Assembly (NCBI GenBank): GCA_027490955.1
Contig: JAIXXB010000027.1
Span: forward strand, 1 to 64,000
Source: Rhodobacter sp.
GTDB taxonomy: Bacteria; Pseudomonadota; Alphaproteobacteria; Rhodobacterales; Rhodobacteraceae
Length of the DNA: 64,000 nucleotides
Direction: 5' to 3'
Part shown: positions 1 to 64,000 of the stretch, one piece after another
How the letters are laid out: the number at the start of each line of letters is the position of its first letter
How positions within the stretch are numbered: the stretch's first letter is position 1
Notes under the pieces: model-generated
The model's input: only the letters and a program-made list of their open reading frames with translations
The model's database searches: none
Told to the model about the DNA's origin: nothing
Translations under genes and position numbers: made by a program

Positions 1-1
1 G

Positions 2-154
2 CACGACGCTGTCCTCTACAAAAAACGTCACAAGATCGAAAATATGTTCGGGCGCATCAAGGATTGGCGTAGGGTCGCCATGCGGTTCGACCGACGCCCA
101 GAAATCTTCCTGTCCGCCGGCGCACTTGCCGCAATCGTATTGTTCTGGCTATGA
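2..154 (+). mobile_element. IS5-family transposase, C-terminal fragment (cut by window edge)
   Basis: Reading from base 2 gives 50 residues ending at the TGA at 152-154. They contain the stretch RHKIENMFGRIKDWRRVA, followed by a phenylalanine/alanine-rich hydrophobic end (FLSAGALAAIVLFWL). This is the typical C-terminus of IS5-family (IS427-like) DDE transposases, where the glutamate of the catalytic triad lies in the RHKIENMFGRIKDWR segment. The 5' part lies outside the window, so whether the element is intact cannot be judged. The right end of the IS is expected shortly after the stop codon, at about 155-170. Confidence 0.85.
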
Positions 155-336
155 GTCCTGAGCCTAATCTGATCGAGTTTCATGGAAAGAACGCCGAAGG
201 AAACGATGTCTGCCTAATTCAACATATATCGCAATTAAACTTCTTGCTTGTCGCCGTTAAACCACTTGAAGATAAGCCATTTCGTATTGGCTTTGTTTGG
301 GCTGCGTCTGACGACGATCAACCCGCGCCAGCGTAA
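151..336 (+). pseudogene. Probable 3' remnant of a gene interrupted by the IS (DUF6173-like)
   Basis: A 61-codon frame whose ATG overlaps the transposase stop (ATGA). Residues from about 7 on (LIEFHGKNAEGNDVCLIQHI, then SQLNFLLVAVKPLEDKP and RIGF) resemble, from memory, the conserved C-terminal part of DUF6173 proteins, a family of unknown function common in Rhodobacterales. The first few codons probably come from the IS terminus, so this looks like the tail of a target gene left downstream of the insertion, not an intact small protein. A genuine short ORF translationally coupled to the transposase is the alternative. The family assignment is tentative. Confidence 0.4.
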
Positions 337-376
337 ATCCTTCGAGTTCAGGCAACACTCTTCGTCAGCATACCCC

Positions 377-403
377 GTCAGATTTGCCCAAAGCAAATCT
401 GAC
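377..403. terminator. Perfect 11-bp hairpin
   Basis: GTCAGATTTGC (377-387) and GCAAATCTGAC (393-403) pair perfectly around a 5-base loop, 40 bases after the end of the interrupted reading frame. There is no following T-run, so it may be a factor-dependent terminator or an mRNA-end stabiliser. The rest of 404-540 contains further imperfect inverted repeats (CCGAACCG near 408, CGGTTCGG near 463) and no convincing gene. Confidence 0.5.
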
Positions 404-550
404 CGCGCCCGAACCGCCCCCACGGGGCGGGCGCGACTAGTGTCGCACCCCAAGTGCCCCGTCGGTTCGGTCGCGTTCAGCTTTGCACCCAATCGGCGGG
501 CTACTGCATGGATGGTCTGCTGCATCGCCACCCTGCCCGCGAAGGCGTTC

Positions 551-618
551 GCGGGCGTTCGGGGCTAAAAACGCTCCATTGGAGCGTTTTTGCGCGCCGA
601 GGCGCGCCGCCCCTCACC
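551..618. repeat. Intergenic bidirectional terminator cassette, copy 1
   Basis: A 16-base core (551-566, GCGGGCGTTCGGGGCT) is followed by a bidirectional terminator hairpin (567-591, AAAAACGCTCCA pairing with TGGAGCGTTTTT), a GC-rich stem (GCGCGCC/GGCGCGC, about 592-608) and CCCCTCACCC. It lies directly behind the stop codon of the minus-strand cytochrome gene. A second copy with the same core and layout but different stem bases lies at 11706-11770, behind another minus-strand gene. Confidence 0.75.
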
Positions 619-621
619 CCC

Positions 622-1008
622 TCACTCCTGCAACCCCTTCAAATACTCCGCCAGCGCCACCAAGCGCTCTGGCGTGGGCGTCTCGATCCCGTCCCCGCCA
701 TCATAAGGCACCAGCGCCCCCTCTAGCAGCGGGGCAAAACTGGGCATGGCGCGGTGGGCGGCTGCACCTTCGCCGCGCCAGATATAGGCCATCACCCGCG
801 TGGTGGGAAATACGCCGCCGTTGCGCGCGGCAAGGCCCGTCAGGTCGGCAGGTTTCGGCGTCAGCTCCGCCCCCGCCGCCCCATCGCCGCGCCCGCTTGG
901 CCCATGGCAGGCGGCGCAATATGTGGCAAAATCACTGGCAGGGTCTGGCCTTGCATCACCCGCACCCACACATCCCGCCAAAGCCAGCGTCAAAAGAATA
1001 TATCGCAT
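622..1008 (-). CDS. c-type cytochrome lipoprotein (cytochrome c family)
   Basis: 128 residues. The N-terminus is a lipoprotein signal with lipobox LALAGC (Cys13), so the protein should be anchored in the membrane facing the periplasm. A single heme-c site CAACH (Cys31, Cys34, His35) follows, and a likely distal ligand Met88 lies in RAMPSF. The length and the FATYCAACHGPSGRGDG signature fit a class I cytochrome c domain of the cytochrome cbb3/CccA type, acting as an electron carrier. The redox partner cannot be told. The gene stands alone, with the thiolase operon upstream on the same strand and a strong hairpin terminator just past its stop. Confidence 0.9.
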   Translation of the reverse strand: MRYILLTLALAGCVGAGDARPDPASDFATYCAACHGPSGRGDGAAGAELTPKPADLTGLAARNGGVFPTTRVMAYIWRGEGAAAHRAMPSFAPLLEGALVPYDGGDGIETPTPERLVALAEYLKGLQE

Positions 1009-1065
1009 AATCGCTCCTGTTTTGTGCAGCTTAGCACGGGGCGCTTGCCCGCGTCTTGACCTAAA

Positions 1066-2097
1066 TCAGCCGCGCGCGCGCTGCACCACCATGGCGGCCC
1101 CAATGCCGCCCGCCCCCGCTATTGCCGCCACCCCCGTCTGCCCTGCCGCAAGGTCATAAAACAGCCGCACTGCCAGCACCGCGCCCGATGCGCCAATGGC
1201 ATGGCCGCGCGCCAAAGCGCCCCCGCCTGCGTTCACGCGGGCCAGCCCTGCACTGCACAGCGAGGCTTGCACGGCATAGGCCTCCATCACCTCGGCCAGA
1301 TCCGCGCGAAACCCATCCACAGCCGCAACCGCATCAATCGCAGCAAGGCCGGGGCGGGCAGGATCCCCCCCCACATTCGCGCCGCGCAAAATCTTTATAC
1401 CGCCACCAAAGGAGGCGGCCAAATCATCCGCCACCACCAGCACAAAGGCTGCCCCATCCGCCGCCAGCGCCGTGTTTGCCGCCGTGATACTGCCCACAAT
1501 CGGGGCCGCGCGGGCCGCCAATGCCGCCGTGACCCGCCCTGCGGCAGGATCGCGCGTGACGGACGCAATTTGCACAATCTCGCCCGCAGCAACGCGATAT
1601 TTGGCATGCGAGTCAAGGGCATAGGCATCCTGCTGCGCCCGCGAAATCCCCGCCTCGCGCGCGATCACATCCGCCGCCTGCGCCATATCGGGGTCATCCC
1701 ACCCCATGGGCACAAAGCGCGCCTGATGATAGGGCACGCCCCCGCGCAACCGCTGCGGCGCGCGCGAATAGCTTTCTGCCCCGCCCGCAACCACCACGCG
1801 CGCTGCCCCCGAATCCACCAGCGCGCGGGCGAGCAGTATCGCATCCAACCCCCCCGTGCATTGCCGATCTATCGTCAGCCCCGCGACATGGCCCAGCCCC
1901 GCCGCCAGCGCAATGATCCGCGCCACATTGCCCCCCGCGCCCAGCGCATTGGCGCAAATCACCTCGTCCACCCTATGCGGAACGGCGCGCAGCAGGGCGG
2001 CAATCACGGGCAGGGCAATCTCTTCAATCTCTAGCCCCGCAAAGGCCCCGCCGCGCGGCACAATGGCGCTGCGTTTGGCGGCGACGATCACGGCCAT
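1066..2097 (-). CDS. Thiolase-family protein (acetyl-CoA acetyltransferase-like), compact
   Basis: 343 residues from the ATG at 2097, which overlaps the end of the upstream acyl-CoA ligase gene by 10 bases; a longer frame exists but MAVIVAAKRS is a normal thiolase start. The acyl-accepting cysteine is in DRQCTGG (Cys80). The C-terminal NAGGGALARGHAIGASG supplies the catalytic His (about 299). The second catalytic cysteine of thiolases, in the CxGGG motif, appears to be missing: the corresponding stretch reads AIAGAGGIGAAM. The protein is also about 50 residues shorter than standard thiolases. It may condense or cleave an unusual acyl-CoA, or serve only in acyl transfer. Partner: the adjacent acyl-CoA ligase. 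Confidence 0.8.
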   Translation of the reverse strand: MAVIVAAKRSAIVPRGGAFAGLEIEEIALPVIAALLRAVPHRVDEVICANALGAGGNVARIIALAAGLGHVAGLTIDRQCTGGLDAILLARALVDSGAARVVVAGGAESYSRAPQRLRGGVPYHQARFVPMGWDDPDMAQAADVIAREAGISRAQQDAYALDSHAKYRVAAGEIVQIASVTRDPAAGRVTAALAARAAPIVGSITAANTALAADGAAFVLVVADDLAASFGGGIKILRGANVGGDPARPGLAAIDAVAAVDGFRADLAEVMEAYAVQASLCSAGLARVNAGGGALARGHAIGASGAVLAVRLFYDLAAGQTGVAAIAGAGGIGAAMVVQRARG

Positions 2098-3179
2098 GTC
2101 GGGTCTACCTGCAGTTGCAGCGCGCGCAGATCGGTCTTGCCACTGGGCAGGCAGGGCCAATCCGCGCGCCAGATCACAGATTTAGGGGCCTTCAGCGCGC
2201 CCATCTCGGCCCGCAACTGGGCCAATATCGCAGCCTCCCGCAAAGCATCGCCTTGGCAGACGGCCACCAGATGCACCCCGCGCAAGCTGTCCCTGCGCGG
2301 CAGAACAGCGGCCTGCCGCACCCCTGCCATTCCCATGATCCGCGCCTCGATCTCTTCGGGAAAGACATTGTGATCGGCCACTGTCACCATCCGCCCCGCA
2401 CGCCCCGAAAGATACAAGAGCCCGCCCTGTATCCGCCCCATTTCCCCCACCGAAAGCCAGCCATCCTGCCAACGCGCCTGCCCTGCATCCGCCCCCGCAT
2501 AGCGGATGAATGTGTAAGGAGAGCGCAGCCAAACCTCGCCGCCCCGCACGGCAAGATCCACCTCAGGATAGGGCGCGCCCACACTGGCAAAGGGCATGCC
2601 CGCACCCGCCAAAGTGATAAAGCTCGCCTCGGCCGCGCCATAAAACTCGCTGACCGCAGCGCCGACCAATGCCGCGCGCAAGCCATCGTCCAGCTTTGAT
2701 CCGCCGACAATCACGCGGCCAAGGCGCGGCATCTCTACCTGAGCCAAAAGCAAACGCAGTTGCGCAGGGCTGGCCCAAAGCACATCCACCCCGTCCAAGG
2801 CGCGGGCCTGCGCTTGGGCGGGCAGATGGCCCAGCACCAGCACATCGGCCCCCAAATGCAACGCCTCCACCGCAGCATAAAGCGCCAGCGATTGCTCTAG
2901 CCCGCCCAGAACCGCCACGCGCGCGCCCTGCCCAATACCAAATAATCGCGCATTCACCGAAAAACTGGCAATCCAACTGGGCATGCTGCGCACAATCCGC
3001 CGCGCCGCGCCGCTGCTGCCCGAGGTGAGGGTTTCAAACTCCCCCTCCCCCGCCTCTAGCGCGCCTTCCCCGCCAATGCGAAACGGCGCGCCCGACAAGG
3101 CCCGCTGCAAGTTTGCCTGCACCCCCGCATCCCCATGCAGCAGCCGTGCCCCTTTGGCCCATGCAAACCTTTCTTTCAT
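2088..3179 (-). CDS. AMP-dependent acyl-CoA synthetase/ligase, compact
   Basis: 363 residues, short for the ANL superfamily (usually 500 or more). It shows the phosphate-binding loop LTSGSSG (52-57), FYGAAEASF (the YGxTE-type motif), and the C-terminal LPSGKTDLRAL containing the lysine (about 348) that catalyses adenylation. It probably activates a carboxylic acid to acyl-CoA in the cytosol. It is followed by an overlapping thiolase gene, which suggests a two-enzyme pathway acting on one acyl substrate. The missing length is mainly at the N-terminus. The substrate cannot be deduced. Confidence 0.8.
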   Translation of the reverse strand: MKERFAWAKGARLLHGDAGVQANLQRALSGAPFRIGGEGALEAGEGEFETLTSGSSGAARRIVRSMPSWIASFSVNARLFGIGQGARVAVLGGLEQSLALYAAVEALHLGADVLVLGHLPAQAQARALDGVDVLWASPAQLRLLLAQVEMPRLGRVIVGGSKLDDGLRAALVGAAVSEFYGAAEASFITLAGAGMPFASVGAPYPEVDLAVRGGEVWLRSPYTFIRYAGADAGQARWQDGWLSVGEMGRIQGGLLYLSGRAGRMVTVADHNVFPEEIEARIMGMAGVRQAAVLPRRDSLRGVHLVAVCQGDALREAAILAQLRAEMGALKAPKSVIWRADWPCLPSGKTDLRALQLQVDPTWP

Positions 3180-3225
3180 ATTGGCACAAATATCCTTGCC
3201 AAAGGCATCCGCCCGCCCCGCAAAA

Positions 3226-3663
3226 TCAGCGGTTCAGCAGGGCTGCCATGCGCCGCAGCGCAAGGCCGTAGCCCATGGTGCCGAACCCTGCAATCACGCC
3301 ATCGGCGCGCGAGGAGACGAAGGAATGATGCCGAAACGCCTCGCGTTTATGGATATTGGTGATATGCACTTCCAGCACAGGCCCATCATAGGCGTTCAGC
3401 GCATCCAAAATGGCCACCGATGTGTGGCTATAGGCCCCCGGATTGATGATAATCCCCGCCGCCTTTTGGCGCGCGCTGTGGATCATCTCGACAATCTCGC
3501 CTTCGTGGTTTGATTGCATCGCCTCTGCCACCAGCCCCAGATCAGACGCCAATTTAGACAGGCCCGCGACAACATCCGCCAGCGTTTCGGCCCCATAGAT
3601 TTCGGGCTGGCGCAGGCCAAGCAGGTTCAGATTGGGGCCATTTATCACAAAAACAGGCTTCAT
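3226..3663 (-). CDS. aroQ: 3-dehydroquinate dehydratase, type II
   Basis: 145 residues starting [16 protein letters not shown] at 3663; the longer upstream frame has low-complexity sequence and is rejected. Catalyses dehydration of 3-dehydroquinate to 3-dehydroshikimate in the shikimate pathway, as a cytosolic dodecamer. Diagnostic motifs: GPNLNLLG at the N-terminus, [27 protein letters not shown], and [18 protein letters not shown] with the catalytic His region. The length is normal for the family (about 145-150). It stands alone between the acyl-CoA ligase and metF on the same strand. Confidence 0.95.
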
Positions 3664-3820
3664 CGCGGGCATCCTTTGCGGCTTTGCGCCAGCATAGCAG
3701 CACGCAGCCCCTTGCGCAAAAGGCAAAAACGGGGCGCAGGTTGCCCCGCGCCCCGCACCGGCTGCGCCATCAACTATGCTGCATCCCAAACCCTTCGCTT
3801 TTCAGGGAATAAAGCGAAGG

Positions 3821-4705
3821 TTATGCAACTTTTTCCAGCGCAACCTCAGGTGTAATGCCCAGCGCCCGCACCACATCGCGGGTTAAATCTGGGCGGTTGA
3901 GGGTGTAGAAATGCAAATCCTGCACCCCGCCCGCAATCAAACGCTGGCACAGCGATGTGCATTGCGCCAAAGAATACAGCCCCTCGCGCCCATCGCGCGC
4001 AGCGCGGGTAAATGCCTCGTCCAGCCGCACAGGCACTGTCGCCCCGCAGCGCGCGGCAAAACGCTTGGCCCCGTCCCAGCTTTGCACTGGCAAAATGCCA
4101 GGGATGATCTTTTGCGCAGGGATACCCGCCTTATCCGCCGCATCGCGGAAACGGAAAAATATGTCAGGGTCAAAGAAAAACTGCGTCAGCGCCGATGTCG
4201 CGCCCGCGTCAAACTTGCGCTTAAGATGGTCAATATCGGCCCCTGCATAGGCTGCATCAGGATGCGCTTCGGGATAGGCCCCCACGCGGATGGTGAATTT
4301 GCCCATAGCGGCCAGCGCTGCCACCAGATCGACCGATGATGCAAACCCATCGGCATGGGGGGCAAAGCGCGCAGCCCCCTTGGGCGCATCGCCACGCAGG
4401 GCCACAATCTCGGTGATACCCGCATCGGCATAGGCCTGCGCAATCTCCAGCGTCTCGGCGCGCGTGGCATCGACACAGGTCAAATGCGCCGCCACGTTCA
4501 GCCCATAATTGCGCTGAATCGCCACCACCGCCTCATGCGTCAATTTCCGCGTTGTCCCGCCCGCGCCATAGGTCACCGACACAAACTCTGGCCGCATCGG
4601 GGCCAGCGCCTGCACCGTGTCCCACAAACGGAACGAGGCATCTATGCCTTGGGGCGGGAAAAATTCAAAACTGATACGCGGTGCGGCAGAAGGGGATGTG
4701 GGCAT
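3821..4705 (-). CDS. metF: 5,10-methylenetetrahydrofolate reductase
   Basis: 294 residues, the usual length for bacterial MTHFR. Reduces 5,10-methylene-THF to 5-methyl-THF with FAD and NAD(P)H, feeding methionine synthesis. Motifs include ISFEFFPPQG near the N-terminus (with the catalytic glutamate of the FEFFPP motif), SVTYGAGG, VAHLTCV, LRGD and GAYPEAHP. Transcribed divergently from metR across an 88-bp region holding an inverted repeat, so control by MetR with homocysteine as co-effector is likely from family knowledge. Confidence 0.96.
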   Translation of the reverse strand: MPTSPSAAPRISFEFFPPQGIDASFRLWDTVQALAPMRPEFVSVTYGAGGTTRKLTHEAVVAIQRNYGLNVAAHLTCVDATRAETLEIAQAYADAGITEIVALRGDAPKGAARFAPHADGFASSVDLVAALAAMGKFTIRVGAYPEAHPDAAYAGADIDHLKRKFDAGATSALTQFFFDPDIFFRFRDAADKAGIPAQKIIPGILPVQSWDGAKRFAARCGATVPVRLDEAFTRAARDGREGLYSLAQCTSLCQRLIAGGVQDLHFYTLNRPDLTRDVVRALGITPEVALEKVA

Positions 4706-4743
4706 GACTGGCTCCTGTGACTTGCCACCTTATCCCATATTGC

Positions 4744-4779
4744 GTTATATGATTCTAATTCATATTATTCACATATAAC
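4744..4779. promoter_or_regulatory. Inverted repeat in the metF-metR divergent promoter region
   Basis: GTTATATG (4744-4751) and CATATAAC (4772-4779) form a perfect 8-bp inverted repeat 20 bases apart, midway between the two divergent starts, in a very AT-rich stretch. Inside the repeat are TGAAT-type half sites on the minus strand, as in the TGAA/TTCA half sites of MetR boxes. A MetR operator is the natural reading; binding is inferred. Confidence 0.55.
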
Positions 4780-4793
4780 ATGAGGCACACGCC

Positions 4794-5699
4794 ATGTATA
4801 TCGAACTTCGCCACCTGCGATCTATCCGCGCCATCGCGCAGGCAGGCGGGCTGGCCCGCGCGGCCGAGGTGCTGAATGTCACGCAATCTGCCCTGAGCCA
4901 CCAAATTGCAGGGCTGGAAGATCAGGTTGGCATGGCGCTGTTTGCGCGGCGCTCGCGCCCGATGACCCTATCTGCGGCGGGCATGCGGCTTTTGCGCGCG
5001 GCAGACCGCATCCTGCCCGAAATCACCGCCTTGGAAGATGAGTTTTCTGCCCTGCATCGCGGCAAAACGGGGCGGCTGCACATCGCCATTCAATGCCACG
5101 CCTGTTTTGATTGGCTGTTTCCCGTGCTGGAGCTGTTCCGCCATTCTTGGCCCGAAGTGGATGTGGATATCCGCGCAGGTCTGGCTTTTGACAGTTTTCC
5201 TGCACTGGTGCGCGAAGAGGTGGATTTGGTCATCTCCTCTAACCCCGAATCCATCGATGGTGTCACCTTTCATCCGCTGTTTGACTATCACCCCGTTTTT
5301 GTGGCGGCCTCTGCCCATCCGCTGGCCGCAAAACCCTTTATTCAGGCGGCCGATTTCCGCGATCAGACCATTCTGCATTATCCCGTGGGCCGCGATAAGC
5401 TGGATGTGTTCACCGAACTGCTGACCCCCGCCAAGGTGGAACCTGCCGCCACCCGCCCCGTGGAATTGACCGCCGTGATCTTGATGCTGGTCGCAGCAGG
5501 GCGCGGCGTGGCGGTGATGCCCGATTGGGTGCTGCGCGATATCAAAACCCATGCCGATTACATCACCCGCCCGCTTGGCCCGCAGACTGTCACCAAACGC
5601 CTGTTCGCCGCCACGCGGTCTGAGGATGCCGAAAAACCCTATATGGCGCATTTCCTGCGGCTGGGTCGATCCGAGCCTGTGAAACTGCAAAGGGGTTGA
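4794..5699 (+). CDS. metR: LysR-family transcriptional regulator MetR
   Basis: 301 residues. N-terminal winged helix-turn-helix: RHLRSIRAIAQAGGLARAAE with VTQSALSHQI as recognition helix. The effector domain contains QCHACFDWLFPVLELFR, closely resembling the ECHSC..WL.P motif of E. coli MetR, and it is divergent from metF, which supports the specific name. MetR proteins activate methionine-pathway genes in response to homocysteine. The start codon ATG 4794 follows a GAGGCAC ribosome-binding site. Confidence 0.9.
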   Translation: MYIELRHLRSIRAIAQAGGLARAAEVLNVTQSALSHQIAGLEDQVGMALFARRSRPMTLSAAGMRLLRAADRILPEITALEDEFSALHRGKTGRLHIAIQCHACFDWLFPVLELFRHSWPEVDVDIRAGLAFDSFPALVREEVDLVISSNPESIDGVTFHPLFDYHPVFVAASAHPLAAKPFIQAADFRDQTILHYPVGRDKLDVFTELLTPAKVEPAATRPVELTAVILMLVAAGRGVAVMPDWVLRDIKTHADYITRPLGPQTVTKRLFAATRSEDAEKPYMAHFLRLGRSEPVKLQRG

Positions 5700-5731
5700 C
5701 CAATCGCCCCCGTATTTGGCAAAATCGCGAC

Positions 5732-5809
5732 ATGAAAACGCATTTCACAAAGGAACGCCGTCCTGGCCCTGTTTATGCCCTGCGCCAAACGCAGGGCGAA
5801 CCGATGTGA
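5732..5809 (+). other. Possible 25-codon leader ORF with hairpin upstream of the ABC-F gene
   Basis: Between metR and the ABC-F gene lies a short frame of 25 codons (ATG 5732, TGA 5807-5809) that encloses a perfect 8-bp hairpin, GCCCTGCG (5777-5784) with CGCAGGGC (5790-5797). Known ABC-F resistance genes are often controlled by translated leader peptides with attenuator hairpins, so this could be such a leader. No obvious ribosome-binding site or T-run is seen, and it may be chance. Confidence 0.25.
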
Positions 5810-5884
5810 CGCATTCATCCACCCCACGCGCGCAGGTTTGCCCAAACCGCAGCCACTGCTGCTTTCTTGATGCCGGAGCAAACC

Positions 5885-7408
5885 ATGACCCTTATCGCCA
5901 CGCGCGCGCTGTCGCTGACCATTGGCCTGCCGCTGTTTTCTGATCTGAACTTCTCGCTGCAAGCGGGGGATCGCCTTGGCCTTGTTGCTGCCAATGGGCG
6001 GGGGAAGTCCTCGCTTTTGGCGGTTTTGGCGGGGGAATTGGCCCCGAGCAGCGGCGATGTGACCCGCGCGCGCGGGCTGAAATGCGCCGCCGTGGCGCAA
6101 GATGTGCCGCCTGCGCTTTTGCCGCTGCCGCTGCGCGCCGCCGTTCTGGCCGCCCTGCCAGATGAGGTTGCCGATTATGATGGCTGGCGCGTTGATGTGG
6201 CGCTGGACGATCTGGCCATTCCCGATGCGATCCGCGATACCCCCCTTGCCGCGCTGTCTGGCGGCTGGCAGCGCACCGCCCTTTTGGCCCGCGCTGCGGT
6301 GACAGAACCTGATCTTTATCTGCTGGACGAGCCGACGAACCACCTTGATCTGGCGCGCATTGGCCTGTTGCAGCGCTGGATGGCGGGGCTGGCGCGCGAT
6401 GTGGGGGTGATTGTCACCAGCCACGATCGCGCCTTTTTGGATGCCGTCACCACCGCGACACTGTTCCTGCGCGAAGGGGCCAGCCGCGTCTTTGCCTTGC
6501 CCTATTCCCATGCGCGAACAGAGCTGGACAAGGCCGATCTGGCCGACAGCCGCCGTTTTGAAAACGACATGGCCCGCGCCGAGCAGTTGCGCAAACAGGC
6601 GGCAAAGCTGAAAAATATCGGTATCAATTCTGGGTCTGATCTGCTGGTCACCAAAACCAAACAACTGAATGAGAGGGCCGAGAAAATCGAAACTGCCGCC
6701 CGCCCTGCGCATTTGGAACGCAGCGCGGGGGCGATTAAGCTGGCAAATTCAGGCACCCATGCCAAGGCGCTGCTGGCGCTGAATGGGGCGCAGATTTGCG
6801 CGCCAGATGGGCGGGCGCTGTTTGGCACGGGGCAGAAATGGGTGGAGAAAGGCGACCGCGTGGTGCTGTTGGGCAGCAATGGCGCGGGCAAAACCCAAAT
6901 GATCCGTGCGGTTTTGGCGGCAATTGACAGCGCGGCTGATGGCGGGGATGGCGCGATCAAAGCCGCGCCCAGTTTGGCCTTGGGCTATAGCGATCAGCAT
7001 CTGAGCCAGCTGCCAGATAGCGCGACGCCCTTTGATCTGGTGACAAAATTGACCGAGGCCGACAGCACCGCGCGCAGCCTGCTTGCCAGCGCTGGAATGC
7101 GCGCCGATTGGCAGGGCCGCCGCATTGCCGCGCTGTCGGGCGGGCAAAAGGCGCGGCTGGCGATGCTGCTTTTGCGCCTTGCCCGCCCGAATTTCTATGT
7201 GCTGGACGAGCCGACCAATCATCTGGACATCGAAGGTCAAGAGGCGCTGCAGCATGAGTTGTGCGAGGTGGGAGCAACCTGCCTTTTGGTCAGCCACGAC
7301 CGCCATTTCATCCGCGCCGTGGGCACGCGGTTTTGGCAGATCACGGGCAAAACTTTATCAGAGGTTGAGGGGCCAGAGGCGTTTTTTGCCCAGCAATTGG
7401 CCCAGTAA
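5885..7408 (+). CDS. ABC-F family ATP-binding protein
   Basis: 507 residues from ATG 5885, which has GGAG six bases upstream; an in-frame ATG at 5867 lacks this. Two nucleotide-binding domains and no membrane segments: first Walker A AANGRGKSS (about 35-43), signature LSGGWQ, Walker B LYLLDEPTNHLDLA; second Walker A GSNGAGKT, signature LSGGQKARLAML, Walker B FYVLDEPTNHLD. The linker between the domains is helical and charged (KADLADSRRFENDMARAEQL). ABC-F proteins act on the ribosome, in translation rescue or drug protection, not in transport. Which subfamily cannot be said. Confidence 0.93.
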   Translation: MTLIATRALSLTIGLPLFSDLNFSLQAGDRLGLVAANGRGKSSLLAVLAGELAPSSGDVTRARGLKCAAVAQDVPPALLPLPLRAAVLAALPDEVADYDGWRVDVALDDLAIPDAIRDTPLAALSGGWQRTALLARAAVTEPDLYLLDEPTNHLDLARIGLLQRWMAGLARDVGVIVTSHDRAFLDAVTTATLFLREGASRVFALPYSHARTELDKADLADSRRFENDMARAEQLRKQAAKLKNIGINSGSDLLVTKTKQLNERAEKIETAARPAHLERSAGAIKLANSGTHAKALLALNGAQICAPDGRALFGTGQKWVEKGDRVVLLGSNGAGKTQMIRAVLAAIDSAADGGDGAIKAAPSLALGYSDQHLSQLPDSATPFDLVTKLTEADSTARSLLASAGMRADWQGRRIAALSGGQKARLAMLLLRLARPNFYVLDEPTNHLDIEGQEALQHELCEVGATCLLVSHDRHFIRAVGTRFWQITGKTLSEVEGPEAFFAQQLAQ

Positions 7409-7412
7409 GGCC

Positions 7413-7452
7413 ATGATCTGCGCCCTTGCCCGTCTGGCAGGGCGCAGACCAT
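7413..7452. terminator. Hairpin between convergent ABC-F and scoB genes
   Basis: A long near-perfect stem (7413-7430 with 7436-7452; ATGATCTGCGCCCTTGCC against GGCAGGGCGCAGACCAT) fills the space between two convergent genes. There is no T-run, so it probably ends transcription with Rho or protects both 3' ends. Confidence 0.55.
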
Positions 7453-7480
7453 CCATGATGCGCGCGCTATCTGGGCGCGG

Positions 7481-8107
7481 CTAGCCCACAATCGTGGCTT
7501 CGGTCGCCGCGCGCAGGTCTGCTTCGGTCACGCCATCTGCACATTCGACAATCTTTAGCCCGCCCTGCACCACATCCAGAACCCCCAAATTGGTGATGAT
7601 GCGGTTGACCACGCCGCGCCCTGTCAGTGGCAGGGTGCAGGATTTCAGCACTTTGGACTCGCCCGTTTTGGATGTGTGATCCATCACCACCACCACGCGG
7701 CCCACGCCTGCGACCAAATCCATCGCCCCGCCCATGCCTTTGACCAGCTTACCCGGAATCATCCAATTGGCCAAATCGCCATTTTCCGCCACTTCCATCG
7801 CGCCCAAAATCGCCATAGCAATTTTGCCGCCACGGATCATGGCAAAACTTTGCGCCGAATCGAAATAGGCCGTCTGCGGCAATTCGGTGATGGTCTGCTT
7901 GCCTGCATTGATCAGATCGGCGTCTTCCTCGCCCTCATAGGGGAAAGGCCCCATGCCCAGCATCCCGTTTTCCGATTGCAGCGTCACCTCGATCCCTTTG
8001 GGGATATAGTTTGACACCAGCGTCGGAATGCCGATGCCCAGATTGACATACCAGCCATCTTGCAATTCAAGGGCCGCGCGGGCGGCCATTTGGTTGCGAT
8101 CCCACAT
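7481..8107 (-). CDS. scoB: Succinyl-CoA:3-ketoacid CoA-transferase, subunit B
   Basis: 208 residues. Forms a heteromeric enzyme with the upstream scoA product, moving CoA from succinyl-CoA to acetoacetate or another 3-ketoacid. The catalytic glutamate is in LQSENGML (Glu46), where the acyl-glutamyl intermediate forms. Other family motifs: [16 protein letters not shown] near the N-terminus and [11 protein letters not shown]. The start ATG overlaps the scoA stop by one base (TGATG), indicating translational coupling. Could equally be called atoA; substrate range is not visible. Confidence 0.93.
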
Positions 8108-8811
8108 CAGACAGACTCCCTTTTGCGAACGGTGCGCTGTTCGATGCGTTTTTCGTGGCTCCCTTGGATCAGGCGATGCACATAGATACCCGGCAGGTGG
8201 ATCGCATCAGGGTCTAGGCTGCCCAAGGGGACGATTTCTTCGACCTCGGCAATGCATACGCGCCCTGCCGTGGCCGCAGGCGGGTTGAAATTGCGCGCGG
8301 TCTTGCGGAATACAAGGTTGCCCGAAGGGTCGGCCTTCCACGCCTTTACAATCGATAAATCTGCGACAATGCCGCGTTCAAGGATATATTCTTGGCCATC
8401 GAATAGCTTAACCTCTTTGCCCTCGGCAATCACGGTTCCCACACCCGTTTTGGTGTAAAACCCCGCAATCCCTGCCCCGCCTGCGCGCAAACGCTCGGCC
8501 AGCGTGCCTTGGGGGTTGAATTCCAATTCCAATTCGCCCGACAGATATTGGCGCATGAATTCGGCATTTTCGCCCACATAGGACGAGATCATCTTTTTCA
8601 CCTGCCGCGTGGCCAGCAGCACGCCAAGGCCAAACCCATCGACACCTGCATTGTTCGAGGCAATGGTCAAATCTTTCGTGCCCGCTTTGCGGATGCCTTC
8701 GATCAGCAGTTCGGGAATGCCGCATAGGCCAAAACCACCCGCAGCAATCACCATTCCATCATGCAGCAGACCTTGCAGCGCGGCCTCTGCACTGGGAAAG
8801 ATTTTCTTCAT
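8107..8811 (-). CDS. scoA: Succinyl-CoA:3-ketoacid CoA-transferase, subunit A
   Basis: 234 residues from ATG 8811 ([20 protein letters not shown]). The longer open frame runs back through the tRNA gene region and is not coding. Family features: [51 protein letters not shown] and [15 protein letters not shown]. Together with scoB it makes the CoA-transferase used in acetoacetate or polyhydroxybutyrate breakdown. The stop overlaps the scoB start. Upstream, a divergent tRNA-Leu gene begins 157 bases away. Confidence 0.93.
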
Positions 8812-8967
8812 GAAAAACCCCTTTGCAACCTCTTTGCGGTATATGTGCGCGGGCGGGTCGGGGATGTCAATTCGCCGCCCGTCAGGGCATTTGGCCCCGA
8901 TGACCCCAACCCGCCCGCGCGCACCCTTGCGGTGGCCGATGCGAACGCTATGCTGCACGCGCCCGCT

Positions 8968-9053
8968 GCCCGCGTGGTGAAATGGTAGACACAGGAGACT
9001 TAAAATCTCTAGGCCGTATGGCCGTGCCGGTTCAAGTCCGGCCGCGGGCACCA
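8968..9053 (+). tRNA. tRNA-Leu (anticodon UAA)
   Basis: An 86-base cloverleaf: acceptor GCCCGCG (8968-8974) pairs with CGCGGGC (9043-9049), followed by A and an encoded CCA (9051-9053). The anticodon stem GGAGA/TCTCT encloses the loop CTTAAAA with anticodon TAA. A long variable arm (AGGCCGTATGGCC region) marks a class II tRNA, and GGTTCAAGTCC is the T arm. Confidence 0.95.
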
Positions 9054-9235
9054 AAGCGGGCGCTGCAGGTTGCGCGCCACGCCTTGCCATCGCAGATAGG
9101 TTGCAAGTGGGCCGCGATTGTGTGACTTTTGCCCATGATTGGCAGGATTAAAGGCGCTTTTGCGCCGTATTTCTTGACTTTTGTTTGGGGCAATCCTAGC
9201 CATTTGCCACAGAATTTTATCGCGAGGGACACAAA

Positions 9236-9556
9236 ATGAAACTGAAATCCATGATTGTCGCAGCATCGATGATCGCTGCGGCCCCTGCATTTGCAGAAGA
9301 TTTGGTCATCACCATCAACAACACCTCTTCTTTGGCACTGGCGCAATTCTTCACCTCGCCTGCAGATGTGGGTGATTGGGAAGAAGACGTGTTTGGCGAT
9401 GGCATCCTGCCCCCTGGCAACACTGTGGACGTGACCATTGCCGATGGGCGCGAGCAGTGCATTTACGATCTGAAATTCGTGATGGAATCGGGCCAAGAAA
9501 TCGTCGGCACGCAAGATATGTGCGAAGAGCCGACCTTTACCCTGTCGGACAATTAA
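9236..9556 (+). CDS. Small secreted hypothetical protein
   Basis: 106 residues with a Sec signal peptide (MKLKSMIVAASMIAAAPAFA, cleavage after AFA at 20). The mature part of about 86 residues is acidic, with two cysteines (in REQCIYDL and DMCEEP) that could form one disulfide. It reads like a small periplasmic beta-rich protein of the kind common in Rhodobacteraceae and without assigned function. ATG 9236 follows a GAGGGACACAA ribosome-binding site. Lies between tRNA-Leu and the rhomboid gene; no functional link is visible. Confidence 0.8.
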   Translation: MKLKSMIVAASMIAAAPAFAEDLVITINNTSSLALAQFFTSPADVGDWEEDVFGDGILPPGNTVDVTIADGREQCIYDLKFVMESGQEIVGTQDMCEEPTFTLSDN

Positions 9557-9661
9557 TCGGCATTCGCAAATGACACATGGCCGCAGCGCACTCTGCGGCC
9601 ATGCGTTTGCGCGCCTGCCAGTTTCGCTTGACCCAACAGACAGAATCGCCGAACCTAGCGC

Positions 9662-10411
9662 ATGTTTCCGATCCGCGATCATAACACGTCAGGGCGGCGC
9701 GCCTATGTGACCTATGGGCTGTTGATTGCCAATGTGGTGATCTTTTTGGCCTATTGGGGCACCATCCCCGATGAAGAAAGCCTATATGGCTTTTTCTACA
9801 CCTACGGCCTTGTGCCAGCCTATATCACCCAAACTGGCATTTTCAGTGAAAACGGCTTTGATTACGGGGTGGTCACCCATATGTTTTTGCACGGCGGTTG
9901 GGGCCATTTGCTGGGCAATATGCTGTTTTTGTGGATTTTTGGCGACAATATGGAAGACGCCTTTGGCCATAGAAACTTTGCCGCCTTTTATCTGGCTTCG
10001 GGGTTTTGTGCAGCGGCATTTCAGTATTTCGCTGACCCAAGCGCAGATATCCCAATGGTCGGCGCGTCTGGCGCGATTGCAGGGGTTTTGGGCGGCTACC
10101 TGCTGCTATACCCCAAGGCGCGGGTGGATATTTTGTTCATTTTCATCATCTTTTTCCGCATCTTTGCGATTCCCGCATGGATCGTGCTGGGCGTGTGGTT
10201 TGGCCTGCAACTGATCTCCAGCGGCGCAGATGATGGCGTGGCCTATATGGCCCATATCGGCGGGTTTATTGGCGGGGCGGCCATGGCGGGGGTCTATCTG
10301 ATCCGCCACGGCGGGCGCGGGTTTTGGGCGGCGAATGCTGGCGCGCCGCCGCATCCCGTGGCCGAATATCCCATTGCCCGCACATCCATTCCGCGCGTTG
10401 GACGCAAGTGA
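9662..10411 (+). CDS. Rhomboid-family intramembrane serine protease
   Basis: 249 residues with about six membrane segments. The catalytic serine is in VGASGAIAG (Ser136) and the paired histidine in YMAHIGGFIGG. HLLGN (82-86) carries the conserved His and Asn of the oxyanion region, and the preceding long loop FLHGGWGH is typical. Rhomboids cut membrane proteins within or next to their transmembrane helix; the substrate here is unknown. The stop overlaps the next gene's start (TGATG), so the two are translated together. Start ATG is close to the sequence MFPIRDHN, a standard beginning for this family. Confidence 0.92.
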   Translation: MFPIRDHNTSGRRAYVTYGLLIANVVIFLAYWGTIPDEESLYGFFYTYGLVPAYITQTGIFSENGFDYGVVTHMFLHGGWGHLLGNMLFLWIFGDNMEDAFGHRNFAAFYLASGFCAAAFQYFADPSADIPMVGASGAIAGVLGGYLLLYPKARVDILFIFIIFFRIFAIPAWIVLGVWFGLQLISSGADDGVAYMAHIGGFIGGAAMAGVYLIRHGGRGFWAANAGAPPHPVAEYPIARTSIPRVGRK

Positions 10412-10812
10412 TGGCCCTGCCAGATGGCACCGCGCCACTTTTGGGCCAATGCCATTGTGGGGCTGTGCAGGTGCGCGTGACCTTAGCGGGCGGATTTGCC
10501 CGCGCGCGGCGCTGTGATTGCAGCTATTGCGCGCGGCGCGGCGCTATCATGGTTTCGGCGCAGATGGAAGATGTGACCATTTTGCAAGGGGGCGAAAACC
10601 TATCACTGTACCAATGGGGCACGCGCGCGGCAAAGCATTGGTTTTGCAAGACCTGCGGGATTTACACTCATCACCAGCGCAGGTCTAACCCGCAGCAATT
10701 TGGGGTGAATGTGGCGATATTGGCGGGGGTGAACCCGCGCGATTTGGGCGATGTGCCTTGGGTGGATGGGGTGAACCATCCCGCCGACAGGCCCGTTACT
10801 CGCCGCGAATAA
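10411..10812 (+). CDS. GFA-family (CENP-V/GFA domain) zinc-binding protein
   Basis: 133 residues from the ATG at 10411 that overlaps the rhomboid stop. Zinc-binding cysteines are visible in GQCHCGAVQV, CDCSYCARRG and FCKTCGIYTHH, the pattern of the glutathione-dependent formaldehyde-activating (GFA/CENP-V) fold. Members bind zinc and sometimes form S-hydroxymethylglutathione from formaldehyde and glutathione, but most are uncharacterised, so an enzymatic role is not claimed. The 3' end overlaps the convergent suhB gene by 17 bases. Confidence 0.88.
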   Translation: MALPDGTAPLLGQCHCGAVQVRVTLAGGFARARRCDCSYCARRGAIMVSAQMEDVTILQGGENLSLYQWGTRAAKHWFCKTCGIYTHHQRRSNPQQFGVNVAILAGVNPRDLGDVPWVDGVNHPADRPVTRRE

Positions 10813-11584
10813 TTTTGGTGAACCCTGCAAACAGCGGGTCATTGGCGCAGATCACCCCGCCCGTTTGCAAAACATCCGCGCCCTCGCGGATGGGGGCCAC
10901 CATGCCGCCCGCTTCGCGCACAATCAACAGACCTGCGGCGATATCCCAAGGTTTCAACTCGCGCTCCCAATAGCCATCATAGCGCCCTGCTGCGACATAG
11001 GCCAAATCAAGGCTGGCCGCACCCCAACGCCGCACGCCCGCGCAGACAGGCATCAGGCGCGCAAGATCGGCCATGGTGGCGGGCAGGGTTTTCTTGGACG
11101 CAAAAGGAATGCCCGTGGCAAAAATCGCCTCGATCATCTTGTGCCGCCCCGACACGCGCAAACGGCGGTCATTCATCCACGCGCCCGCGCCCTTTTCGGC
11201 GACGAACATCTCGTCCTTGGCGGCATCAAACACCACGCCTGCCACGATCTCGCCCTTATGCTCTAGCGCAATCGACACAGCCCAATGCGGCAAGCCGTGC
11301 AGGAAATTGGTCGTGCCATCCAGCGGGTCAACAATCCAGCGCCGTGTAGGGTCGGCCCCGTCCGAGCCGCCCGTCTCTTCGCCCAGCCAGCCATAGGTGG
11401 GGCGCGCGCCCATCAAATCTTCTTTGATCATCGCCTCGGCGGCTTGGTCAGCCTTCGAGACAAAATCCCCCGGCCCCTTGCTAGAGACCTGAAGCTGTTC
11501 AACCTCGCGAAAGTCTTTGACCAGCGATTTGCCCGCGCGGCGTGCGGCCTTGATCATCAGGTTCAGGTTGGCGCTGCCTTGCAT
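10796..11584 (-). CDS. suhB: Inositol monophosphatase family protein
   Basis: 262 residues, normal for the family. Metal-binding motifs of the Li+-sensitive phosphatases: GEETGG (motif around Glu70), WIVDPLDGTTNFLHGLPHW (metal-binding DPLDGT), and a C-terminal KPWDIAAGLLIVREAGG. Hydrolyses inositol-1-phosphate or related sugar phosphates; in proteobacteria SuhB also works in rRNA antitermination. Transcribed alone; 3' end overlaps GFA gene. The name suhB rests on family membership only. Confidence 0.9.
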   Translation of the reverse strand: MQGSANLNLMIKAARRAGKSLVKDFREVEQLQVSSKGPGDFVSKADQAAEAMIKEDLMGARPTYGWLGEETGGSDGADPTRRWIVDPLDGTTNFLHGLPHWAVSIALEHKGEIVAGVVFDAAKDEMFVAEKGAGAWMNDRRLRVSGRHKMIEAIFATGIPFASKKTLPATMADLARLMPVCAGVRRWGAASLDLAYVAAGRYDGYWERELKPWDIAAGLLIVREAGGMVAPIREGADVLQTGGVICANDPLFAGFTKIIRGE

Positions 11585-11705
11585 GGGGAAACCTCGGTTA
11601 TATCAGGGCCTGCGCATACACGGGCAAGGGGCAGTTGTGAAGGGGGGCAAAACCCAATCGCACGCACAGATGCGCGCGGCCGCCGTGCCGCCCCCGCAGG
11701 CTTGC

Positions 11706-11770
11706 GCGGGCGTTCGGGGCTGAAAAAGGTCCACTGGACCTTTTTCGCGCATATGCGCCACCCCTCACCC
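11706..11770. repeat. Intergenic bidirectional terminator cassette, copy 2
   Basis: The same 16-base core as at 551 (11706-11721) precedes a bidirectional terminator hairpin (11723-11745, AAAAAGGTCCA with TGGACCTTTTT), a palindromic GCGCATATGCGC stem and CCCCTCACCC. It sits right behind the stop of the minus-strand lytic transglycosylase gene. Stem bases differ from copy 1 but remain paired on both sides. Confidence 0.75.
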
Positions 11771-12625
11771 TTCTGAGATCACCTTAAACACACAGGGATC
11801 GCTGACCAGCATCGGCGGGGTGGCGCACAGGCCGCTGGCCACTGTCCATGCGGCCAGAACTTTGGGCACGTAATCGCGTGTCTCGGCATAGGGCGGCACG
11901 CCGTCATTGGCGCGCACGGCCCCCTCGCCCGCATTATAGGCCGCCAGCACCATCAGCGGGTCGCGATCAAACTCGGTCATCAGCCAATCCAAATAGGCGA
12001 CCCCGCCTTTAATATTCTGCGCCACATCTTTGGCATCGCTGACGCCAAAGCGTGCCGCCGTGGCGGGGATCAGTTGCATCAACCCCTCGGCCCCTTTGGG
12101 GCTGACCGCATCAGGCTGACCGCCGCTTTCAATGCCCATCACCGCCAGCACCAGCGCGGGCGAGACCTGCGTGCCAATCGTCGCCTTCAGAATCTCTTTG
12201 CCATAGGTCTGCGCAAGGCCCTGCATCGCCTGCATGCGCGGCGCGCCCACCATCGCGCCCTTTGGCCCCTGCGCCAGCGCCACCAGCGCCTCGTTAAAGC
12301 GGCCCGCCATTTTGCCCCGCGCGGGATCGACACTGTCCCAATACCACGCATAAGTGGCAGTGCTGGGGTCAGCATCTGGCGCGATCAGATCGACAGGATC
12401 ATCGGGGCGCTTCAACTCTACCTTCGGCAATAATGCCAAAAGCCGCGCCTGTTCGGCAGGGTCAATCTGCACTGTGATCCGCTTGCCGGGGATAGGATCG
12501 CCCACTTTCACCCGCTTAAAGGTGAAATCTGGGCGCGCAGACGCATCTTGTGCCAGCGCCACGCCGCTGCCGAACACCGCGCAGGCGATTCCCGCCGCCG
12601 CCAGATAGATTCGAATGCCTGTCAT
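11765..12625 (-). CDS. Lytic transglycosylase (SLT domain), secreted
   Basis: 286 residues. Signal peptide of about 26 residues ending VALAQ. The C-terminal half is an SLT/goose-lysozyme domain: VMGIESGGQPDAVSPKGAEG with the catalytic glutamate in GIES, then LMQLIPATAARFGV and VLAAYNAGEGAV. It cleaves the peptidoglycan glycan strand in the periplasm. It is divergent from the tad pilus locus and could open the wall for pilus assembly, although such genes also occur independently. A bidirectional terminator lies just past the stop. Confidence 0.9.
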   Translation of the reverse strand: MTGIRIYLAAAGIACAVFGSGVALAQDASARPDFTFKRVKVGDPIPGKRITVQIDPAEQARLLALLPKVELKRPDDPVDLIAPDADPSTATYAWYWDSVDPARGKMAGRFNEALVALAQGPKGAMVGAPRMQAMQGLAQTYGKEILKATIGTQVSPALVLAVMGIESGGQPDAVSPKGAEGLMQLIPATAARFGVSDAKDVAQNIKGGVAYLDWLMTEFDRDPLMVLAAYNAGEGAVRANDGVPPYAETRDYVPKVLAAWTVASGLCATPPMLVSDPCVFKVISEG

Positions 12626-12982
12626 ATCCCCGCTTTGCGGATGATGCGTTTATTCTGCTTGCGGTAGAATCGCAGAATCGCGCGCAAATATCCACCAAAA
12701 TCGGTGTTTTTTGCCCAATTCCCGCCCAGATTGCGCCAAAGCGCACCCGCAGATTGGGCATGATTAAGAAAACTTTCATTTTCTTTTCGTTTATTTTCAA
12801 ACGCTTAGATAATTTTCCCCCCGAAATCACCCTTGGCGCGAAAATGCCCTGTTTCGATCCAATTCTTGCCACGCAGCGCAGGCTATATGTGCCTACCGAA
12901 GACGAGCAGAAGCGAAACAGAGGTTGCTTCGAGGCGCGCGTTGTCGGGTTAACCTGAGCAAACCCAAGAAAGGGATACTACC
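12626..12982. other. 357-bp divergent intergenic region upstream of the tad locus
   Basis: Separates the lytic transglycosylase from the first pilin gene. I find no credible ORF. The middle (about 12765-12815) is strikingly AT-rich compared with the surroundings and is a likely site for promoter and regulator binding. A dyad of GCCCAATT (about 12713) and ATTGGGC (about 12753) is present. No match to a named regulator site was recognised. Confidence 0.5.
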
Positions 12983-13147
12983 ATGAACATGATCAAAAAT
13001 CTGATGGCTGCTTTCGCAAAAGACGAATCTGGCGCTGTGACCGTTGACTGGGTCGTTCTGACCGCTGCTGTTGTTGGTCTGGGCGGCGTGGCTGTGGGCG
13101 CTGTTTCGGGCCAATTGGCTGGCGGCGCTGCAGGCCTGTTCTCGTAA
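12983..13147 (+). CDS. flp: Flp-family type IVb pilin (short)
   Basis: 54 residues. Short basic leader, then DESGAVTVDWVVLTAAVVG, a class IVb prepilin-like cleavage and hydrophobic segment, and a glycine/alanine-rich end. Expected cut after the glycine in SGAVTVDW. Canonical Flp pilins have Glu-Tyr five and six residues after the cut; here Asp-Trp is found. It is the first gene of the tad locus and is followed by a strong terminator, so it is probably made in excess over the assembly genes. Ribosome-binding site AAGAAAGGG lies upstream of ATG 12983. Confidence 0.85.
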   Translation: MNMIKNLMAAFAKDESGAVTVDWVVLTAAVVGLGGVAVGAVSGQLAGGAAGLFS

Positions 13148-13175
13148 GCTTCGGCTGCGATACAGACATCGCATT

Positions 13176-13210
13176 AAAGACCGCGTTCAGGACAGAACGC
13201 GGTCTTTTTC
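13176..13210 (+). terminator. Strong intrinsic terminator after the flp pilin gene
   Basis: AAAGACCGCGTTC (13176-13188) pairs perfectly with GAACGCGGTCTTT (13195-13207) around a 6-base loop and is followed by T residues. It separates the pilin gene from the rest of the locus and would lower downstream expression, as is usual for abundant pilin genes. Confidence 0.9.
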
Positions 13211-13350
13211 TATTTGAAATCAGCAATTTATCACCCCGCAAGGCGAAGCGATTTTTCATAAGTTGACCATGGTTTTGCCCCAGTTTCACCACCTTTTCGG
13301 GCAAGGTTACACCGAACACCCGATGGGGCAGTGCAAGTGTAGAGGTTGAA

Positions 13351-13584
13351 ATGACAGATCCCATATCCACAGCCGCGGCAAAAGGCGCGGACGGGCCAAA
13401 GATGCCAAAGCCGCGCGGGCGCAAGGCACGGCGCTTGCCCACCAAGGCAAGGTTTTGGCGCGACGAGGCTGGCGCGATCACCGCCGATTGGCTTGCGCTT
13501 TCGTTGGCCATTGCGGGGATGGTTGCTGCCTTCATCGCCACCTTCACACCCATTCTCGAGGCGGGGGCCTCGGGCATATTCTGA
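13351..13584 (+). CDS. Second Flp-like pilin or minor pseudopilin
   Basis: 77 residues. A long basic leader of about 40 residues rich in Lys/Arg and Pro, then RDEAGAITADWLALSLAIAG, again with Asp-Trp at the positions of the usual Glu-Tyr after the cleavage glycine, then a hydrophobic helix and a short tail. It looks like a minor pilin or a divergent TadE-type pseudopilin. The strongly basic leader is unlike the first pilin. It lies between the terminator and cpaB. No experimental role known to me. Confidence 0.7.
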   Translation: MTDPISTAAAKGADGPKMPKPRGRKARRLPTKARFWRDEAGAITADWLALSLAIAGMVAAFIATFTPILEAGASGIF

Positions 13585-13661
13585 CCACAGATGCCAAGGT
13601 TTCACTGCGGCCTTTGGCCCCTTGGCCCCTTGGCGCGATGTTTTGACAAAGGATCACCACG

Positions 13662-14507
13662 ATGCGCGCGATTTTCGGTTTGGTTTTTGTTGTAGGGCTG
13701 GCTTTGGCTGGCGCGGCTGTGTTTTTGGCCAAGTCCTATCTGGGCCAGCAAGAGGCCGCCGCCGCCTTTCAGGCCGAAGTGATGCAGCGCACGGGCGGCT
13801 TGGTCGAAATGATCGTTGCCGCAAAGCCCAAGGATTACGGCGACACGCTTGTGCCCGAAGATATTCAAACCATCCTCTGGCCCAAAAACGCCCTGCCCGA
13901 AGGCGTCTTCACCGATAAGGCCGCGCTTTTCCCCGAAAATGACACGGCCCCGCGCTATATCACCCGCAGGATCGAGGCATTCGAGCCGATTTTATCTGTC
14001 AAAGTCACCGAACCTGGCCAACAGGCGGGCCTGAATGGCGCGCTGGAACCCGGGATGCGGGCCTTTGCCATCAATGTGGCTGTGTCTGATCTGCTGCAAG
14101 TGGGCGATCATGTGGATTTGTATTGGACGGGCGTCCCATCGACAGGCGGGGCCGAATTGACCCGCCTGATTGAAAGCCGCCTTAAGATCATCGCGATTGA
14201 CCGCCAAGTTGACGAAGGCCTGTCCGATGGCACGATCACCCAGCGCTCGCTGACAGTGGCGGTGACCCCGCAGCAAGTGGGCCGCTTGGCCCAAGCGCAG
14301 GCCACGGGCAAATTGGTGACATCGCTGGTCGGGCTGGAAGACACCACCCAAGGCGGCGCTGTGGAAATTGACAGCAATGGGCTGCTGGGCATTTCGGCCC
14401 CCACCCCCGAACCCATCGCCGAAGCTGCCCCCGCGCCCAAGATTTGCACCATCCGCACCCGCAAGGGCGGCGATGTGGTGGAAATTCCCATCCCCTGCTC
14501 GAACTAG
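13662..14507 (+). CDS. cpaB: Flp pilus assembly protein CpaB/RcpC
   Basis: 281 residues. N-terminal membrane anchor (about 1-22, VFVVGLALAGAAVFLAKSYLG) followed by a periplasmic part with a SAF-like domain (about 45-110: AKPKDYGDTLVPEDIQTILW) and an RcpC/CpaB domain (VGDHVDLYWTGVP, LTVAVTPQQVGRLAQAQATG). Works with the secretin in the outer-membrane complex of the Tad secretion system. A cysteine pair closes the C-terminus (KICTIRTRKG and IPIPCSN). Start codon ATG follows AAAGGATCACC. Confidence 0.92.
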   Translation: MRAIFGLVFVVGLALAGAAVFLAKSYLGQQEAAAAFQAEVMQRTGGLVEMIVAAKPKDYGDTLVPEDIQTILWPKNALPEGVFTDKAALFPENDTAPRYITRRIEAFEPILSVKVTEPGQQAGLNGALEPGMRAFAINVAVSDLLQVGDHVDLYWTGVPSTGGAELTRLIESRLKIIAIDRQVDEGLSDGTITQRSLTVAVTPQQVGRLAQAQATGKLVTSLVGLEDTTQGGAVEIDSNGLLGISAPTPEPIAEAAPAPKICTIRTRKGGDVVEIPIPCSN

Positions 14508-14671
14508 GGGGGGCGGGTGCAGGCGCAAATCTGCGATTGCACCTGATGCAGAAATGCCGCGCGCGGCCTACCACATGCGGTGGGGCCGCGCGCAGCCGCA
14601 CCAAGCCCTAGCGCATTGCGGCGGGCATTTGGCGCAAAACATGTGAAAGACGGCGTCCAAGGTTTTGATTC

Positions 14672-14685
14672 TTGATTAAAATCAA
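14672..14685. promoter_or_regulatory. Perfect FNR/FnrL-type box upstream of cpaC
   Basis: TTGAT (14672-14676), TAAA, ATCAA (14681-14685) matches the FNR/Anr/FnrL consensus TTGAT-N4-ATCAA without mismatch, 75 bases before the cpaC start. It also overlaps a possible promoter (TTGATT at 14672, then 17 bases, then CACAAT), so its position relative to transcription start, and thus activation or repression, is open. Confidence 0.6.
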
Positions 14686-14759
14686 CAAATGCGGCACAAT
14701 CAGGATCGGAGTGGGCGCTTAAGGCCCAACCCAAAGGCGAGAGCGAAAGGGCAGATCAA

Positions 14760-16148
14760 ATGCGGATGCGTGATCTATTTGGCGCGGGCGTGCTGGGCGT
14801 TGGCCTGTGCTTTGCCGTGCCACAGGCATTGGGCGCACAGACGCTGCGGGTGATGCAAGGCACAGCATCGGAACCTTTGAACGTGCCCATGAACCGCGCC
14901 GTTGTGGTGGAAAGCGAAGTTGCCTTTGCCGAGGTTTCCATCGCCAACCCCGGCATTGCCGATATCTCGACCCTTTCGGATAAATCGATTTATGTGCTGG
15001 GCAAAACGCCTGGCCGTACCACGATGACGCTGCTATCGCCCGATGGCAAACTGATTTCCAACGTCGATGTGCAAGTCACCCCCGACATCGCCGAGTTTAA
15101 AGAGCGCCTGAAGCAAATCTTACCCGGCGAGCCGATCGAAGTGCGCACAGCCAATGATGGGATCGTGCTGTCTGGCACTGTGTCATCGACCGCCAAGTTG
15201 GATTTGGCGCTGGATTTGGCCAGCCGCTATGCGCCTGATCGCATTTCCAACCTGATGACTGTGGGCGGCACGCAGCAAGTGATGCTGAAAGTGCGCTTTG
15301 CTGAAATGCAGCGTTCGGTGTCAAAAACCATCGCCTCTTCGCTGGCGGCGGCAAACCTTGGCACCTCTATTGAAACGGGCCAATGGCTATCGGGCAACAA
15401 CGGGCTGTCCAATCCGCGTGTCGCCACGACCACAGGCATGGAAGGCGCGGCTGTGTTGGGCGGCGCTTTGGGCAGTTTGCAGTTTTCCGTCCTGCTTGAA
15501 GCGCTGGAAAGCAAAGGCGTTGTGCGCACTTTGGCCGAGCCGAACCTAACAGCCCTTTCGGGACAGCAGGCCAAGTTTTTGGCAGGGGGCGAATATCCCG
15601 TGCCTGTTGCCCAGCAGGGCGGGCAAATCACAGTCGAGTTTAAGCCCTTTGGCGTCGAGTTGAATTTTGTGCCCACTGTCGTCGATGGCGATTTGATCAA
15701 TCTGGTGATTGATGCCGCCGTCTCGTCGATTGACACGACCAATACGCTGAACACGGGCGATTTGACGATCAGCTCGTTCAAGCGGCGGCAAACTTCGACC
15801 ACTGTGGAAATGCGCGATGGCGAAAGTTTTGCCATCGCGGGGCTGCTGCAAGATGATTTTCGCAATTTGAACGGGCAAATTCCCTTTCTTGGCGATTTGC
15901 CCGTGCTGGGCGCGTTGTTTCGCAGTTCGGCCTATCAGCGGGCGCAGACCGAGCTGGTCATCATCGTCACGCCGCATCTGGTCACGCCCACGCGCGGGGC
16001 GGCCATGGCCCTGCCCACCGACCGCGTGCGCATTCCAACCGAGGCCGAGTTCTTTTTGCTGGGCCGCACCGAAGGCAAACAAAAAGGCCCCGCAGGCGAG
16101 GTGGCACGCCAAGATTTCAGCGGCTCCTATGGCTATGTGATGGAGTAA
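14760..16148 (+). CDS. cpaC: Type II/IV secretin of the Tad pilus (CpaC/RcpA)
   Basis: 462 residues with a signal peptide (cleaved near LGAQT at about 26). An N-terminal BON/pilus-specific domain (VVVESEVAFAEVSIANPGIAD) is followed by the secretin core: VRTLAEPNLTALSGQQAKFLAGGEYPVPV, then the diagnostic RQTSTTVEMRDGESFAIAGLL and FRSSAYQRAQTELVIIVTPHLV. It forms the outer-membrane channel of the pilus. An intergenic region of 252 bp with an FNR-type box precedes it, so it may start its own transcription unit within the locus. Confidence 0.94.
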   Translation: MRMRDLFGAGVLGVGLCFAVPQALGAQTLRVMQGTASEPLNVPMNRAVVVESEVAFAEVSIANPGIADISTLSDKSIYVLGKTPGRTTMTLLSPDGKLISNVDVQVTPDIAEFKERLKQILPGEPIEVRTANDGIVLSGTVSSTAKLDLALDLASRYAPDRISNLMTVGGTQQVMLKVRFAEMQRSVSKTIASSLAAANLGTSIETGQWLSGNNGLSNPRVATTTGMEGAAVLGGALGSLQFSVLLEALESKGVVRTLAEPNLTALSGQQAKFLAGGEYPVPVAQQGGQITVEFKPFGVELNFVPTVVDGDLINLVIDAAVSSIDTTNTLNTGDLTISSFKRRQTSTTVEMRDGESFAIAGLLQDDFRNLNGQIPFLGDLPVLGALFRSSAYQRAQTELVIIVTPHLVTPTRGAAMALPTDRVRIPTEAEFFLLGRTEGKQKGPAGEVARQDFSGSYGYVME

Positions 16149-16152
16149 GGCG

Positions 16153-16491
16153 ATGAAACGTCCATATGCACGCCCCGCAGCCCTGACTGCAGCCCTGACC
16201 GCAGCCCTGACCGCAGCCCTGCTGGTAAGCGGCTGTAATCAATACACCTTTAACCGCGAGTCGGGCGATATGGATTCGGGCAGCTTTGGCAATGCCACGA
16301 TGGAAAACACGTTGCTGGCCACGGGCCAGCTTCAACCGCAGATGAGTTATGACAAATACGATCCCGCCCGCGCAGGCACTTTGCTGAACGGCAAATATGC
16401 CGCAGGCATTTGGCAGGGCTACATCGCAGGTGCCTCGACCCAGCATATCGGCACGGCCAGCACCAGCGCCGAAAGCAGCAGCGAAAACTAA
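16153..16491 (+). CDS. Tad-locus lipoprotein (CpaD-position), with tandem-repeat signal peptide
   Basis: 112 residues. A lipoprotein signal ends in LLVSGC, and the hydrophobic core is built from a 12-bp tandem repeat giving ALTA ALTA ALTA. The mature part of about 80 residues is Ser/Asn-rich and ends in ESSSEN; no domain recognised. It sits between secretin and cpaE, where other loci have cpaD, which suggests a pilotin-like outer-membrane lipoprotein, but no CpaD similarity is evident. Starts 4 bases after cpaC. Confidence 0.75.
   Translation: MKRPYARPAALTAALTAALTAALLVSGCNQYTFNRESGDMDSGSFGNATMENTLLATGQLQPQMSYDKYDPARAGTLLNGKYAAGIWQGYIAGASTQHIGTASTSAESSSEN
16177..16221 (+). repeat. 12-bp tandem repeat inside a signal peptide
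   Basis: Units at 16177-16188, 16189-16200, 16201-16212 and a partial at 16213-16221 (GCAGCCCTGACY). The unit is a multiple of three, so copy changes would lengthen or shorten the signal peptide by four residues without breaking the frame. Confidence 0.95.
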
Positions 16492-16686
16492 TCGCCGCGC
16501 GCGCCCCACGCGCGGTGTAAATGCCCCAGATTGATGCCGATTTGGCCCCAATCTTGCCGTTTTCCCCCGCCATATCACACTCCAGCGGAAACAGTCTGCC
16601 TGCCAGAATGGCGCAAATTTGGGTGTCTGGCCCAGCGCGCAAACCCATTTTGCAGACAGCCCGCCCTTGAAAAGGACGCTTGTGTG

Positions 16687-17985
16687 ATGTCGAATGTCGC
16701 GATTATTGAAACTCTGCCCTCGGCGCTGGTGGCCTGCACCATCTCGCGCAATATCGAGGAATTCGAGCTTCTGATCGATGCGATGGAGGAAACCTTTGGC
16801 GAAAGCTGGGGGGATATTCCCTATGACGATGCCCAGCCTTTCCTGATGCAAACCGATTCTGCTGGGCTGCGCTTTATGGTCTTGGCGGTCAATGCGGCAG
16901 ACGAGGCCGATGTGGAACGCATCTCGGCCATTGTGGCGCAGGGCAAGGCGCGCGGCCTTGGCGTGATTTTGTTGACCGATGCGATCAGCCCCGCAGCCTT
17001 GCATAAGCTGATGCGATCAGGGGCGGATGATTTTCTGCCCTATCCTTTGCCCGAAGATGCCTTTGACGAGGCCATCTCGCGGCTGGAAGATAAGTTTGCC
17101 GCCGAAGCCGCTGCTGCCCAAATGCCCACGCCCGCAGCCTCTGCGCCTGCAGCTGTTCAGGATATGCCCGCGCCTGCCTTTCGGCCCAAAGGCGACCGCG
17201 ACGGGGTGGTTTTGCCTGTGCATGGCATGGCAGGCGGGGTTGGCGGCAGCACGCTGGCGGTCAATTTGGCGCATGAATTGGCCCTTTTGGGTGCCAATGG
17301 GGCCGCGCGCGTTTGCCTGATTGATTTGGATTTTCAATTTGGCAATGTCGCCACCTATCTGGATTTGCCGCGCCGCGATGCGGTGATGGATTTTCTGTCT
17401 GATGCCGCGCTGTCAGACAGCGAGGCGATGCTGGGCGCGATGCAAACCACCAAAGACGGCCTGCATGTGCTGACCTCGCCGTCCGATATGATGCCGCTCG
17501 AGGTCGTCAGCGCAGCCGATGTCGGCCATATTCTGGACATGGCCCGCGCCAATTTTGACTATATCATCGTGGATATGCCCACCACGATTGTCTCATGGAC
17601 AGAGGCGGTGCTGACGCGGGCCGAATTGTATTTTGCCGTGGTCGAACTTGACCTGCGCTCGGCGCAGAATGTGCTGCGGCTGTTGCGCGCGCTTAAGGCC
17701 GAAAGCCTGCCCTATGAAAAGCTGCGCTATGCGTTGAACCGCGCGCCTGGATTTACCGATTTGGCCGCCAAGGCGCGGGTCAAACGTATGGCGGAAAGCC
17801 TTGATATTTCGATGGAGTTGCAACTGCCCGATGGCGGCGCACCCATATCGCAAGCCAATGATCAGGGCCTGCCCTTGGCCATTGCTGCGCCAAAGAATGC
17901 CCTGCGCCGCGAGGTGCAGAAACTGGCCAAATCTTTGTTTGATCTGAACTCTGCCGCAACAGCCCCTGCCAAGGCCAAGCGGTAA
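16687..17985 (+). CDS. cpaE: Pilus assembly ATPase/localisation protein CpaE (TadZ)
   Basis: 432 residues from ATG 16687. An upstream in-frame TTG extension reads as non-coding. N-terminal receiver-like domain (about 1-130) without an obvious phosphoryl aspartate pattern, an Ala/Pro linker (about 140-165), then a MinD/ParA-type ATPase with a deviant Walker A, HGMAGGVGGSTLAVNLA, and VCLIDLDFQFGNVATYLDL. CpaE/TadZ marks the cell pole where the pilus machine assembles. Preceded by 195 bp without a gene. Confidence 0.92.
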   Translation: MSNVAIIETLPSALVACTISRNIEEFELLIDAMEETFGESWGDIPYDDAQPFLMQTDSAGLRFMVLAVNAADEADVERISAIVAQGKARGLGVILLTDAISPAALHKLMRSGADDFLPYPLPEDAFDEAISRLEDKFAAEAAAAQMPTPAASAPAAVQDMPAPAFRPKGDRDGVVLPVHGMAGGVGGSTLAVNLAHELALLGANGAARVCLIDLDFQFGNVATYLDLPRRDAVMDFLSDAALSDSEAMLGAMQTTKDGLHVLTSPSDMMPLEVVSAADVGHILDMARANFDYIIVDMPTTIVSWTEAVLTRAELYFAVVELDLRSAQNVLRLLRALKAESLPYEKLRYALNRAPGFTDLAAKARVKRMAESLDISMELQLPDGGAPISQANDQGLPLAIAAPKNALRREVQKLAKSLFDLNSAATAPAKAKR

Positions 17986-18036
17986 CCACCCCCCTGCCCG
18001 CGCCCTGTGCGGCGTGGGCGGGGATCATGCACTGAC

Positions 18037-18059
18037 CACGACGACGACGACAACGACGA
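18037..18059 (+). repeat. ACG trinucleotide repeat upstream of cpaF
   Basis: CACGACGACGACGACAACGAC-type simple repeat in the 108-bp gap between cpaE and cpaF, 35 bases before the cpaF start. Might alter the leader length by slippage; this is inference only. Confidence 0.85.
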
Positions 18060-18093
18060 TCCATCTGCCGAACGATCTTTTCTGGGGAAGACC

Positions 18094-19656
18094 ATGTTTT
18101 CGCGTTTCAAAAAACCAGAGGGCGACGCCGCCCCGCGTATGCCAGCCATGGCACCATATCCTGCCCAGCACGGCGCTAGCCACGGCGCAATGCCCGCCCG
18201 CGCGCCCTTGGGCCAACCGCTTGCCGCGCGGGCCATGGCCGCCGCGCCATCTGCCGCCACGCAATCTGCCACCGCGCGCGCGCCAGCCCCCATGCCCGCT
18301 TCGTCACTGCCCTATATGGCCGCCGCCATTGCGCCCAACAGCTTGCGCAGCCCCGTGGAAATTGCCGCCGCGGACAAAGAGAAAAAGCGCAAAGAACGCC
18401 TTGCCCAGATCAAACAAGAACTGCACAAGCGTCTTTTGGACAGTTTGAACCTTGCCGCCCTAGATCAGGCGACCGAGGCCAATCTGAAATCTGAAATCAG
18501 CGCCATCACCGCCGAAGCGCTAGAGGAAATGTCCATTTCCCTTGCCAAAGACGAACGCCAAACCATGATCCAAGACCTCTATGACGAGGTGATGGGCCTT
18601 GGCCCGCTAGAGGCATTGCTGCGCGACGAATCTGTATCGGATATTCTGGTCAACGGCCCCAACCGCGTGTTTGTGGAACGCGGCGGCAAGCTGACCCTGT
18701 CGGATGTGACCTTCAAGGATGAACGCCACCTTTTGCGCATCATCGATAAAATCGTCTCTGCCGTGGGCCGCCGCGTGGACGAATCCAACCCCTATTGCGA
18801 CGCGCGCCTTGCTGATGGGTCGCGCTTTAACGTGATGGTGCCGCCTGTGGCGGTGGATGGCAGCCTTGTCTCGATCCGTAAGTTCAAAAAGGAAAAACTG
18901 GGGATTCCCGACCTTGTGCGCTTTGGTGCCTTTACCGAAGAAATGGCGATGTATCTGCAGGCCGCCGTGGCCTGTCGTTTGAACATCATCGTTTCGGGCG
19001 GCACGGGTTCGGGGAAAACCACCACGCTGAACGCGCTGTCATCGTTCATCGACAATACCGAACGCGTGCTGACCATCGAAGACACTGCCGAATTGCAATT
19101 GCAACAGGTGCATGTGGGCCGCATGGAAAGCCGCCCTGCCAATGTCGAAGGCAAGGGCGCGGTCACCCAGCGCGATTGTCTGCGCAACGCGCTGCGGATG
19201 CGCCCTGACCGCATCATCGTGGGGGAAACCCGCGGCGAGGAAGTGATCGATATGCTGCAGGCCATGAACACAGGCCATGACGGATCGATGACCACGATCC
19301 ACGCCAACAATGCCCGTGACGGGATTTCGCGTCTTGAAAACATGGTGGCGATGGCGGGCATTGAAATGCCGCTAAAGGCCGTGCGCAGCCAGATTGCCAG
19401 CGCCGTAAACGTGATCGTACAGGCGTCCCGCCTGCAAGACGGATCGCGCCGCATGGTATCGATCACCGAACTGACGGGGATGGAGGGCGAGATTATCTCG
19501 ATGCAAGAGGTGTTTCGCTATGAACGCCTTGGCATCGAACCCAATGGCAAAATCATTGGCCGCTTTAATGCCACGGGGGTGCGCAGCCACTATTCCGACC
19601 GCTTCCGCCAATGGGGCTATGATCTGCCCGCCTCTATCTATGACCCGATAATGTAG
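18094..19656 (+). CDS. cpaF: Tad secretion ATPase CpaF/TadA
   Basis: 520 residues from ATG 18094, preceded by GGGGAAG. The N-terminal ~90 residues are Ala/Pro/Met-rich and variable. The type II/IV secretion ATPase core follows: a three-helix N-domain (QIKQELHKRLLDSLNL), VNGPNRVFVERGGKL, Walker A SGGTGSGKTT (about 301-309), the Asp box TIEDTAELQL, Walker B/His box RPDRIIVGETRGEE and MTTIHANN. The energiser of pilus extrusion in the cytoplasm. Followed 1 base later by tadB. Confidence 0.96.
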   Translation: MFSRFKKPEGDAAPRMPAMAPYPAQHGASHGAMPARAPLGQPLAARAMAAAPSAATQSATARAPAPMPASSLPYMAAAIAPNSLRSPVEIAAADKEKKRKERLAQIKQELHKRLLDSLNLAALDQATEANLKSEISAITAEALEEMSISLAKDERQTMIQDLYDEVMGLGPLEALLRDESVSDILVNGPNRVFVERGGKLTLSDVTFKDERHLLRIIDKIVSAVGRRVDESNPYCDARLADGSRFNVMVPPVAVDGSLVSIRKFKKEKLGIPDLVRFGAFTEEMAMYLQAAVACRLNIIVSGGTGSGKTTTLNALSSFIDNTERVLTIEDTAELQLQQVHVGRMESRPANVEGKGAVTQRDCLRNALRMRPDRIIVGETRGEEVIDMLQAMNTGHDGSMTTIHANNARDGISRLENMVAMAGIEMPLKAVRSQIASAVNVIVQASRLQDGSRRMVSITELTGMEGEIISMQEVFRYERLGIEPNGKIIGRFNATGVRSHYSDRFRQWGYDLPASIYDPIM

Positions 19657-19657
19657 G

Positions 19658-20635
19658 ATGAATGCGATGACTGTCGGACTTGGCCCCCTTGTCTATATCA
19701 TGATCTTTGTCGCCATCCTTGTGATGGTGCAGGGCGTCTATTTGCTGGCCTTTGGCAAATCGATCAACATGAACAACCGCATGTCGCGGCGCATGGCGCT
19801 TTTGGAAAAGACCCAAGACCGCGAAAAGGTGCTGGAACAACTGCGCAAGGAAATGACGCAGCATGTCAAATCGCGCGGCATCCCGCTGTATTCGCTGCTG
19901 GCGCGCAAGGCGCAATTGGCAAATATCGCCTTTAGCCCTGCGCAATTGATGGCGGTGATGCTGGGCGCTGCGGTTTTGACCTATGGCGGGCTGTCCTTTG
20001 GCACCAGCGTGGGGGCCGCACCGCGCGTCTTGCTCAGCGCGGCGATGGGCTTTGGCGGGGTATATTTTTGGATCAATTCCAAGGCCAAGGCGCGCATGAA
20101 AAAGCTGGAAGAACAGCTTCCCGATGCGATCGAGCTGATGGTGCGATCCTTGCGCGTGGGTCATCCCCTGACCTCGGCCATTGGGATTGTGGCCAAAGAG
20201 GTCGCCGACCCCCTTGGCACGGAATTTGGCATCATCGCCGACGAGGCCGCCTATGGGCGCAACGTGGCCGAGAGCCTGAAGGTTTTTGCCGAACGGATGG
20301 ACAACCAAGATTTGCGGTTCTTGGCCGTGGCGGTGAATATTCAGCAGTCGTCTGGCGGCAATTTGGCCGAGATTCTGGACGGGCTGGCCAAGGTGATCCG
20401 CTCGCGCTTTAAACTGTTTCGCCGCGTCATCGCCATCACCGCCGAGGCCAAGTTTTCAGGCACCTTCCTGTCGGGCATGCCCGTGGTGATCTTGGTTGGC
20501 ACGTTCATCCTTAAACCCAACCATTTTGACGGGGTTATGGCCAGCGGCTATTTCGTGCCGGGTGCGGGATTGGTGGCCATTCTTTTGGTGGCCAATGTCC
20601 TGTTCATGAAAATCATGACGAATATAAAGGTGTGA
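19658..20635 (+). CDS. tadB: Tad inner-membrane platform protein TadB
   Basis: 325 residues with a type II secretion F domain (LEEQLPDAIELMVRSLRVGHPLTSAI and NLAEILDGLAKVIRSRFKLFRR) and membrane segments near residues 5-27, 85-125 and 265-320. TadB and TadC form the inner-membrane platform acted on by the CpaF ATPase. An alternative ATG three codons in (MTVGLG) is possible. Begins right after the cpaF stop. Confidence 0.94.
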   Translation: MNAMTVGLGPLVYIMIFVAILVMVQGVYLLAFGKSINMNNRMSRRMALLEKTQDREKVLEQLRKEMTQHVKSRGIPLYSLLARKAQLANIAFSPAQLMAVMLGAAVLTYGGLSFGTSVGAAPRVLLSAAMGFGGVYFWINSKAKARMKKLEEQLPDAIELMVRSLRVGHPLTSAIGIVAKEVADPLGTEFGIIADEAAYGRNVAESLKVFAERMDNQDLRFLAVAVNIQQSSGGNLAEILDGLAKVIRSRFKLFRRVIAITAEAKFSGTFLSGMPVVILVGTFILKPNHFDGVMASGYFVPGAGLVAILLVANVLFMKIMTNIKV

Positions 20636-20637
20636 TC

Positions 20638-21615
20638 ATGGCGCTGTTTCAATCCCTTTACGCCAGCCTTGAATCGCAATTTGGCGCGCTGACACCGCTG
20701 ATGATACTGGGCGCGCTTGGCCTTGTTTTGATTATGGCGGTGCTGCCCTTTTTGCTGATCAAACCCGCCGAGCCGTTTGACAAGGTCAAGATGCAGCGCA
20801 TGGGCCGCGATCAGCGCGAGGCGCGCCCAAAGGCCGACACCGCCGCCCTGCGCCGCGAGGAAAAGGCCGATAAGCTGCAAAAATTTGCCTCCTTTCTCGA
20901 GCCGCAAAACTCGGGCGAATTGGATGCCGCGCGCCTGCGCATGTTCCGCGCAGGATACCAAAGCAAGAATGCCGTGCGGATGTTCCACTTCTCGCAACTG
21001 GCCTTGGGCATTGGCGGGTTACTTTTGGGCGCGATCTATGCGCTGACCATGTCGATGCAGGGCGAAGTGTCGATGCAAAACTTGGCGCTGTATTTCATCG
21101 CACCTGGCGCAATTGGATATTACCTGCCGCAGTATATCGTGACCCGCAATATCGAATCGCGGCAAAAGGAAATCACCGAAGGCTTTCCCGATGCGCTGGA
21201 TTTGATGCTGGTCTGCGTCGAGGCGGGGCAATCGATCGATCAGGCGATCAACCGCATCGCCAAGGAATCGCGCGCCGCCTACCCTGCCCTTGCCGATGAA
21301 TTGGAAATCGTCAGCCAAGAGGTCAAGGCAGGCAAAGAACGTGTTCAGGTGCTCAAAGACATGGCGCATCGGGTGGGTGTGGGCGATATCACCTCTTTCG
21401 TGACCACTTTGGTGCAATCGGCCACCTTCGGTACATCCATCGCCGAAGCTTTGCGGATGTATTCGGCAGAAATGCGTGATAAACGCGTGATGCGCGCCGA
21501 AGAAAAGGCCAATAAAGTGCCCACCAAAATGACACTGGGCACAATGGTGTTTACTTTGCCGCCCATGATGCTGATTTTGCTTTCGCCGTCGATTGTGAAT
21601 ATCGCGAATATGTAA
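20638..21615 (+). CDS. tadC: Tad inner-membrane platform protein TadC
   Basis: 325 residues from ATG 20638, with AAGG seven bases upstream; a GTG two codons earlier overlaps the tadB stop. Contains a type II secretion F domain (EGFPDALDLMLVCVEAGQSIDQAINR) and membrane helices near the N-terminus, at about 125-165 and at the C-terminus (MTLGTMVFTLPPMMLILL). Partner of TadB in the platform. Confidence 0.94.
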   Translation: MALFQSLYASLESQFGALTPLMILGALGLVLIMAVLPFLLIKPAEPFDKVKMQRMGRDQREARPKADTAALRREEKADKLQKFASFLEPQNSGELDAARLRMFRAGYQSKNAVRMFHFSQLALGIGGLLLGAIYALTMSMQGEVSMQNLALYFIAPGAIGYYLPQYIVTRNIESRQKEITEGFPDALDLMLVCVEAGQSIDQAINRIAKESRAAYPALADELEIVSQEVKAGKERVQVLKDMAHRVGVGDITSFVTTLVQSATFGTSIAEALRMYSAEMRDKRVMRAEEKANKVPTKMTLGTMVFTLPPMMLILLSPSIVNIANM

Positions 21616-21628
21616 TCTGGGGGTCTGA

Positions 21629-22264
21629 TTGACCAAAACCGCCCGTGGCTTGGCGCTGATGCTGATGCTGACCTTGGCCGCCTGTGGCAACAGGGGCGGC
21701 TTGGGGGCCTTGGGCGGCATGGGTGGCATGGGCGGGGTTTCGAACCTTTTATCAGGGCCCGCCATCGCCATGGGGGATAAAACCTTTGCCCCAGGTGTGG
21801 ACAGGGCGCGCGATGGTATCGATGGGCTGATGGTTGGCCACCGCCTGATGGCATCGGGCGAATATGAACTGGCGCTAAAGGCCTATCTGCGCGCCGCCAG
21901 CCAGCAGGGCGCAACTGTGGATGTTCTTTCCGCCCTTGGCAGTGCCAACCTTGCCTTGGGCCGCCTTGGCCAAGCCGAGCAAATCCTGCGCCGCGCCATC
22001 GAACAAGACCCCAGCTTTGTGCCTGCGCAAAACAACCTTGGCGTTGTGCTGATGGAGGCGGGCAAAGTGGGCGAGGCGCGCGCCGTCTTTCAACGCGCCT
22101 ATGCGCTCGATAGTGGCAAAACAGACGAAATAAGAGAAAATTTGAAACAGGCTATCGCAGAAAGTGAAAAAACGATATATGGTGGCCCTGAGGTTGTCCA
22201 AAAGCCACCGATGGCATTGGTGCGGCGCGGTCAGGGCAGTTATGTCTTGCTGTCGCAGTTCTAG
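21629..22264 (+). CDS. tadD: Tad lipoprotein TadD with TPR repeats
   Basis: 211 residues, start TTG 21629 following GGGGGTCTGA; the first ATG would leave only a minimal signal. Lipobox LTLAACG. A Gly-rich stretch (GGLGALGGMGGMGGV) follows the lipid cysteine, then TPR units (ELALKAYLRAASQQGATVDVLSALGSAN and QAEQILRRAIEQDPSFVPAQNNLG). In Aggregatibacter and Caulobacter the TPR lipoprotein TadD helps pilus biogenesis as a scaffold, probably for the secretin. Confidence 0.88.
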   Translation: MTKTARGLALMLMLTLAACGNRGGLGALGGMGGMGGVSNLLSGPAIAMGDKTFAPGVDRARDGIDGLMVGHRLMASGEYELALKAYLRAASQQGATVDVLSALGSANLALGRLGQAEQILRRAIEQDPSFVPAQNNLGVVLMEAGKVGEARAVFQRAYALDSGKTDEIRENLKQAIAESEKTIYGGPEVVQKPPMALVRRGQGSYVLLSQF

Positions 22265-22321
22265 TCAAAGGCGGGTTTGGGCCTAGGCGAGCAGTCGCAA
22301 AGATAAAGATAAGGACGCAAA

Positions 22322-23230
22322 ATGCGCCATATACCCTGTGTCAGCGCGCGGGAATTGCCCGCTGCTTGGGGCCGACATCGGCCGCATCTTCCCTTTGGAT
22401 TAGTGCTTGGCTTGGGCGCGGCGCTGCTTGTCTCGGCCTGCCAAAACGGCACGAACCCCGCGCAGGTCAACCGCGCCTTGGCGTCGGTCAATGACGTTGA
22501 CAACAGCAATATGGCCGATGTGATGCTGACTGTGGGCAAACCTGCCGAGGCAGTGGCCTATTTTCAACAGGCCCTTGCCAATGATCCAACCAACCTCACG
22601 GCGCAGCGCGGGCTGGGTAAATCGCTGATGAAAGCGGGCCGCGCGGCCGAGGCAGCAGCCGTTTGGACACAGATCACCGCCCGCCCCGATGCCACGCACG
22701 AAGACCGCGTCAGCTTTGCCGAGGCGCTGATCCGTGGCAATGATTGGACGCGTGCGGCCCAAGTTTTGGCACAGGTGCCGCCCACTTATGAAACCTTTGA
22801 ACGCTACCGCCTAGAGGCGATGGTCGCCGACAGCCGCAAAGATTGGAAAAAGGCCGACAGCTTTTACGAAATCGCCGCGGGCCTTACCCAGCAGCCCGCC
22901 CCTGTGCTGAACAACTGGGGCTTTTCCAAATTGACACGCGGCGAAAATGCCGCCGCAGAGCAGCTGTTCTTGCAGGCGCTGACCTATGACAGCACCATGT
23001 TTACCGCCAAGAACAACCTTGTGTTGGCGCGCGCGGCGCAGCGCAAATATGATCTGCCCGTGGTCGAGATGACGCAATTAGAACGCGCGCAGCTTTATTA
23101 CACAGCAGGTCTGGCGGCCGTGAAGCAGGGCGATCCTTCGGTCGGCAAGCAATTGCTGCAACAGGCAATTGACACCAGTCCACAATATTTCGAAGCGGCC
23201 GAGCGCAGCCTTGCCGCGCTGGGAGGCTGA
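22322..23230 (+). CDS. Second TPR lipoprotein of the tad locus
   Basis: 302 residues. Signal with lipobox LLVSAC (lipid cysteine at about 40), then TPR-like units (AVAYFQQALANDPTNLTAQRGLGKSLM; NNWGFSKLTRGENAAAEQLFLQAL). A second TadD-like protein directly after tadD is typical of Rhodobacterales tad loci and was probably produced by duplication and divergence. Likely a periplasmic scaffold anchored in the outer membrane. Start ATG 22322 after a GGACGCAAA. Confidence 0.85.
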   Translation: MRHIPCVSARELPAAWGRHRPHLPFGLVLGLGAALLVSACQNGTNPAQVNRALASVNDVDNSNMADVMLTVGKPAEAVAYFQQALANDPTNLTAQRGLGKSLMKAGRAAEAAAVWTQITARPDATHEDRVSFAEALIRGNDWTRAAQVLAQVPPTYETFERYRLEAMVADSRKDWKKADSFYEIAAGLTQQPAPVLNNWGFSKLTRGENAAAEQLFLQALTYDSTMFTAKNNLVLARAAQRKYDLPVVEMTQLERAQLYYTAGLAAVKQGDPSVGKQLLQQAIDTSPQYFEAAERSLAALGG

Positions 23231-23233
23231 GAT

Positions 23234-23728
23234 ATGAGCGCCTTAGACGCAGCCCTTTTGCTGCCCTTCACCCTTGCCATTGGCATCTGGGTGGCATGGA
23301 ACGATATGAAATTCATGAAGATTCCCAATAAGGCCGTCTTGGCCTTGGGCGTTGTTTGGTTGGTGCTGGGCCTGATCCTTGTGCCCTTTCAGGTTTGGCT
23401 ATGGGGTCTGGCCTTGGGCGCAATCTTGTTGGTGCTTGGCTTTGTGCTGGCCAGCCTCAGCCTGATTGGGGCGGGGGATGCCAAGTTTATCGCCGTGATG
23501 GCCCCCTTCTTTGTGCAAGGTGATCTGCGCTTTGCCTTGGTGCTGACAGCGGCCTGCCTGCTGGGGGCCTTTGCTGCGCACCGTCTTGTGCGCGCGCTGC
23601 CCGCCCTGCGCCGCCATGTGCCCGATTGGGAAAGCTGGACACGCGCCGATTTTCCCATGGGGCTGGCACTGGCGGGGATTTTGAACATCTATATGATCTT
23701 TGCCGCCCTGCCGCTGGTTGCGGCCTAA
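23234..23728 (+). CDS. cpaA: Prepilin peptidase (A24 family, CpaA/TadV)
   Basis: 164 residues, small as expected for the TadV type that lacks the N-methylation domain. The two catalytic aspartates of A24 peptidases are visible in WNDMKFMKIPN (Asp24) and LIGAGDAKF (GxGD motif). Four or five membrane helices. It should cleave the short Flp-like pilins upstream. Begins 3 bases after the TPR lipoprotein stop. Confidence 0.93.
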   Translation: MSALDAALLLPFTLAIGIWVAWNDMKFMKIPNKAVLALGVVWLVLGLILVPFQVWLWGLALGAILLVLGFVLASLSLIGAGDAKFIAVMAPFFVQGDLRFALVLTAACLLGAFAAHRLVRALPALRRHVPDWESWTRADFPMGLALAGILNIYMIFAALPLVAA

Positions 23729-23798
23729 ATCGCGCCCAAAATCGGCCGCTTTTCACAGGCAAGCCTTGGCCAAACGTCTGACTGCGCGAGGCCAGCTT

Positions 23799-25112
23799 AT
23801 GAATATGCATCCCAAAATCGGCATCCAGCCCCCGTCCGAGCCGCGCGATCTGCGCGAGACGGGCCTTTCGGCTGTGATGATGCGCGATATCGCGCTGAAA
23901 ACCATTTTTCGCACCAACCTATCCTTGGTCAGCGATATCGCCCGCGCCATCGCCCTGCCTGCGCAACTGGCCCAAGCCTTGGTCGAGGCGATGCGCGCCC
24001 AGCGCCTGATCGAGGCGATGGGCACCCTCTCGCCAACCGCCAGCGCGGAAATGAGCTATCAGTTGACCGATGCAGGCCGCGCCCGCGCGCTCGAAGCGCT
24101 GGCGCAATCGGAATATTTCGGGGCCATGCCTGTGCCATTGCCCTTTTATGCCGATCAAATGCGCCGCCAATCGGTGCGCAACATCAAACTGACCCGCGCC
24201 GATCTGGTCGCTGCCATGGGACATCTGGTGCTGCCGCAGGATTTGATTGCCAATTTGGGGCCTGCCGTGTCATCTGGCCGATCGATTTTGATGTATGGCC
24301 CACCTGGCAATGGGAAATCCTCTATCTCGAACGGCATCCGCGCCGCCTTGGGTGATTTGATTTATGTGCCGCGCGCCGTGGAATATTCGGGCCAAGTGAT
24401 TTCGGTCTATGATCCGATTGTGCATAACCCCGCCAGCGAAGAGACAAGCGATGCCACAGCGCTGCGCCGCACAGGCCCGCGCCATGACCCCCGCTATGTG
24501 TTGTGCGAGCGCCCTTCGATTGTGACAGGGGGCGAATTGACGCTGGATATGTTGGATTTGAAATACAATCCCATCGCCCGCACTTACCAAGCGCCGCTGC
24601 AGCTTAAGGCATCGGGCGGGATTTTCATTGTCGACGATCTAGGACGCCAGTCCGACCCGCCACAAAAACTGGTCAACCGCTGGATCGTCCCTTTGGAAGA
24701 AGGGCGCGATATATTGCAATTGCAATCGGGCGAGAAATTCACTGTGCCTTTTGACACGCTGGTGCTGTTTTCCACCAATTTTCACCCCAATGAAATCTTT
24801 GACGGCGCGGCCCTGCGGCGGATCATGTTCAAGATTAAGGTGGATGGCCCCACGCAAGAGATGTTCCTAAACATCTTTGGCATGGTGGCGCGCAAGAAAG
24901 GCGTGGCGCTGGATGAGGCGTCGATCCTGTATCTGTTGCGCGAAAAATATCCCAGCATCGGCAATAATTTCGCCAATTACCAACCCACCTTCCTGATCGA
25001 CCAAATCATCGCCATGTGCGATTTTGAAGGCCAGCCTTACCGCATGACCCCCGCCTTGATAGACCGCGCATGGGCCAATATGGTCGTGCGCGATGAGGTG
25101 ATTGCAAAATAG
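23799..25112 (+). CDS. AAA+ ATPase of the tad locus
   Basis: 437 residues from ATG 23799. An N-terminal part with winged-helix character (about 20-115: TGLSAVMMRDIALKTI, AMGTLSPTASAEMSYQLTDAGRARALEAL) precedes the AAA+ core, Walker A YGPPGNGKSS and Walker B GGIFIVDDLGRQ, then LVLFSTNFHPNEIFDGAALRRIMFKI as sensor region and a C-terminal helical lid. This ATPase recurs at the end of tad loci in alphaproteobacteria; its exact role in the pilus is not established. The gene stop meets a large inverted repeat. Confidence 0.85.
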   Translation: MNMHPKIGIQPPSEPRDLRETGLSAVMMRDIALKTIFRTNLSLVSDIARAIALPAQLAQALVEAMRAQRLIEAMGTLSPTASAEMSYQLTDAGRARALEALAQSEYFGAMPVPLPFYADQMRRQSVRNIKLTRADLVAAMGHLVLPQDLIANLGPAVSSGRSILMYGPPGNGKSSISNGIRAALGDLIYVPRAVEYSGQVISVYDPIVHNPASEETSDATALRRTGPRHDPRYVLCERPSIVTGGELTLDMLDLKYNPIARTYQAPLQLKASGGIFIVDDLGRQSDPPQKLVNRWIVPLEEGRDILQLQSGEKFTVPFDTLVLFSTNFHPNEIFDGAALRRIMFKIKVDGPTQEMFLNIFGMVARKKGVALDEASILYLLREKYPSIGNNFANYQPTFLIDQIIAMCDFEGQPYRMTPALIDRAWANMVVRDEVIAK

Positions 25113-25240
25113 GGGGGCTTTGCCCCCCGCTGCGCTCCCCCCAGGATACTTGTGAAAAGAAGAAAGGCGCGCCCTGCTTCTTCTTTTCTTCAAATATCCT
25201 TGGGGGGCGCGCGCAGCGCGGGGGGCGAAAGCCCCCTTTT
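25112..25240. repeat. Inverted pair of an intergenic element (bidirectional terminator)
   Basis: Two copies of one element face each other between convergent genes. The left arm starts GGGGGGCTTTGCCCCCC (25112), GCTGCGC, CCCCCCAGGATACTTG and a purine-rich AAAAGAAGAA. The right arm (to 25238) is its imperfect reverse complement. Each arm has its own GC hairpin, and together they could form a stem of over 50 bp. Resembles, from memory, repeats common in Rhodobacteraceae genomes. Confidence 0.85.
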
Positions 25241-25247
25241 GCCGATG

Positions 25248-25808
25248 TCAAAACACCAAGCAGCCCTGTTCAGTGACCACCATGTCCAAAGGCTGATCCG
25301 TGGCATCGATGGGCACCTGATCCATCTGTTGGCCTGCAAAGGCAAATCCGATGGCGGTGATGGTCCCTGCTGCGCGCAAGCCTTCAAGTGTGCGATCATA
25401 AAACCCTCCGCCATAGCCCAGCCGATAGCCGCGCGCGTCAAAGGCGAGGAGGGGCACGATCAGCACTTTTGGCGTCAGATAGGTCAGATCAGCGGGGATA
25501 TAGGCACCAAAGGCACCTTCGGTCATGCGCGCGCCTTCATGATAGGCCGCAAATTGCAAGGGCGTGGCGGGCGCCGTGATCACGGGCACGCAGAGCGCGC
25601 CGTCATGGGCGTGCATCGCGGGCAGCGGGCTGATTTCTGTGCGCATGGGCATATAGCCCGCCAGAACATGCCCGCCAAAACCCGCCAAAACCGCCCGCAG
25701 CGCAGCATTGGCCTTTGCAACCCGCGCGGGCGCATCTGCCGCGTCAAACACCGCTTTGCGCGCGGCAAAGGCGGCCTTGCGGGCCGCAGTTTTTACAGCA
25801 GCATCCAT
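25248..25808 (-). CDS. 5-formyltetrahydrofolate cyclo-ligase
   Basis: 186 residues. Converts 5-formyl-THF to 5,10-methenyl-THF using ATP. Family signatures: AYMPMRTEISP-type segment, LIVPLLAFDARGYRLGYGGGFYDRTL with the phosphate loop (GYGGGFYDR), and GFAFAGQQ. The start overlaps the mgtE 3' end by 16 bases, so it is translated from the mgtE transcript. Linkage to magnesium transport is probably not functional, although the enzyme needs Mg-ATP. The gene is the one known as fau or ygfA elsewhere. Confidence 0.92.
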   Translation of the reverse strand: MDAAVKTAARKAAFAARKAVFDAADAPARVAKANAALRAVLAGFGGHVLAGYMPMRTEISPLPAMHAHDGALCVPVITAPATPLQFAAYHEGARMTEGAFGAYIPADLTYLTPKVLIVPLLAFDARGYRLGYGGGFYDRTLEGLRAAGTITAIGFAFAGQQMDQVPIDATDQPLDMVVTEQGCLVF

Positions 25809-27163
25809 GACGCAAGCCCCAAAAAGGTCAAATATCCCAAAACATCCGTCAGCGTGGTCACAAAGGTTCCCGAGGCCAGCGCAGGGTCAAGCCCCATGCG
25901 GTGCAGGCCGAGGGGCACCAAAACCCCGCCCATAGCCGCGACCACTTGGTTGGCGATCATCGCCAGCCCCAGCACTGCGCCCAAATGCCAATCTCCAAAC
26001 ATCAGCACGCCCGCAGCCCCCAGCAACAGCGCCAAGGCCACCCCTGAAATCAGCCCACCCGCCATTTCGCGCAGCACCACGCGGCGCGCATTTGCCGCCG
26101 TCAGGCTGCGCGTGGCCAATGCGCGCACCGCCACGGCCAGCGACTGCGTGCCCGCAATCCCCCCTGTCGAGGCGACAATCGGCATTAGGGCGGCCAGCAC
26201 CACCAGCGAGGCGATGGTGTTTTCAAACTGCGCAATCACCATGGCCGAGATCGAGGCCGTGAACAGATTGACCACCAGCCAAGGCAAGCGCTGGCGCACT
26301 GTGGCCAAAGCCCCGTCTGACATGGCCGATGTATCGCCCACACCCGCAAGGCGCAGCATGTCTTGTTCATGCTCTTCATCCAGCACATTCATCGCATCAT
26401 CAATGGTGATCACGCCCACAAGCCGCCCAGCATCATCAACCACAGGGGTGGAAATCAGATGATATTGGTTGAACATATAGGCCACATCCGCCTCGCCCAT
26501 TGTGGCGGGGATGGTGCGAAAACTGTCTTCCAAAATCGAATCCAGCCGCACATCGCGCTTTGACGACAAAAGCCGCCCCAGCGTGACATAGCCCGTCGGC
26601 TTCATGCGCGGGTCAATCAGGATCACGTGATAAAATTGATCGGGCAGGATCTGCACCGCGCGCAGATGGTCAATAGCTTGGCCCACAGTCCAATCTTGCG
26701 GGGCCAGCACCACCTCGCGCTGCATCAATCGGCCCGCGCTGCCTTCGGGATAGGCCAGCGCCGCCTCAATCGCGGCGCGTTCGGCCTGATCCAGCGCGCC
26801 CAAGATTTCCTCTTGCTGCGGCGCATCCAGATCTTCCAGAATATCGACCACATCGTCGCTGTCCAATTCGCGCATGGCCTCGGCCAGCACTTCGCGGGGC
26901 AGGGATTCGATCACCTCTTCGCGGATGGCCTCGTCAATCTCGGACAGGATTTCGCCGTCAACCTCGCCCGACCACATCGCCAGCAAAGCGCGGCGGTTGG
27001 CCGTTCCGATCTGTTCAAGCAGGTCGGCAATATCGGCGGCATGCAGCGGCTGCAAAAGCGCGGTCAAGCGATCGGCATCGCCGATCTCGACCGCCGCCAG
27101 AATCGCCTCAAGCCGATCCGCGTGCAGCGCGTCCTTGTCCATGATCGCTAAGGTTTCGCTCAC
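25793..27163 (-). CDS. mgtE: Magnesium transporter MgtE
   Basis: 456 residues, starting at GTG 27163 with GAGGT seven bases upstream; ATG 27142 is an alternative. Domains in order: MgtE N-domain of alpha superhelix (ADIADLLEQIGTANRRALLAMW), two CBS domains (about 145-265, APQDWTVGQAIDHLRAV and PVVDDAGRLVGVITIDDAM), then five membrane helices with the pore motif (PIVASTGGIAGTQSL). Dimeric Mg2+ channel gated by Mg2+ binding to the cytosolic domains. Divergent from guaD. Confidence 0.95.
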   Translation of the reverse strand: MSETLAIMDKDALHADRLEAILAAVEIGDADRLTALLQPLHAADIADLLEQIGTANRRALLAMWSGEVDGEILSEIDEAIREEVIESLPREVLAEAMRELDSDDVVDILEDLDAPQQEEILGALDQAERAAIEAALAYPEGSAGRLMQREVVLAPQDWTVGQAIDHLRAVQILPDQFYHVILIDPRMKPTGYVTLGRLLSSKRDVRLDSILEDSFRTIPATMGEADVAYMFNQYHLISTPVVDDAGRLVGVITIDDAMNVLDEEHEQDMLRLAGVGDTSAMSDGALATVRQRLPWLVVNLFTASISAMVIAQFENTIASLVVLAALMPIVASTGGIAGTQSLAVAVRALATRSLTAANARRVVLREMAGGLISGVALALLLGAAGVLMFGDWHLGAVLGLAMIANQVVAAMGGVLVPLGLHRMGLDPALASGTFVTTLTDVLGYLTFLGLASWMLL

Positions 27164-27302
27164 GGCGCGACCTCGTCCCTATGCCCGATATTATCCCTGC
27201 ATAACGAAAGCTGTTTCATTCAAACAGGGGTCATCGCGCGCAAATGCAAAATTTACGCAGCCCCCTTTGCGCGTTAGAGTGGGCAAAACAGGGGGCGCGC
27301 AG

Positions 27303-28589
27303 ATGAGCACAGCAGAAACCGTTCTATTGGGGCAGGTGCTGTCCTTTGCAGGTGATCCTTTTACCGATGGGATCGACACCGCGCGCATCGAAGGGCGCGG
27401 CGCGGTAGCACTGGGCGGGGGCAAGATCATTGCGCATGGGTCAGCGCAGATCATTCGCGCCGCCTATCCGCAGGCGCAGGTGGTGGATTATGGCACAGAT
27501 CTGATTTCGGCAGGCTTTATTGATGCCCATGTTCATTACCCGCAAACCGCCATCATCGCCTCTTGGGGAAAACGGCTGATTGATTGGCTCAACACCTATA
27601 CCTTTCCCGAAGAGGCGCGCTTTGGCGATGCGGCCTATGCGGGGAAAATCGCGCAAACCTATGTTGGCCTTGCACTGGCGCATGGCACAACAAGTTTTTG
27701 CAGCTATGGCACGATCCACCCCGTATCGGTGGATGCGATTTTTGATGCGGCCTTGGCGCGCGGCATGCGGGCATGGGCGGGCAAAACCTGTATGGATCGC
27801 AACGCCCCCGATGATCTGCGCGACAGCGCGCAAAGCGCCTATGATGACAGCGCCGCCCTGCTGGGCAAATGGCATGGCGCAGGACGGCTGTCCTATGTGA
27901 TCACGCCGCGTTTTTCGCCCACCTCTAGCCCCGACCAACTGGCCGCCCTTGGCGCGCTGTGGCAGCAGAACCCCACCTGCCTGATGCAAACCCACCTGTC
28001 CGAACAAAGCGATGAAATCGCTTGGGTCAAATCGCTCTTCCCCAAGGCGCGCGATTATCTTGATACGTACGAATCGCATGGATTGCTGGGCAAAGGCGGC
28101 ATTTACGGCCATGCCATCCACCTAGAGCCGCGCGAAATCGCCCGCCTGCGCGAGGTGGATGCCTCGCTTGTCCATTGCCCCACCTCCAATACATTCATCG
28201 GCTCGGGGCTGTTCGATATGGGGCTGGCGCAGACCATCCGCACGGGTCTGGCCACGGATACGGGCGGCGGATCGTCCTTTTCGATGCTGCGCACCATGGC
28301 CGCCGCCTATGAGGTGGCCCAATTGCGCGGCCAGTCCCTGCACCCTGCGCATCTGTGGTATCTGGCCACGGCAGGATCTGCCCGCGCCCTGCATGCCAGC
28401 GACCAAATCGGCAATATCGCCGTTGGGATGGAGGCCGACCTTACCATCCTCAACCTTGCCTCCACCCCCGCGATCGCCCAAGCGACAAGCCGCGCCGAAA
28501 ACCTATGGCAGCAGCTTTTCCCGACCATCATGCTGGGCGACGACCGCGCGATCCGCGCCACCTATGTGGCAGGGGTGAAAACGACTTAG
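27303..28589 (+). CDS. guaD: Guanine deaminase
   Basis: 428 residues from ATG 27303 (GGGGGCGCGCAG upstream). A much longer frame reaching into the mgtE gene is spurious. Zinc amidohydrolase: FIDAHVHYPQ metal-binding histidines, LMQTHLSEQSDEI, GIYGHAIHLE, VHCPTSNTFIGSGLF and the metal Asp in ATDTGGGSSFSML. Deaminates guanine to xanthine in the cytosol for purine salvage or nitrogen use. Monocistronic; divergent from mgtE. Confidence 0.94.
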   Translation: MSTAETVLLGQVLSFAGDPFTDGIDTARIEGRGAVALGGGKIIAHGSAQIIRAAYPQAQVVDYGTDLISAGFIDAHVHYPQTAIIASWGKRLIDWLNTYTFPEEARFGDAAYAGKIAQTYVGLALAHGTTSFCSYGTIHPVSVDAIFDAALARGMRAWAGKTCMDRNAPDDLRDSAQSAYDDSAALLGKWHGAGRLSYVITPRFSPTSSPDQLAALGALWQQNPTCLMQTHLSEQSDEIAWVKSLFPKARDYLDTYESHGLLGKGGIYGHAIHLEPREIARLREVDASLVHCPTSNTFIGSGLFDMGLAQTIRTGLATDTGGGSSFSMLRTMAAAYEVAQLRGQSLHPAHLWYLATAGSARALHASDQIGNIAVGMEADLTILNLASTPAIAQATSRAENLWQQLFPTIMLGDDRAIRATYVAGVKTT

Positions 28590-28609
28590 GTTCACAATCC
28601 CGCCTTTCG

Positions 28610-28632
28610 CTTTCACTTAGGCTTAAATATCC
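28610..28632 (+). repeat. 23-bp intergenic motif, copy A
   Basis: CTTTCACTTAGGCTTAAATATCC just past guaD. The same motif, with a few substitutions, occurs at 48791-48813 and inverted at 48845-48867, each time within 25 to 75 bases of a stop codon. The rest of 28590-28698 also has an unrelated hairpin (GCACCTATGACAGGTGC). Confidence 0.65.
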
Positions 28633-28698
28633 GCCGCGCAGCGTTCTGCACCTATGACAGGTGCCTTCGGCAGGGATATGTGTGCCGATGTGACAGCG

Positions 28699-29010
28699 TT
28701 ACTCGTCCAGTTCCCACCCATCGGGGTAAAATTCGAACGGCAAGGCGATTTCGGTGGCGATGCGTTCCCAATGCCAAACAGTTTCGGCGTCAATCGTGAT
28801 CGGGCCGATTTTGGCCGTTAGGATATCGCCGCGATGCGATGTCTTGAACCCTTTGGCGCGCAGGGCGGCATGGACATCGGCCCAGCGGGTATCGACCTCT
28901 TCGGCGACAAATTCATAGGCGACCACGGCGGTTTTGGGCAGGCGCACGCCGCGCCCGACTTTTTCAAAGGTTTTGAATGTATCGCCCCGTTGATCGGCAT
29001 AATCGTGCAT
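28699..29010 (-). CDS. RraB-like protein (ribonuclease E inhibitor family)
   Basis: 103 residues, acidic, with the RraB/DUF695-like pattern: RGVRLPKTAVVAYEFVAEEVDTRW, ALRAKGFKTSHRGDI and the terminal FEFYPDGWELD. RraB of E. coli binds RNase E and alters degradosome action, but alphaproteobacterial relatives are little studied, so only family likeness is claimed. Single gene converging on guaD, with ribosome-binding site AAAGGGGGG before ATG 29010. Divergent from gcrA. Confidence 0.72.
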   Translation of the reverse strand: MHDYADQRGDTFKTFEKVGRGVRLPKTAVVAYEFVAEEVDTRWADVHAALRAKGFKTSHRGDILTAKIGPITIDAETVWHWERIATEIALPFEFYPDGWELDE

Positions 29011-29153
29011 TTGGCCCCCCTTTGGCGCAATTGTTGCGAATCAGCGGCTTGATCTGCGCGCGCCTTGCTTGTATCTCGCGTGGCTGTGGTTAGAATAGGG
29101 CTGATGTGGGCTTTCCCATGGCCGAGCCCTTTTGGGGCAGATTGAGGTGCGCG

Positions 29154-29798
29154 ATGTCTTGGACAGATGAACGGGTCGAAACGCTCAAGCGGATGTGGAC
29201 GGAAGGTCAGTCTGCCAGCCAAATTGCCAAGGAACTGGGCGGGGTGACGCGCAACGCGGTGATTGGCAAAGTGCATCGTCTGGGCCTGTCCAACCGCGAA
29301 GAGGATGAGGGCGAGGCAACCGCCGAAGCCGCGCCCGCACCAAAAGCGGATCTGGCCAAGGATGAGCCGCGCGCCGCAGCCGCTGCACCTGCGCCCACCC
29401 CTGCCCCCGCGCCCACGCCGCCCGCAGCCCCTGTCAGCACTGTGCCTTCGGGCGCGCTGCCCAATTCCAGCACGGCGGCATCGGTTTTGGCCTCGACGGG
29501 TGGGCCAATCCCACTGCGCAAGGCGATTGTGCCTGCAGGCCAGCCCCTGCCCCCGCAGCCATCGGCCAATGAAATCTCGCCCGAGGCTTTGGCATCGGTG
29601 CGCGAGGTGGAAAAGCGCGCCGCGCGCCTGACGCTGATGGAGTTGACCGAGCGCACCTGCAAATGGCCCATTGGCGATCCTGCGACGGAAGAGTTCTGGT
29701 TCTGCGGGCTGCCATCACAGGCGGGCAAACCCTATTGCGAGGCGCATGTCGGCGTGGCGTTCCAGCCGATGAGCGCGCGGCGCGACCGCCGCCGCTAG
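29154..29798 (+). CDS. gcrA: Cell-cycle regulator GcrA
   Basis: 214 residues from ATG 29154. The N-terminal DNA-binding domain SWTDERVETLKRMWTEGQSA, then SQIAKELGGVTRNAVIGKVHRLGL is diagnostic of GcrA, which binds methylated GANTC sites and sigma-70 to time transcription in alphaproteobacteria. A long Ala/Pro linker (about 50-145, PAPTPAPAPTPPAAP) is followed by the conserved C-terminal sigma-binding part (RLTLMELTERTCKWPIGDP, FWFCGLPSQAGKPYCEAH). Followed by an intrinsic terminator. Confidence 0.95.
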   Translation: MSWTDERVETLKRMWTEGQSASQIAKELGGVTRNAVIGKVHRLGLSNREEDEGEATAEAAPAPKADLAKDEPRAAAAAPAPTPAPAPTPPAAPVSTVPSGALPNSSTAASVLASTGGPIPLRKAIVPAGQPLPPQPSANEISPEALASVREVEKRAARLTLMELTERTCKWPIGDPATEEFWFCGLPSQAGKPYCEAHVGVAFQPMSARRDRRR

Positions 29799-29801
29799 GG
29801 G

Positions 29802-29826
29802 AAAGGGGCCGCTTGGCCCCTTTGTC
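29802..29826 (+). terminator. Intrinsic terminator after gcrA
   Basis: AAAGGGGCC (29802-29810), loop GCTT, GGCCCCTTT (29815-29823), then GTCTTT. Perfect 9-bp stem 3 bases after the gcrA stop; it can also serve the convergent membrane-protein gene ending at 29828. Confidence 0.88.
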
Positions 29827-29827
29827 T

Positions 29828-30601
29828 TTATAGGCGCAGCAGCGGCAATCCCATCAGCGCCTGCGCGTCTAGCGCCATGGTCAGCGCGCTATAGGCCACC
29901 GATCCGCCGATGATCCACGCCCGCGCGCGCGCCGTGCCTGCAACCAGCCATGCCAGCAGCGGAATGGCCTGCATCGCATGCAGGGCGATGAAATGCGCGG
30001 GCCGCAGATCACCGACCGCGGCCGACCATCCCAAGAAGGGGATCGTGGCCGCCCCTGCAGGCGGCATCCCCACGAAATGGCTGGGCATCGCGCTGAGCGT
30101 GGCCGCCGTCACCAGCGTCAGCCCTGTTGACAAGATAAACCCCACCCCCACCCCAAAGCGCAAATCGGGATGCAGCACCGCCCCCGTGTCGCGCAGCACG
30201 GCCCAGCCGATCACCGCTGTGCCCAAAACCAAAGACACAGCGCCCACGCCCATCAGCCCATACATCACGCCGTGATACAGATCGCCCGTGTTGTAATGCG
30301 ACCCAAGCCCCTGCGCCGCCTGCGCCGTGATATAGATCATTTCAAACCAAAAGGCGGCGGTAAGGATCACCACCAGCCAGCGCAGCCCCCGCCTGCTGGC
30401 CACCAGCGGGCTTAGCCGCCCCGCCGCCCATGCCAGCGTCGCAAAGAACACCACGAAAGACAGCGCGAATTTGAAAGGTTTGATCCAGACCAGCGCATCT
30501 TGCAGCAGGCGCGTCTCAAACCCTGCCCAGACCAGCCCCGCCGCCATCATCGCCGCCGAAAACCCCGTCAGCCACCACAGCTGTTTTGCCACCCCGTTCA
30601 T
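29828..30601 (-). CDS. Multi-pass membrane protein of unknown function
   Basis: 257 residues from ATG 30601, overlapping the stop of the upstream ABA4-like gene (ATGA). About seven hydrophobic helices, including LVWIKPFKFALSFVVFFATLAW and a His-containing segment DLRPAHFIALHAMQAIPLLAWL. No catalytic motif recognised. Co-transcribed with an ABA4-like gene and under the divergent TetR regulator, so the three probably form one regulated unit, perhaps in membrane or carotenoid-linked stress. Function not known to me. Confidence 0.7.
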   Translation of the reverse strand: MNGVAKQLWWLTGFSAAMMAAGLVWAGFETRLLQDALVWIKPFKFALSFVVFFATLAWAAGRLSPLVASRRGLRWLVVILTAAFWFEMIYITAQAAQGLGSHYNTGDLYHGVMYGLMGVGAVSLVLGTAVIGWAVLRDTGAVLHPDLRFGVGVGFILSTGLTLVTAATLSAMPSHFVGMPPAGAATIPFLGWSAAVGDLRPAHFIALHAMQAIPLLAWLVAGTARARAWIIGGSVAYSALTMALDAQALMGLPLLRL

Positions 30602-31038
30602 GCCGCACCCCCTTTGCCAAAGGCGCGCAGGCTGCCTTGGGCCGCCCAAATCAGGAACAGGCCCAAGGGGCCGAACAGGAAAATCAGCCCAAGCAGCGGC
30701 GCTTGGCTAAGGCGCGATAGGCCCATTTTGTCCATCTGCCCTGCCATCATGGCCCCGATCAGCAGATCAAAGGCCAAATAATGCACCCAGCCCGCCAGCA
30801 GCCCGTAATCAGATGCAAACAGCGCCCGCACCTGCGCAATACTGCCAAAGCCGCCGCCCTCGGCCGCACTGAAATGCGCCAAGATCAGCCCCGTATACAG
30901 CGCCGACAGGCTAAAGGGCAGGATCAGCGCGGGGATACGATCCAGCCAAACCCAGCGCCCGCGCGGGGCCAGTATCAATATCAACCAGCCTGGCAACACC
31001 GCCGCACTGGCCAAGCCAAAGAGATCATCTGCGCTCAT
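30598..31038 (-). CDS. ABA4-like membrane protein (DUF4281)
   Basis: 146 residues from ATG 31038. Four membrane helices with GWVHYLAFDLLIGAMMAG and LLGLIFLFGPLGLFL, the pattern of the ABA4/DUF4281 family. The plant ABA4 is needed for neoxanthin formation, but the bacterial relatives have no proven activity. It starts 15-27 bases behind a TTTCCAnTGGAAA operator, so it is probably the first gene repressed by the divergent TetR. Confidence 0.8.
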   Translation of the reverse strand: MSADDLFGLASAAVLPGWLILILAPRGRWVWLDRIPALILPFSLSALYTGLILAHFSAAEGGGFGSIAQVRALFASDYGLLAGWVHYLAFDLLIGAMMAGQMDKMGLSRLSQAPLLGLIFLFGPLGLFLIWAAQGSLRAFGKGGAA

Positions 31039-31052
31039 CTGCGCCTCCAATG

Positions 31053-31116
31053 TTTCCACTGGAAATATAGATACAGCTCTGGCTTGCAATGTCCAGCAAA
31101 ATATTTACACTGGAAA
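31053..31116. promoter_or_regulatory. Twin palindromic operators for the divergent TetR regulator
   Basis: TTTCCACTGGAAA (31053-31065, perfect) and TTTACACTGGAAA (31104-31116, one mismatch) lie 51 bases apart centre to centre in the 79-bp gap between the ABA4-like gene and the tetR gene. The first lies 15 bases before the ABA4-like start. The second touches the tetR ATG, where it could block translation start sites or promoter. Likely autorepression and target repression. Confidence 0.75.
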
Positions 31117-31117
31117 C

Positions 31118-31729
31118 ATGCAAGATGCTTCACCCCCGAAAAAGCCCTATCACCACGGATCGCTGAAAGAGGCGCTTGTGGCGGCAGGGATCGAGATTTT
31201 GGATGCGCGCGGGCTAGAGGCGCTGTCTTTGCGCGCGATTGCCGCCCATGTGGGCGTCAGCCATACCGCGCCGAAAAACCATTTCGGATCGCTGAAGGGC
31301 CTGCTGACTGCCATAGCTGCCGAAGGCTTTGCCCGCCACCGCGCCTTTATGCTGGATGGGGCGCAGGGCGGCGATGCAAAAGCGCGGCAATATGCGGCCA
31401 TGCAGGGCTATATCCGCTTTGCCCAAGTGCATCCGCACCTGTTTCGGCTGATGTTTTCGCCCGCGCTCTGCGCGATGGATGACCCCGATCTGATGGCCGC
31501 TGCAAGGGCCAGCTATGGGGTTTTGGCCAGTATTGCAAAGGGGTTAGATTGGGATAAATCGGGCGCTGCCGATGCGGATCGGCGCGCCGAATTGATGCTG
31601 TGGTCGCTGGTGCATGGCTATGCGATGCTGTCTTTGTCAGGCAGCGCGCAGGGCACGGGGGCGGTGTTAAGCATCAGCGATATCATGCCCGATTTTGGCT
31701 ATCTGCCAAAAGATCACAGGGCCCCATAA
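31118..31729 (+). CDS. TetR/AcrR-family regulator
   Basis: 203 residues. N-terminal helix-turn-helix: HHGSLKEALVAAGIEILDARG, ALSLRAIAAHVGVSHTAPKNHF (recognition helix around SHTAPKNHFG), then a C-terminal ligand domain of the WHG type (YIRFAQVHPHLFRLMFSP). Divergent from the ABA4-like/membrane gene pair and flanked by twin palindromes, so it very probably represses both itself and that pair. Ligand unknown. Confidence 0.9.
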   Translation: MQDASPPKKPYHHGSLKEALVAAGIEILDARGLEALSLRAIAAHVGVSHTAPKNHFGSLKGLLTAIAAEGFARHRAFMLDGAQGGDAKARQYAAMQGYIRFAQVHPHLFRLMFSPALCAMDDPDLMAAARASYGVLASIAKGLDWDKSGAADADRRAELMLWSLVHGYAMLSLSGSAQGTGAVLSISDIMPDFGYLPKDHRAP

Positions 31730-31852
31730 TCGCCTAACGTTCGCGCGGCGCGCGTATTTCTTTCGCCCATACACGCTGCGCTTGCGCCACTGCATAAAAC
31801 CTGCCACTCTGCCCGCCAAAGGTGAAACCTTCTTGGCGCTCTTGCCCAATGC

Positions 31853-33142
31853 GTGTGGTGGAAAATGCGATGCCTCATCAACCCGCTTGCCATCCGCAGG
31901 CCCATGCCGCCCGCAAACAGGGGCATTGGCGCAGGGCTGGCAGGCACATTGCGCAAAACGGCGCTTTGGGCTGCGGCCTCTTGGGCGCTGATTATGGCCG
32001 CAGGCAACCCTGCCTATGCGCAGGTCATCTCAAGCGCTGATTTTTGTGACGGCTCGGTACGCAAAGTGGACAGCACCTTTGTAAGCGTGACCAGCGGCGA
32101 TGTGTTCACCTATGTCGGCGGGGTTGTGTCGATTTTTATCGATGGGTCTTCCGTTTATGATCTGGACGCGCTTGGCTCTGTCACTGCCAAGCCCAGCGAA
32201 GATGGCAAGGTTTTTGAATTTCGCACCGATGGGCCTGCCGAAATTCGCTGCACGCCCTCGGCCACTGCGCCCAGTAGCGGCGCGGGCAATAGCGCCGCAC
32301 AAGCCTCGATCACAGTGCAAGCGGGCGTCACACAAACCGCCATCAGCACCAATCTGGCGGGCCGTTTTGGCGGCGCGGGCATTTCGGTGGGGCCATCGAA
32401 TATTGTCGTATCGACCCGCGGATTAGACAACGCCATCGCCCAATTGGGCGAGCCTGATTTGAACGCATGGATCGCCGTGGATGCGCGGCGTTTTTCGGGT
32501 GCATCTACGGGCAACAGCCGCAACCTGACACTGGGGTTTGACCATTTGGTCAGCCCCGATCTGGTGATTGGCGGCTTTGCGGGGGTCAATGACCAAACTG
32601 TCACCGAAGGCGGTTTGACGACAGACACGCTTGCCCCGCTATATGGGGTATATGCCGCGCATCGATACCGCGAAAACCTATATCTCAGCGGCTATGTTGG
32701 CATCGGCCAGCCGCGCTATACAACGGGGGCCATCACATTCACCGCCCAGCGCCGCGTGCTGGGCCTGTCTTTGATGGGCGACTATCAGACGGGCAATTTG
32801 CGCCTGTCCCCGACAACCACCATTCTGGCCAGCCAAGAGGTGATGCCCCCCAGTTCAGGCGCAGCCGACACGCTGCATAACCTGCAAGCCAAGTTCGGGC
32901 TGCGCGCCCAACCTGCTCAGCGCCTTGCCAATGGGATGCTGCCCTATGCCAGCCTTGCCATTGAATACCGCGAACAAGGGTCTGATTTGGCGGGTATAGA
33001 TCGCTTTGTCCAACCGCGCTTGGGCCTTGGCTTTGATTGGGCACTTGCCGCAGGATCGCTGCGCGCCGATCTGGATTATGGCGCGGTCAACAGCGGCACG
33101 AATGACCTTGGCGTCAGCGTGATTTACGATTTCAAGTTTTGA
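31853..33142 (+). CDS. Outer-membrane beta-barrel protein, autotransporter-barrel-like
   Basis: 429 residues (GTG 31853; ATG 31865 gives 425). An unusually long basic N-region precedes a signal core ending PAYAQ at about 56. A short domain with one disulfide-capable pair (FCDGS, IRCTP) is followed by a Ser/Ala spacer and a C-terminal domain of about 270 residues with alternating hydrophobic strands ending in VSVIYDFKF, whose terminal aromatic is typical of BAM substrates. No passenger enzyme domain. Probably a porin-like or adhesive outer-membrane protein; role unknown. Monocistronic. Confidence 0.68.
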   Translation: MWWKMRCLINPLAIRRPMPPANRGIGAGLAGTLRKTALWAAASWALIMAAGNPAYAQVISSADFCDGSVRKVDSTFVSVTSGDVFTYVGGVVSIFIDGSSVYDLDALGSVTAKPSEDGKVFEFRTDGPAEIRCTPSATAPSSGAGNSAAQASITVQAGVTQTAISTNLAGRFGGAGISVGPSNIVVSTRGLDNAIAQLGEPDLNAWIAVDARRFSGASTGNSRNLTLGFDHLVSPDLVIGGFAGVNDQTVTEGGLTTDTLAPLYGVYAAHRYRENLYLSGYVGIGQPRYTTGAITFTAQRRVLGLSLMGDYQTGNLRLSPTTTILASQEVMPPSSGAADTLHNLQAKFGLRAQPAQRLANGMLPYASLAIEYREQGSDLAGIDRFVQPRLGLGFDWALAAGSLRADLDYGAVNSGTNDLGVSVIYDFKF

Positions 33143-33247
33143 TCCGCCGCCCGCGCGGGCCATGCACCGCGCCCAAGCTCTTCAGCCGCGCCTGTCACCG
33201 ATGTTTTACAAAGCTGTGATCCTGTGCTGCCGAAACAGGAGGCGCAG

Positions 33248-34153
33248 ATGGGCGGATCGGCAGAAGACTGGCTAAAGGCAGAATTGGCAGATGCCTATGA
33301 CGAAGGGTTTGAAGTGGAATTGGAAGATGCCGCGCTGTCGCGCGAACTTGCCAAGATTTACAAAACCAACCACCCCGATGCGCTGGACAGCCAGACCTAT
33401 TTTCAGGCCCTGATCCGCCTGCAATCAGAACTGATCAAGCTGCAAGAATGGGTGGTGTATCATCGCAAAAAGGTGGTGATCCTGTTCGAAGGGCGCGATA
33501 GCGCGGGCAAGGGCGGGGTCATCAAACGCATCGCCCAGCGGCTAAACCCGCGCGTGGTGCGCACTGTTGCCCTGCCCGCCCCATCTGACCGCGAAAAAAC
33601 CCAGTGGTATTTCCAGCGCTATGTGCCGCACCTGCCCGCAGGCGGCGAAATCGTGTTGTTTGACAGATCGTGGTATAACCGTGCGGGGGTGGAACGAGTG
33701 ATGGGCTTTGCCTCCGAAGATCAGGTGGAACAATTTTTCCGCGACGTGCCCGAATTTGAACGGATGCTGGTGCGGTCGGGCATCACAGTGATCAAATATT
33801 GGTTTTCCATCACCGATGAAGAACAGCAAATGCGGTTCTTGATGCGCATACACGACCCGATGAAGCAATGGAAACTCTCGCCCATGGATTTGCAAAGCCG
33901 CGTGCGGTGGGAACAGTATACCAAAGCCAAAGAAGAAATGATGCTGCGCACCAATATCCCCGAAGCGCCGTGGTATATCGTCGAAGGCAATGACAAACGC
34001 CGCGCGCGGCTCAACTGTATCGACCATCTGCTGCAGCAATTCCCGTACGAGCCTGTCCCGCACGACGACATCACCCTGCCCGACCGCGTGTTTAACCCCG
34101 ATTACGAACGCGCCGTGCTGCCGCCCGAATTATATGTGGCGGGCAAGTATTAG
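33248..34153 (+). CDS. ppk2: Polyphosphate kinase 2
   Basis: 301 residues from ATG 33248, which has the strong AGGAGG six bases upstream; GTG 33224 is in frame but worse. PPK2 motifs: Walker A VILFEGRDSAGKGG, the lid RWYFQRY-type stretch (TQWYFQRYVPHLP), Walker B VLFDRSWYNRAGVERVMGF, and KYWFSITDEEQQ. Transfers phosphate between polyphosphate and NDP/NTP; the single domain and length fit class I enzymes. Stands alone in a GC-rich region. Confidence 0.95.
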   Translation: MGGSAEDWLKAELADAYDEGFEVELEDAALSRELAKIYKTNHPDALDSQTYFQALIRLQSELIKLQEWVVYHRKKVVILFEGRDSAGKGGVIKRIAQRLNPRVVRTVALPAPSDREKTQWYFQRYVPHLPAGGEIVLFDRSWYNRAGVERVMGFASEDQVEQFFRDVPEFERMLVRSGITVIKYWFSITDEEQQMRFLMRIHDPMKQWKLSPMDLQSRVRWEQYTKAKEEMMLRTNIPEAPWYIVEGNDKRRARLNCIDHLLQQFPYEPVPHDDITLPDRVFNPDYERAVLPPELYVAGKY

Positions 34154-34348
34154 CGCGCAGATTGGGGGGCCCAGCGCGCATAAGGGCCGCGCGTGCAAAA
34201 TTGGGCATAGGCTGCGTGATGGCGCGCACCATGGCGGGATTGTGGGGTTTTGCATGTGGCCTGCGCCCGCGCCCTGCGCGAACATGCGCCTGCCAAACCC
34301 AAAACAGACAGGCTTTCCCCCGCTTTGCCCATGCGCTATACCCCGCGC

Positions 34349-35719
34349 ATGAGCAACAACCCTCCCAATTTGCGCCCCGATCTCGCCCCCAAAGCGCGCC
34401 TTTCGGACAGTCCCCGCGAAGGCCAGCCCAGCATCGGTATGGTCTCGCTTGGCTGCCCCAAGGCGCTGGTGGATAGCGAGCGTATCCTCACCCGCCTGCG
34501 CGCCGAAGGCTATGCGATTTCCCCCGAATATCGCGGCGCGGATGCGGTGATTGTGAACACCTGCGGGTTTTTGGACAGTGCCAAGGCCGAAAGCCTCGCC
34601 GCCATTGGCGAGGCGCTGACTGAGAATGGCCGCGTGATTGTCACAGGCTGCCTTGGGGCCGAACCTGAATATATCACGGGCGCGCATCCAAAGGTTTTGG
34701 CCGTGACGGGCCCCCACCAATACGAGGCGGTTTTGGACGCAGTCCACGCTGCCGTGCCCGCGCGGCCCGACCCGTTTATCGACCTGCTGCCTGCCAGCGC
34801 CGTATCCCTTACGCCGCGCCATTACAGCTATTTAAAGATTTCCGAAGGCTGCAATCACAAGTGTAAGTTCTGCATCATCCCCGATATGCGCGGCCTTTTG
34901 CAAAGCCGCCCCGCCCATGCCGTGCTGCGCGAGGCCGAGCGTTTGGTGGGCGCAGGCGTGCGCGAACTGTTGGTCATCTCGCAAGATACCTCCGCCTATG
35001 GGCTTGACCTCAAGCACGCCACCGAAAAGGGCCACCGCGCGCATATCACCGATTTGGCGCGCGATCTGGGCTCACTTGGCGCATGGGTGCGCCTGCACTA
35101 TGTCTACCCCTACCCGCATGTGCGTGATCTGATTCCGCTGATGGCCGATGGGCTGATCCTGCCCTATCTCGACATTCCCTTTCAACACGCCCACCCCGAT
35201 GTTCTGCGCCGCATGGCCCGCCCCGCCGCCGCCGCCAAAACGCTGGACGAAATTGCCGCTTGGCGCAGCATCTGCCCCGACATCACCCTGCGCAGCACCT
35301 TTATTGTGGGCTATCCAGGCGAGACGGAGGCGGAATTCCAGACTCTGCTGGATTGGCTGGACGAGGCGCAGCTAGACCGCGTGGGTGCGTTTCAATACGA
35401 AAACGTCAAAGGCGCGCGCAGCAATGCCCTGCCCGACCATGTGCCTGACGAAGTGAAACAAGACCGCTTTGACCGTTTCATGCAAAAGGCGGGCGAGATT
35501 TCCGCCGCCAAACTTTCCGCCAAAGTGGGCATGCGTCTGGACGTGATCGTGGACGAAGTGGATAGCGAAGGCGCAACCTGCCGCACCAAATCCGACGCGC
35601 CCGAAATTGACGGCAACCTGTTCCTCGACGAAGGGTTTGAAGGGTTGAAGGCGGGCGATATCGTGTCCGCCGTGGTGGACGAGGCGGGGGATTATGATTT
35701 GTGGGGAAGGTTGGGCTAG
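34349..35719 (+). CDS. rimO: Ribosomal protein S12 methylthiotransferase RimO
   Basis: 456 residues from ATG 34349; an earlier ATG at 34331 is possible. UPF0004 domain with three cysteines ([24 protein letters not shown]), a radical-SAM domain with CNHKCKFC (CxxxCxxC), and a C-terminal TRAM domain (about 390-456). Puts a methylthio group on Asp88 of S12. The [15 protein letters not shown] start distinguishes RimO from MiaB. Monocistronic. Confidence 0.95.
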
Positions 35720-35802
35720 CCCCCCCGAAACCCCTTCCCACAACCCAAGTTTGTGTTACGTTCAACCTGCGGCAAAAGACCGCAGATAAACGAGGGAACG
35801 TC

Positions 35803-36171
35803 ATGAACTATTCACGCAACTTTTTGGTGATCGGGGCGCTGTATCTGATCATTGGTATTGGTTTTGGCATGTATATGGGCGGGTCGGGTGATTTCACTTT
35901 GGCCCCCGTCCATGCGCATATCAACTTGATCGGATTTGTGCTGATGACGCTGTTTGGGCTGGCATATCGGCTGATCCCTGCGCTGGCAGGCAATTCTTTG
36001 GCAAAGGCGCATTTCTGGCTGCACCAAGTTGGCGCGGCAGGCACGCTTTTGTTCTTGTTCTTGCTGATCAGCGGCATTGCCCCCGCCGTGGCCCCGATGA
36101 TGCCGATTTTTGAAGGCTTGATTGCCCTTGGCATCATCGCATGGGCGATCAACCTGTATCAGAACGCCTAA
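35803..36171 (+). CDS. Small membrane protein with heme-oxidase-like HxH motif
   Basis: 122 residues with four membrane helices. Helix 2 starts with VHAHINLIGFVLMTLFGLAYR, similar to the heme-binding helices of heme-copper oxidase subunit I and NnrS. Two His within HAH and one in AHFWLHQ could bind heme or metal. Related small proteins are widespread and often misannotated. Function not established. ATG 35803 follows GAGGGAACGTC. Followed by hairpins (GTGGGGGGC/GCCCCCCAC, 36221-36242). Confidence 0.75.
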   Translation: MNYSRNFLVIGALYLIIGIGFGMYMGGSGDFTLAPVHAHINLIGFVLMTLFGLAYRLIPALAGNSLAKAHFWLHQVGAAGTLLFLFLLISGIAPAVAPMMPIFEGLIALGIIAWAINLYQNA

Positions 36172-36220
36172 ACGGGCGGCCGCCCTCGGCCTTTGGTTCG
36201 GGGGCGGCTTGCCCAAGGAA

Positions 36221-36242
36221 GTGGGGGGCGTTTGCCCCCCAC
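36221..36242. terminator. Perfect 9-bp GC hairpin between convergent genes
   Basis: GTGGGGGGC (36221-36229) and GCCCCCCAC (36234-36242) around a 4-base loop; no T-run. Another stem (GCCGCCCTCG, about 36180, with CGGGGGCGGC, about 36200) precedes it. Resembles the GC hairpins of the element at 25112. Confidence 0.55.
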
Positions 36243-36269
36243 GATCGGCTATTCGCCTAAGCCGAGATA

Positions 36270-36749
36270 CTAACGCAAAGGCACGTTAATGGCAGCATAG
36301 TAACGCTGACCATCTGTATCAGCGACTAGGCCTGCCCCAAGCGGCCCAAGAAGGATTGCCCCTGCCATAGAAGAATTACGTGCATCGACGCTGATCGCAT
36401 TTGCCGTTTTTTCGCCTTGTCCAGCCGCACCCGAACAGGAAACGGTCACGGCTGGGCTTGCCTTGCCATAATCTGGCAGTTTCAGATTGGCAGGGGCCGT
36501 GAAATTAGCCGAGTAAAAGACCGACGTGAGTGTGCAATCGGCCGCAACTGAAGCGCCCGCTGCCTTCGCTTCGACAGGCACAGTCACAAGTCTGCGCACC
36601 TCTGGCGCACCAGAGCCAGCTTTCATAGACACCGCCACAACAGGCGCATCAAGCTGCTTCGTGGCCGAAGTGGGCGAACAAGCCGCAACGGCAACGACCG
36701 CAAATACAACAAAAGATATCCTGCCGTTCTGCAGCAATTGTTTCTTCAT
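36270..36749 (-). CDS. Hypothetical lipoprotein, AT-richer than neighbours
   Basis: 159 residues from the second ATG (36749), seven bases behind GGGAG. Lipobox VVAVAACS, then a Ser/Ala/Val-rich periplasmic domain with cysteines in ADCTLTSVF and VSCSGAAG that may pair. No domain recognised. The gene and its upstream region to about 36840 are visibly less GC-rich than the surrounding sequence, which suggests acquisition from elsewhere. Confidence 0.7.
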   Translation of the reverse strand: MKKQLLQNGRISFVVFAVVAVAACSPTSATKQLDAPVVAVSMKAGSGAPEVRRLVTVPVEAKAAGASVAADCTLTSVFYSANFTAPANLKLPDYGKASPAVTVSCSGAAGQGEKTANAISVDARNSSMAGAILLGPLGAGLVADTDGQRYYAAINVPLR

Positions 36750-36891
36750 CGTCATACTCCCAAAATTTATTGTTAATGCACAACTAGGAGGCGAATAATT
36801 AAAAAAGAAACTCTGGTCAATAACAATTTACCACGTTGTTAATGCTGTTCCTTGGCCTTGCTATGTTCTCCGCGCGCTCTATCTTTCCTTC

Positions 36892-37266
36892 ATGATTAAC
36901 AACGCGCCCATCCGCATCCTTTACAACGACACTTGCCCCATTTGCGCCCGCGAGATGGGGGTTTATGCGCGCGCGGCAGGCGGGGCGGATATGCAGTTCT
37001 GCGGGCTGGCTGAACACAGCAGCTTTGGGCTGGATGCCGACACCGCCGCGCGCCGATTGCATGTGCTGCAACATGGCAAGTTGCTGGTGGGGATCGATGG
37101 GTTTATCGCCATTTGGGCCGCCCTGCCCCGTTGGCGCTGGCTGGCCCGCGCGGCACGTTGGCCTGTGATCTACCCAAGCCTGTGCGCGGCCTATGACTAT
37201 GTGCTGGCACCCATCATTTACCGCATGCATCTGCGCCGCCAGCGCCGCCTTAGCCCAGCAAAATAA
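36892..37266 (+). CDS. Thiol-disulfide oxidoreductase, DCC family (DUF393)
   Basis: 124 residues. The DCC motif is visible at the N-terminus, LYNDTCPICAREM, with a CPxC redox pair. Proteins of this family have a thioredoxin-like fold of unknown substrate. The rest is basic (RWRWLARAARW, RLRRQRRL). Overlaps the convergent dgkA 3' end by 17 bases. Confidence 0.88.
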   Translation: MINNAPIRILYNDTCPICAREMGVYARAAGGADMQFCGLAEHSSFGLDADTAARRLHVLQHGKLLVGIDGFIAIWAALPRWRWLARAARWPVIYPSLCAAYDYVLAPIIYRMHLRRQRRLSPAK

Positions 37267-37609
37267 CTGCCCAAGCCACACCGCCCGCAAGGGCCACCAG
37301 CGCCACCACGGCGCTGCCTGCGTCTTTGGCGCGTTTGGCGCGCGGGTCGATATCGGTTGAAATGTAATCGACCACCTCTTCAATCGCGGTGTTGATCAAT
37401 TCGGCGGCCAGCACCAAAATACCCAAAGCATAGATCAAGGCCCTCTCGCCCGTGGTCATCTCCACCGCCAAAGACAGGGCAATGGACAGCGCATTGACCG
37501 CCGTCCATTGCCGCAAGGATTTCTCGCGCGACCATGCGGAAACCCAACCTTCATAAGACCAGCGCGCCGTGTTGCCGATGCGCCGTATCTCGGCCCTGAA
37601 CCATTCCAT
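37250..37609 (-). CDS. dgkA: Diacylglycerol kinase (DgkA type)
   Basis: 119 residues, with three membrane helices. Signature motifs: REKSLRQW, AAELINTAIEEVVD (E and N of the active site) and DPRAKRAKDAGSAVV. Phosphorylates diacylglycerol to phosphatidate in the inner membrane, recycling lipid from membrane glycan synthesis. Start ATG 37609 (MEWFRAEIRR) preferred over an upstream ATG. Confidence 0.93.
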   Translation of the reverse strand: MEWFRAEIRRIGNTARWSYEGWVSAWSREKSLRQWTAVNALSIALSLAVEMTTGERALIYALGILVLAAELINTAIEEVVDYISTDIDPRAKRAKDAGSAVVALVALAGGVAWAVILLG

Positions 37610-37672
37610 CGCAGCCGCCTCCTTGGCCAAATGGGGGCAGGGTAGCGGCGCGCCGCCGCTTGGGCAAGACGG

Positions 37673-38647
37673 CTAAAGCCCCTGCCAAAACCGCGCCATC
37701 TGCCAGATGATCGGCACCCCCGCAATCAACATGAAGGGAAAGGTGATGCCCAGCGATGCCGTCAGGTAAATCGACGGGTTGGCCGCGGGAAAGGTGGCGC
37801 GCACAGCCGCAGGGGCATCGATATAGCTGGCCGAGGCCGCCACCGCCCCCAGCACAAAGCAAGATCCCAGCGGCAGGCCAAAGGCCGTGGCAAGGCCCGT
37901 GGCGAAGAACCCGTTGACCAAGGGCATGGCCAGCCCAAAGGCCGCCATCCGCGCGCCCACAGCGGCAAATCCCTGCAATTGCCGCCCCGCCGTCATGCCC
38001 ATTTCCAAAAGAAACAGCACCAGCACACCGCGGAACAAATCCACAAAGAACGGCTCGATTTTGGCAAAATTTGCCTCGCCCGATGCAGCGCCAATCACCA
38101 AACCGCCGCCCAGCAGCAGCAATCCGCGCCCGCGCAGCGTTTCCATCAAAATGGCCGACAGCGGCGCACCTGCCGCCCCCGATGCCCGCGCCAGCGCCAA
38201 GCGGCCATAAAACAGCGCGGCTAAAATCCCCAATTCCAGCAGGGCCACCAACCCCGTGATATAGCCCTGCATCGGCGCACCCTGCGCCTCGGCATAGCTG
38301 CGCGCCACAAGGAAGGTCACCGACGAGACCGACCCATACAGCGCCGCGACCCCTGCCGCATTGACAATATCCAGCCCCACTGCATACCGCGCCACAAAGA
38401 ACGCCGCCAGCGGCACCAACAGCACGATGGCCACCGCCACAGCCAAGGCCGAGAGGATGTCCGCAAAGCTCACCCCCGCCAACTCGCGCCCGCCTTGCAG
38501 CCCGATGGAAAACAACAAGAAGATCGCAAAGATGCGGATCACAGGTTCGGGTATTTCCAGATCAGATCGGATCAGGGTTGCCAGAATCCCCAACAAGAAT
38601 GCCATCGTGATGGGCGAGATAAGGTTTTCAATCAAAATACTGTCCAT
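37673..38647 (-). CDS. SbtA-like sodium-dependent bicarbonate permease
   Basis: 324 residues from ATG 38647. Family signature at the N-terminus: NLISPITMAFLLGILATLIRSDLEIPEPV. About ten membrane helices (LAVAVAIVLLVPLAAFFVARY; GSVSSVTFLVARSYAE). SbtA of cyanobacteria imports HCO3- with Na+; relatives occur in many proteobacteria. The divergent LysR gene next to it looks like its regulator, as CmpR/CbbR-type proteins control inorganic-carbon uptake. Substrate is inferred from the family only. Confidence 0.85.
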   Translation of the reverse strand: MDSILIENLISPITMAFLLGILATLIRSDLEIPEPVIRIFAIFLLFSIGLQGGRELAGVSFADILSALAVAVAIVLLVPLAAFFVARYAVGLDIVNAAGVAALYGSVSSVTFLVARSYAEAQGAPMQGYITGLVALLELGILAALFYGRLALARASGAAGAPLSAILMETLRGRGLLLLGGGLVIGAASGEANFAKIEPFFVDLFRGVLVLFLLEMGMTAGRQLQGFAAVGARMAAFGLAMPLVNGFFATGLATAFGLPLGSCFVLGAVAASASYIDAPAAVRATFPAANPSIYLTASLGITFPFMLIAGVPIIWQMARFWQGL

Positions 38648-38765
38648 GATGTCCCTTTCGCATGGGTATGGGGCGCAGCCATGCCAAAGCCCGATTGAAA
38701 AGTGAAATTGGAAATTTATATTTGATTTATCAGTCAAACGCATAAATCACCGCAAAGGTCTGCCC

Positions 38766-39656
38766 ATGTATGATATCGACACCGCCGTGCTGCGCAGCTT
38801 TATCCTGCTGGCCGAAACCCGCAGTTTTTCGCGCACGGGCGCGCTGGTGGGGCGCTCGCAATCGGGGATTTCGGGGCAGATGCGCAAACTGGAAGACACC
38901 TTTGGCCGCAGGCTTTTGGATCGCACCACGCGCCATGTGCGCCTGACCGACGAGGGCGAGCGTCTGCTTGGCCATGCGCGGGCCATGGTCGATGCCGCCG
39001 ATGCCATGCTGACCCGTTTTCGCCGCCCCGATCTGGAAGGCATTGTGCAATTCGGCAGCCCCGAAGATTTTGCCTCGGCCTATTTGCCCGAAATTCTGGG
39101 GCTGTTTGCCGCCGCCCATCAGCGGGTGGAATTGCATGTGACCTGCCAATTGACCCTGCCTTTGGTCGAAGAGTTTTTGGCAGGCACGCAAGATTTGATC
39201 ATTGTGAAACAAGACCCGTTGCAGCCCTATGCGGGCAGCGTGCCCTTGTGGCGCGAGCATTTGGTTTGGGTGGCCGCCCCCAGCCGCGCGCGCCCCTTTG
39301 CCGAGGTTCAAAGCGCCCCCATCCCGCTGTGCATCAGCCCTGCACCTTGCGTCTATCGCAACAGGGCCACTGTGGCGCTGGATGGGGCAGGCGCGGCATG
39401 GACGGGGGTGTTCACCTCGCCCTCTTTTGCGGGACTGGCCGCAGCGGTGCGCGCGGGGCTGGGCTATGCGGTGATGCCCAAGGCGCTGGTGCCCAGCGGC
39501 GTGGTGATGCTGGCAGATTTTCCCCGCTTGGCAGAGGCAGAGCTGGCCCTTTTGTGCACCGCGCGCCCAAGCCCCGCCGTCAGCGCGCTGGCAGAATTCA
39601 TCACCCAGCGCATTGTGCAAAAGCGCGACCAATCAGATGCCGCAATGCGCCCCTAG
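38766..39656 (+). CDS. LysR-family transcriptional regulator
   Basis: 296 residues. Helix-turn-helix in LLAETRSFSRTGALVGRSQSGISGQMRKLEDTFGRRLLDR and a periplasmic-binding-protein-like effector domain (EGIVQFGSPEDFASAYLPEILG). Divergent from the SbtA-like permease across a 118-bp AT-rich gap (AAATTTATATTTGATTTAT), the usual layout of a LysR regulator and its target. Effector unknown. The short conserved ligand domain resembles regulators of the PA4989/YhjC type. Confidence 0.9.
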   Translation: MYDIDTAVLRSFILLAETRSFSRTGALVGRSQSGISGQMRKLEDTFGRRLLDRTTRHVRLTDEGERLLGHARAMVDAADAMLTRFRRPDLEGIVQFGSPEDFASAYLPEILGLFAAAHQRVELHVTCQLTLPLVEEFLAGTQDLIIVKQDPLQPYAGSVPLWREHLVWVAAPSRARPFAEVQSAPIPLCISPAPCVYRNRATVALDGAGAAWTGVFTSPSFAGLAAAVRAGLGYAVMPKALVPSGVVMLADFPRLAEAELALLCTARPSPAVSALAEFITQRIVQKRDQSDAAMRP

Positions 39657-39679
39657 TCAGGCGGTGATCTGCGCCTCGC

Positions 39680-40033
39680 CTAGCACCGCAGCGCCTGAAG
39701 ATAGGCACGAACGCAGGTGACGATATGGGCAAATCGGTCGCCGCCCAGATGTACGCCGCCATACCATCTGGTGACAACGATGATGTGGTTTTCCAACCCC
39801 TCGCGCTGGATCATGCGCAAAATCACATCCCCTGCGCCCGCCTCGCCATCGTCATGTTTCACGGCCTCGCCCTGCAACACAGCGGCCCAAGAATGATGCG
39901 TGGCCTTGGCAAATTTCTTGGGCCGCTTCACCTGATCCAAAAAGGCCGCAGCCCCTGCCCGCCCTGCAACCAACCCGCCCGATACCGCATAGCGCGAGCC
40001 GCGGTCGCGCAGCACATCTTCGATCTGCAACAT
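39680..40033 (-). CDS. YigZ/IMPACT-family protein (single domain)
   Basis: 117 residues covering only the N-terminal domain: RPKKFAKATHHSWAAVLQ, DDGEAGAGDVILRMI and VVTRWYGGVHLGGDRF, the IMPACT signature. The usual second domain (DUF1949) is absent, giving about half the family's usual length. Function unclear; eukaryotic IMPACT binds GCN1. Lies 3 bases downstream of the M48 peptidase gene, so the two are one transcript. Confidence 0.87.
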   Translation of the reverse strand: MLQIEDVLRDRGSRYAVSGGLVAGRAGAAAFLDQVKRPKKFAKATHHSWAAVLQGEAVKHDDGEAGAGDVILRMIQREGLENHIIVVTRWYGGVHLGGDRFAHIVTCVRAYLQALRC

Positions 40034-40036
40034 AGC

Positions 40037-40744
40037 CTATGGCCCCCGCAGGCGCGCAGTTTCGGCCCGCACCAGCGCCTTGCGGCTGGCATTGGGCGGA
40101 TGCGTGCCCAAAAAGCGATCACCAGGATCAGGCAGGCGGTCAAAGAAAGCAGCCCCCAAAACAGGGTCATATCCCGCTGCAAGGGCGATCCGCGTGCCGA
40201 TCAGGTCAGCCTCTAATTCAAAATCCTTCGAATAGCGGCGCGCGCCAATGCCCGCGCCAAGTTCCGCCGCGCGGTCAACTGCCGCGCTGTCCAGCCCGCT
40301 GACCTGTGCCATCACCCCTGCCAGCACGGCACCCCGCATCGCGCTGTCTTGCTGCCGCGCCAGATGCCCTGCAATGTGATGCCCCGCCTCATGCCCCATG
40401 ATAAAGGCCAACTCGTCGCGGTTTTGCGCGGTGGCAATCAGCGACAGGGTAAAGGCGATGATCGGGCGGCCCGCATCATCGACTGTTTGAAAGGCATTGG
40501 GCGGCATGCCTGCGCGCCCATCAATGGCAATCTGGAAATCGCAATTCTTTTGCGTGCCCGCGCCAAGGCAGACCGATTCGGCCACAGGTTCGACCATCTC
40601 GACCACGGCGACAAAGTTTTGCGCGGCAATGCGCGGCGGCAGGCGGGGGGCTGTGATTTGCCCACTGGGCGGCGCAAAGGTAACCCCGCATCCTGCCAGC
40701 CCGCCCATCAAAGCCACCGCAAACATGATCTGACTTATCCTCAT
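40037..40744 (-). CDS. M48-family metallopeptidase lipoprotein
   Basis: 235 residues from ATG 40744. Lipobox ALMGGLAGCG, so membrane-anchored in the periplasm. The zinc site FIMGHEAGHHIAGH (HExxH) and a downstream glutamate in DFELEADLIGTRIALAAGYD fit the M48 (BepA/YcaL-like) peptidases, which do outer-membrane protein quality control. Forms an operon with the YigZ-like gene. An upstream frame is rejected. Confidence 0.9.
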   Translation of the reverse strand: MRISQIMFAVALMGGLAGCGVTFAPPSGQITAPRLPPRIAAQNFVAVVEMVEPVAESVCLGAGTQKNCDFQIAIDGRAGMPPNAFQTVDDAGRPIIAFTLSLIATAQNRDELAFIMGHEAGHHIAGHLARQQDSAMRGAVLAGVMAQVSGLDSAAVDRAAELGAGIGARRYSKDFELEADLIGTRIALAAGYDPVLGAAFFDRLPDPGDRFLGTHPPNASRKALVRAETARLRGP

Positions 40745-40836
40745 GGCGCAACTATAGCCGCGCTGGCCGCAGCTTGGCAATTTTCCGCGCGACAAATGAC
40801 ACAAATCATTGTGAAATGGCCCCAAAGGAGGCCCCC

Positions 40837-41076
40837 ATGTTCACCATCGAGCACGATTTTGACGCCAGCATCATCACCCTGATCGACGAAGGCGCGCCCG
40901 AAAACGCCCTGCAAGAAGACATCACGATTGAGGCGTTCGAAGATTGCGTGGTGCTGCGCCAGTTGGACGAATTGACCGAAACCGAAATGACCATCACCCT
41001 ATCGCTGCGCCAAGTGCAAGATTTGGCCGCGGCGCTGGATTTGCCAGAGGGAAGCTATCGGATTGAACGGAAATAG
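40837..41076 (+). CDS. Small conserved hypothetical protein
   Basis: 79 residues from ATG 40837, with ribosome-binding site AAAGGAGG. Strongly acidic: MFTIEHDFDASIITLIDEGA and DITIEAFEDCVVLRQLDELTETEMTITL. A short beta-rich fold is likely, with a helical end (LRQVQDLAAALDLPEGSYRIERK). Looks like a protein seen in many Rhodobacteraceae genomes with no assigned function. Confidence 0.8.
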   Translation: MFTIEHDFDASIITLIDEGAPENALQEDITIEAFEDCVVLRQLDELTETEMTITLSLRQVQDLAAALDLPEGSYRIERK

Positions 41077-41112
41077 GGGGGCGTTGGGGGCGGCGCGCCT
41101 GCCCCCGCCCTC

Positions 41113-41459
41113 TCAGGGCAACCAAAACACCTGATCCTTACTCGCCGCCCCCCGCACCAACACCCGCCGCGATTTGGCAACGCCCAGCCCATCTGCCAAC
41201 GCCTTTGCCACGGCCTATGCCAACGCCTATGCCAAAACCTGTGCCACGGCCGCAGTGGCGCGGCCAATTTCGGGGGCAGTGGTGGCTTTATCCTAGAACA
41301 CCCCCTTCCGCCATTCCACCGCATTGGTGCGCGCAGGCGGGGTGACATGCGGGGGCACGCGCGGGGGACGCGCGGTGGGACTTGGGCGGCCATTTCTGCC
41401 CCAAGCGCGGCCATGTCGGCCAAAATGCCCTTGGTCTGTTTTTGGTTCTGCTTCTTCAT
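41113..41459 (-). pseudogene. Decayed DUF167 (YggU/UPF0235) gene
   Basis: Read on the minus strand from ATG 41459: MKKQNQKQTKGILADMAALG and on to about 41375, then a shift into another frame gives PPHVTPPARTNAVEWRKGVF, TAG (41293-41295), DKATTAPEIGRATAAVAQ, then AVAKALADGLGVAKSR, VLVRGAASKDQVFWLP and TGA (41113-41115). The PxARxNAV, APEIGRATAAV, LGVAKSRxVLVRGAxSxD pattern is that of DUF167 proteins, which are small and often conserved in Rhodobacterales. Besides the frameshift there are three in-frame TAG codons (41293, 41227, 41215). Total length 347 bases is not a multiple of three. A 12-bp repeat array lies inside. Inactivation looks old and complete. Confidence 0.75.
41194..41253. repeat. 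12-bp tandem repeat, five units, inside the DUF167 pseudogene
   Basis: Units TGCCAACGCCTT, TGCCACGGCCTA, TGCCAACGCCTA, TGCCAAAACCTG and TGCCACGGCCGC (41194-41253). On the minus strand each unit reads like A-L-A-x; in two units the x codon is TAG. The array expands the helix around LAxALG of DUF167. Confidence 0.9.
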
Positions 41460-41676
41460 CTCACGATTTGGCCCCGCCGTTTCGCCTTGAACACGGGGGC
41501 ATGTTGTGCCCCTCACCCATGTGCGGCGTGTCGGGACAGATGCCATACGCATGCCAGACACATGCCAGACGCAAACCATACACCGCCCATCCGCCCCGCC
41601 GCGTTAACCTATTTCCCCCCATCCACCCTTGACCCCGCCGCCAATCTTGGGTGCTATGCAGCCAAAGGAGAGCATG

Positions 41677-42258
41677 ATGCCCCATCCCGCAAACCCTGCC
41701 GCGTTTGACTTTCTGGCGCGCCGCCGTTCCTACCCCGCCAAAACCTTCAACGGGCAGGTGCCTGATCGCGCAGCCTTAGAACCCATTTTGAACGCCGCGC
41801 TGCGTGTGCCCGATCATGGTATGCTAACCCCTTGGCGCGTCTTGGTTTTGCAGCGCGCGGCGCTGTTGCGGCTGGCCGCTTTGGCCGAAAAACGTGGCCA
41901 AGAATTGGGGCTGGACGATGTGGCAATAGGCAAGGGGCGCGGGCAGTTTGAACGATCACATCTTGCCGTGGTGGTCATCTCGGCCCCCATGATCCCGCAT
42001 AAGGTTCCCACCAGCGAACAAGTGGCCTCTGCCGCAGCCCTGTGCATGAATATCGTTAACGCCGCCTCGGCCGCAGGTTGGGCCGCCCAATGGCTGACAG
42101 GCTGGGTGGCCCATGACGCGGTCTTTGCACATCAAGCCTTTCATGCGCAGCCCAGCCAGTCTGTGGCTGGCATTATCCACATCGGCGCGGTGGGCGAAGA
42201 CACCCCTGATCGCCCCCGCCCCGACCCTGCCCGCATCATAGAATGGATCACAGAATGA
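41677..42258 (+). CDS. Nitroreductase-family protein
   Basis: 193 residues from ATG 41677, with AAAGGAG at a better spacing than for ATG 41674. Nitroreductase fold with N-terminal FLARRRSYPAKTFNG, FMN-binding region (VPDHGMLTPWRVLVLQ), and AAALCMNIVNAASAAGWAAQWLTG, related to YdjA-type proteins. Probably a small FMN-dependent NAD(P)H oxidoreductase; substrate unknown. Stop overlaps the next start by 4 bases. Confidence 0.88.
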   Translation: MPHPANPAAFDFLARRRSYPAKTFNGQVPDRAALEPILNAALRVPDHGMLTPWRVLVLQRAALLRLAALAEKRGQELGLDDVAIGKGRGQFERSHLAVVVISAPMIPHKVPTSEQVASAAALCMNIVNAASAAGWAAQWLTGWVAHDAVFAHQAFHAQPSQSVAGIIHIGAVGEDTPDRPRPDPARIIEWITE

Positions 42259-42971
42259 GTCTGATTTTTTCCAGCTTTTTCAGCGCCTTGGGGCAGATGG
42301 GCTCGGCCGCTTTTCTGAAGGTGATCTTGCTTGGCGCAGCGCTTGCGCTGGCCTTATTGGCGGCAATTACTTGGGGGTTCTCTCAGGCCGTATTTGCCTT
42401 TGCCCCCGACACAGTGGATTTGCCCTTTATCGGCGGGGTCGATGGGTTGGCCGCGATCCTGTCTTGGGGCGGCTTTGCGATGATGTTGGGCCTGTCGGTT
42501 TTTCTAATGATTCCCGTAGCTTCGGTGTTTTCGGGCATGTTTTTGGACGAGGTGGCCGATGCCGTAGAAAGCCGCCATTACCCCAGCCTGCCCGCCGCGC
42601 AGGGCCAAGGGTTTTACGAAGGTCTGAAATCTGGCATAAATTTCCTAGGCTTAGTCATCGCCGTCAATGTGCCTGCGCTGATCTTGTATCTGATGGCAGG
42701 CCCCTTTGCACCTTTGGTCTTTTGGGCGGTGAACGGGTATCTTTTGGGGCGCGAGTATTTTGCTCTGGTCTCTTCGCGCCGCATGGACAAGGCGGCGGCC
42801 AAAGCCCTGCGCAAAGCCCATGGTGGCAAGATTTGGCTGGCGGGGATTTTTATGGCAATCCCGTTGTCCATCCCGCTGCTGAACCTGATTATCCCTGTGC
42901 TGGGGGTTGCGACCTATACCCATATTTTCCATGGCTTACAGGGGCGAAAACGGCACGGGGCGGTGATTTAG
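42255..42971 (+). CDS. EI24-domain (CysZ-like) membrane protein
   Basis: 238 residues from ATG 42255 overlapping the nitroreductase stop. Four to five membrane helices with EI24/CysZ features: FSSFFSALGQMGSAAFLKVI at the N-terminus and FSGMFLDEVADAVESRHYP. CysZ of E. coli takes part in sulfate uptake, but Rhodobacteraceae relatives may do something else. Converges on a Sel1-repeat gene 4 bases away. Confidence 0.82.
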   Translation: MSLIFSSFFSALGQMGSAAFLKVILLGAALALALLAAITWGFSQAVFAFAPDTVDLPFIGGVDGLAAILSWGGFAMMLGLSVFLMIPVASVFSGMFLDEVADAVESRHYPSLPAAQGQGFYEGLKSGINFLGLVIAVNVPALILYLMAGPFAPLVFWAVNGYLLGREYFALVSSRRMDKAAAKALRKAHGGKIWLAGIFMAIPLSIPLLNLIIPVLGVATYTHIFHGLQGRKRHGAVI

Positions 42972-42975
42972 CGCG

Positions 42976-43893
42976 TCATTTGACCAGATCGCGCGCGGTG
43001 CAGGCCGCATCCCAGCCCGCGTCACAGGCCATAGAATACAGCGCGCGGGCGCGGGCAGGTTCGGCAGCAACGCCCTGCCCCTTTTCATATATCACCGCCA
43101 AGGCCATACAGCCATCCATCGCGCCATCATCGCAACTGCGCGTGAACACCTGACGCGCCAGCGCAAAATCAACGGCCACGCCGCGCCCTTCGGCGGCCAT
43201 TTGGCCATAGGCCAAACAACCATCCCATATATCGCCCAAATGGCAAGCGCGGCCCATCAAAGCAAAGGCTTTTGCAGCATCCGCTGCCATAGCGCGCCCG
43301 TCCTGCGCCATCATGCCCAAGCGCGTGCAAGAGGCGGCATAGCCCTTTTCGCAGGCCCGCTGATACAGGGCGGCTGCCCCTGCCAAATCGAGTGCCACAG
43401 TCACGCCCGCCTCTTGGTTGAATGCCATCGCATGGCAAGCGGCCATTTCGCCCCCCTCGCAGGCCATGCCATACAAACGCGCGGCCAAATTGGGATCGGC
43501 CGTTTGGCCAAATCCCAAATCCGCCATAGAACCAAGGTTATAGCAGCCATAGGCATCGCCCGCATCGCAGGCGCGCTGAAACAAAGCGGCCGCGCGGGCA
43601 TAATCCTGCGCCACCCCCGTGCCCCATTTGTACAGATCACCCAACGCAATGCAGCCGCCCAAAGCCCCGCCATCACAGGCCTTGGCATAAAGCTGTTGCG
43701 CAGCGGCGGCATCCCTTTCGCCAATCTGCCCCGATTCTTGCAACCAGCCCAAGCCCGTGCAAGCGGTTAAATCACCCGCCTCGCAGCGCGGGGATAGTTC
43801 TTGCGCCAGATAGGCAGCACGGCTTTGCGCGCTGGCGCAGTGCCCACTAAGGCCCAGCGCCCAGACCCCACAGCACACCAAAACGCGCAGCAT
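42976..43893 (-). CDS. Secreted Sel1-repeat protein, cysteine-rich (HcpA-like)
   Basis: 305 residues from ATG 43893 (GGGGGGCAAGGG upstream). Signal peptide ending ASAQS. About seven Sel1 repeats of about 36 residues (ALYQRACEKGYAASCTRLGMMAQDG; AARLYGMACEGGEMAACHAMAF), each with a pair of cysteines eight residues apart, as in the disulfide-linked Helicobacter cysteine-rich proteins. Periplasmic solenoid for protein or glycan binding; no catalytic site. Confidence 0.88.
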   Translation of the reverse strand: MLRVLVCCGVWALGLSGHCASAQSRAAYLAQELSPRCEAGDLTACTGLGWLQESGQIGERDAAAAQQLYAKACDGGALGGCIALGDLYKWGTGVAQDYARAAALFQRACDAGDAYGCYNLGSMADLGFGQTADPNLAARLYGMACEGGEMAACHAMAFNQEAGVTVALDLAGAAALYQRACEKGYAASCTRLGMMAQDGRAMAADAAKAFALMGRACHLGDIWDGCLAYGQMAAEGRGVAVDFALARQVFTRSCDDGAMDGCMALAVIYEKGQGVAAEPARARALYSMACDAGWDAACTARDLVK

Positions 43894-43968
43894 CCCTTGC
43901 CCCCCATTGCAACCCATGGTTGGCAAGTTACGCCATAACTGCCGCGAAAATCAATGCGCTCGGCGCGT

Positions 43969-44259
43969 TTAGCCGCCCGCAGGGGGCACATGGGACATGA
44001 TCCCAAACACGTCCATATTGTCGATGGTGATCAACTTTGACGAAATCACCCCATAAAGCAGCGCCCAAATCACAAAGGTCACCACAGTTGTCACCCGCGC
44101 CTTCCGCTTAAAGCTAAAGCTGGCAGGCGCGGCAGATCTGGGGGTGCCAACCTCGGCCTCGCCCGCCTCTTCTTGGCTTTCAAATCGGATCGCCAGAACG
44201 CAAAACAAAGTCAAAAACCAAAGCGAGGCAAACAGCACAAGGGCCGCGGTGATGGTCAT
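43969..44259 (-). CDS. DUF1467 membrane protein
   Basis: 96 residues with two membrane helices. Matches the Rhodobacterales/alphaproteobacterial DUF1467 family: MTITAALVLFASLWFLTLFCVL and TVVTFVIWALLYGVISSKLITIDNMD. Its gene usually lies next to the methylmalonyl-CoA epimerase gene, as here (start overlaps mce stop by 4 bases), though no functional link is known. Confidence 0.85.
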   Translation of the reverse strand: MTITAALVLFASLWFLTLFCVLAIRFESQEEAGEAEVGTPRSAAPASFSFKRKARVTTVVTFVIWALLYGVISSKLITIDNMDVFGIMSHVPPAGG

Positions 44260-44660
44260 ACTTGCTCCAATTCTACCAAGCAGCCGTTGAAATCTTTGGG
44301 GTGCAAAAACAGCACGGGCTTGCCATGCGCGCCGATTTTCGGCGTCCCGTCACCCAGCACCCGCGCACCCGATGCCTGCAAATGATCGCGCGCGGCAAGA
44401 ATATCTTCCACCTCGTAGCAAATATGATGGATGCCGCCCGACGGATTCTTTTCCAAAAACCCCGCAATCGGGCTGGCCTCGCCCAAGGGGGTCAGAAGTT
44501 CAATCTTTGTATTGGGCAGATCAATGAAGACCACCCGCACGCCATGGGCAGGTTCATCCTGCGCAGGGCGCACCGATGCGCCCAAAGTGCCGCGATACTG
44601 CGCCGCCGCCGCCTCGATATCGGGGACGGCGATGGCGACATGGTTCAAACGTCCGATCAT
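44256..44660 (-). CDS. mce: Methylmalonyl-CoA epimerase
   Basis: 134 residues with a vicinal-oxygen-chelate fold: IGRLNHVAIAVPDIEAAAAQY, then FIDLPNTKIELLTPLGEASP, SGGIHHICYEVEDI and GKPVLFLHPKDFNGCLVELEQV, the conserved metal-binding His and Glu residues. Interconverts (R)- and (S)-methylmalonyl-CoA in propionyl-CoA metabolism. First gene of a two-gene unit with DUF1467. Confidence 0.93.
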   Translation of the reverse strand: MIGRLNHVAIAVPDIEAAAAQYRGTLGASVRPAQDEPAHGVRVVFIDLPNTKIELLTPLGEASPIAGFLEKNPSGGIHHICYEVEDILAARDHLQASGARVLGDGTPKIGAHGKPVLFLHPKDFNGCLVELEQV

Positions 44661-44798
44661 TTGGGCCTCCGCTTTGGGCCATATAGGGGGGTGGGGGCGG
44701 CCCGCGCAAGGGGCAGGATGGTCGCAGGGGAGCCGCGCCTTAACGCGGCGTTAGGGATGATGTGGCAAGATTGCGGGAATCACAGGAAGGACAACGCC

Positions 44799-45641
44799 AT
44801 GCCCGACCCTTTTTCACCCGATATTCCGCCGCTGCCACCCCATATGGTGGGCGCGCCGCGTATGGTGCCGCGCGCCTTTGGTGCAGCAACGCCCGTGCGG
44901 ATGCCTACGCTGATGCTGGTCGAAGACAGCCGCTATGCGTCTGAGGTGATGCGCCTTTATGCCCGCAGCCTTGGCCTGCGCCTGCGCCGCGCCGCCGATT
45001 TGGACAGTGCCGACACGCATCTGCGTCTGTACCAACCTGATATTGTGATGGTTGATCTGGGCCTGCCCGATGGGCGCGGCGAAGGGCTGATTGCACGTCT
45101 GGCCCAAGCGCCGCATCGCCCACCGTTGCTGATAGCCGTGTCTGGGCAGGGGGAACTTGCGCCGGGCGCGCGGGCGGCGGGGGCTGATGTGTTTATCGAA
45201 AAGCCTTTGCCAAATATCGCCGATTTCCGCGCGCTGTTGGTGGAACATTTTCCAGCGCCCCTGCCGCTGTTGTTGCTGCCAGACCGCGCGCCCAGCCCTC
45301 AGCCCGACCGTATGGCGCTGAAAGACGATCTGGATTTTGCCGCGCAAACCCTTTCGATCCCCGCAGATACGGGGGATGCGCCGCTGCTGCGCGCCCGCAC
45401 GCGCTATGTCGCGGGGCTGCTGGACGGGATCGCGGGCAGCTTGGGCGATGGCGCGTTACAGACGGCGGCCCGCGATGAGATGCTGCGATGCGGATCAGAA
45501 CAGGCGGGCGGATCTGCCGCAGGGTCTGCATCTGACAGGGGTGCAGCAAAAGACGCAGACATGGGCGCGCAATCGTTTCGCCGTCTGCGCGATTTGGTCA
45601 ACCAACGGCTGCGCGATATGCTGGAAGAACGGGGGATTTAG
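44799..45641 (+). CDS. Response regulator, receiver domain with helical extension
   Basis: 280 residues from ATG 44799 (CAGGAAGG upstream). Receiver domain from about 35 to 155: LMLVEDSRYASEVM (acidic pocket), IVMVDLGLPDG (phosphorylated Asp), VSGQGE and FIEKPL (Lys). The C-terminal ~110 residues are helical with Ala/Asp/Arg-rich sequence and no output domain recognised, possibly a dimerising or HPt-like segment. No histidine kinase nearby. Monocistronic, divergent from mce. Confidence 0.85.
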   Translation: MPDPFSPDIPPLPPHMVGAPRMVPRAFGAATPVRMPTLMLVEDSRYASEVMRLYARSLGLRLRRAADLDSADTHLRLYQPDIVMVDLGLPDGRGEGLIARLAQAPHRPPLLIAVSGQGELAPGARAAGADVFIEKPLPNIADFRALLVEHFPAPLPLLLLPDRAPSPQPDRMALKDDLDFAAQTLSIPADTGDAPLLRARTRYVAGLLDGIAGSLGDGALQTAARDEMLRCGSEQAGGSAAGSASDRGAAKDADMGAQSFRRLRDLVNQRLRDMLEERGI

Positions 45642-45648
45642 CGCCGCA

Positions 45649-46356
45649 TCAGCCAACCAAAACAGGATCAAAGGCCACGCAGACCAGCCGCGTTAAATCG
45701 GACAAACGTTCTATTTGCCGCCCCTCGGCATCAAAATTGCGCGGGGAAAACCATGCGCCATAGGCCTCGCGCAGGGCAGGCCATTCTGCATCGGTCATGG
45801 CAAACCAAGCGGTATCGCGGTTGCGCCCCTTGACGATCAGATGGTTACGAAACACGCCCTCATAGGAAAAGCCCAAGCGCTGCGCGGCATAGCGCGATGG
45901 AATATTCAGCGCATTGCATTTCCATTCCACGCGGCGATAGCCCGCCTCGAACGCCCAAGCGATCATTTGCGCCAAGGCTTCGGTAGATACCCGCGTGCCC
46001 GCGATAGATGGGGCAAGGCAGATATGGCCAATTTCAATGCTGCCATGGCTGGGCACGATGTTCAGAAAACTCGCCACGCCCCCCAAATGCCCCGTGCTAT
46101 GATCGCGGATCGCATAAAACCACGGCTCATCGCCCAGCGCGGTATCTTTGGCCCAGCGGTGATAGGCAGAGGCTGCGTGAAACGGGCCATAGGGCATGTA
46201 ATCCCAAAGGGCATCATGGCCGTTAAAGGACTCGAATAAATCGGCGGCATGGGCGGCCTCGAACCGCTCTAGCCGTGCAAAGCGCCCTTGCAAAACGGGG
46301 GCATTCGGGCGCGGCGGTTGGGCCCAATTTGTTACCTCTCGCCCCAATTCGCCCAT
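45649..46356 (-). CDS. GNAT-family N-acetyltransferase (RimJ/RimL-like)
   Basis: 235 residues from ATG 46356 (GGGGGGCG upstream). Acetyl-CoA fold: PVLQGRFARLERF, GVASFLNIVPSHGSIEIGHICL (with a core GHI strand) and TEALAQMIAWAFEAGYRRVEWKC, RYAAQRLGFSYEGVFRNHLIVKGRNRDTAWF. This layout matches Gcn5-related RimL-type enzymes that acetylate protein N-termini or small molecules. Acceptor unknown. Monocistronic. Confidence 0.9.
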   Translation of the reverse strand: MGELGREVTNWAQPPRPNAPVLQGRFARLERFEAAHAADLFESFNGHDALWDYMPYGPFHAASAYHRWAKDTALGDEPWFYAIRDHSTGHLGGVASFLNIVPSHGSIEIGHICLAPSIAGTRVSTEALAQMIAWAFEAGYRRVEWKCNALNIPSRYAAQRLGFSYEGVFRNHLIVKGRNRDTAWFAMTDAEWPALREAYGAWFSPRNFDAEGRQIERLSDLTRLVCVAFDPVLVG

Positions 46357-46426
46357 ATCGCGCCCCCCATCTTTGCACATGTGTGCCGCGCGCAAGGCGC
46401 AAAGGCAAGCTGGCAAATATGGCGTG

Positions 46427-46924
46427 CTAAAACCGAAACCCTGCGGGATAATCGTGCAGCCCGTCAAAATCGGCCTTGCCGATCTCCAGCCCCTCGGCGC
46501 GCAGCACGGCAAAGCCCATCGCGCTGTGAAAGATAAAATTGGGCATGCCGAACAGATGCAAAAAATCGGCCCCCGATTGGCGCAAATTGGCAAATCCCGC
46601 GCGGTGGGCAATCTCGCGCCCCTCGGCCCCTGTAAAATCGGCAGGATCAAGGGCGGCCAGCGCCGCGGCCACATCGGCAAAGCATTGCGCCAGACCCGCG
46701 CGGTCCACCCCATGCATCGCCATTTTAGGAGCCGCGCGCCCAGCCAGCGGAAAGGCCACCCGCAGGGCAAATCCCGCCGCCGTGGCCATTTGCTGGCCGC
46801 CCGTAAACATGTCAGGGGCAAGCCGCGCCTGCAAATTGGCATCACTTGCCCGCGCCGCCAGCGCCTGCATCCGCGCGATGTAATGCAAAAACACAGGCAC
46901 AGAGGCGGCGTAAAGCGGCGGCAT
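46427..46924 (-). CDS. DUF1993-family protein
   Basis: 165 residues, all-helical (DinB/DUF1993-like): [20 protein letters not shown], then FTGAEGREI and FLHLFGMPNFIFHSAMGFAVLRAEG at the C-terminus. The family has an uncharacterised metal-free helical bundle. Start overlaps the aspS stop by one base (TAATG), so it is probably translated with aspS. Confidence 0.82.
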   Translation of the reverse strand: MPPLYAASVPVFLHYIARMQALAARASDANLQARLAPDMFTGGQQMATAAGFALRVAFPLAGRAAPKMAMHGVDRAGLAQCFADVAAALAALDPADFTGAEGREIAHRAGFANLRQSGADFLHLFGMPNFIFHSAMGFAVLRAEGLEIGKADFDGLHDYPAGFRF

Positions 46925-48720
46925 TAAGATTCTTTCGGAACCACGCGCAGGTTAAGTTCGCGCAACTGTTTCACCAAAGGTTCAGACGGCGCGCCCATCA
47001 GCAAATCTTCGGCGCGTTGATTCATCGGGAACATGATCACCTCGCGGATATTGGCCTCATCCGCCAGCAGCATCACAATGCGGTCAATCCCCGCTGCGCA
47101 GCCACCATGGGGCGGCGCGCCGTATTTGAACGCCTTGACCATGCCGCCAAAACGCTTGTCCACTTCGGATGCGGGATAGCCTGCCAGTTCAAAGGCCTTA
47201 TACATGATTTCGGGTTTATGGTTGCGGATGCCGCCCGAAATCAGCTCATACCCGTTGCAGGCCAGATCGTATTGGTAGGCGTAAACGGTCAGCGGATCGC
47301 CGTTCAGCGCGTCCAGCCCGCCTTGTGGCATGGAAAACGGATTATGGCTGAAATCAATCGTGCCTTCGTCGGTTTTCTCATACATCGGGAAATCGACGAT
47401 CCAAGCGAATTTAAAGCAGTTTTGCTCGGTCAGCCCCAATTCCTCGCCAATCACATTGCGCGCGCGCCCTGCGGTTGGCTCGAACGCCTCGGGCCGCCCG
47501 CCCAAGAAAAACGCCGCATCGCCTTTCTCAAGGCCCAGTTGCACACGGATCGCCTCGGCGCGCTCGGGCCCGATGTTCTTGGCCAAGGGGCCAGCCGCCT
47601 CCATGCCCGACCCATCCTCGGCATCGCGCCAAAAGATATACCCCATGCCTGGCAGGCCTTGGGATTGGGCAAAGGCATTCATGCGGTCGCAGAATTTGCG
47701 GCCCACAGGCTCTCCGCTAGGCCCCTTGGGCGCAGGAATGGCGCGCACTTCGTTGCCGTCTTGCTCGAGCAGTTTGGCGAAAATGGCAAAGCCCGAGCCA
47801 CGGAAATGTTCGGACACATCCTGCATTTTGATCGGGTTGCGCAGATCGGGCTTATCGCTGCCATACCATTTCAGCGCATCACGATAGGCGATCAGCGGCC
47901 AATCGGCATAGGTTTTCTTTGATGGTGCGAATTCTTCAAAAATCCCCTGAATGACGGGCTGCACGGCGGCGAACACATCTTCTTGGGTCACAAAGGACAT
48001 CTCGACATCCAACTGGTAGAAATCAGTCGGGCTGCGGTCGGCGCGGGGGTCTTCATCGCGAAAGCACGGCGCGATTTGGAAATAGCGGTCAAAGCCTGAC
48101 ACCATGATCAACTGTTTGAACTGCTGCGGCGCTTGCGGCAGGGCATAGAACTTGCCCGGGTGCAGGCGCGAAGGCACCAGAAAATCGCGCGCGCCTTCGG
48201 GGCTAGAGGCGGTGATGATCGGGGTTTGAAATTCGTTGAACCCCTGATCCCACATCCGCTTGCGCATCGACCGCACCACATTGCTGCGCAGCATCATATT
48301 GTTGTGCAGCTTATCGCGGCGCAAATCCAAAAAGCGATAGGTCAGGCGGGTTTCTTCGGGGTAATCCACATCGCCAAACACGGGCATGGGCAGGTCTTCC
48401 GCCGCACCCAAAATGCGCAGGCCTGTGGCATAGACTTCCACTTCGCCCGTGGCGATTTTGGGGTTGACCAGCGCCGCATCGCGCGCCTTAACCCGCCCGT
48501 CGATGGAAATCACCCATTCTGCACGCAGCTTTTCGATATCGGCAAAGGCGGGGCTGTCACTGTCGGCCAAAACCTGCGTGATGCCATAATGGTCGCGCAA
48601 ATCGATAAACAACACCCCGCCGTGATCGCGCACGCGATGCACCCAACCCGAAAGGCGCACCTCGGATCCGACATCGGCGGCGCGAAGCTGGGCGCAAGTG
48701 TGGCTGCGATAGGCGTGCAT
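46924..48720 (-). CDS. aspS: Aspartyl-tRNA synthetase
   Basis: 598 residues from ATG 48720. OB-fold anticodon-binding domain ([24 protein letters not shown]), class II catalytic core with motif 2 ([24 protein letters not shown]) and motif 3 ([27 protein letters not shown]) and the bacterial GAD insertion. Charges tRNA-Asp, and likely tRNA-Asn in organisms without AsnRS. First gene of a unit with the DUF1993 gene. Confidence 0.97.
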
Positions 48721-48790
48721 GGGAAACCCCGTCTGTGTGAAAACTTGGCCCCGATACATACTTTGCGCGCCGCGAAGTCAAGCCTTTGGC

Positions 48791-48867
48791 CTTTCACATT
48801 GGCTTAATTATCCAATTCCGCCCTTTGTCCCAAGTGCAGGTTTTGGATATTTGGGCCTGAATGAAAG
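48791..48867. repeat. Inverted pair of the 23-bp intergenic motif (copies B and C)
   Basis: CTTTCACATTGGCTTAATTATCC (48791-48813) and, inverted, the complement of CTTTCATTCAGGCCCAAATATCC (48845-48867), with the second copy ending at the base before the pabC-like stop codon. They could form a long imperfect hairpin and end the pabB operon before aspS. Confidence 0.7.
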
Positions 48868-49512
48868 TTAAGGGGCGATCCAAACCGCTGGGATCAGCCC
48901 GCGCAGCGAATTGCCCAGCCAGAGTTTGACATGGGGCAGATCGGCTGCGCGCAGGGGTTCTTCTGGCAGCGCAAGTTCGGCGCGCAGCACACTGGGCAAG
49001 GCGCCACTGGACAAGGGCGGTGTGCGCAGCCCAGCGCCGCGATCAAAAAACAGCGTCGAGATCGATCCATCCGCCACCTCGCCCGCCTCGTTCAGCAATA
49101 CCACTTCGTCCAGCCCCGCTGGCAGGGCGGCGCGGGCAGCGTCATAGGCAGGGCGGTGGGTGGATTTGACGCGAAGATAAGGATCGGCGCTGTTCAGGCG
49201 CGCCTCTGCCAGCCCCACGCGCCATAGCGGTTTTGCGGCAGGCATGGGGGCAGTGGTCACCTCGATATCGCCGCGCGCGCCCATGGTCAGGCGCAATCGG
49301 GCGGGTGCGCCCTGCCCTGCCGCCTGGAATGCCGCGCGGACCGCCCCGATATCGCAAGGATAGCCCAGCATCGCCGCGCCTTTTGCCAGCCGCGCCAAAT
49401 GCCCATCCAGCCGCACAAGCTGCGCGCCATCCCAGCCCAGCGTTTCAATCAGCCTGACGCCATTTGCGGCAGCGTGCTGAAATAGCGTGCTTTCCACAGC
49501 GCCTCCTCCCAT
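48868..49512 (-). CDS. Aminotransferase class IV, PabC-like (aminodeoxychorismate lyase)
   Basis: 214 residues from ATG 49512, inside the 3' end of pabB by 64 bases; the true start may be further downstream, near the VRLIETLG stretch, because few starts are available. PLP-dependent class IV fold: VRLIETLGWDGAQLVRLDGHLARL, RLRLTMGARGDIEV, VKSTHRPAYDAARA (PLP lysine), LLNEAGEVADGSISTLFF. As in other pabB-pabC pairs it likely converts 4-amino-4-deoxychorismate to p-aminobenzoate in folate synthesis. Confidence 0.82.
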   Translation of the reverse strand: MGGGAVESTLFQHAAANGVRLIETLGWDGAQLVRLDGHLARLAKGAAMLGYPCDIGAVRAAFQAAGQGAPARLRLTMGARGDIEVTTAPMPAAKPLWRVGLAEARLNSADPYLRVKSTHRPAYDAARAALPAGLDEVVLLNEAGEVADGSISTLFFDRGAGLRTPPLSSGALPSVLRAELALPEEPLRAADLPHVKLWLGNSLRGLIPAVWIAP

Positions 49513-50672
49513 TCCCCCGCTGCGGTGCTGTCTTGCACCACACCGCCACCGACGTTTAGCAAAATCTCTTGTCCTGTGTTTGGCCCTATGTTTGACCCTA
49601 TGTTTGGCCCTGTCTCTGGCCGCGCGATTTGCAAGGTGCGGATCGCCACGGAAAAGGAAGATGCCCCGTCTGGCCCCATCCAGCCGATGGCCCCGCAATA
49701 GGCTGCGCGGGGGGCAGTTTCGACCTGCCGAATGATCTGCATGGCGCGGATTTTCGGCGCGCCTGTGATCGAGCCGCAGGGGAAAAGCGCAGGCATGACC
49801 GAAGCCATCGAAGGCGGTTGCAGCAAATCACCCACCACGCGGCTGACCATTTGATGCAAGGTGGCGTAGGTTTCGATGCCAAACAGGGTCGGCACCTTTA
49901 CCGAACCCACGCGCGAAATGCGGGCAATATCGTTGCGCAGCAGATCCACAATCATCAGGTTTTCGGCCTGACCCTTGGCCGAGGCACGCAGCGCTTCGGC
50001 CAGTTCGGCATCCAGCACAGGGTCGCTATCGCGCGGCGCTGTGCCCTTCATCGGGCGCGCCTCGATCCGCCCCGCGGCAGAGGTGCGCAAAAACAACTCT
50101 GGGCTGCGCGAGGCCAAAATCGGCCCCTGCCCCAGATCGACAAAGGCCCCATGCCCAACCTTTTGCCGCAAGGTCATAGCGCCGTAAAGGCCCAGCGGCG
50201 TGCCCGACATCAGCCGCGCGGCCAAGGGAAAGGTCAGGTTGATCTGGTAGCAATCGCCTGCCGCTATGTATGCCATTACAGTATCAAAGGCGCGGGTATA
50301 TGCGTCAAAGCTGATCAATGGTGCGGCCGCGGTGACGGCCACGTCAGATGCGCCATCGCGCGCCTGCGCCAAGGCGGGCGCGGCATCGCTGGGCGCGTCA
50401 TAAATGCCAAAGGCCAGCAAGGGCCGCCCACCCAAATCGCCTGCCATATCAAATAAATGCGGCTCAAAGGCAAAGCCTGCCTCATAGGCCAGATAGCCTG
50501 CCACCCATGCGCCGTCCGCGCGCGCGCGGTCCAGATGCGCCAAGGCTGCGGGAACATCGGCCAAGTCATAGGCCATGACGCGCCGCAAGGGGCGATCAAA
50601 CAGCGCTGGCGCGCCATAAGGTCCATCTTCCAGTAAAATCACCGCAGCGCCCCTTTTGGGCGCATATACCAC
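49449..50672 (-). CDS. pabB: Aminodeoxychorismate synthase component I
   Basis: 407 residues. Chorismate-binding domain: AAGDCYQINLTFPLAARL, RSPELFLRTS, MKGTAPR, RNDIARISRVGSVKVP, and FPCGSITGAPKIRAM, the conserved active-site sequences of the TrpE/PabB family. Makes 4-amino-4-deoxychorismate from chorismate and glutamine-derived ammonia. Unusually, a 12-bp tandem repeat adds GPNIGSNIGPNTG near residue 370. Divergent from the APC permease across 258 bp. Confidence 0.92.
   Translation of the reverse strand: MVYAPKRGAAVILLEDGPYGAPALFDRPLRRVMAYDLADVPAALAHLDRARADGAWVAGYLAYEAGFAFEPHLFDMAGDLGGRPLLAFGIYDAPSDAAPALAQARDGASDVAVTAAAPLISFDAYTRAFDTVMAYIAAGDCYQINLTFPLAARLMSGTPLGLYGAMTLRQKVGHGAFVDLGQGPILASRSPELFLRTSAAGRIEARPMKGTAPRDSDPVLDAELAEALRASAKGQAENLMIVDLLRNDIARISRVGSVKVPTLFGIETYATLHQMVSRVVGDLLQPPSMASVMPALFPCGSITGAPKIRAMQIIRQVETAPRAAYCGAIGWMGPDGASSFSVAIRTLQIARPETGPNIGSNIGPNTGQEILLNVGGGVVQDSTAAGEWEEALWKARYFSTLPQMASG
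49577..49612. repeat. 12-bp tandem repeat inside pabB
   Basis: Three units, TGTTTGGCCCTA (49577-49588), TGTTTGACCCTA (49589-49600) and TGTTTGGCCCTG (49601-49612). On the minus strand they encode P-N-I-G/S-type tetrapeptides near the C-terminus of PabB. Confidence 0.9.
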
Positions 50673-50930
50673 CTGCGCCCCTTGCCACAGAACCTAGGGC
50701 ATGGCCCGCCCAAGGGCCAGTGCTGGCCAAGCCCTGCGCGCAAATTTTGCACAAATCCCCCAAAGCCCCGCGTGCCATTCAACCTATTGGTGAAAATGCA
50801 AAGCCAAGTCCAAAGAATGCTTGCCAGACGCATTTTTAAAGTTTTAGCTATTGGCAGGCGCGGCATTGGGCCGTGGCTGGCATCGAAATCAATAATGAAA
50901 CTTAGGCCCAAAGGGCTGGAGGGAATAAGT

Positions 50931-52487
50931 ATGGCTGCGGACGATTACACAGATAAGGATCGGCAGGAGGATATCAAAGTCCTGCACGGTATGGGTTATG
51001 CCCAAGAACTATCGCGTTCCATGTCAAAGTTTTCCAACTTTGCCATTTCGTTTTCGATCATTTGTATTTTGTCGGGGGGGATCAACTCCTTCGCGCAGGC
51101 CATCTCTTCGGTGGGCGGCGCGGGCGCTGGCATTGGCTGGATTGTGGGCTGCTTGCTTTCGGGCATGTTCGCGCTGGCCATGGCACAAATCGCCTCGGCT
51201 TTCCCAACTGCGGGGGGGCTATATCATTGGGCATCCATCCTTGGCGGGCGTTTCTGGGGCTGGCTGACGGCATGGCTGAACCTTTTGGGCCTGATCACCG
51301 TTTTGGGCGCAATCAACATCGGCACGGCCTATTTCTTTGCAGGCACCTTTGGCGGGCTGATTGGCTTTACTGGCACGGACATGCAGGTTGTGGTGTTTGT
51401 GGCGGTGATCACCGCGATCCAAGCGCTGTTCAACCATTTGGGCATTAAAGTGACGACGATGCTGACCGATATTTCGGGCTACATCATTTTCGCCACCACG
51501 GCTGTTCTGGTGCTGGCCTGCCTGTATTTCGCCCCCGCGATCGATATCTCGCGCCTGTGGACATTCACCAACTATTCGGGTGATGCAGGCGGCGGCGTGT
51601 TCCCAGCATCGGACAATTTGGGTTATCTGTTCTTGCTGTGCCTTTTGCTGCCTGTCTACACGATCACGGGCTATGACGCCTCGGCGCATACCTCGGAAGA
51701 AACCAAGAATGCCGCCACCTCGGTGCCCAAGGGTATCGTGTCGGCTGTGTTCTGGTCGTCGATCGTGGGCTGGGTGATGATCTGCTCGATCACGCTGGCG
51801 ATCCCTGATATGGCCGTGGCCGCTGGCCAAGGCTGGGGCATGTTCTTTGGCACGATGGATGCAATTCTTCCTGCGGGCCTGAAGACTGTTCTGTATTTGG
51901 GCATTTTCATCGCGCAATTGCTGTGCGGTCTGGCAACCGTGACGTCGGCCAGCCGTATGCTGTTTGCCTTTTCGCGCGATGATGGTGTGCCGGGTGCGTC
52001 CAAGGCGCTGGCCACAGTTTCGCCCAAATACCGCACGCCTGTTGCGGCAATTTGGACATCGGCTGTGCTGTGCATCCTGTATGTGCTGCTGGCACTGTCG
52101 ATCAAGCTGGATGGCACGTCGATCTATGTGATCGTTGTGAACTCGACACTGGTGTTCTTGTTCTTGTCCTTCACCATTCCACTGGTTGCTGGCCTATTCG
52201 CCTATGGCACCAGCAAATGGCAAAACCCCGGCCCTTGGGCGATGTCGGCAGGTGTCTATAAGCTGGTCACTGTCTTGGCGATCGTCGGTATGGCTGTGAT
52301 CTTGTTCATCGCAGTCGCACCACCAAATGAGCGGGTGCTTTACGTGATCCTTGGCTTTGTCGCGCTGGCACTGGTCGTTTGGTTCGCGGTGGAAAACCGC
52401 CGCTTCCAAGGCCCGCCAATTGGCGATGCGGTCAAGGCGCGCGCTGCGGCCATCAAGGCCGCCGAAAAGGCCGTGGGCGAGGCGTAA
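50931..52487 (+). CDS. APC-superfamily amino-acid permease
   Basis: 518 residues from ATG 50931, with GGAGGGAAT before it. About twelve membrane helices: SNFAISFSIICILSGGINSF (APC helix 1 unwound segment GGINS), ASAFPTAGGLYHWAS, and GYDASAHTSEETKNAA, the conserved GYDxSAHxxEET region of amino-acid/GABA permeases of the AMT family. Probably imports an amino acid or amine. Monocistronic with its own terminator (52507-52537). Confidence 0.93.
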   Translation: MAADDYTDKDRQEDIKVLHGMGYAQELSRSMSKFSNFAISFSIICILSGGINSFAQAISSVGGAGAGIGWIVGCLLSGMFALAMAQIASAFPTAGGLYHWASILGGRFWGWLTAWLNLLGLITVLGAINIGTAYFFAGTFGGLIGFTGTDMQVVVFVAVITAIQALFNHLGIKVTTMLTDISGYIIFATTAVLVLACLYFAPAIDISRLWTFTNYSGDAGGGVFPASDNLGYLFLLCLLLPVYTITGYDASAHTSEETKNAATSVPKGIVSAVFWSSIVGWVMICSITLAIPDMAVAAGQGWGMFFGTMDAILPAGLKTVLYLGIFIAQLLCGLATVTSASRMLFAFSRDDGVPGASKALATVSPKYRTPVAAIWTSAVLCILYVLLALSIKLDGTSIYVIVVNSTLVFLFLSFTIPLVAGLFAYGTSKWQNPGPWAMSAGVYKLVTVLAIVGMAVILFIAVAPPNERVLYVILGFVALALVVWFAVENRRFQGPPIGDAVKARAAAIKAAEKAVGEA

Positions 52488-52506
52488 GCCCAGCCGCTAT
52501 CCAATC

Positions 52507-52537
52507 AAGGGCCGCAGGGAAACTTGCGGCCCTTTCC
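52507..52537 (+). terminator. Intrinsic terminator after the APC permease gene
   Basis: AAGGGCCGCA (about 52508-52517) and TGCGGCCCTT (about 52524-52533) form a 10-bp stem followed by TCCTTTT, 20 bases after the stop. Confidence 0.85.
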
Positions 52538-52729
52538 TTTTGCGCGCCCACCTGCCCGCGCGGCTGACCTGCAAACATGCTGCCAAAGGCGGCCATATTG
52601 GCCGCGCAAAGGGCAAGGGTGCAAACCCCTGCCCGCATCACCACCAAACCGCCGCTGGCCCACATCCCCCCTTGCGCCCCGCCGCATCGCGGCTATAACC
52701 CGCCAAGTTTGCGCATCAGGGGGCTGGCC

Positions 52730-55700
52730 ATGCCAAAAAGAACCGATATCAAATCGATCATGATCATCGGCGCGGGCCCCATCATCATTGGTCAGGCCTG
52801 CGAGTTTGACTATTCAGGCGCACAGGCCTGCAAGGCGCTGCGCGAAGAAGGGTATCGGGTGATCCTTGTCAACTCGAACCCCGCCACGATTATGACCGAC
52901 CCCGCCCTAGCGGACGCCACCTATATCGAACCGATCACCCCCGAGGTTGTGGCCAAAATCATCGAAAAAGAGCGTCCCGATGCGCTGCTGCCGACAATGG
53001 GCGGGCAGACGGGGCTGAATACGGCGCTGGCGCTGGCGGATATGGGCGTGTTGGAGAAGTTTAAGGTCGAGCTGATTGGCGCCAAGCGCGAGGCCATTGA
53101 GATGGCCGAAGATCGCAAGCTGTTCCGCGAGGCGATGGATAGGATTGGGCTGGAAAACCCCAAAGCCACCATCATTGCAGCCCCCAAATTGGCATCGGGC
53201 AAATTTGACATTGCCGAAGGCGTGCGCGCGGCCCTTGCTGCGATTGAATATGTGGGCCTGCCCGCCATTATCCGCCCCGCCTTTACCCTTGGCGGCACGG
53301 GCGGCGGGGTTGCCTATAACCGCGATGATTACGAGGCGATTTGCCGTTCTGGCCTTGAAGCCAGCCCTGTTGCGCAAATCTTGGTCGACGAATCCCTGCT
53401 GGGCTGGAAAGAGTTTGAGATGGAGGTGGTGCGCGACACCGCCGATAACGCCATCATCATCTGCGCGATTGAAAACATCGACCCGATGGGCGTGCATACG
53501 GGCGATAGCATCACTGTGGCCCCTGCCCTGACGCTGACCGATAAGGAATACCAAATCATGCGCAATGGCAGCATTGCCGTGCTGCGCGAAATTGGCGTTG
53601 AAACGGGCGGGTCGAACGTTCAATGGGCGATCAACCCTGCCGATGGCCGCATGGTGGTGATCGAGATGAACCCGCGCGTCTCGCGCAGCTCGGCGCTGGC
53701 CAGTAAGGCCACGGGCTTTCCCATTGCGAAAGTCGCCGCGAAACTGGCGGTGGGATATACGCTGGACGAACTCGATAATGACATCACCAAGGTGACGCCC
53801 GCCAGCTTTGAACCCAGCATTGACTATGTCGTCACCAAAATCCCGCGCTTTGCCTTTGAAAAATTCCCAGGCTCGGAAAACAACCTGACCACGGCGATGA
53901 AATCGGTGGGCGAGGTGATGGCCATTGGCCGCACCATCCACGAATCGATGCAAAAAGCGCTGGCCAGCCTAGAGACGGGCCTGTCAGGGTTTGACGAAAT
54001 CACAATTTCTGGCGCGCCAGAGCGCAGCGCCATCACGGCGGCGCTGTCCAAGCAAACACCCGACCGCTTGCGCGTGATTGCGCAGGCCATGCGCCATGGG
54101 CTGTCTGATGACGAGATTAACCGCATCACATCTTTTGATCCGTGGTTCCTATCCCGCATCCGCGAGATTATCGAAACAGAAGAAAGCGTGCGCAAAGACG
54201 GACTGCCTGTGGATGCAGCAGGCCTGCGCGCGCTGAAGATGATGGGGTTTACCGATGCCCGCTTGGCCAAACTGACGGGCCGCGACGAAGGGCAAGTGCG
54301 CCGCGCCCGCCGCAACCTTGGCGTTGTGGCCGCCTTCAAACGCATCGACACCTGCGCCGCCGAATTCGAGGCCCAGACCCCCTATATGTATTCCACCTAT
54401 GAAGCCCCCGCGATGGGCGATGTGGAATGCGAAAGCCGCCCAACGGGTGCCAAAAAGGTTGTCATCCTTGGCGGTGGGCCCAACCGCATTGGGCAGGGGA
54501 TCGAGTTTGATTATTGCTGCTGCCATGCCTGCTATGCGCTGACGGATGCGGGCTATGAAACGATTATGGTCAACTGCAACCCCGAAACCGTGTCGACCGA
54601 TTATGACACGTCGGATCGGTTGTATTTTGAACCTTTGACCTTGGAACATGTGCTGGAAATCCTACGGGTCGAGCAGGAAAATGGCACGCTGCATGGGGTG
54701 ATCGTGCAGTTTGGCGGGCAAACTCCGCTCAAATTGGCCAATGCGCTGCATGCCGAAGGTATTCCCATTTTGGGCACCACCCCCGATGCCATCGACTTGG
54801 CCGAAGACCGCGAACGTTTCCAAGGCCTGCTGCATAAGCTGAACCTCAAGCAGCCCCACAATGGCACGGCGCGGTCGCGTGACGAGGCCTTTGCCGTGGC
54901 TTCAGATGTGGGCTATCCGCTGGTGATCCGCCCTAGTTTTGTTTTGGGCGGGCGCGCAATGGAGATAATCCGCGATGATGCGCAGCTAGAACGCTATATC
55001 ACCACCGCCGTGCAAGTGTCAGGTAACAGCCCCGTGCTGCTGGACAGTTATCTTTCGGGCGCGATCGAGGTGGATGTGGATGCGCTGTCGGATGGGACAA
55101 ATGTCCATGTCGCAGGGATCATGGAACATATCGAAGAGGCGGGCGTTCATTCGGGCGATTCTGCTTGCTGCCTGCCGCCCCATTCGCTGCCCGCCGCGAT
55201 TATTGACGAACTTAAGGTGCAAACCATCGCCATGGCCCGCGCACTGAATGTGGTGGGGCTGATGAATGTGCAGTTTGCCATCAAAGATGGCGAGATTTTC
55301 GTGCTGGAAGTCAACCCGCGCGCCAGCCGCACAGTGCCTTTTGTGGCAAAAGCCACCGACAGCGCGATTGCCGCCATTGCCGCGCGCCTAATGGCGGGCG
55401 AACCGATGGCCAACTTCCCGCTGCGCGCGCCCTATGCGGCGGGCGTTGGCCCAGATACTGTGCTGCCTTTAGCCGATGCCTTTACCCTAGCTGATCCCAT
55501 CACACCGTGGTTTTCGGTGAAAGAGGCAGTTTTGCCCTTTGCGCGCTTTCCTGGCGTTGACCCTGTTTTGGGGCCAGAAATGCGCTCGACAGGCGAGGTG
55601 ATGGGCTGGGATCGCAGCTTTGCCTTGGCCTTCCTAAAGGCGCAGATGGGGGCTGGCGTGACGTTGCCAGAAAGCGGCCGCGTGTTCGTATCAATTAAAG

Positions 55701-56059
55701 ATATGGACAAAACGCCCGCCTTCGCCACTGCCGCGCGCGATTTGGTGGCAATGGGGTTTGAACTGGTTGCCACTGAAGGCACAGCGAAATGGCTGAAATC
55801 AGAAGGGGTTGCCGCAACGCTGGTCAGCAAGGTTTACGAAGGCCGGCCCAATATCGTGGATCGGCTCAAGAACAACGACATCGCGCTGGTGATGAACACC
55901 ACCGAAGGGACGCAAGCCATCGCCGACAGCCGCGACATCCGCCGCGTGGCACTGATGGACAAGATCCCCTATTTCACCACCATAGCTGCCAGCATCGCCG
56001 CGGTCGCCGCGATGAAAGCGCGCGGCGAAGGCTATGGGGTCAGAACGCTGCAGGGGTAG
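52730..56059 (+). CDS. carB: Carbamoyl-phosphate synthase large subunit
   Basis: 1109 residues from ATG 52730; a 51-codon upstream extension is non-coding. Two homologous ATP-grasp halves: [67 protein letters not shown], and the second half [35 protein letters not shown] and [19 protein letters not shown]-terminal regulatory domain (about 960-1109) follows. Makes carbamoyl phosphate from glutamine, bicarbonate and ATP for pyrimidine and arginine synthesis. carA is not adjacent here. Confidence 0.97.
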
Positions 56060-56381
56060 GGCTGGATGCGCAGCATTTGCGCGAACTGCCTTGCGCAAGG
56101 GTTATTTTGGAAGACTTAAGTTATTTGTTTGCGCTGGCTTGATGGGCTCGATTGGTTGCGCATTTTGAGATGGGTCCAGAGACGGAAACAACGCGCTGAC
56201 TTCAAAGCTTGTAAACCTTCGCCACGCTGCGCCTTAATCAAGACGGTGCCACAGGTTTACGTTTCGCTGACGGTTTAAGACCGCCCGCATAAGCGCCGCT
56301 AAAGTGAACAAAAAAAGGGCGCCGCTTTCAGCGACGCCCCTTTTTCCAAATGCATCATTTTCTGCTACAGTACCAAATACC
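56060..56381. other. 322-bp region between convergent carB and O-antigen gene
   Basis: No convincing gene. Moderately AT-rich, like the following O-antigen ligase-like gene. It holds a strong terminator at 56305-56345 for that gene. A minus-strand open stretch (56234-56425) mainly overlaps the gene's end and has no recognisable protein. Confidence 0.55.
56305..56345 (-). terminator. Intrinsic terminator of the O-antigen ligase-like gene
   Basis: On the minus strand a stem of AGGGGCGTCGCTG with CAGCGGCGCCCTTTTTTT follows the stop at 56382 by about 40 bases. The T-run indicates an intrinsic terminator; AAAAAGGGG on the opposite side makes it act on carB too. Confidence 0.85.
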
Positions 56382-57731
56382 TTATTCGCCAGAAGGTATT
56401 TGAGAGGACTTAGGCTTAAACACAAAAATCCACCTTCCGTTCTTTACCCCTATCGTGTGCAAAACAACGATGAGTGTAACCAAAAACTCGGAAAATGTTC
56501 CACTTCCTGCTAGGCTGGAGAGAGTCAGAGATCCAGCAGCCCAAGGCATCATGAACATAAATCCCAAGTATTTGTCTGTAGATATCAGAAACAAAGTAGA
56601 GCAGAACAAGAAAGCGGAAAGCAATCCCAAAATGCCTCCTGAAACCGCCCAACTTAAGTACTGATTGTGGGAGTTTGGAAAATGGTTGTCCGTCACAAAA
56701 AAATTCACCGCATTGGTCTCATTTGCGGCACCAGTACCAAACCAAGGATTTTCCACAAAAGATTTCATGGCACCACGCCAAAGTATTGCCCTATAGGCAG
56801 ACGAGGCATCGGCCGATTCGGCAGGCTTCGAAATAACCTGTTCAATTCCAGTTTCGGGCTGTTTCTCTAGCCCCCCAATTGCGGGTTCAGTATCTTCAGG
56901 TGCGGCATTTTCGACCCCATTCGGCGCTAAGTTTTCGCCCCTTGGCATCATGTCCGAAATGAGTTGCATACTGTTCGCCACACGCGCGAAGAAATTACAA
57001 CCCGACGCAGTGTCCACAAAGACCGATAGCGAAAAACTCGCAACGACGGCTAGCGAGAGTTTCACGGCAGCCGCGTAGAACCGTTTGACGATGAAGTACA
57101 GGCCCAAGCAACCCACCACCATAAACACAGTATAAAAAGACATGCGCGCGCCCATGAACGGGCCAGCGAGCAAAAACATAAGGCCAATCAACGCTGCGGC
57201 CAGCCATCCAAATTGGCCCCGTTTGGTCAAGACTGCTGTGCAGATGCTTGCCAAAGCAACGAACTGGATTGCGCCCCGCAGGACGTTGTACTGAAATGCA
57301 GGCGCTCGGCAGGCGCGGCCGTTCCACTGCGTGTAGTAATCATACGCAATCAATCCCGCACAAATGAACAAACCAAATATTATGCCTGACACAGCGCTGC
57401 TGGATGATATCTCGAAATCGTCCAAAAAGAAATAAATTATGGGCACAGCAAAAAACAGCAAAATGTAATAGGACTGAATATCAACTGCAAATAGCTCGCC
57501 AGCATGCCATGCAACCAAAATGAACTGGATGACCAGATATTGAAGAATTGGAATAGGATATTTCAAAGATAGCCTATCTCGTTTTTGCCAAAGATATAGC
57601 AACGAGATAAGCAGCAGGGATATCGACGGCAGGCCCTTTGTGGCGGGAATCATTCCAACCGCAGCACCAACAGCAAATGAGACCCATGTCTTATCTTCAG
57701 GGAAAAAGCGGCGATCAATGCTTAATTGCAA
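56382..57731 (-). CDS. O-antigen ligase/polymerase-like membrane protein (Wzy_C family)
   Basis: 449 residues with about ten membrane helices and a periplasmic loop near residues 240-315. WFGTGAANE and ITDNHFPNSHNQYLSWAVSGG, with the conserved His of O-antigen ligases, indicate the Wzy_C/RfaL fold, which joins O-antigen or other glycan to lipid carriers. The sequence is clearly AT-richer than the neighbours and codon use differs, so it was probably acquired. It has its own terminator and marks the border of the photosynthesis gene cluster. Confidence 0.82.
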   Translation of the reverse strand: MQLSIDRRFFPEDKTWVSFAVGAAVGMIPATKGLPSISLLLISLLYLWQKRDRLSLKYPIPILQYLVIQFILVAWHAGELFAVDIQSYYILLFFAVPIIYFFLDDFEISSSSAVSGIIFGLFICAGLIAYDYYTQWNGRACRAPAFQYNVLRGAIQFVALASICTAVLTKRGQFGWLAAALIGLMFLLAGPFMGARMSFYTVFMVVGCLGLYFIVKRFYAAAVKLSLAVVASFSLSVFVDTASGCNFFARVANSMQLISDMMPRGENLAPNGVENAAPEDTEPAIGGLEKQPETGIEQVISKPAESADASSAYRAILWRGAMKSFVENPWFGTGAANETNAVNFFVTDNHFPNSHNQYLSWAVSGGILGLLSAFLFCSTLFLISTDKYLGFMFMMPWAAGSLTLSSLAGSGTFSEFLVTLIVVLHTIGVKNGRWIFVFKPKSSQIPSGE

Positions 57732-57909
57732 AATATATCCTTTCGAATGCCCAATACAGCAGGCTTATCCCTCGCCCTTGTCTGCGTCAAGGTTGGGTCA
57801 GTTTTGATTTCATGCCCGTTTCATGCGCATATCGCCCGATGCACAAAGGTGCGACCAGGGCCCATGCCCCGCAAGACGGCGGGCCCCATGCTTTGCCGAA
57901 ACCGCGCCC

Positions 57910-58488
57910 TTACGCTGCGCTTTGGGGGCTTGGGCGGAGGGCGATTTCGCCCCAGCCTTGGGCCAAGTATATCTGCAGCCACGGCGTATAGTCTTGCGGC
58001 GCGGCCGCAATGCGGGCGGCGAGGTCTGGCAGTGTGACCCATTCCACCGCCATCACTTCGGCGGGGTTAAAGGGCACGGCAGCGGTGGGGGGCAGATGGC
58101 CGACAAAAATATCAACCACTTCGTGTTCGGTCAGCGCGCCGCCCACGTCGGCACGATATTCTTGGCCGCCTGCGCGGACCAAGGGCAGCGCCAGCAGCCC
58201 CAATTCTTGTCCCACGCGGCGCGTTGCGGCGCTATGCGCATCTTCGCCCCAATGGGGATGGGTGCAGCAGGCATTTGCCCACATTTTGGGCGTATGATAT
58301 TTGCCCGCAGCGCGCCGCTGGATCAGGGTGCGGCCACTGCCATCATCGGCCATGATAAAAACCGAAATCGCAGGGTGGCGCAGGCCGCGCTGGTGCACCT
58401 CTAGCTTGCCCAAGGGTTGCAGCACCCCGTCCAAATAGGCGGGGATCAGATCATCTTGGCCCCGATCCATCGCGCGCATGTCAGACAT
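57910..58488 (-). CDS. idi: Isopentenyl-diphosphate delta-isomerase, type I
   Basis: 192 residues. Motifs: LRHPAISVFIMADDG, the active-site cysteine segment WANACCTHPHWGED and a Nudix-like block around LGLLALPLVRAGGQEYR, plus EHEVVDIFVGH. Interconverts IPP and DMAPP and so supplies geranylgeranyl and farnesyl precursors for bacteriochlorophyll and carotenoids. Start overlaps the bchP stop by 8 bases, so it ends the bchG-bchP operon, as in Rhodobacter capsulatus. Confidence 0.93.
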   Translation of the reverse strand: MSDMRAMDRGQDDLIPAYLDGVLQPLGKLEVHQRGLRHPAISVFIMADDGSGRTLIQRRAAGKYHTPKMWANACCTHPHWGEDAHSAATRRVGQELGLLALPLVRAGGQEYRADVGGALTEHEVVDIFVGHLPPTAAVPFNPAEVMAVEWVTLPDLAARIAAAPQDYTPWLQIYLAQGWGEIALRPSPQSAA

Positions 58489-59671
58489 AGGCAGGCTTTA
58501 CCAAGCCCGTCAGATGCAGCATATTTTTCAGCCCAATCTTCAAATGCGCCAGCGGTTTGGAAAACTTCATTTCTTTGTTCATATAGGCCTCAAAAGTCAG
58601 GCGCTGCACGTCCAGATCGTGGCACAGGGACACAAACCGCTCGCGTCGATCATCGTTTTTGTAATAGGCGTCCTGCATTTGGCGCAAGACGCGGAATACG
58701 GTTTTATGATCGCGCATGAACATCTTGCGCGCAAGCGCCAGATCACGCCCGCGCCCCGAAGCCAGCGCGGCTTGCGCCGCTGTGGCGGCCACGCGCCCGC
58801 CGACCATAGCGTAGTAAATCCCTTCACCAGAGGAGGGCGCGACCACACCTGCCGCATCGCCCGCCAGCACCACATCGCGCCCATTGTCCCACACATCCAA
58901 GGGGCGCAGCGGAATGGGCGCGCCTTCGCGGCGCAGGGTTTCGCACTCTGCAAGGCCCGATGATTGGCGCAGCGCCGCGGTTGCGGCCTTCAAATCCACC
59001 CCATCAATCCCCGTGCCCATACCAATACTGGCATGTTTGCCATGGGGGAAAATCCAGCCATAAAAATCTGGGCTGATGCGCCCGTCATAGATCACATCGC
59101 AGCGGGTTGGGTCATAGTCGGCATTGGCGGCGGCTTTTGCCAAGGGGGCCTTGACGATTTCGTGGTAGGCGATCACGTAAGGAATCTCGCCCCCGCCCTT
59201 TACTTCGGTTTTTGCCACATTCGAGCGCGCACCATCGGCGCCGATAATCAGGCGCGTCAAAAGGCGGCCCTCGGCGCCGCTGGCCTTGTCGCGGTAGATC
59301 ACTTCGGTGCCCGCCGCGCTGCGTTCAATGCGCAGATAGGTGCCCGTGATGCGCTGCGCGCCCTGCCCCACGGCACGCAGGCGCAAAAATTCGTCAAAAT
59401 CTTCGCGGTCGACCATGCCCACGAAGCCGCCTTCGATGGCGATGTCGACGTGCCGCCCGCTGGGCGAGACCATGCGCGCCGTGTTGATGCGCGCCACGAT
59501 CTGGCCAGATGGAATATTGAAATCGGCAATCAAACGGGGGGGTATTGCCCCGCCACAAGGTTTGATGCGCCCGTCCCGATCCAGCATTGCAACCTTTTTG
59601 CCCGCGCGGGCCAAATCCATGGCCGCTGTTGCACCCGAAGGGCCACCGCCCACCACCACGACATCATACAT
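58481..59671 (-). CDS. bchP: Geranylgeranyl bacteriochlorophyll reductase
   Basis: 396 residues. FAD-binding Rossmann fold at the N-terminus (MYDVVVVGGGPSGATAAMDLARAG), IIGADGARSNVAK, YYAMVGGRVAATAAQ-type segment, and DRRERFVSLCHDLDVQRLTFEAYMNKEM at the C-terminus, all typical of the ChlP/BchP family. Reduces three double bonds of the geranylgeranyl tail, producing phytylated bacteriochlorophyll a, with NADPH. Three bases downstream of the PucC-like gene. Confidence 0.95.
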   Translation of the reverse strand: MYDVVVVGGGPSGATAAMDLARAGKKVAMLDRDGRIKPCGGAIPPRLIADFNIPSGQIVARINTARMVSPSGRHVDIAIEGGFVGMVDREDFDEFLRLRAVGQGAQRITGTYLRIERSAAGTEVIYRDKASGAEGRLLTRLIIGADGARSNVAKTEVKGGGEIPYVIAYHEIVKAPLAKAAANADYDPTRCDVIYDGRISPDFYGWIFPHGKHASIGMGTGIDGVDLKAATAALRQSSGLAECETLRREGAPIPLRPLDVWDNGRDVVLAGDAAGVVAPSSGEGIYYAMVGGRVAATAAQAALASGRGRDLALARKMFMRDHKTVFRVLRQMQDAYYKNDDRRERFVSLCHDLDVQRLTFEAYMNKEMKFSKPLAHLKIGLKNMLHLTGLVKPAYV

Positions 59672-59674
59672 CGC

Positions 59675-60991
59675 CTATTCCCCCGCCATCAGTTGACCCG
59701 TGCCAATATCTTCTGTCCGCGCCCGCCTATTGGACACAATGCGCGCGGCCATGATCGTGGCCAAAAGAAACAGACCTGCCTCGAACAAAAACACCGCGCC
59801 AAAGGCCGATGGTGTAGGCATGACAGCGCGCGCCGCATCGGCCGCCGCTGCGCCAAACAAGCCGCCTGCCCCTGCCGCCATAGCTTGGGACGCGCCCCAC
59901 AGTCCCATGCGGGTGCCTTCGCGTTCGGATCGTCCCTCGCCTGCCAGTGCCATCATCGCGCCAATTGCAGATACGGCAAAAATGCCGTTGAACAGGCCCA
60001 GACCCATCACTGTAGGGGTCAGCGCTGCCGCCCCCCAAGGCGCATGGGCAGCCAGCGCCAGCACCACCAGCGCCACCGCCGAGCCCAAACATCCCGCCAT
60101 CACCCACGCGCGCAAACTGCCCACGCGCAGGCCCGTTGCAGCGATACCCACCAGCAACATGCCCACAAACACCCCACCATTTTGCGCACCCGAAAGCTGT
60201 GTCGTCTGGCCAGGTGTCAGGCCAAAAACAAGGCCTGCATAAGGCTCGAGGATCAGTTCCTGCATAAAATAGGCAACCATCGAGACAAAGACGAATAGGG
60301 TAAAGGCGCGGGCGCGCGGCTCTGCCCAAATCTCGCGCATGCCTTGCAGATAGGGCATGGGCGCGGTGTCAGGGCGCTGCACGCCGCCCACCCGCGCCTC
60401 GATTCCCCAGATGGCAATCAGTGTCACGGCTACGGCCAAAACGGCCACTCCAGCGACTGTTTCCAGCAAGATAGCTGGCGAATAGGGCTCGATCATCTGG
60501 CCCACCAGTGTGGCGGTCAGCGCGATGCCAAAAATCATCATCAGCCATGTGATTGTCGCCGCTGCCGCGCGGCGATGCGGGGCGGTGGATGTGGCCAGCA
60601 GTGCCAGCAGCGACGTGCCTGATGCCCCCACGCCAACCCCAATCAACGCATAGGCAAGGATAGAAACCGCAAGGCCCGTAGCAAAACTGCCCTCCATCAC
60701 CACCATGCCCAAGGCCGCCAAAAATGACCCCAGCGCCAGCACTGACATGCCAGCCACTATAAAACGGGTGCGATTGCCGCCCGTGTCCGATTTATAGCCC
60801 CAATTGGGGCGCGTGATTTGGATTGCGTAATGCAGGCCCACCAGCAGGCCCGGCAGCACGGCAGGCAATGCCAGTTCAATCACCATCAACCGATTTAAAG
60901 TAGAGGTTGTGATCACCACCAACCCGCCAAGGCACAATTGCACCAGCCCAAGCCGAACGATGGACAGCCAAGACAAAGTTTTGCTTGGCAT
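59675..60991 (-). CDS. PucC-family MFS protein (Bch2/LhaA-like)
   Basis: 438 residues from ATG 60991, whose first base is the last of the bchG stop (TGATG); a GTG one codon earlier is possible. Twelve membrane helices of the PucC group: ALPGLLVGLHYAIQITRPNWGYKSDTGGNRTRFI is diagnostic for PucC/LhaA/Bch2 proteins, thought to help light-harvesting or pigment assembly. Position between bchG and bchP is that of ORF428 in R. capsulatus, whose function is not settled. Confidence 0.92.
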   Translation of the reverse strand: MPSKTLSWLSIVRLGLVQLCLGGLVVITTSTLNRLMVIELALPAVLPGLLVGLHYAIQITRPNWGYKSDTGGNRTRFIVAGMSVLALGSFLAALGMVVMEGSFATGLAVSILAYALIGVGVGASGTSLLALLATSTAPHRRAAAATITWLMMIFGIALTATLVGQMIEPYSPAILLETVAGVAVLAVAVTLIAIWGIEARVGGVQRPDTAPMPYLQGMREIWAEPRARAFTLFVFVSMVAYFMQELILEPYAGLVFGLTPGQTTQLSGAQNGGVFVGMLLVGIAATGLRVGSLRAWVMAGCLGSAVALVVLALAAHAPWGAAALTPTVMGLGLFNGIFAVSAIGAMMALAGEGRSEREGTRMGLWGASQAMAAGAGGLFGAAAADAARAVMPTPSAFGAVFLFEAGLFLLATIMAARIVSNRRARTEDIGTGQLMAGE

Positions 60992-61908
60992 CACAGCCCC
61001 CCCACATTGCGCAGGGCAAAGGCCGCAATCATCATGCCCGTGACATACATCGACACGCCAACGGCATTATACCAAGGCGCGCGGCCCTTTGGATCGCGCA
61101 GCAAAACGCGCATGGCGAAAATCTGTGAAATGGTAAGCGTGGTGATTGCAATTGAATAAAACGGCTGATCCCACAGCAGCAAAAGCCCCGCTACCCCAAG
61201 TTGCGCCAAGGCCATCACCGCAGCGGCCAGTTTTGCCGCGCGCTTTGGCCCCAAAACCACGGGCAAAGACCGCACGCCATGCAGGCGGTCACCCTCTAAC
61301 GCCTTAAAATCATTCAATGTCATGATGCCAAAGGCACCAAGCGCATAGAGCGTGGCCACTGCCGCAACGGGCAAGCTGGGCGCGCCTTGGGCCACCACCA
61401 CAACGCCCGTGATCCATGGCAGGCCTTCATAAGACAGCCCAACCAGCAGCGGCCCCCACCAACCCGACCTTTTCAGGCGGATCGGCTCGACCGAATAGGC
61501 CCATGCGGCAAGCACACCCACAACAGTTGCGCCAAAGCCCCATGGCCCCAGCAGCATCCCGACAAGCAGAGACAACACAGTCATCCCCAGCGCGATGTAC
61601 AGGCCCCAGCGCCCAGGTATACGGCCCGAAGGAATGGGCCGATTGGGTTCATTCACCGCATCGACAAACCTGTCGCACCAATCATTCGCCGCCTGAGACA
61701 TGCCGCACACCAGCGGCCCCGCCAGCACAGCTCCCAGCAGCGCAAGGCCCATCACATCGGTCAGCGGCACACCCACAGACACAACCCCGCACAGATAGGC
61801 CCACATTGGTGGAAACCATGTGACGGGTTTGATCAAGGTCAGCGCCGCCCACCAATCTGGCCCTGCCGACCTTTGCACATGAGGTTGCTCTGAGGTGGTC
61901 ATAGACAT
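60991..61908 (-). CDS. bchG: Bacteriochlorophyll synthase
   Basis: 305 residues from ATG 61908 (ATG 61902 is an alternative). Nine membrane helices of a UbiA prenyltransferase. NDWCDRFVDAVNEPNRPIPS (from Asn75) carries the NDxxDxxxDxxxEPxRPIPSG pattern of chlorophyll synthases. Attaches geranylgeranyl or phytyl diphosphate to bacteriochlorophyllide a. First gene of the bchG-(pucC-like)-bchP-idi operon, with a PpsR-type site upstream. Confidence 0.95.
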   Translation of the reverse strand: MSMTTSEQPHVQRSAGPDWWAALTLIKPVTWFPPMWAYLCGVVSVGVPLTDVMGLALLGAVLAGPLVCGMSQAANDWCDRFVDAVNEPNRPIPSGRIPGRWGLYIALGMTVLSLLVGMLLGPWGFGATVVGVLAAWAYSVEPIRLKRSGWWGPLLVGLSYEGLPWITGVVVVAQGAPSLPVAAVATLYALGAFGIMTLNDFKALEGDRLHGVRSLPVVLGPKRAAKLAAAVMALAQLGVAGLLLLWDQPFYSIAITTLTISQIFAMRVLLRDPKGRAPWYNAVGVSMYVTGMMIAAFALRNVGGL

Positions 61909-61910
61909 GC

Positions 61911-61961
61911 TGTAAATCCGTGCTGACGACAATGGGTAACAACTGTCAACTAAACATGACA
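61911..61961. promoter_or_regulatory. PpsR-type operator region upstream of bchG
   Basis: TGT-N12-ACA matches exactly at 61944-61961 (TGTCAACTAAACATGACA). A near match (TGT-N12-ACG) lies at 61911-61928. The consensus TGT-N12-ACA is that of PpsR/CrtJ, which often binds two neighbouring sites. Both lie 3 to 53 bases before the bchG start, so PpsR could repress bchG aerobically. The spacing between the sites (15 bases) differs from the usual 7-8. Confidence 0.65.
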
Positions 61962-62043
61962 TATACCCTGCTGGCAAGCACGGAATCGCATTCGCAGGTT
62001 GACAGTGTCAGATTCTTGCCAAGGTCAAAGCCCCACAATGCAA

Positions 62044-62075
62044 AACGCCGCGCAGCTGGCGCGGCGCATTCCTTT
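62044..62075 (-). terminator. Intrinsic terminator after ppsR
   Basis: On the minus strand GCCGCGC, loop CAGCT, GCGCGGC, then GTTTTGC lies about 20 bases beyond the ppsR stop. Separates ppsR from the bchG operon. Confidence 0.7.
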
Positions 62076-62091
62076 TGCGGCAGCAAGGGCG

Positions 62092-63522
62092 CTATTCTTC
62101 GTCTTTGTTGACCATGCCGAATTTGCGCAATTTCACATAAAGCGATTGGCGAGACAGGCCCAACATTTCCGCCGCCGCGGCGCGGTTGTTGCGCGTCAGA
62201 TCAACGGCGGTTTGGATACACATCTTTTCGACCACATCCGCAGTCTCGGCCACAATATCCTTAAGCGAGGAGGAGCCGACCAATTCCATCACCGACCGCA
62301 TCCCATCTTCGCCGCCCGTAAAGCCCGGACGACGCAGCAATTCCACGCGCGAGGCATCGCGCAGCACAATGCCATAGGCGGGATCGGGGCGATCATTCAG
62401 ATAGGTGGCAGATACTTCTACCGCAATTTGTCCATTGAATTCGTTCAAAAGGCGCGTTGCATACATGCGCAGCTGCCGCGCCCTTTTGGCATTATCCAGC
62501 AACACCCGCATATCGACCGAGCCGCGCGCCAAGAAATCTGCAAAACTGCGACCGCGCACTTGGGCAATATTGCCGCTATCGGTCAGCTTCAAAAAGCTTT
62601 CATTGGCAGCGGTGATGATTCCGTCACCATCCAAAAACACGATGCCATCGACGCCCTCGTTGAACAAGCGTTCCAAATTCATGGCATTTTCGCGGGGGGC
62701 AGAAGATTCGCCTTCGGGGGATTCAAGACGGCACAGCATCAGCCGCTCGCCCGCGGCGCGGAACAGTTTTGGAATAACCCGCAAACTGCGCTGACTGCGC
62801 CGCGCCAACAGTTCCACAGGTTTGACCGCCTCGGCACTGGCGATGTTAGAGAGGGTTTCCAAAAACTCGCCACGGCGGCGGCCTTCAAATTCTTGGGCAA
62901 TGGCTGCGCCGATGAAATCCTGACGCGATCCGCCCAGCATCACCGCCGCTGAGGCATTCAAATCAGAAATCCGCCCATTCGACATGGCAACCAACACCAC
63001 GGCATCGCGTGTGGCCTCCATCAAAACGCGGTAACGGGTGTCCATCTCGCGCTGGGTTTCATAGTCGCGCTCTAGCGCGACTTGGGCCATGACCAATTGC
63101 TGCTGCATTTCCGCCAAGGGGCGCAAATCACGGCCAAGCAACAAAATATTGCCCGACTCGCCAAAGCCATGCATCGAATAGCGCACGGGAAATTCCCATG
63201 CTTTGCCATCGGCATGGTTCAATTCCAAAACGAAACTGCGATGGCTTTGCCCTGCGGCAGGCGGCCAAGCCGCCAAACGGCGTTTGACCTTTTCATAACT
63301 TTCAGGCGTAACCAGATTCGAGATATTCTGCCCTGCCCAATGCGATAAGCCGCCAAACAGCGTATGGCCAGGATTGACCAAAACGGAAATCACCTCGCCC
63401 GTTGGGGAAATAAGCAGCGATAAATCGCTGGTTGCCGCCACGATTTCAGCGAGTTGATCTTGCCCAATACCAGAGATGCTTGGCAGTGCGTGACCCTGAT
63501 GCGATCCTGTGTCCAAACTCAT
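62092..63522 (-). CDS. ppsR: Photosynthesis repressor PpsR (CrtJ)
   Basis: 476 residues from ATG 63522. N-terminal domain with Q-linker, three PAS-like modules (about 30-130, 160-255, 285-395) and a Fis-type helix-turn-helix at the C-terminus (AAAAEMLGLSRQSLYVKLRKFG). It has two cysteines, Cys264 and Cys435, at positions equivalent to the redox-reactive pair of Rhodobacter PpsR/CrtJ; Cys435 lies just ahead of the HTH. Represses bch, crt and puc genes under high oxygen, with PpaA/AppA-type antirepressors. Stop followed by a terminator. Confidence 0.95.
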   Translation of the reverse strand: MSLDTGSHQGHALPSISGIGQDQLAEIVAATSDLSLLISPTGEVISVLVNPGHTLFGGLSHWAGQNISNLVTPESYEKVKRRLAAWPPAAGQSHRSFVLELNHADGKAWEFPVRYSMHGFGESGNILLLGRDLRPLAEMQQQLVMAQVALERDYETQREMDTRYRVLMEATRDAVVLVAMSNGRISDLNASAAVMLGGSRQDFIGAAIAQEFEGRRRGEFLETLSNIASAEAVKPVELLARRSQRSLRVIPKLFRAAGERLMLCRLESPEGESSAPRENAMNLERLFNEGVDGIVFLDGDGIITAANESFLKLTDSGNIAQVRGRSFADFLARGSVDMRVLLDNAKRARQLRMYATRLLNEFNGQIAVEVSATYLNDRPDPAYGIVLRDASRVELLRRPGFTGGEDGMRSVMELVGSSSLKDIVAETADVVEKMCIQTAVDLTRNNRAAAAEMLGLSRQSLYVKLRKFGMVNKDEE

Positions 63523-63565
63523 TCTGCCAAGGTTGCCGCCGCCCAAAGCACAGGCGCGCAGGAGG

Positions 63566-64000
63566 TTAAGCGCGTTTTAGTTTTTCGTGATCTGCAAGTT
63601 TCAGCCCAATTGCCTCCATTGCTGTCCCGACATCTGCGCAAGTATAGTCTGCACCCGCAGAAGCAGCAAGGCTAGGGTTTTCCAGCACAATCGGCCCGCC
63701 AATGATAACGTCTGGCAGCTTTTTGCGCATGGTTCGCAGTGTTTTAATCAATACAGCAGCCGAATGCAGCCGCGCCTCTGTGGCAACGGAAATCAAAATC
63801 CCATCGAACTGCCGCTGGTCGAGCAAATTGTTCAACTCGCGCTGCGAGACGCCGATCCGCAAGCAAACCGAAATACCAAGGCGGCGCAATTGCCCCATCA
63901 CCACCATCGGGCCAAGGGTGTGCTGCTCGCCTTCGGGGACCAGCAGCAAAACTGCGCCAAGGCTCAGGCTATCGGCCTGATCGGCTGTCCAAGCGGCGCT
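63566..64000 (-). CDS. ppaA: PpaA/AerR antirepressor, 3' part (5' end beyond the window)
   Basis: The last 144 codons are present; the start lies beyond base 64000. Motifs LGPMVVMGQLRRLGISVCLRIGVSQREL and FDGILISVATEARL with DVIIGGPIVL are those of a B12-binding/SCHIC-like domain as in AerR/PpaA. These proteins sense light or oxygen with cobalamin and modulate PpsR. Followed by ppsR after a 43-base gap to its start codon. Identification rests on sequence resemblance and gene order. Confidence 0.88.
   Translation of the reverse strand, partial: SAAWTADQADSLSLGAVLLLVPEGEQHTLGPMVVMGQLRRLGISVCLRIGVSQRELNNLLDQRQFDGILISVATEARLHSAAVLIKTLRTMRKKLPDVIIGGPIVLENPSLAASAGADYTCADVGTAMEAIGLKLADHEKLKRA

What the first reader, a model, noticed from the sequence alone, without database searches (positions are those of the whole stretch)
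41113..41459. A DUF167 (YggU) gene frozen in mid-decay, with three in-frame amber codons and an expanded 12-bp repeat
Seen in sequence: one frameshift (length 347, not divisible by three) and TAG codons at 41293, 41227 and 41215, all in one reading frame that continues to a normal-looking C-terminus ending VLVRGAASKDQVFWLP. Two of the TAG codons sit at the last codon of 12-bp repeat units. The five-unit array (41194-41253) stretches the helix before LGVAKS. The frameshift seems to fall in a second, CCN-CGC-GTG-like repeat (about 41335-41375). A repeat-driven loss of a conserved small gene is the simplest reading; suppression of TAG is the exciting but less likely one.
Basis: partly seen in the sequence, partly recalled or inferred. 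Interest (0 to 1): 0.65.

Follow-up and report, generated by a model that had tools for sequence, protein, structure and literature searches.

The report
Broken DUF167 gene with expanded repeats
A small gene of unknown function (DUF167/YggU) in a relative of Rhodobacter is a dead copy, broken by a frameshift, three stop codons and two expanded 12-base repeats; this is an ordinary case of bacterial gene loss.

Summary
The minus strand at 41113-41459 carries a DUF167 (PF02594, YggU) gene with a frameshift, TAG codons at 41293-41295, 41227-41229 and 41215-41217, and two 12-bp-type tandem arrays. Against the open copy in relative G013, the window copy has 36 extra bases (three units) at 41194-41253 and 35 extra bases inside the array at 41337-41381; the latter is the frameshift. 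Two TAGs lie inside extra units, next to a unit that reads CAG; the third lies outside both arrays. The place is orthologous: 38 of 80 public loci fetched with the neighbouring gene have DUF167 there, with 0 internal stops. TAG suppression is not supported: TAG ends 19 of 55 long window ORFs, and none of 37 typed tRNAs has a CUA anticodon. The gene is often absent: 109 of 246 family genomes show no match, and two of the three closest relatives have other DNA at this place. Best reading: a unitary pseudogene, lost under relaxed selection, with repeat slippage supplying some lesions. The kind is ordinary. More curious is a clade-specific dispersed element of 11-bp direct repeats just upstream (41527-41582).

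The parts
41113..41459 (-). DUF167 (PF02594, YggU/COG1872) pseudogene; first ATG at 41459, stop TGA 41113-41115
41337..41381 (-). Second 12-bp-type tandem array; holds 35 bp not present in G013, which cause the frameshift
41293..41295 (-). In-frame TAG outside both arrays (a sense codon in G013)
41194..41253 (-). Five-unit 12-bp array, 36 bp (three units) longer than in G013; adds 12 codons before ALADGLGVAKS
41227..41229 (-). In-frame TAG inside an extra repeat unit (the neighbouring unit of the same array reads CAG)
41215..41217 (-). In-frame TAG inside the next extra repeat unit
40840..41076 (+). Intact convergent small gene, the syntenic anchor; ends in TAG; G000/G013 omega 0.031

Best explanation
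It is a unitary pseudogene: the orthologous DUF167 gene of this genome, dead through a frameshift and three premature TAG codons, with 12 further codons inserted. Shown: orthology by position and sequence, the size and place of both insertions, the three stops, no other DUF167 match in the held genome, and other DNA at this place in two of the three closest relatives. Inferred: selection on DUF167 was relaxed in this clade; a CAG-to-TAG change plus replication slippage (copying of 12-bp units, one unit being a base short) produced most of the lesions; no functional DUF167 protein is made.
For: Alignment with G013 shows +36 bp and +35 bp exactly at the two arrays. The ten near relatives aligned share G013's spacing at both places, so these are gains in the window genome. 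38 of 80 public loci have DUF167 in the same place, each with 0 internal stops. The own genome has 0 PF02594 matches at E<=0.001. dN between G000 and G013 is 0.215 (omega 0.49) for DUF167 against 0.011 (omega 0.031) for the adjacent gene, at dS 0.44 and 0.36. Of 25 columns at least 90% conserved in 37 open copies, G000 alone departs at four, G013 alone at two, both at two. In G009 and G011 other DNA stands in place of DUF167 with no significant remnant. 109 of 246 family genomes have no match.
Against: Omega is not decisive: open DUF167 pairs at dS about 0.35-0.45 range from 0.095 (L062/L064) to 0.66 (L067/L101), and the median over 666 open pairs is 0.36. The stretch after the last TAG (41116-41214) has no stop and is well preserved. 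The reads behind the assembly could not be checked, so an error at a single site is not excluded, though three stops and two length changes by error are very unlikely. No RNA or protein data.
Confidence: 0.94

Rival explanations
1. The TAG codons are read through by a suppressor tRNA or a recoded TAG, so the protein is still made.
For: All three premature stops are TAG and share one frame. The tRNA set recovered is incomplete (no tRNA-Ile among those typed), so a missed tRNA is possible.
Against: TAG ends 19 of 55 long window ORFs (the shadow ORF 41055-41579 is one of the 19), and the adjacent small gene. 37 of 38 tRNA matches were typed and none has a CUA anticodon. A frameshift remains in any case. 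Two of the TAGs lie in copies of one repeat unit, which explains why they are the same codon.
Confidence: 0.01
2. A phase-variable (contingency) gene: gain and loss of units in the arrays switches the frame on and off.
For: The frameshift lies in a tandem array.
Against: One TAG lies outside both arrays (41293), so changes in unit number alone cannot give an open frame. The ten near relatives and G013 have no such extra units.
Confidence: 0.02
3. A sequencing or assembly artefact.
For: The reads could not be examined; the assembly is a 42-contig draft.
Against: Five separate lesions plus substitutions spread over the gene, whereas the adjacent gene is clean with omega 0.031.
Confidence: 0.02
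4. The 134-aa open frame from the ATG at 41459 (DUF167 N-terminus continuing out of frame to 41055) is a new functional protein.
For: The frame is open.
Against: It exists only because of the frameshift. The matching frame in G005 carries stops. No Pfam match up to E=10. It overlaps the 3' end of the convergent gene.
Confidence: 0.02

Closest known systems
DUF167 / YggU / COG1872 (PF02594); solved chain 1n91 (and 1yh5), which I recall as E. coli YggU
   Same: Same family by profile and by synteny; the G005 protein matches the 1n91 chain at E=2.6e-7 (the deposit calls it 'orf, hypothetical protein')
   Different: Interrupted by three stops and a frameshift, with 12 inserted codons; cannot give a whole domain
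Unitary bacterial pseudogenes formed by decay under relaxed selection (general knowledge, recalled)
   Same: Premature stops, length changes, raised dN, loss or replacement in sister lineages
   Different: Both length changes fall in short 12-bp tandem arrays; otherwise nothing unusual

Membership tests
DUF167 (PF02594) | Sequence match to the family profile | tested here: inconclusive
   28.2 bits, E=2.1e-6 with X at stops, below the curated cut-off of 30.9; 0 matches at E<=0.001 in the own-genome search. But two pieces match a Rhodobacteraceae profile built here, 27.7 and 24.6 bits, tblastn with the G013 protein gives E=1.9e-14, and position agrees, so descent from DUF167 is secure
DUF167 (PF02594) | One open frame over the whole domain | tested here: not met
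   Frameshift and three TAGs
Unitary pseudogene | Orthologous open gene at the same place in relatives | tested here: met
   38 of 80 public loci
Unitary pseudogene | Disabling lesions | tested here: met
   Three stops, +35 bp frameshift
Unitary pseudogene | No functional paralogue in the genome | tested here: met
   0 matches to PF02594 at E<=0.001 in a 95.4% complete genome
Unitary pseudogene | No protein made | not testable with these tools
   Needs RNA-seq and proteomics
TAG recoding or suppression | tRNA with CUA anticodon; TAG not an ordinary stop | tested here: not met
   the tRNA set is incomplete

The most novel reading that the evidence does not exclude
The frameshift in the repeat array has made a new 134-aa protein (start 41459, with an arginine- and tryptophan-rich second part read out of the DUF167 frame) that the cell now uses: a gene born by slippage inside a dying one.
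Probability: 0.02. Interest if true: 0.5.

Novelty: new member of a known kind. Interest (0 to 1): 0.15.

Why it matters
Little for biology at large. It suggests that DUF167 is dispensable in this Cypionkella/Pseudorhodobacter-like clade: broken here, replaced in two sister species, open but altered in the third. It is also a clear example of short-repeat slippage supplying a length change and doubling a stop codon in a decaying gene. It does not bear on genetic-code questions.

Tried and rejected
TAG suppression was tested by stop usage and by tRNA anticodons and rejected. General repeat instability of this genome was tested by TRF density: window 12.5, other G000 DNA 9.3, G005 7.9, G011 13.3 distinct arrays per 100 kb, no clear excess overall; arrays of period 12 or 24 are 4 of 8 in the window (two of them the arrays in this gene) against 2 of 13, 1 of 11 and 2 of 16, so a mild local excess of that period is not excluded. 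Phase variation was rejected because one TAG lies outside the arrays. dN/dS was kept as weak support only. A DNA search of 41100-41470 in the 15 genomes held of the genus matched only G000 itself, G013 and 42 bases in G014, so no second genome with the same lesions was found. Paper searches, listings and abstract starts only: DUF167 or YggU, 86 papers, 15 listed, neither term in any of the 15 titles or abstracts; Rhodobacteraceae/Pseudorhodobacter/intergenic-repeat terms, 47 papers, 10 listed, none naming the dispersed element in what I saw; pseudogene plus repeat expansion plus slippage, one unrelated chloroplast paper. No paper was opened.

Full report
What is there. On the minus strand the frame that ends VLVRGAASKDQVFWLP and TGA (41113-41115) contains TAG at 41293-41295, 41227-41229 and 41215-41217; the N-terminal piece from the ATG at 41459 lies in a different frame. 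TRF finds a 12-bp array at 41194-41251 and another at 41337-41381. The read-through frame with X at stops matches PF02594 (DUF167) at E=2.1e-6, 28.2 bits, below the curated cut-off of 30.9. The G013 protein finds it by tblastn at E=1.9e-14, 58% identity over 76 aligned positions. The own genome (2.96 Mb, 42 contigs, 95.4% complete) has no PF02594 match at E<=0.001.

Where it comes from. The window lies in an unnamed member of a Rhodobacteraceae genus. The convergent small gene at 40840-41076 anchors the locus. Of these 80, 38 have DUF167 behind it on the opposite strand, within about 0.5 kb, and in all 38 the matched stretch has 0 internal stops; 42 have no match in the DNA held, some of which is short. 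Among the 14 other genomes of the genus, 10 have PF02594 and 4 (G007, G008, G009, G011) do not; these four are 84, 99, 85 and 83% complete. In the family, 137 of 246 genomes at least 95% complete have it, the own genome being among the 109 misses.

The lesions. Aligned to G013, the window copy has 36 extra bases at the first array and 35 in the second. Ten near relatives share G013's spacing at both places, so both are gains in the window genome. 35 = 3 x 12 - 1; the coding-strand units read CGCGTCCCCCG, CGCGTGCCCCCG, CATGTCACCCCG, so the shift comes from a unit of 11 (sequence; the parsing is mine). In the first array the coding-strand units run GCA CAG GTT TTG, GCA TAG GCG TTG, GCA TAG GCC GTG, GCA AAG GCG TTG. 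A CAG-to-TAG change followed by copying of the unit explains two of the three TAGs (inference). The TAG at 41293 is outside both arrays and stands where G013 has a sense codon. The 12 inserted codons alone need not kill the protein; the frameshift and the stops do.

Selection. Between G000 and G013 the aligned DUF167 codons give dS 0.44, dN 0.22, omega 0.49 over 78 codons (0.47 over 74 codons); the adjacent gene gives dS 0.36, dN 0.011, omega 0.031. Open DUF167 pairs: omega 0.095 for L062/L064 at dS 0.37, median 0.24 among ten near relatives, median 0.36 over 666 pairs; pairs at dS about 0.35-0.45 reach 0.66. So the value is high for this clade but not unique. Of 25 columns at least 90% conserved in 37 open copies, G000 alone departs at four, G013 alone at two, both at two. 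G013 also lacks the start codon used by its relatives: a TAG stands there, and an inner ATG preceded by GGGAAGG could serve (my reading). G009 and G011 have other DNA at this place, with no profile hit and no significant tblastn remnant. Thus all four members of the clade show loss or change; relaxed constraint in their ancestor is the simplest account (inference).

Suppression. 19 of 55 long, largely non-overlapping window ORFs end in TAG, the shadow ORF 41055-41579 among them. The covariance-model search found 38 tRNA matches; ARAGORN typed 37, none with anticodon CUA; one 55-base partial match was not typed. Suppression would not cure the frameshift. I reject it.

Chance and repeats. Shuffled windows hold 0.73 arrays of TRF score 49 or more on average, and no shuffle of 40 held more than 2, but real DNA of these genomes holds 7.9-13.3 per 100 kb. 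Period 12 or 24 makes up 4 of 8 arrays in the window against 2 of 13, 1 of 11 and 2 of 16 in the other samples, a mild local excess on small numbers. The arrays are real but not a sign of an unusual genome.

Side finding. At 41527-41582, between the dead gene and the next plus-strand gene (coding from about 41677; it looks like a nitroreductase, recalled, not tested), lies a dispersed element: a leader TGTCGGGAC(A/G)G and four 11-bp direct repeats like ATGCCATACGC. BLAST finds 19 copies in the genome at E<=0.01. A 22-base pattern with up to 3 mismatches finds 14 in G000, 12 in G009, 17 in G011, 16 in G013, 1 each in G014 and G017, and 0 in the other 35 of 41 genomes; the reversed control finds 0 in all 41. 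12 of the 19 G000 copies have at least 1 kb of matching flank beside a copy in one or more of the three sister species, with 30 of 55 sister rows fetched (my count). At one position of the first repeat G000 has C in all 14 pattern matches, whereas 34 of 45 matches in the three others have A although the pattern asked for C (my count); at the 12 shared sites the sister copies have A, but these were found with an A-type query. Such change in concert suggests a shared binding factor or copying among sites; I did not test which.

Verdict. An ordinary unitary pseudogene with neat slippage scars. Interest is low.

Noticed in passing
window 41527-41582: Dispersed intergenic element: leader TGTCGGGACRG plus four 11-bp direct repeats (ATGCCATACGC); 19 BLAST copies in the genome; 12-17 pattern matches in each of three sister species, 0-1 in each of 37 other genomes. 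Many sites are shared between species, but the repeat sequence differs by species in concert (C in G000, mostly A in G009/G011/G013). Some copies lie just before a start codon, others next to the end of an ORF.
   Followed up: partly
L051 2313-4290 (G009): In place of DUF167 there are about 2 kb that seem to hold two similar minus-strand small ORFs, lipoprotein-like by eye.
   Followed up: no
L034 from about 1754 (G011): In place of DUF167 there is about 1.3 kb of other DNA that I did not identify.
   Followed up: no
L052 3500-3529 (G013): The otherwise open DUF167 of G013 lacks the start codon used by its relatives (TAG stands there) and may start at an inner ATG.
   Followed up: partly
window 16175-16221 and 49573-49611: Two further 12-bp tandem arrays (3.9 and 3.2 copies), the first outside the 55 ORFs of 150 aa or more that I kept, the second inside a 407-aa ORF.
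   Followed up: partly
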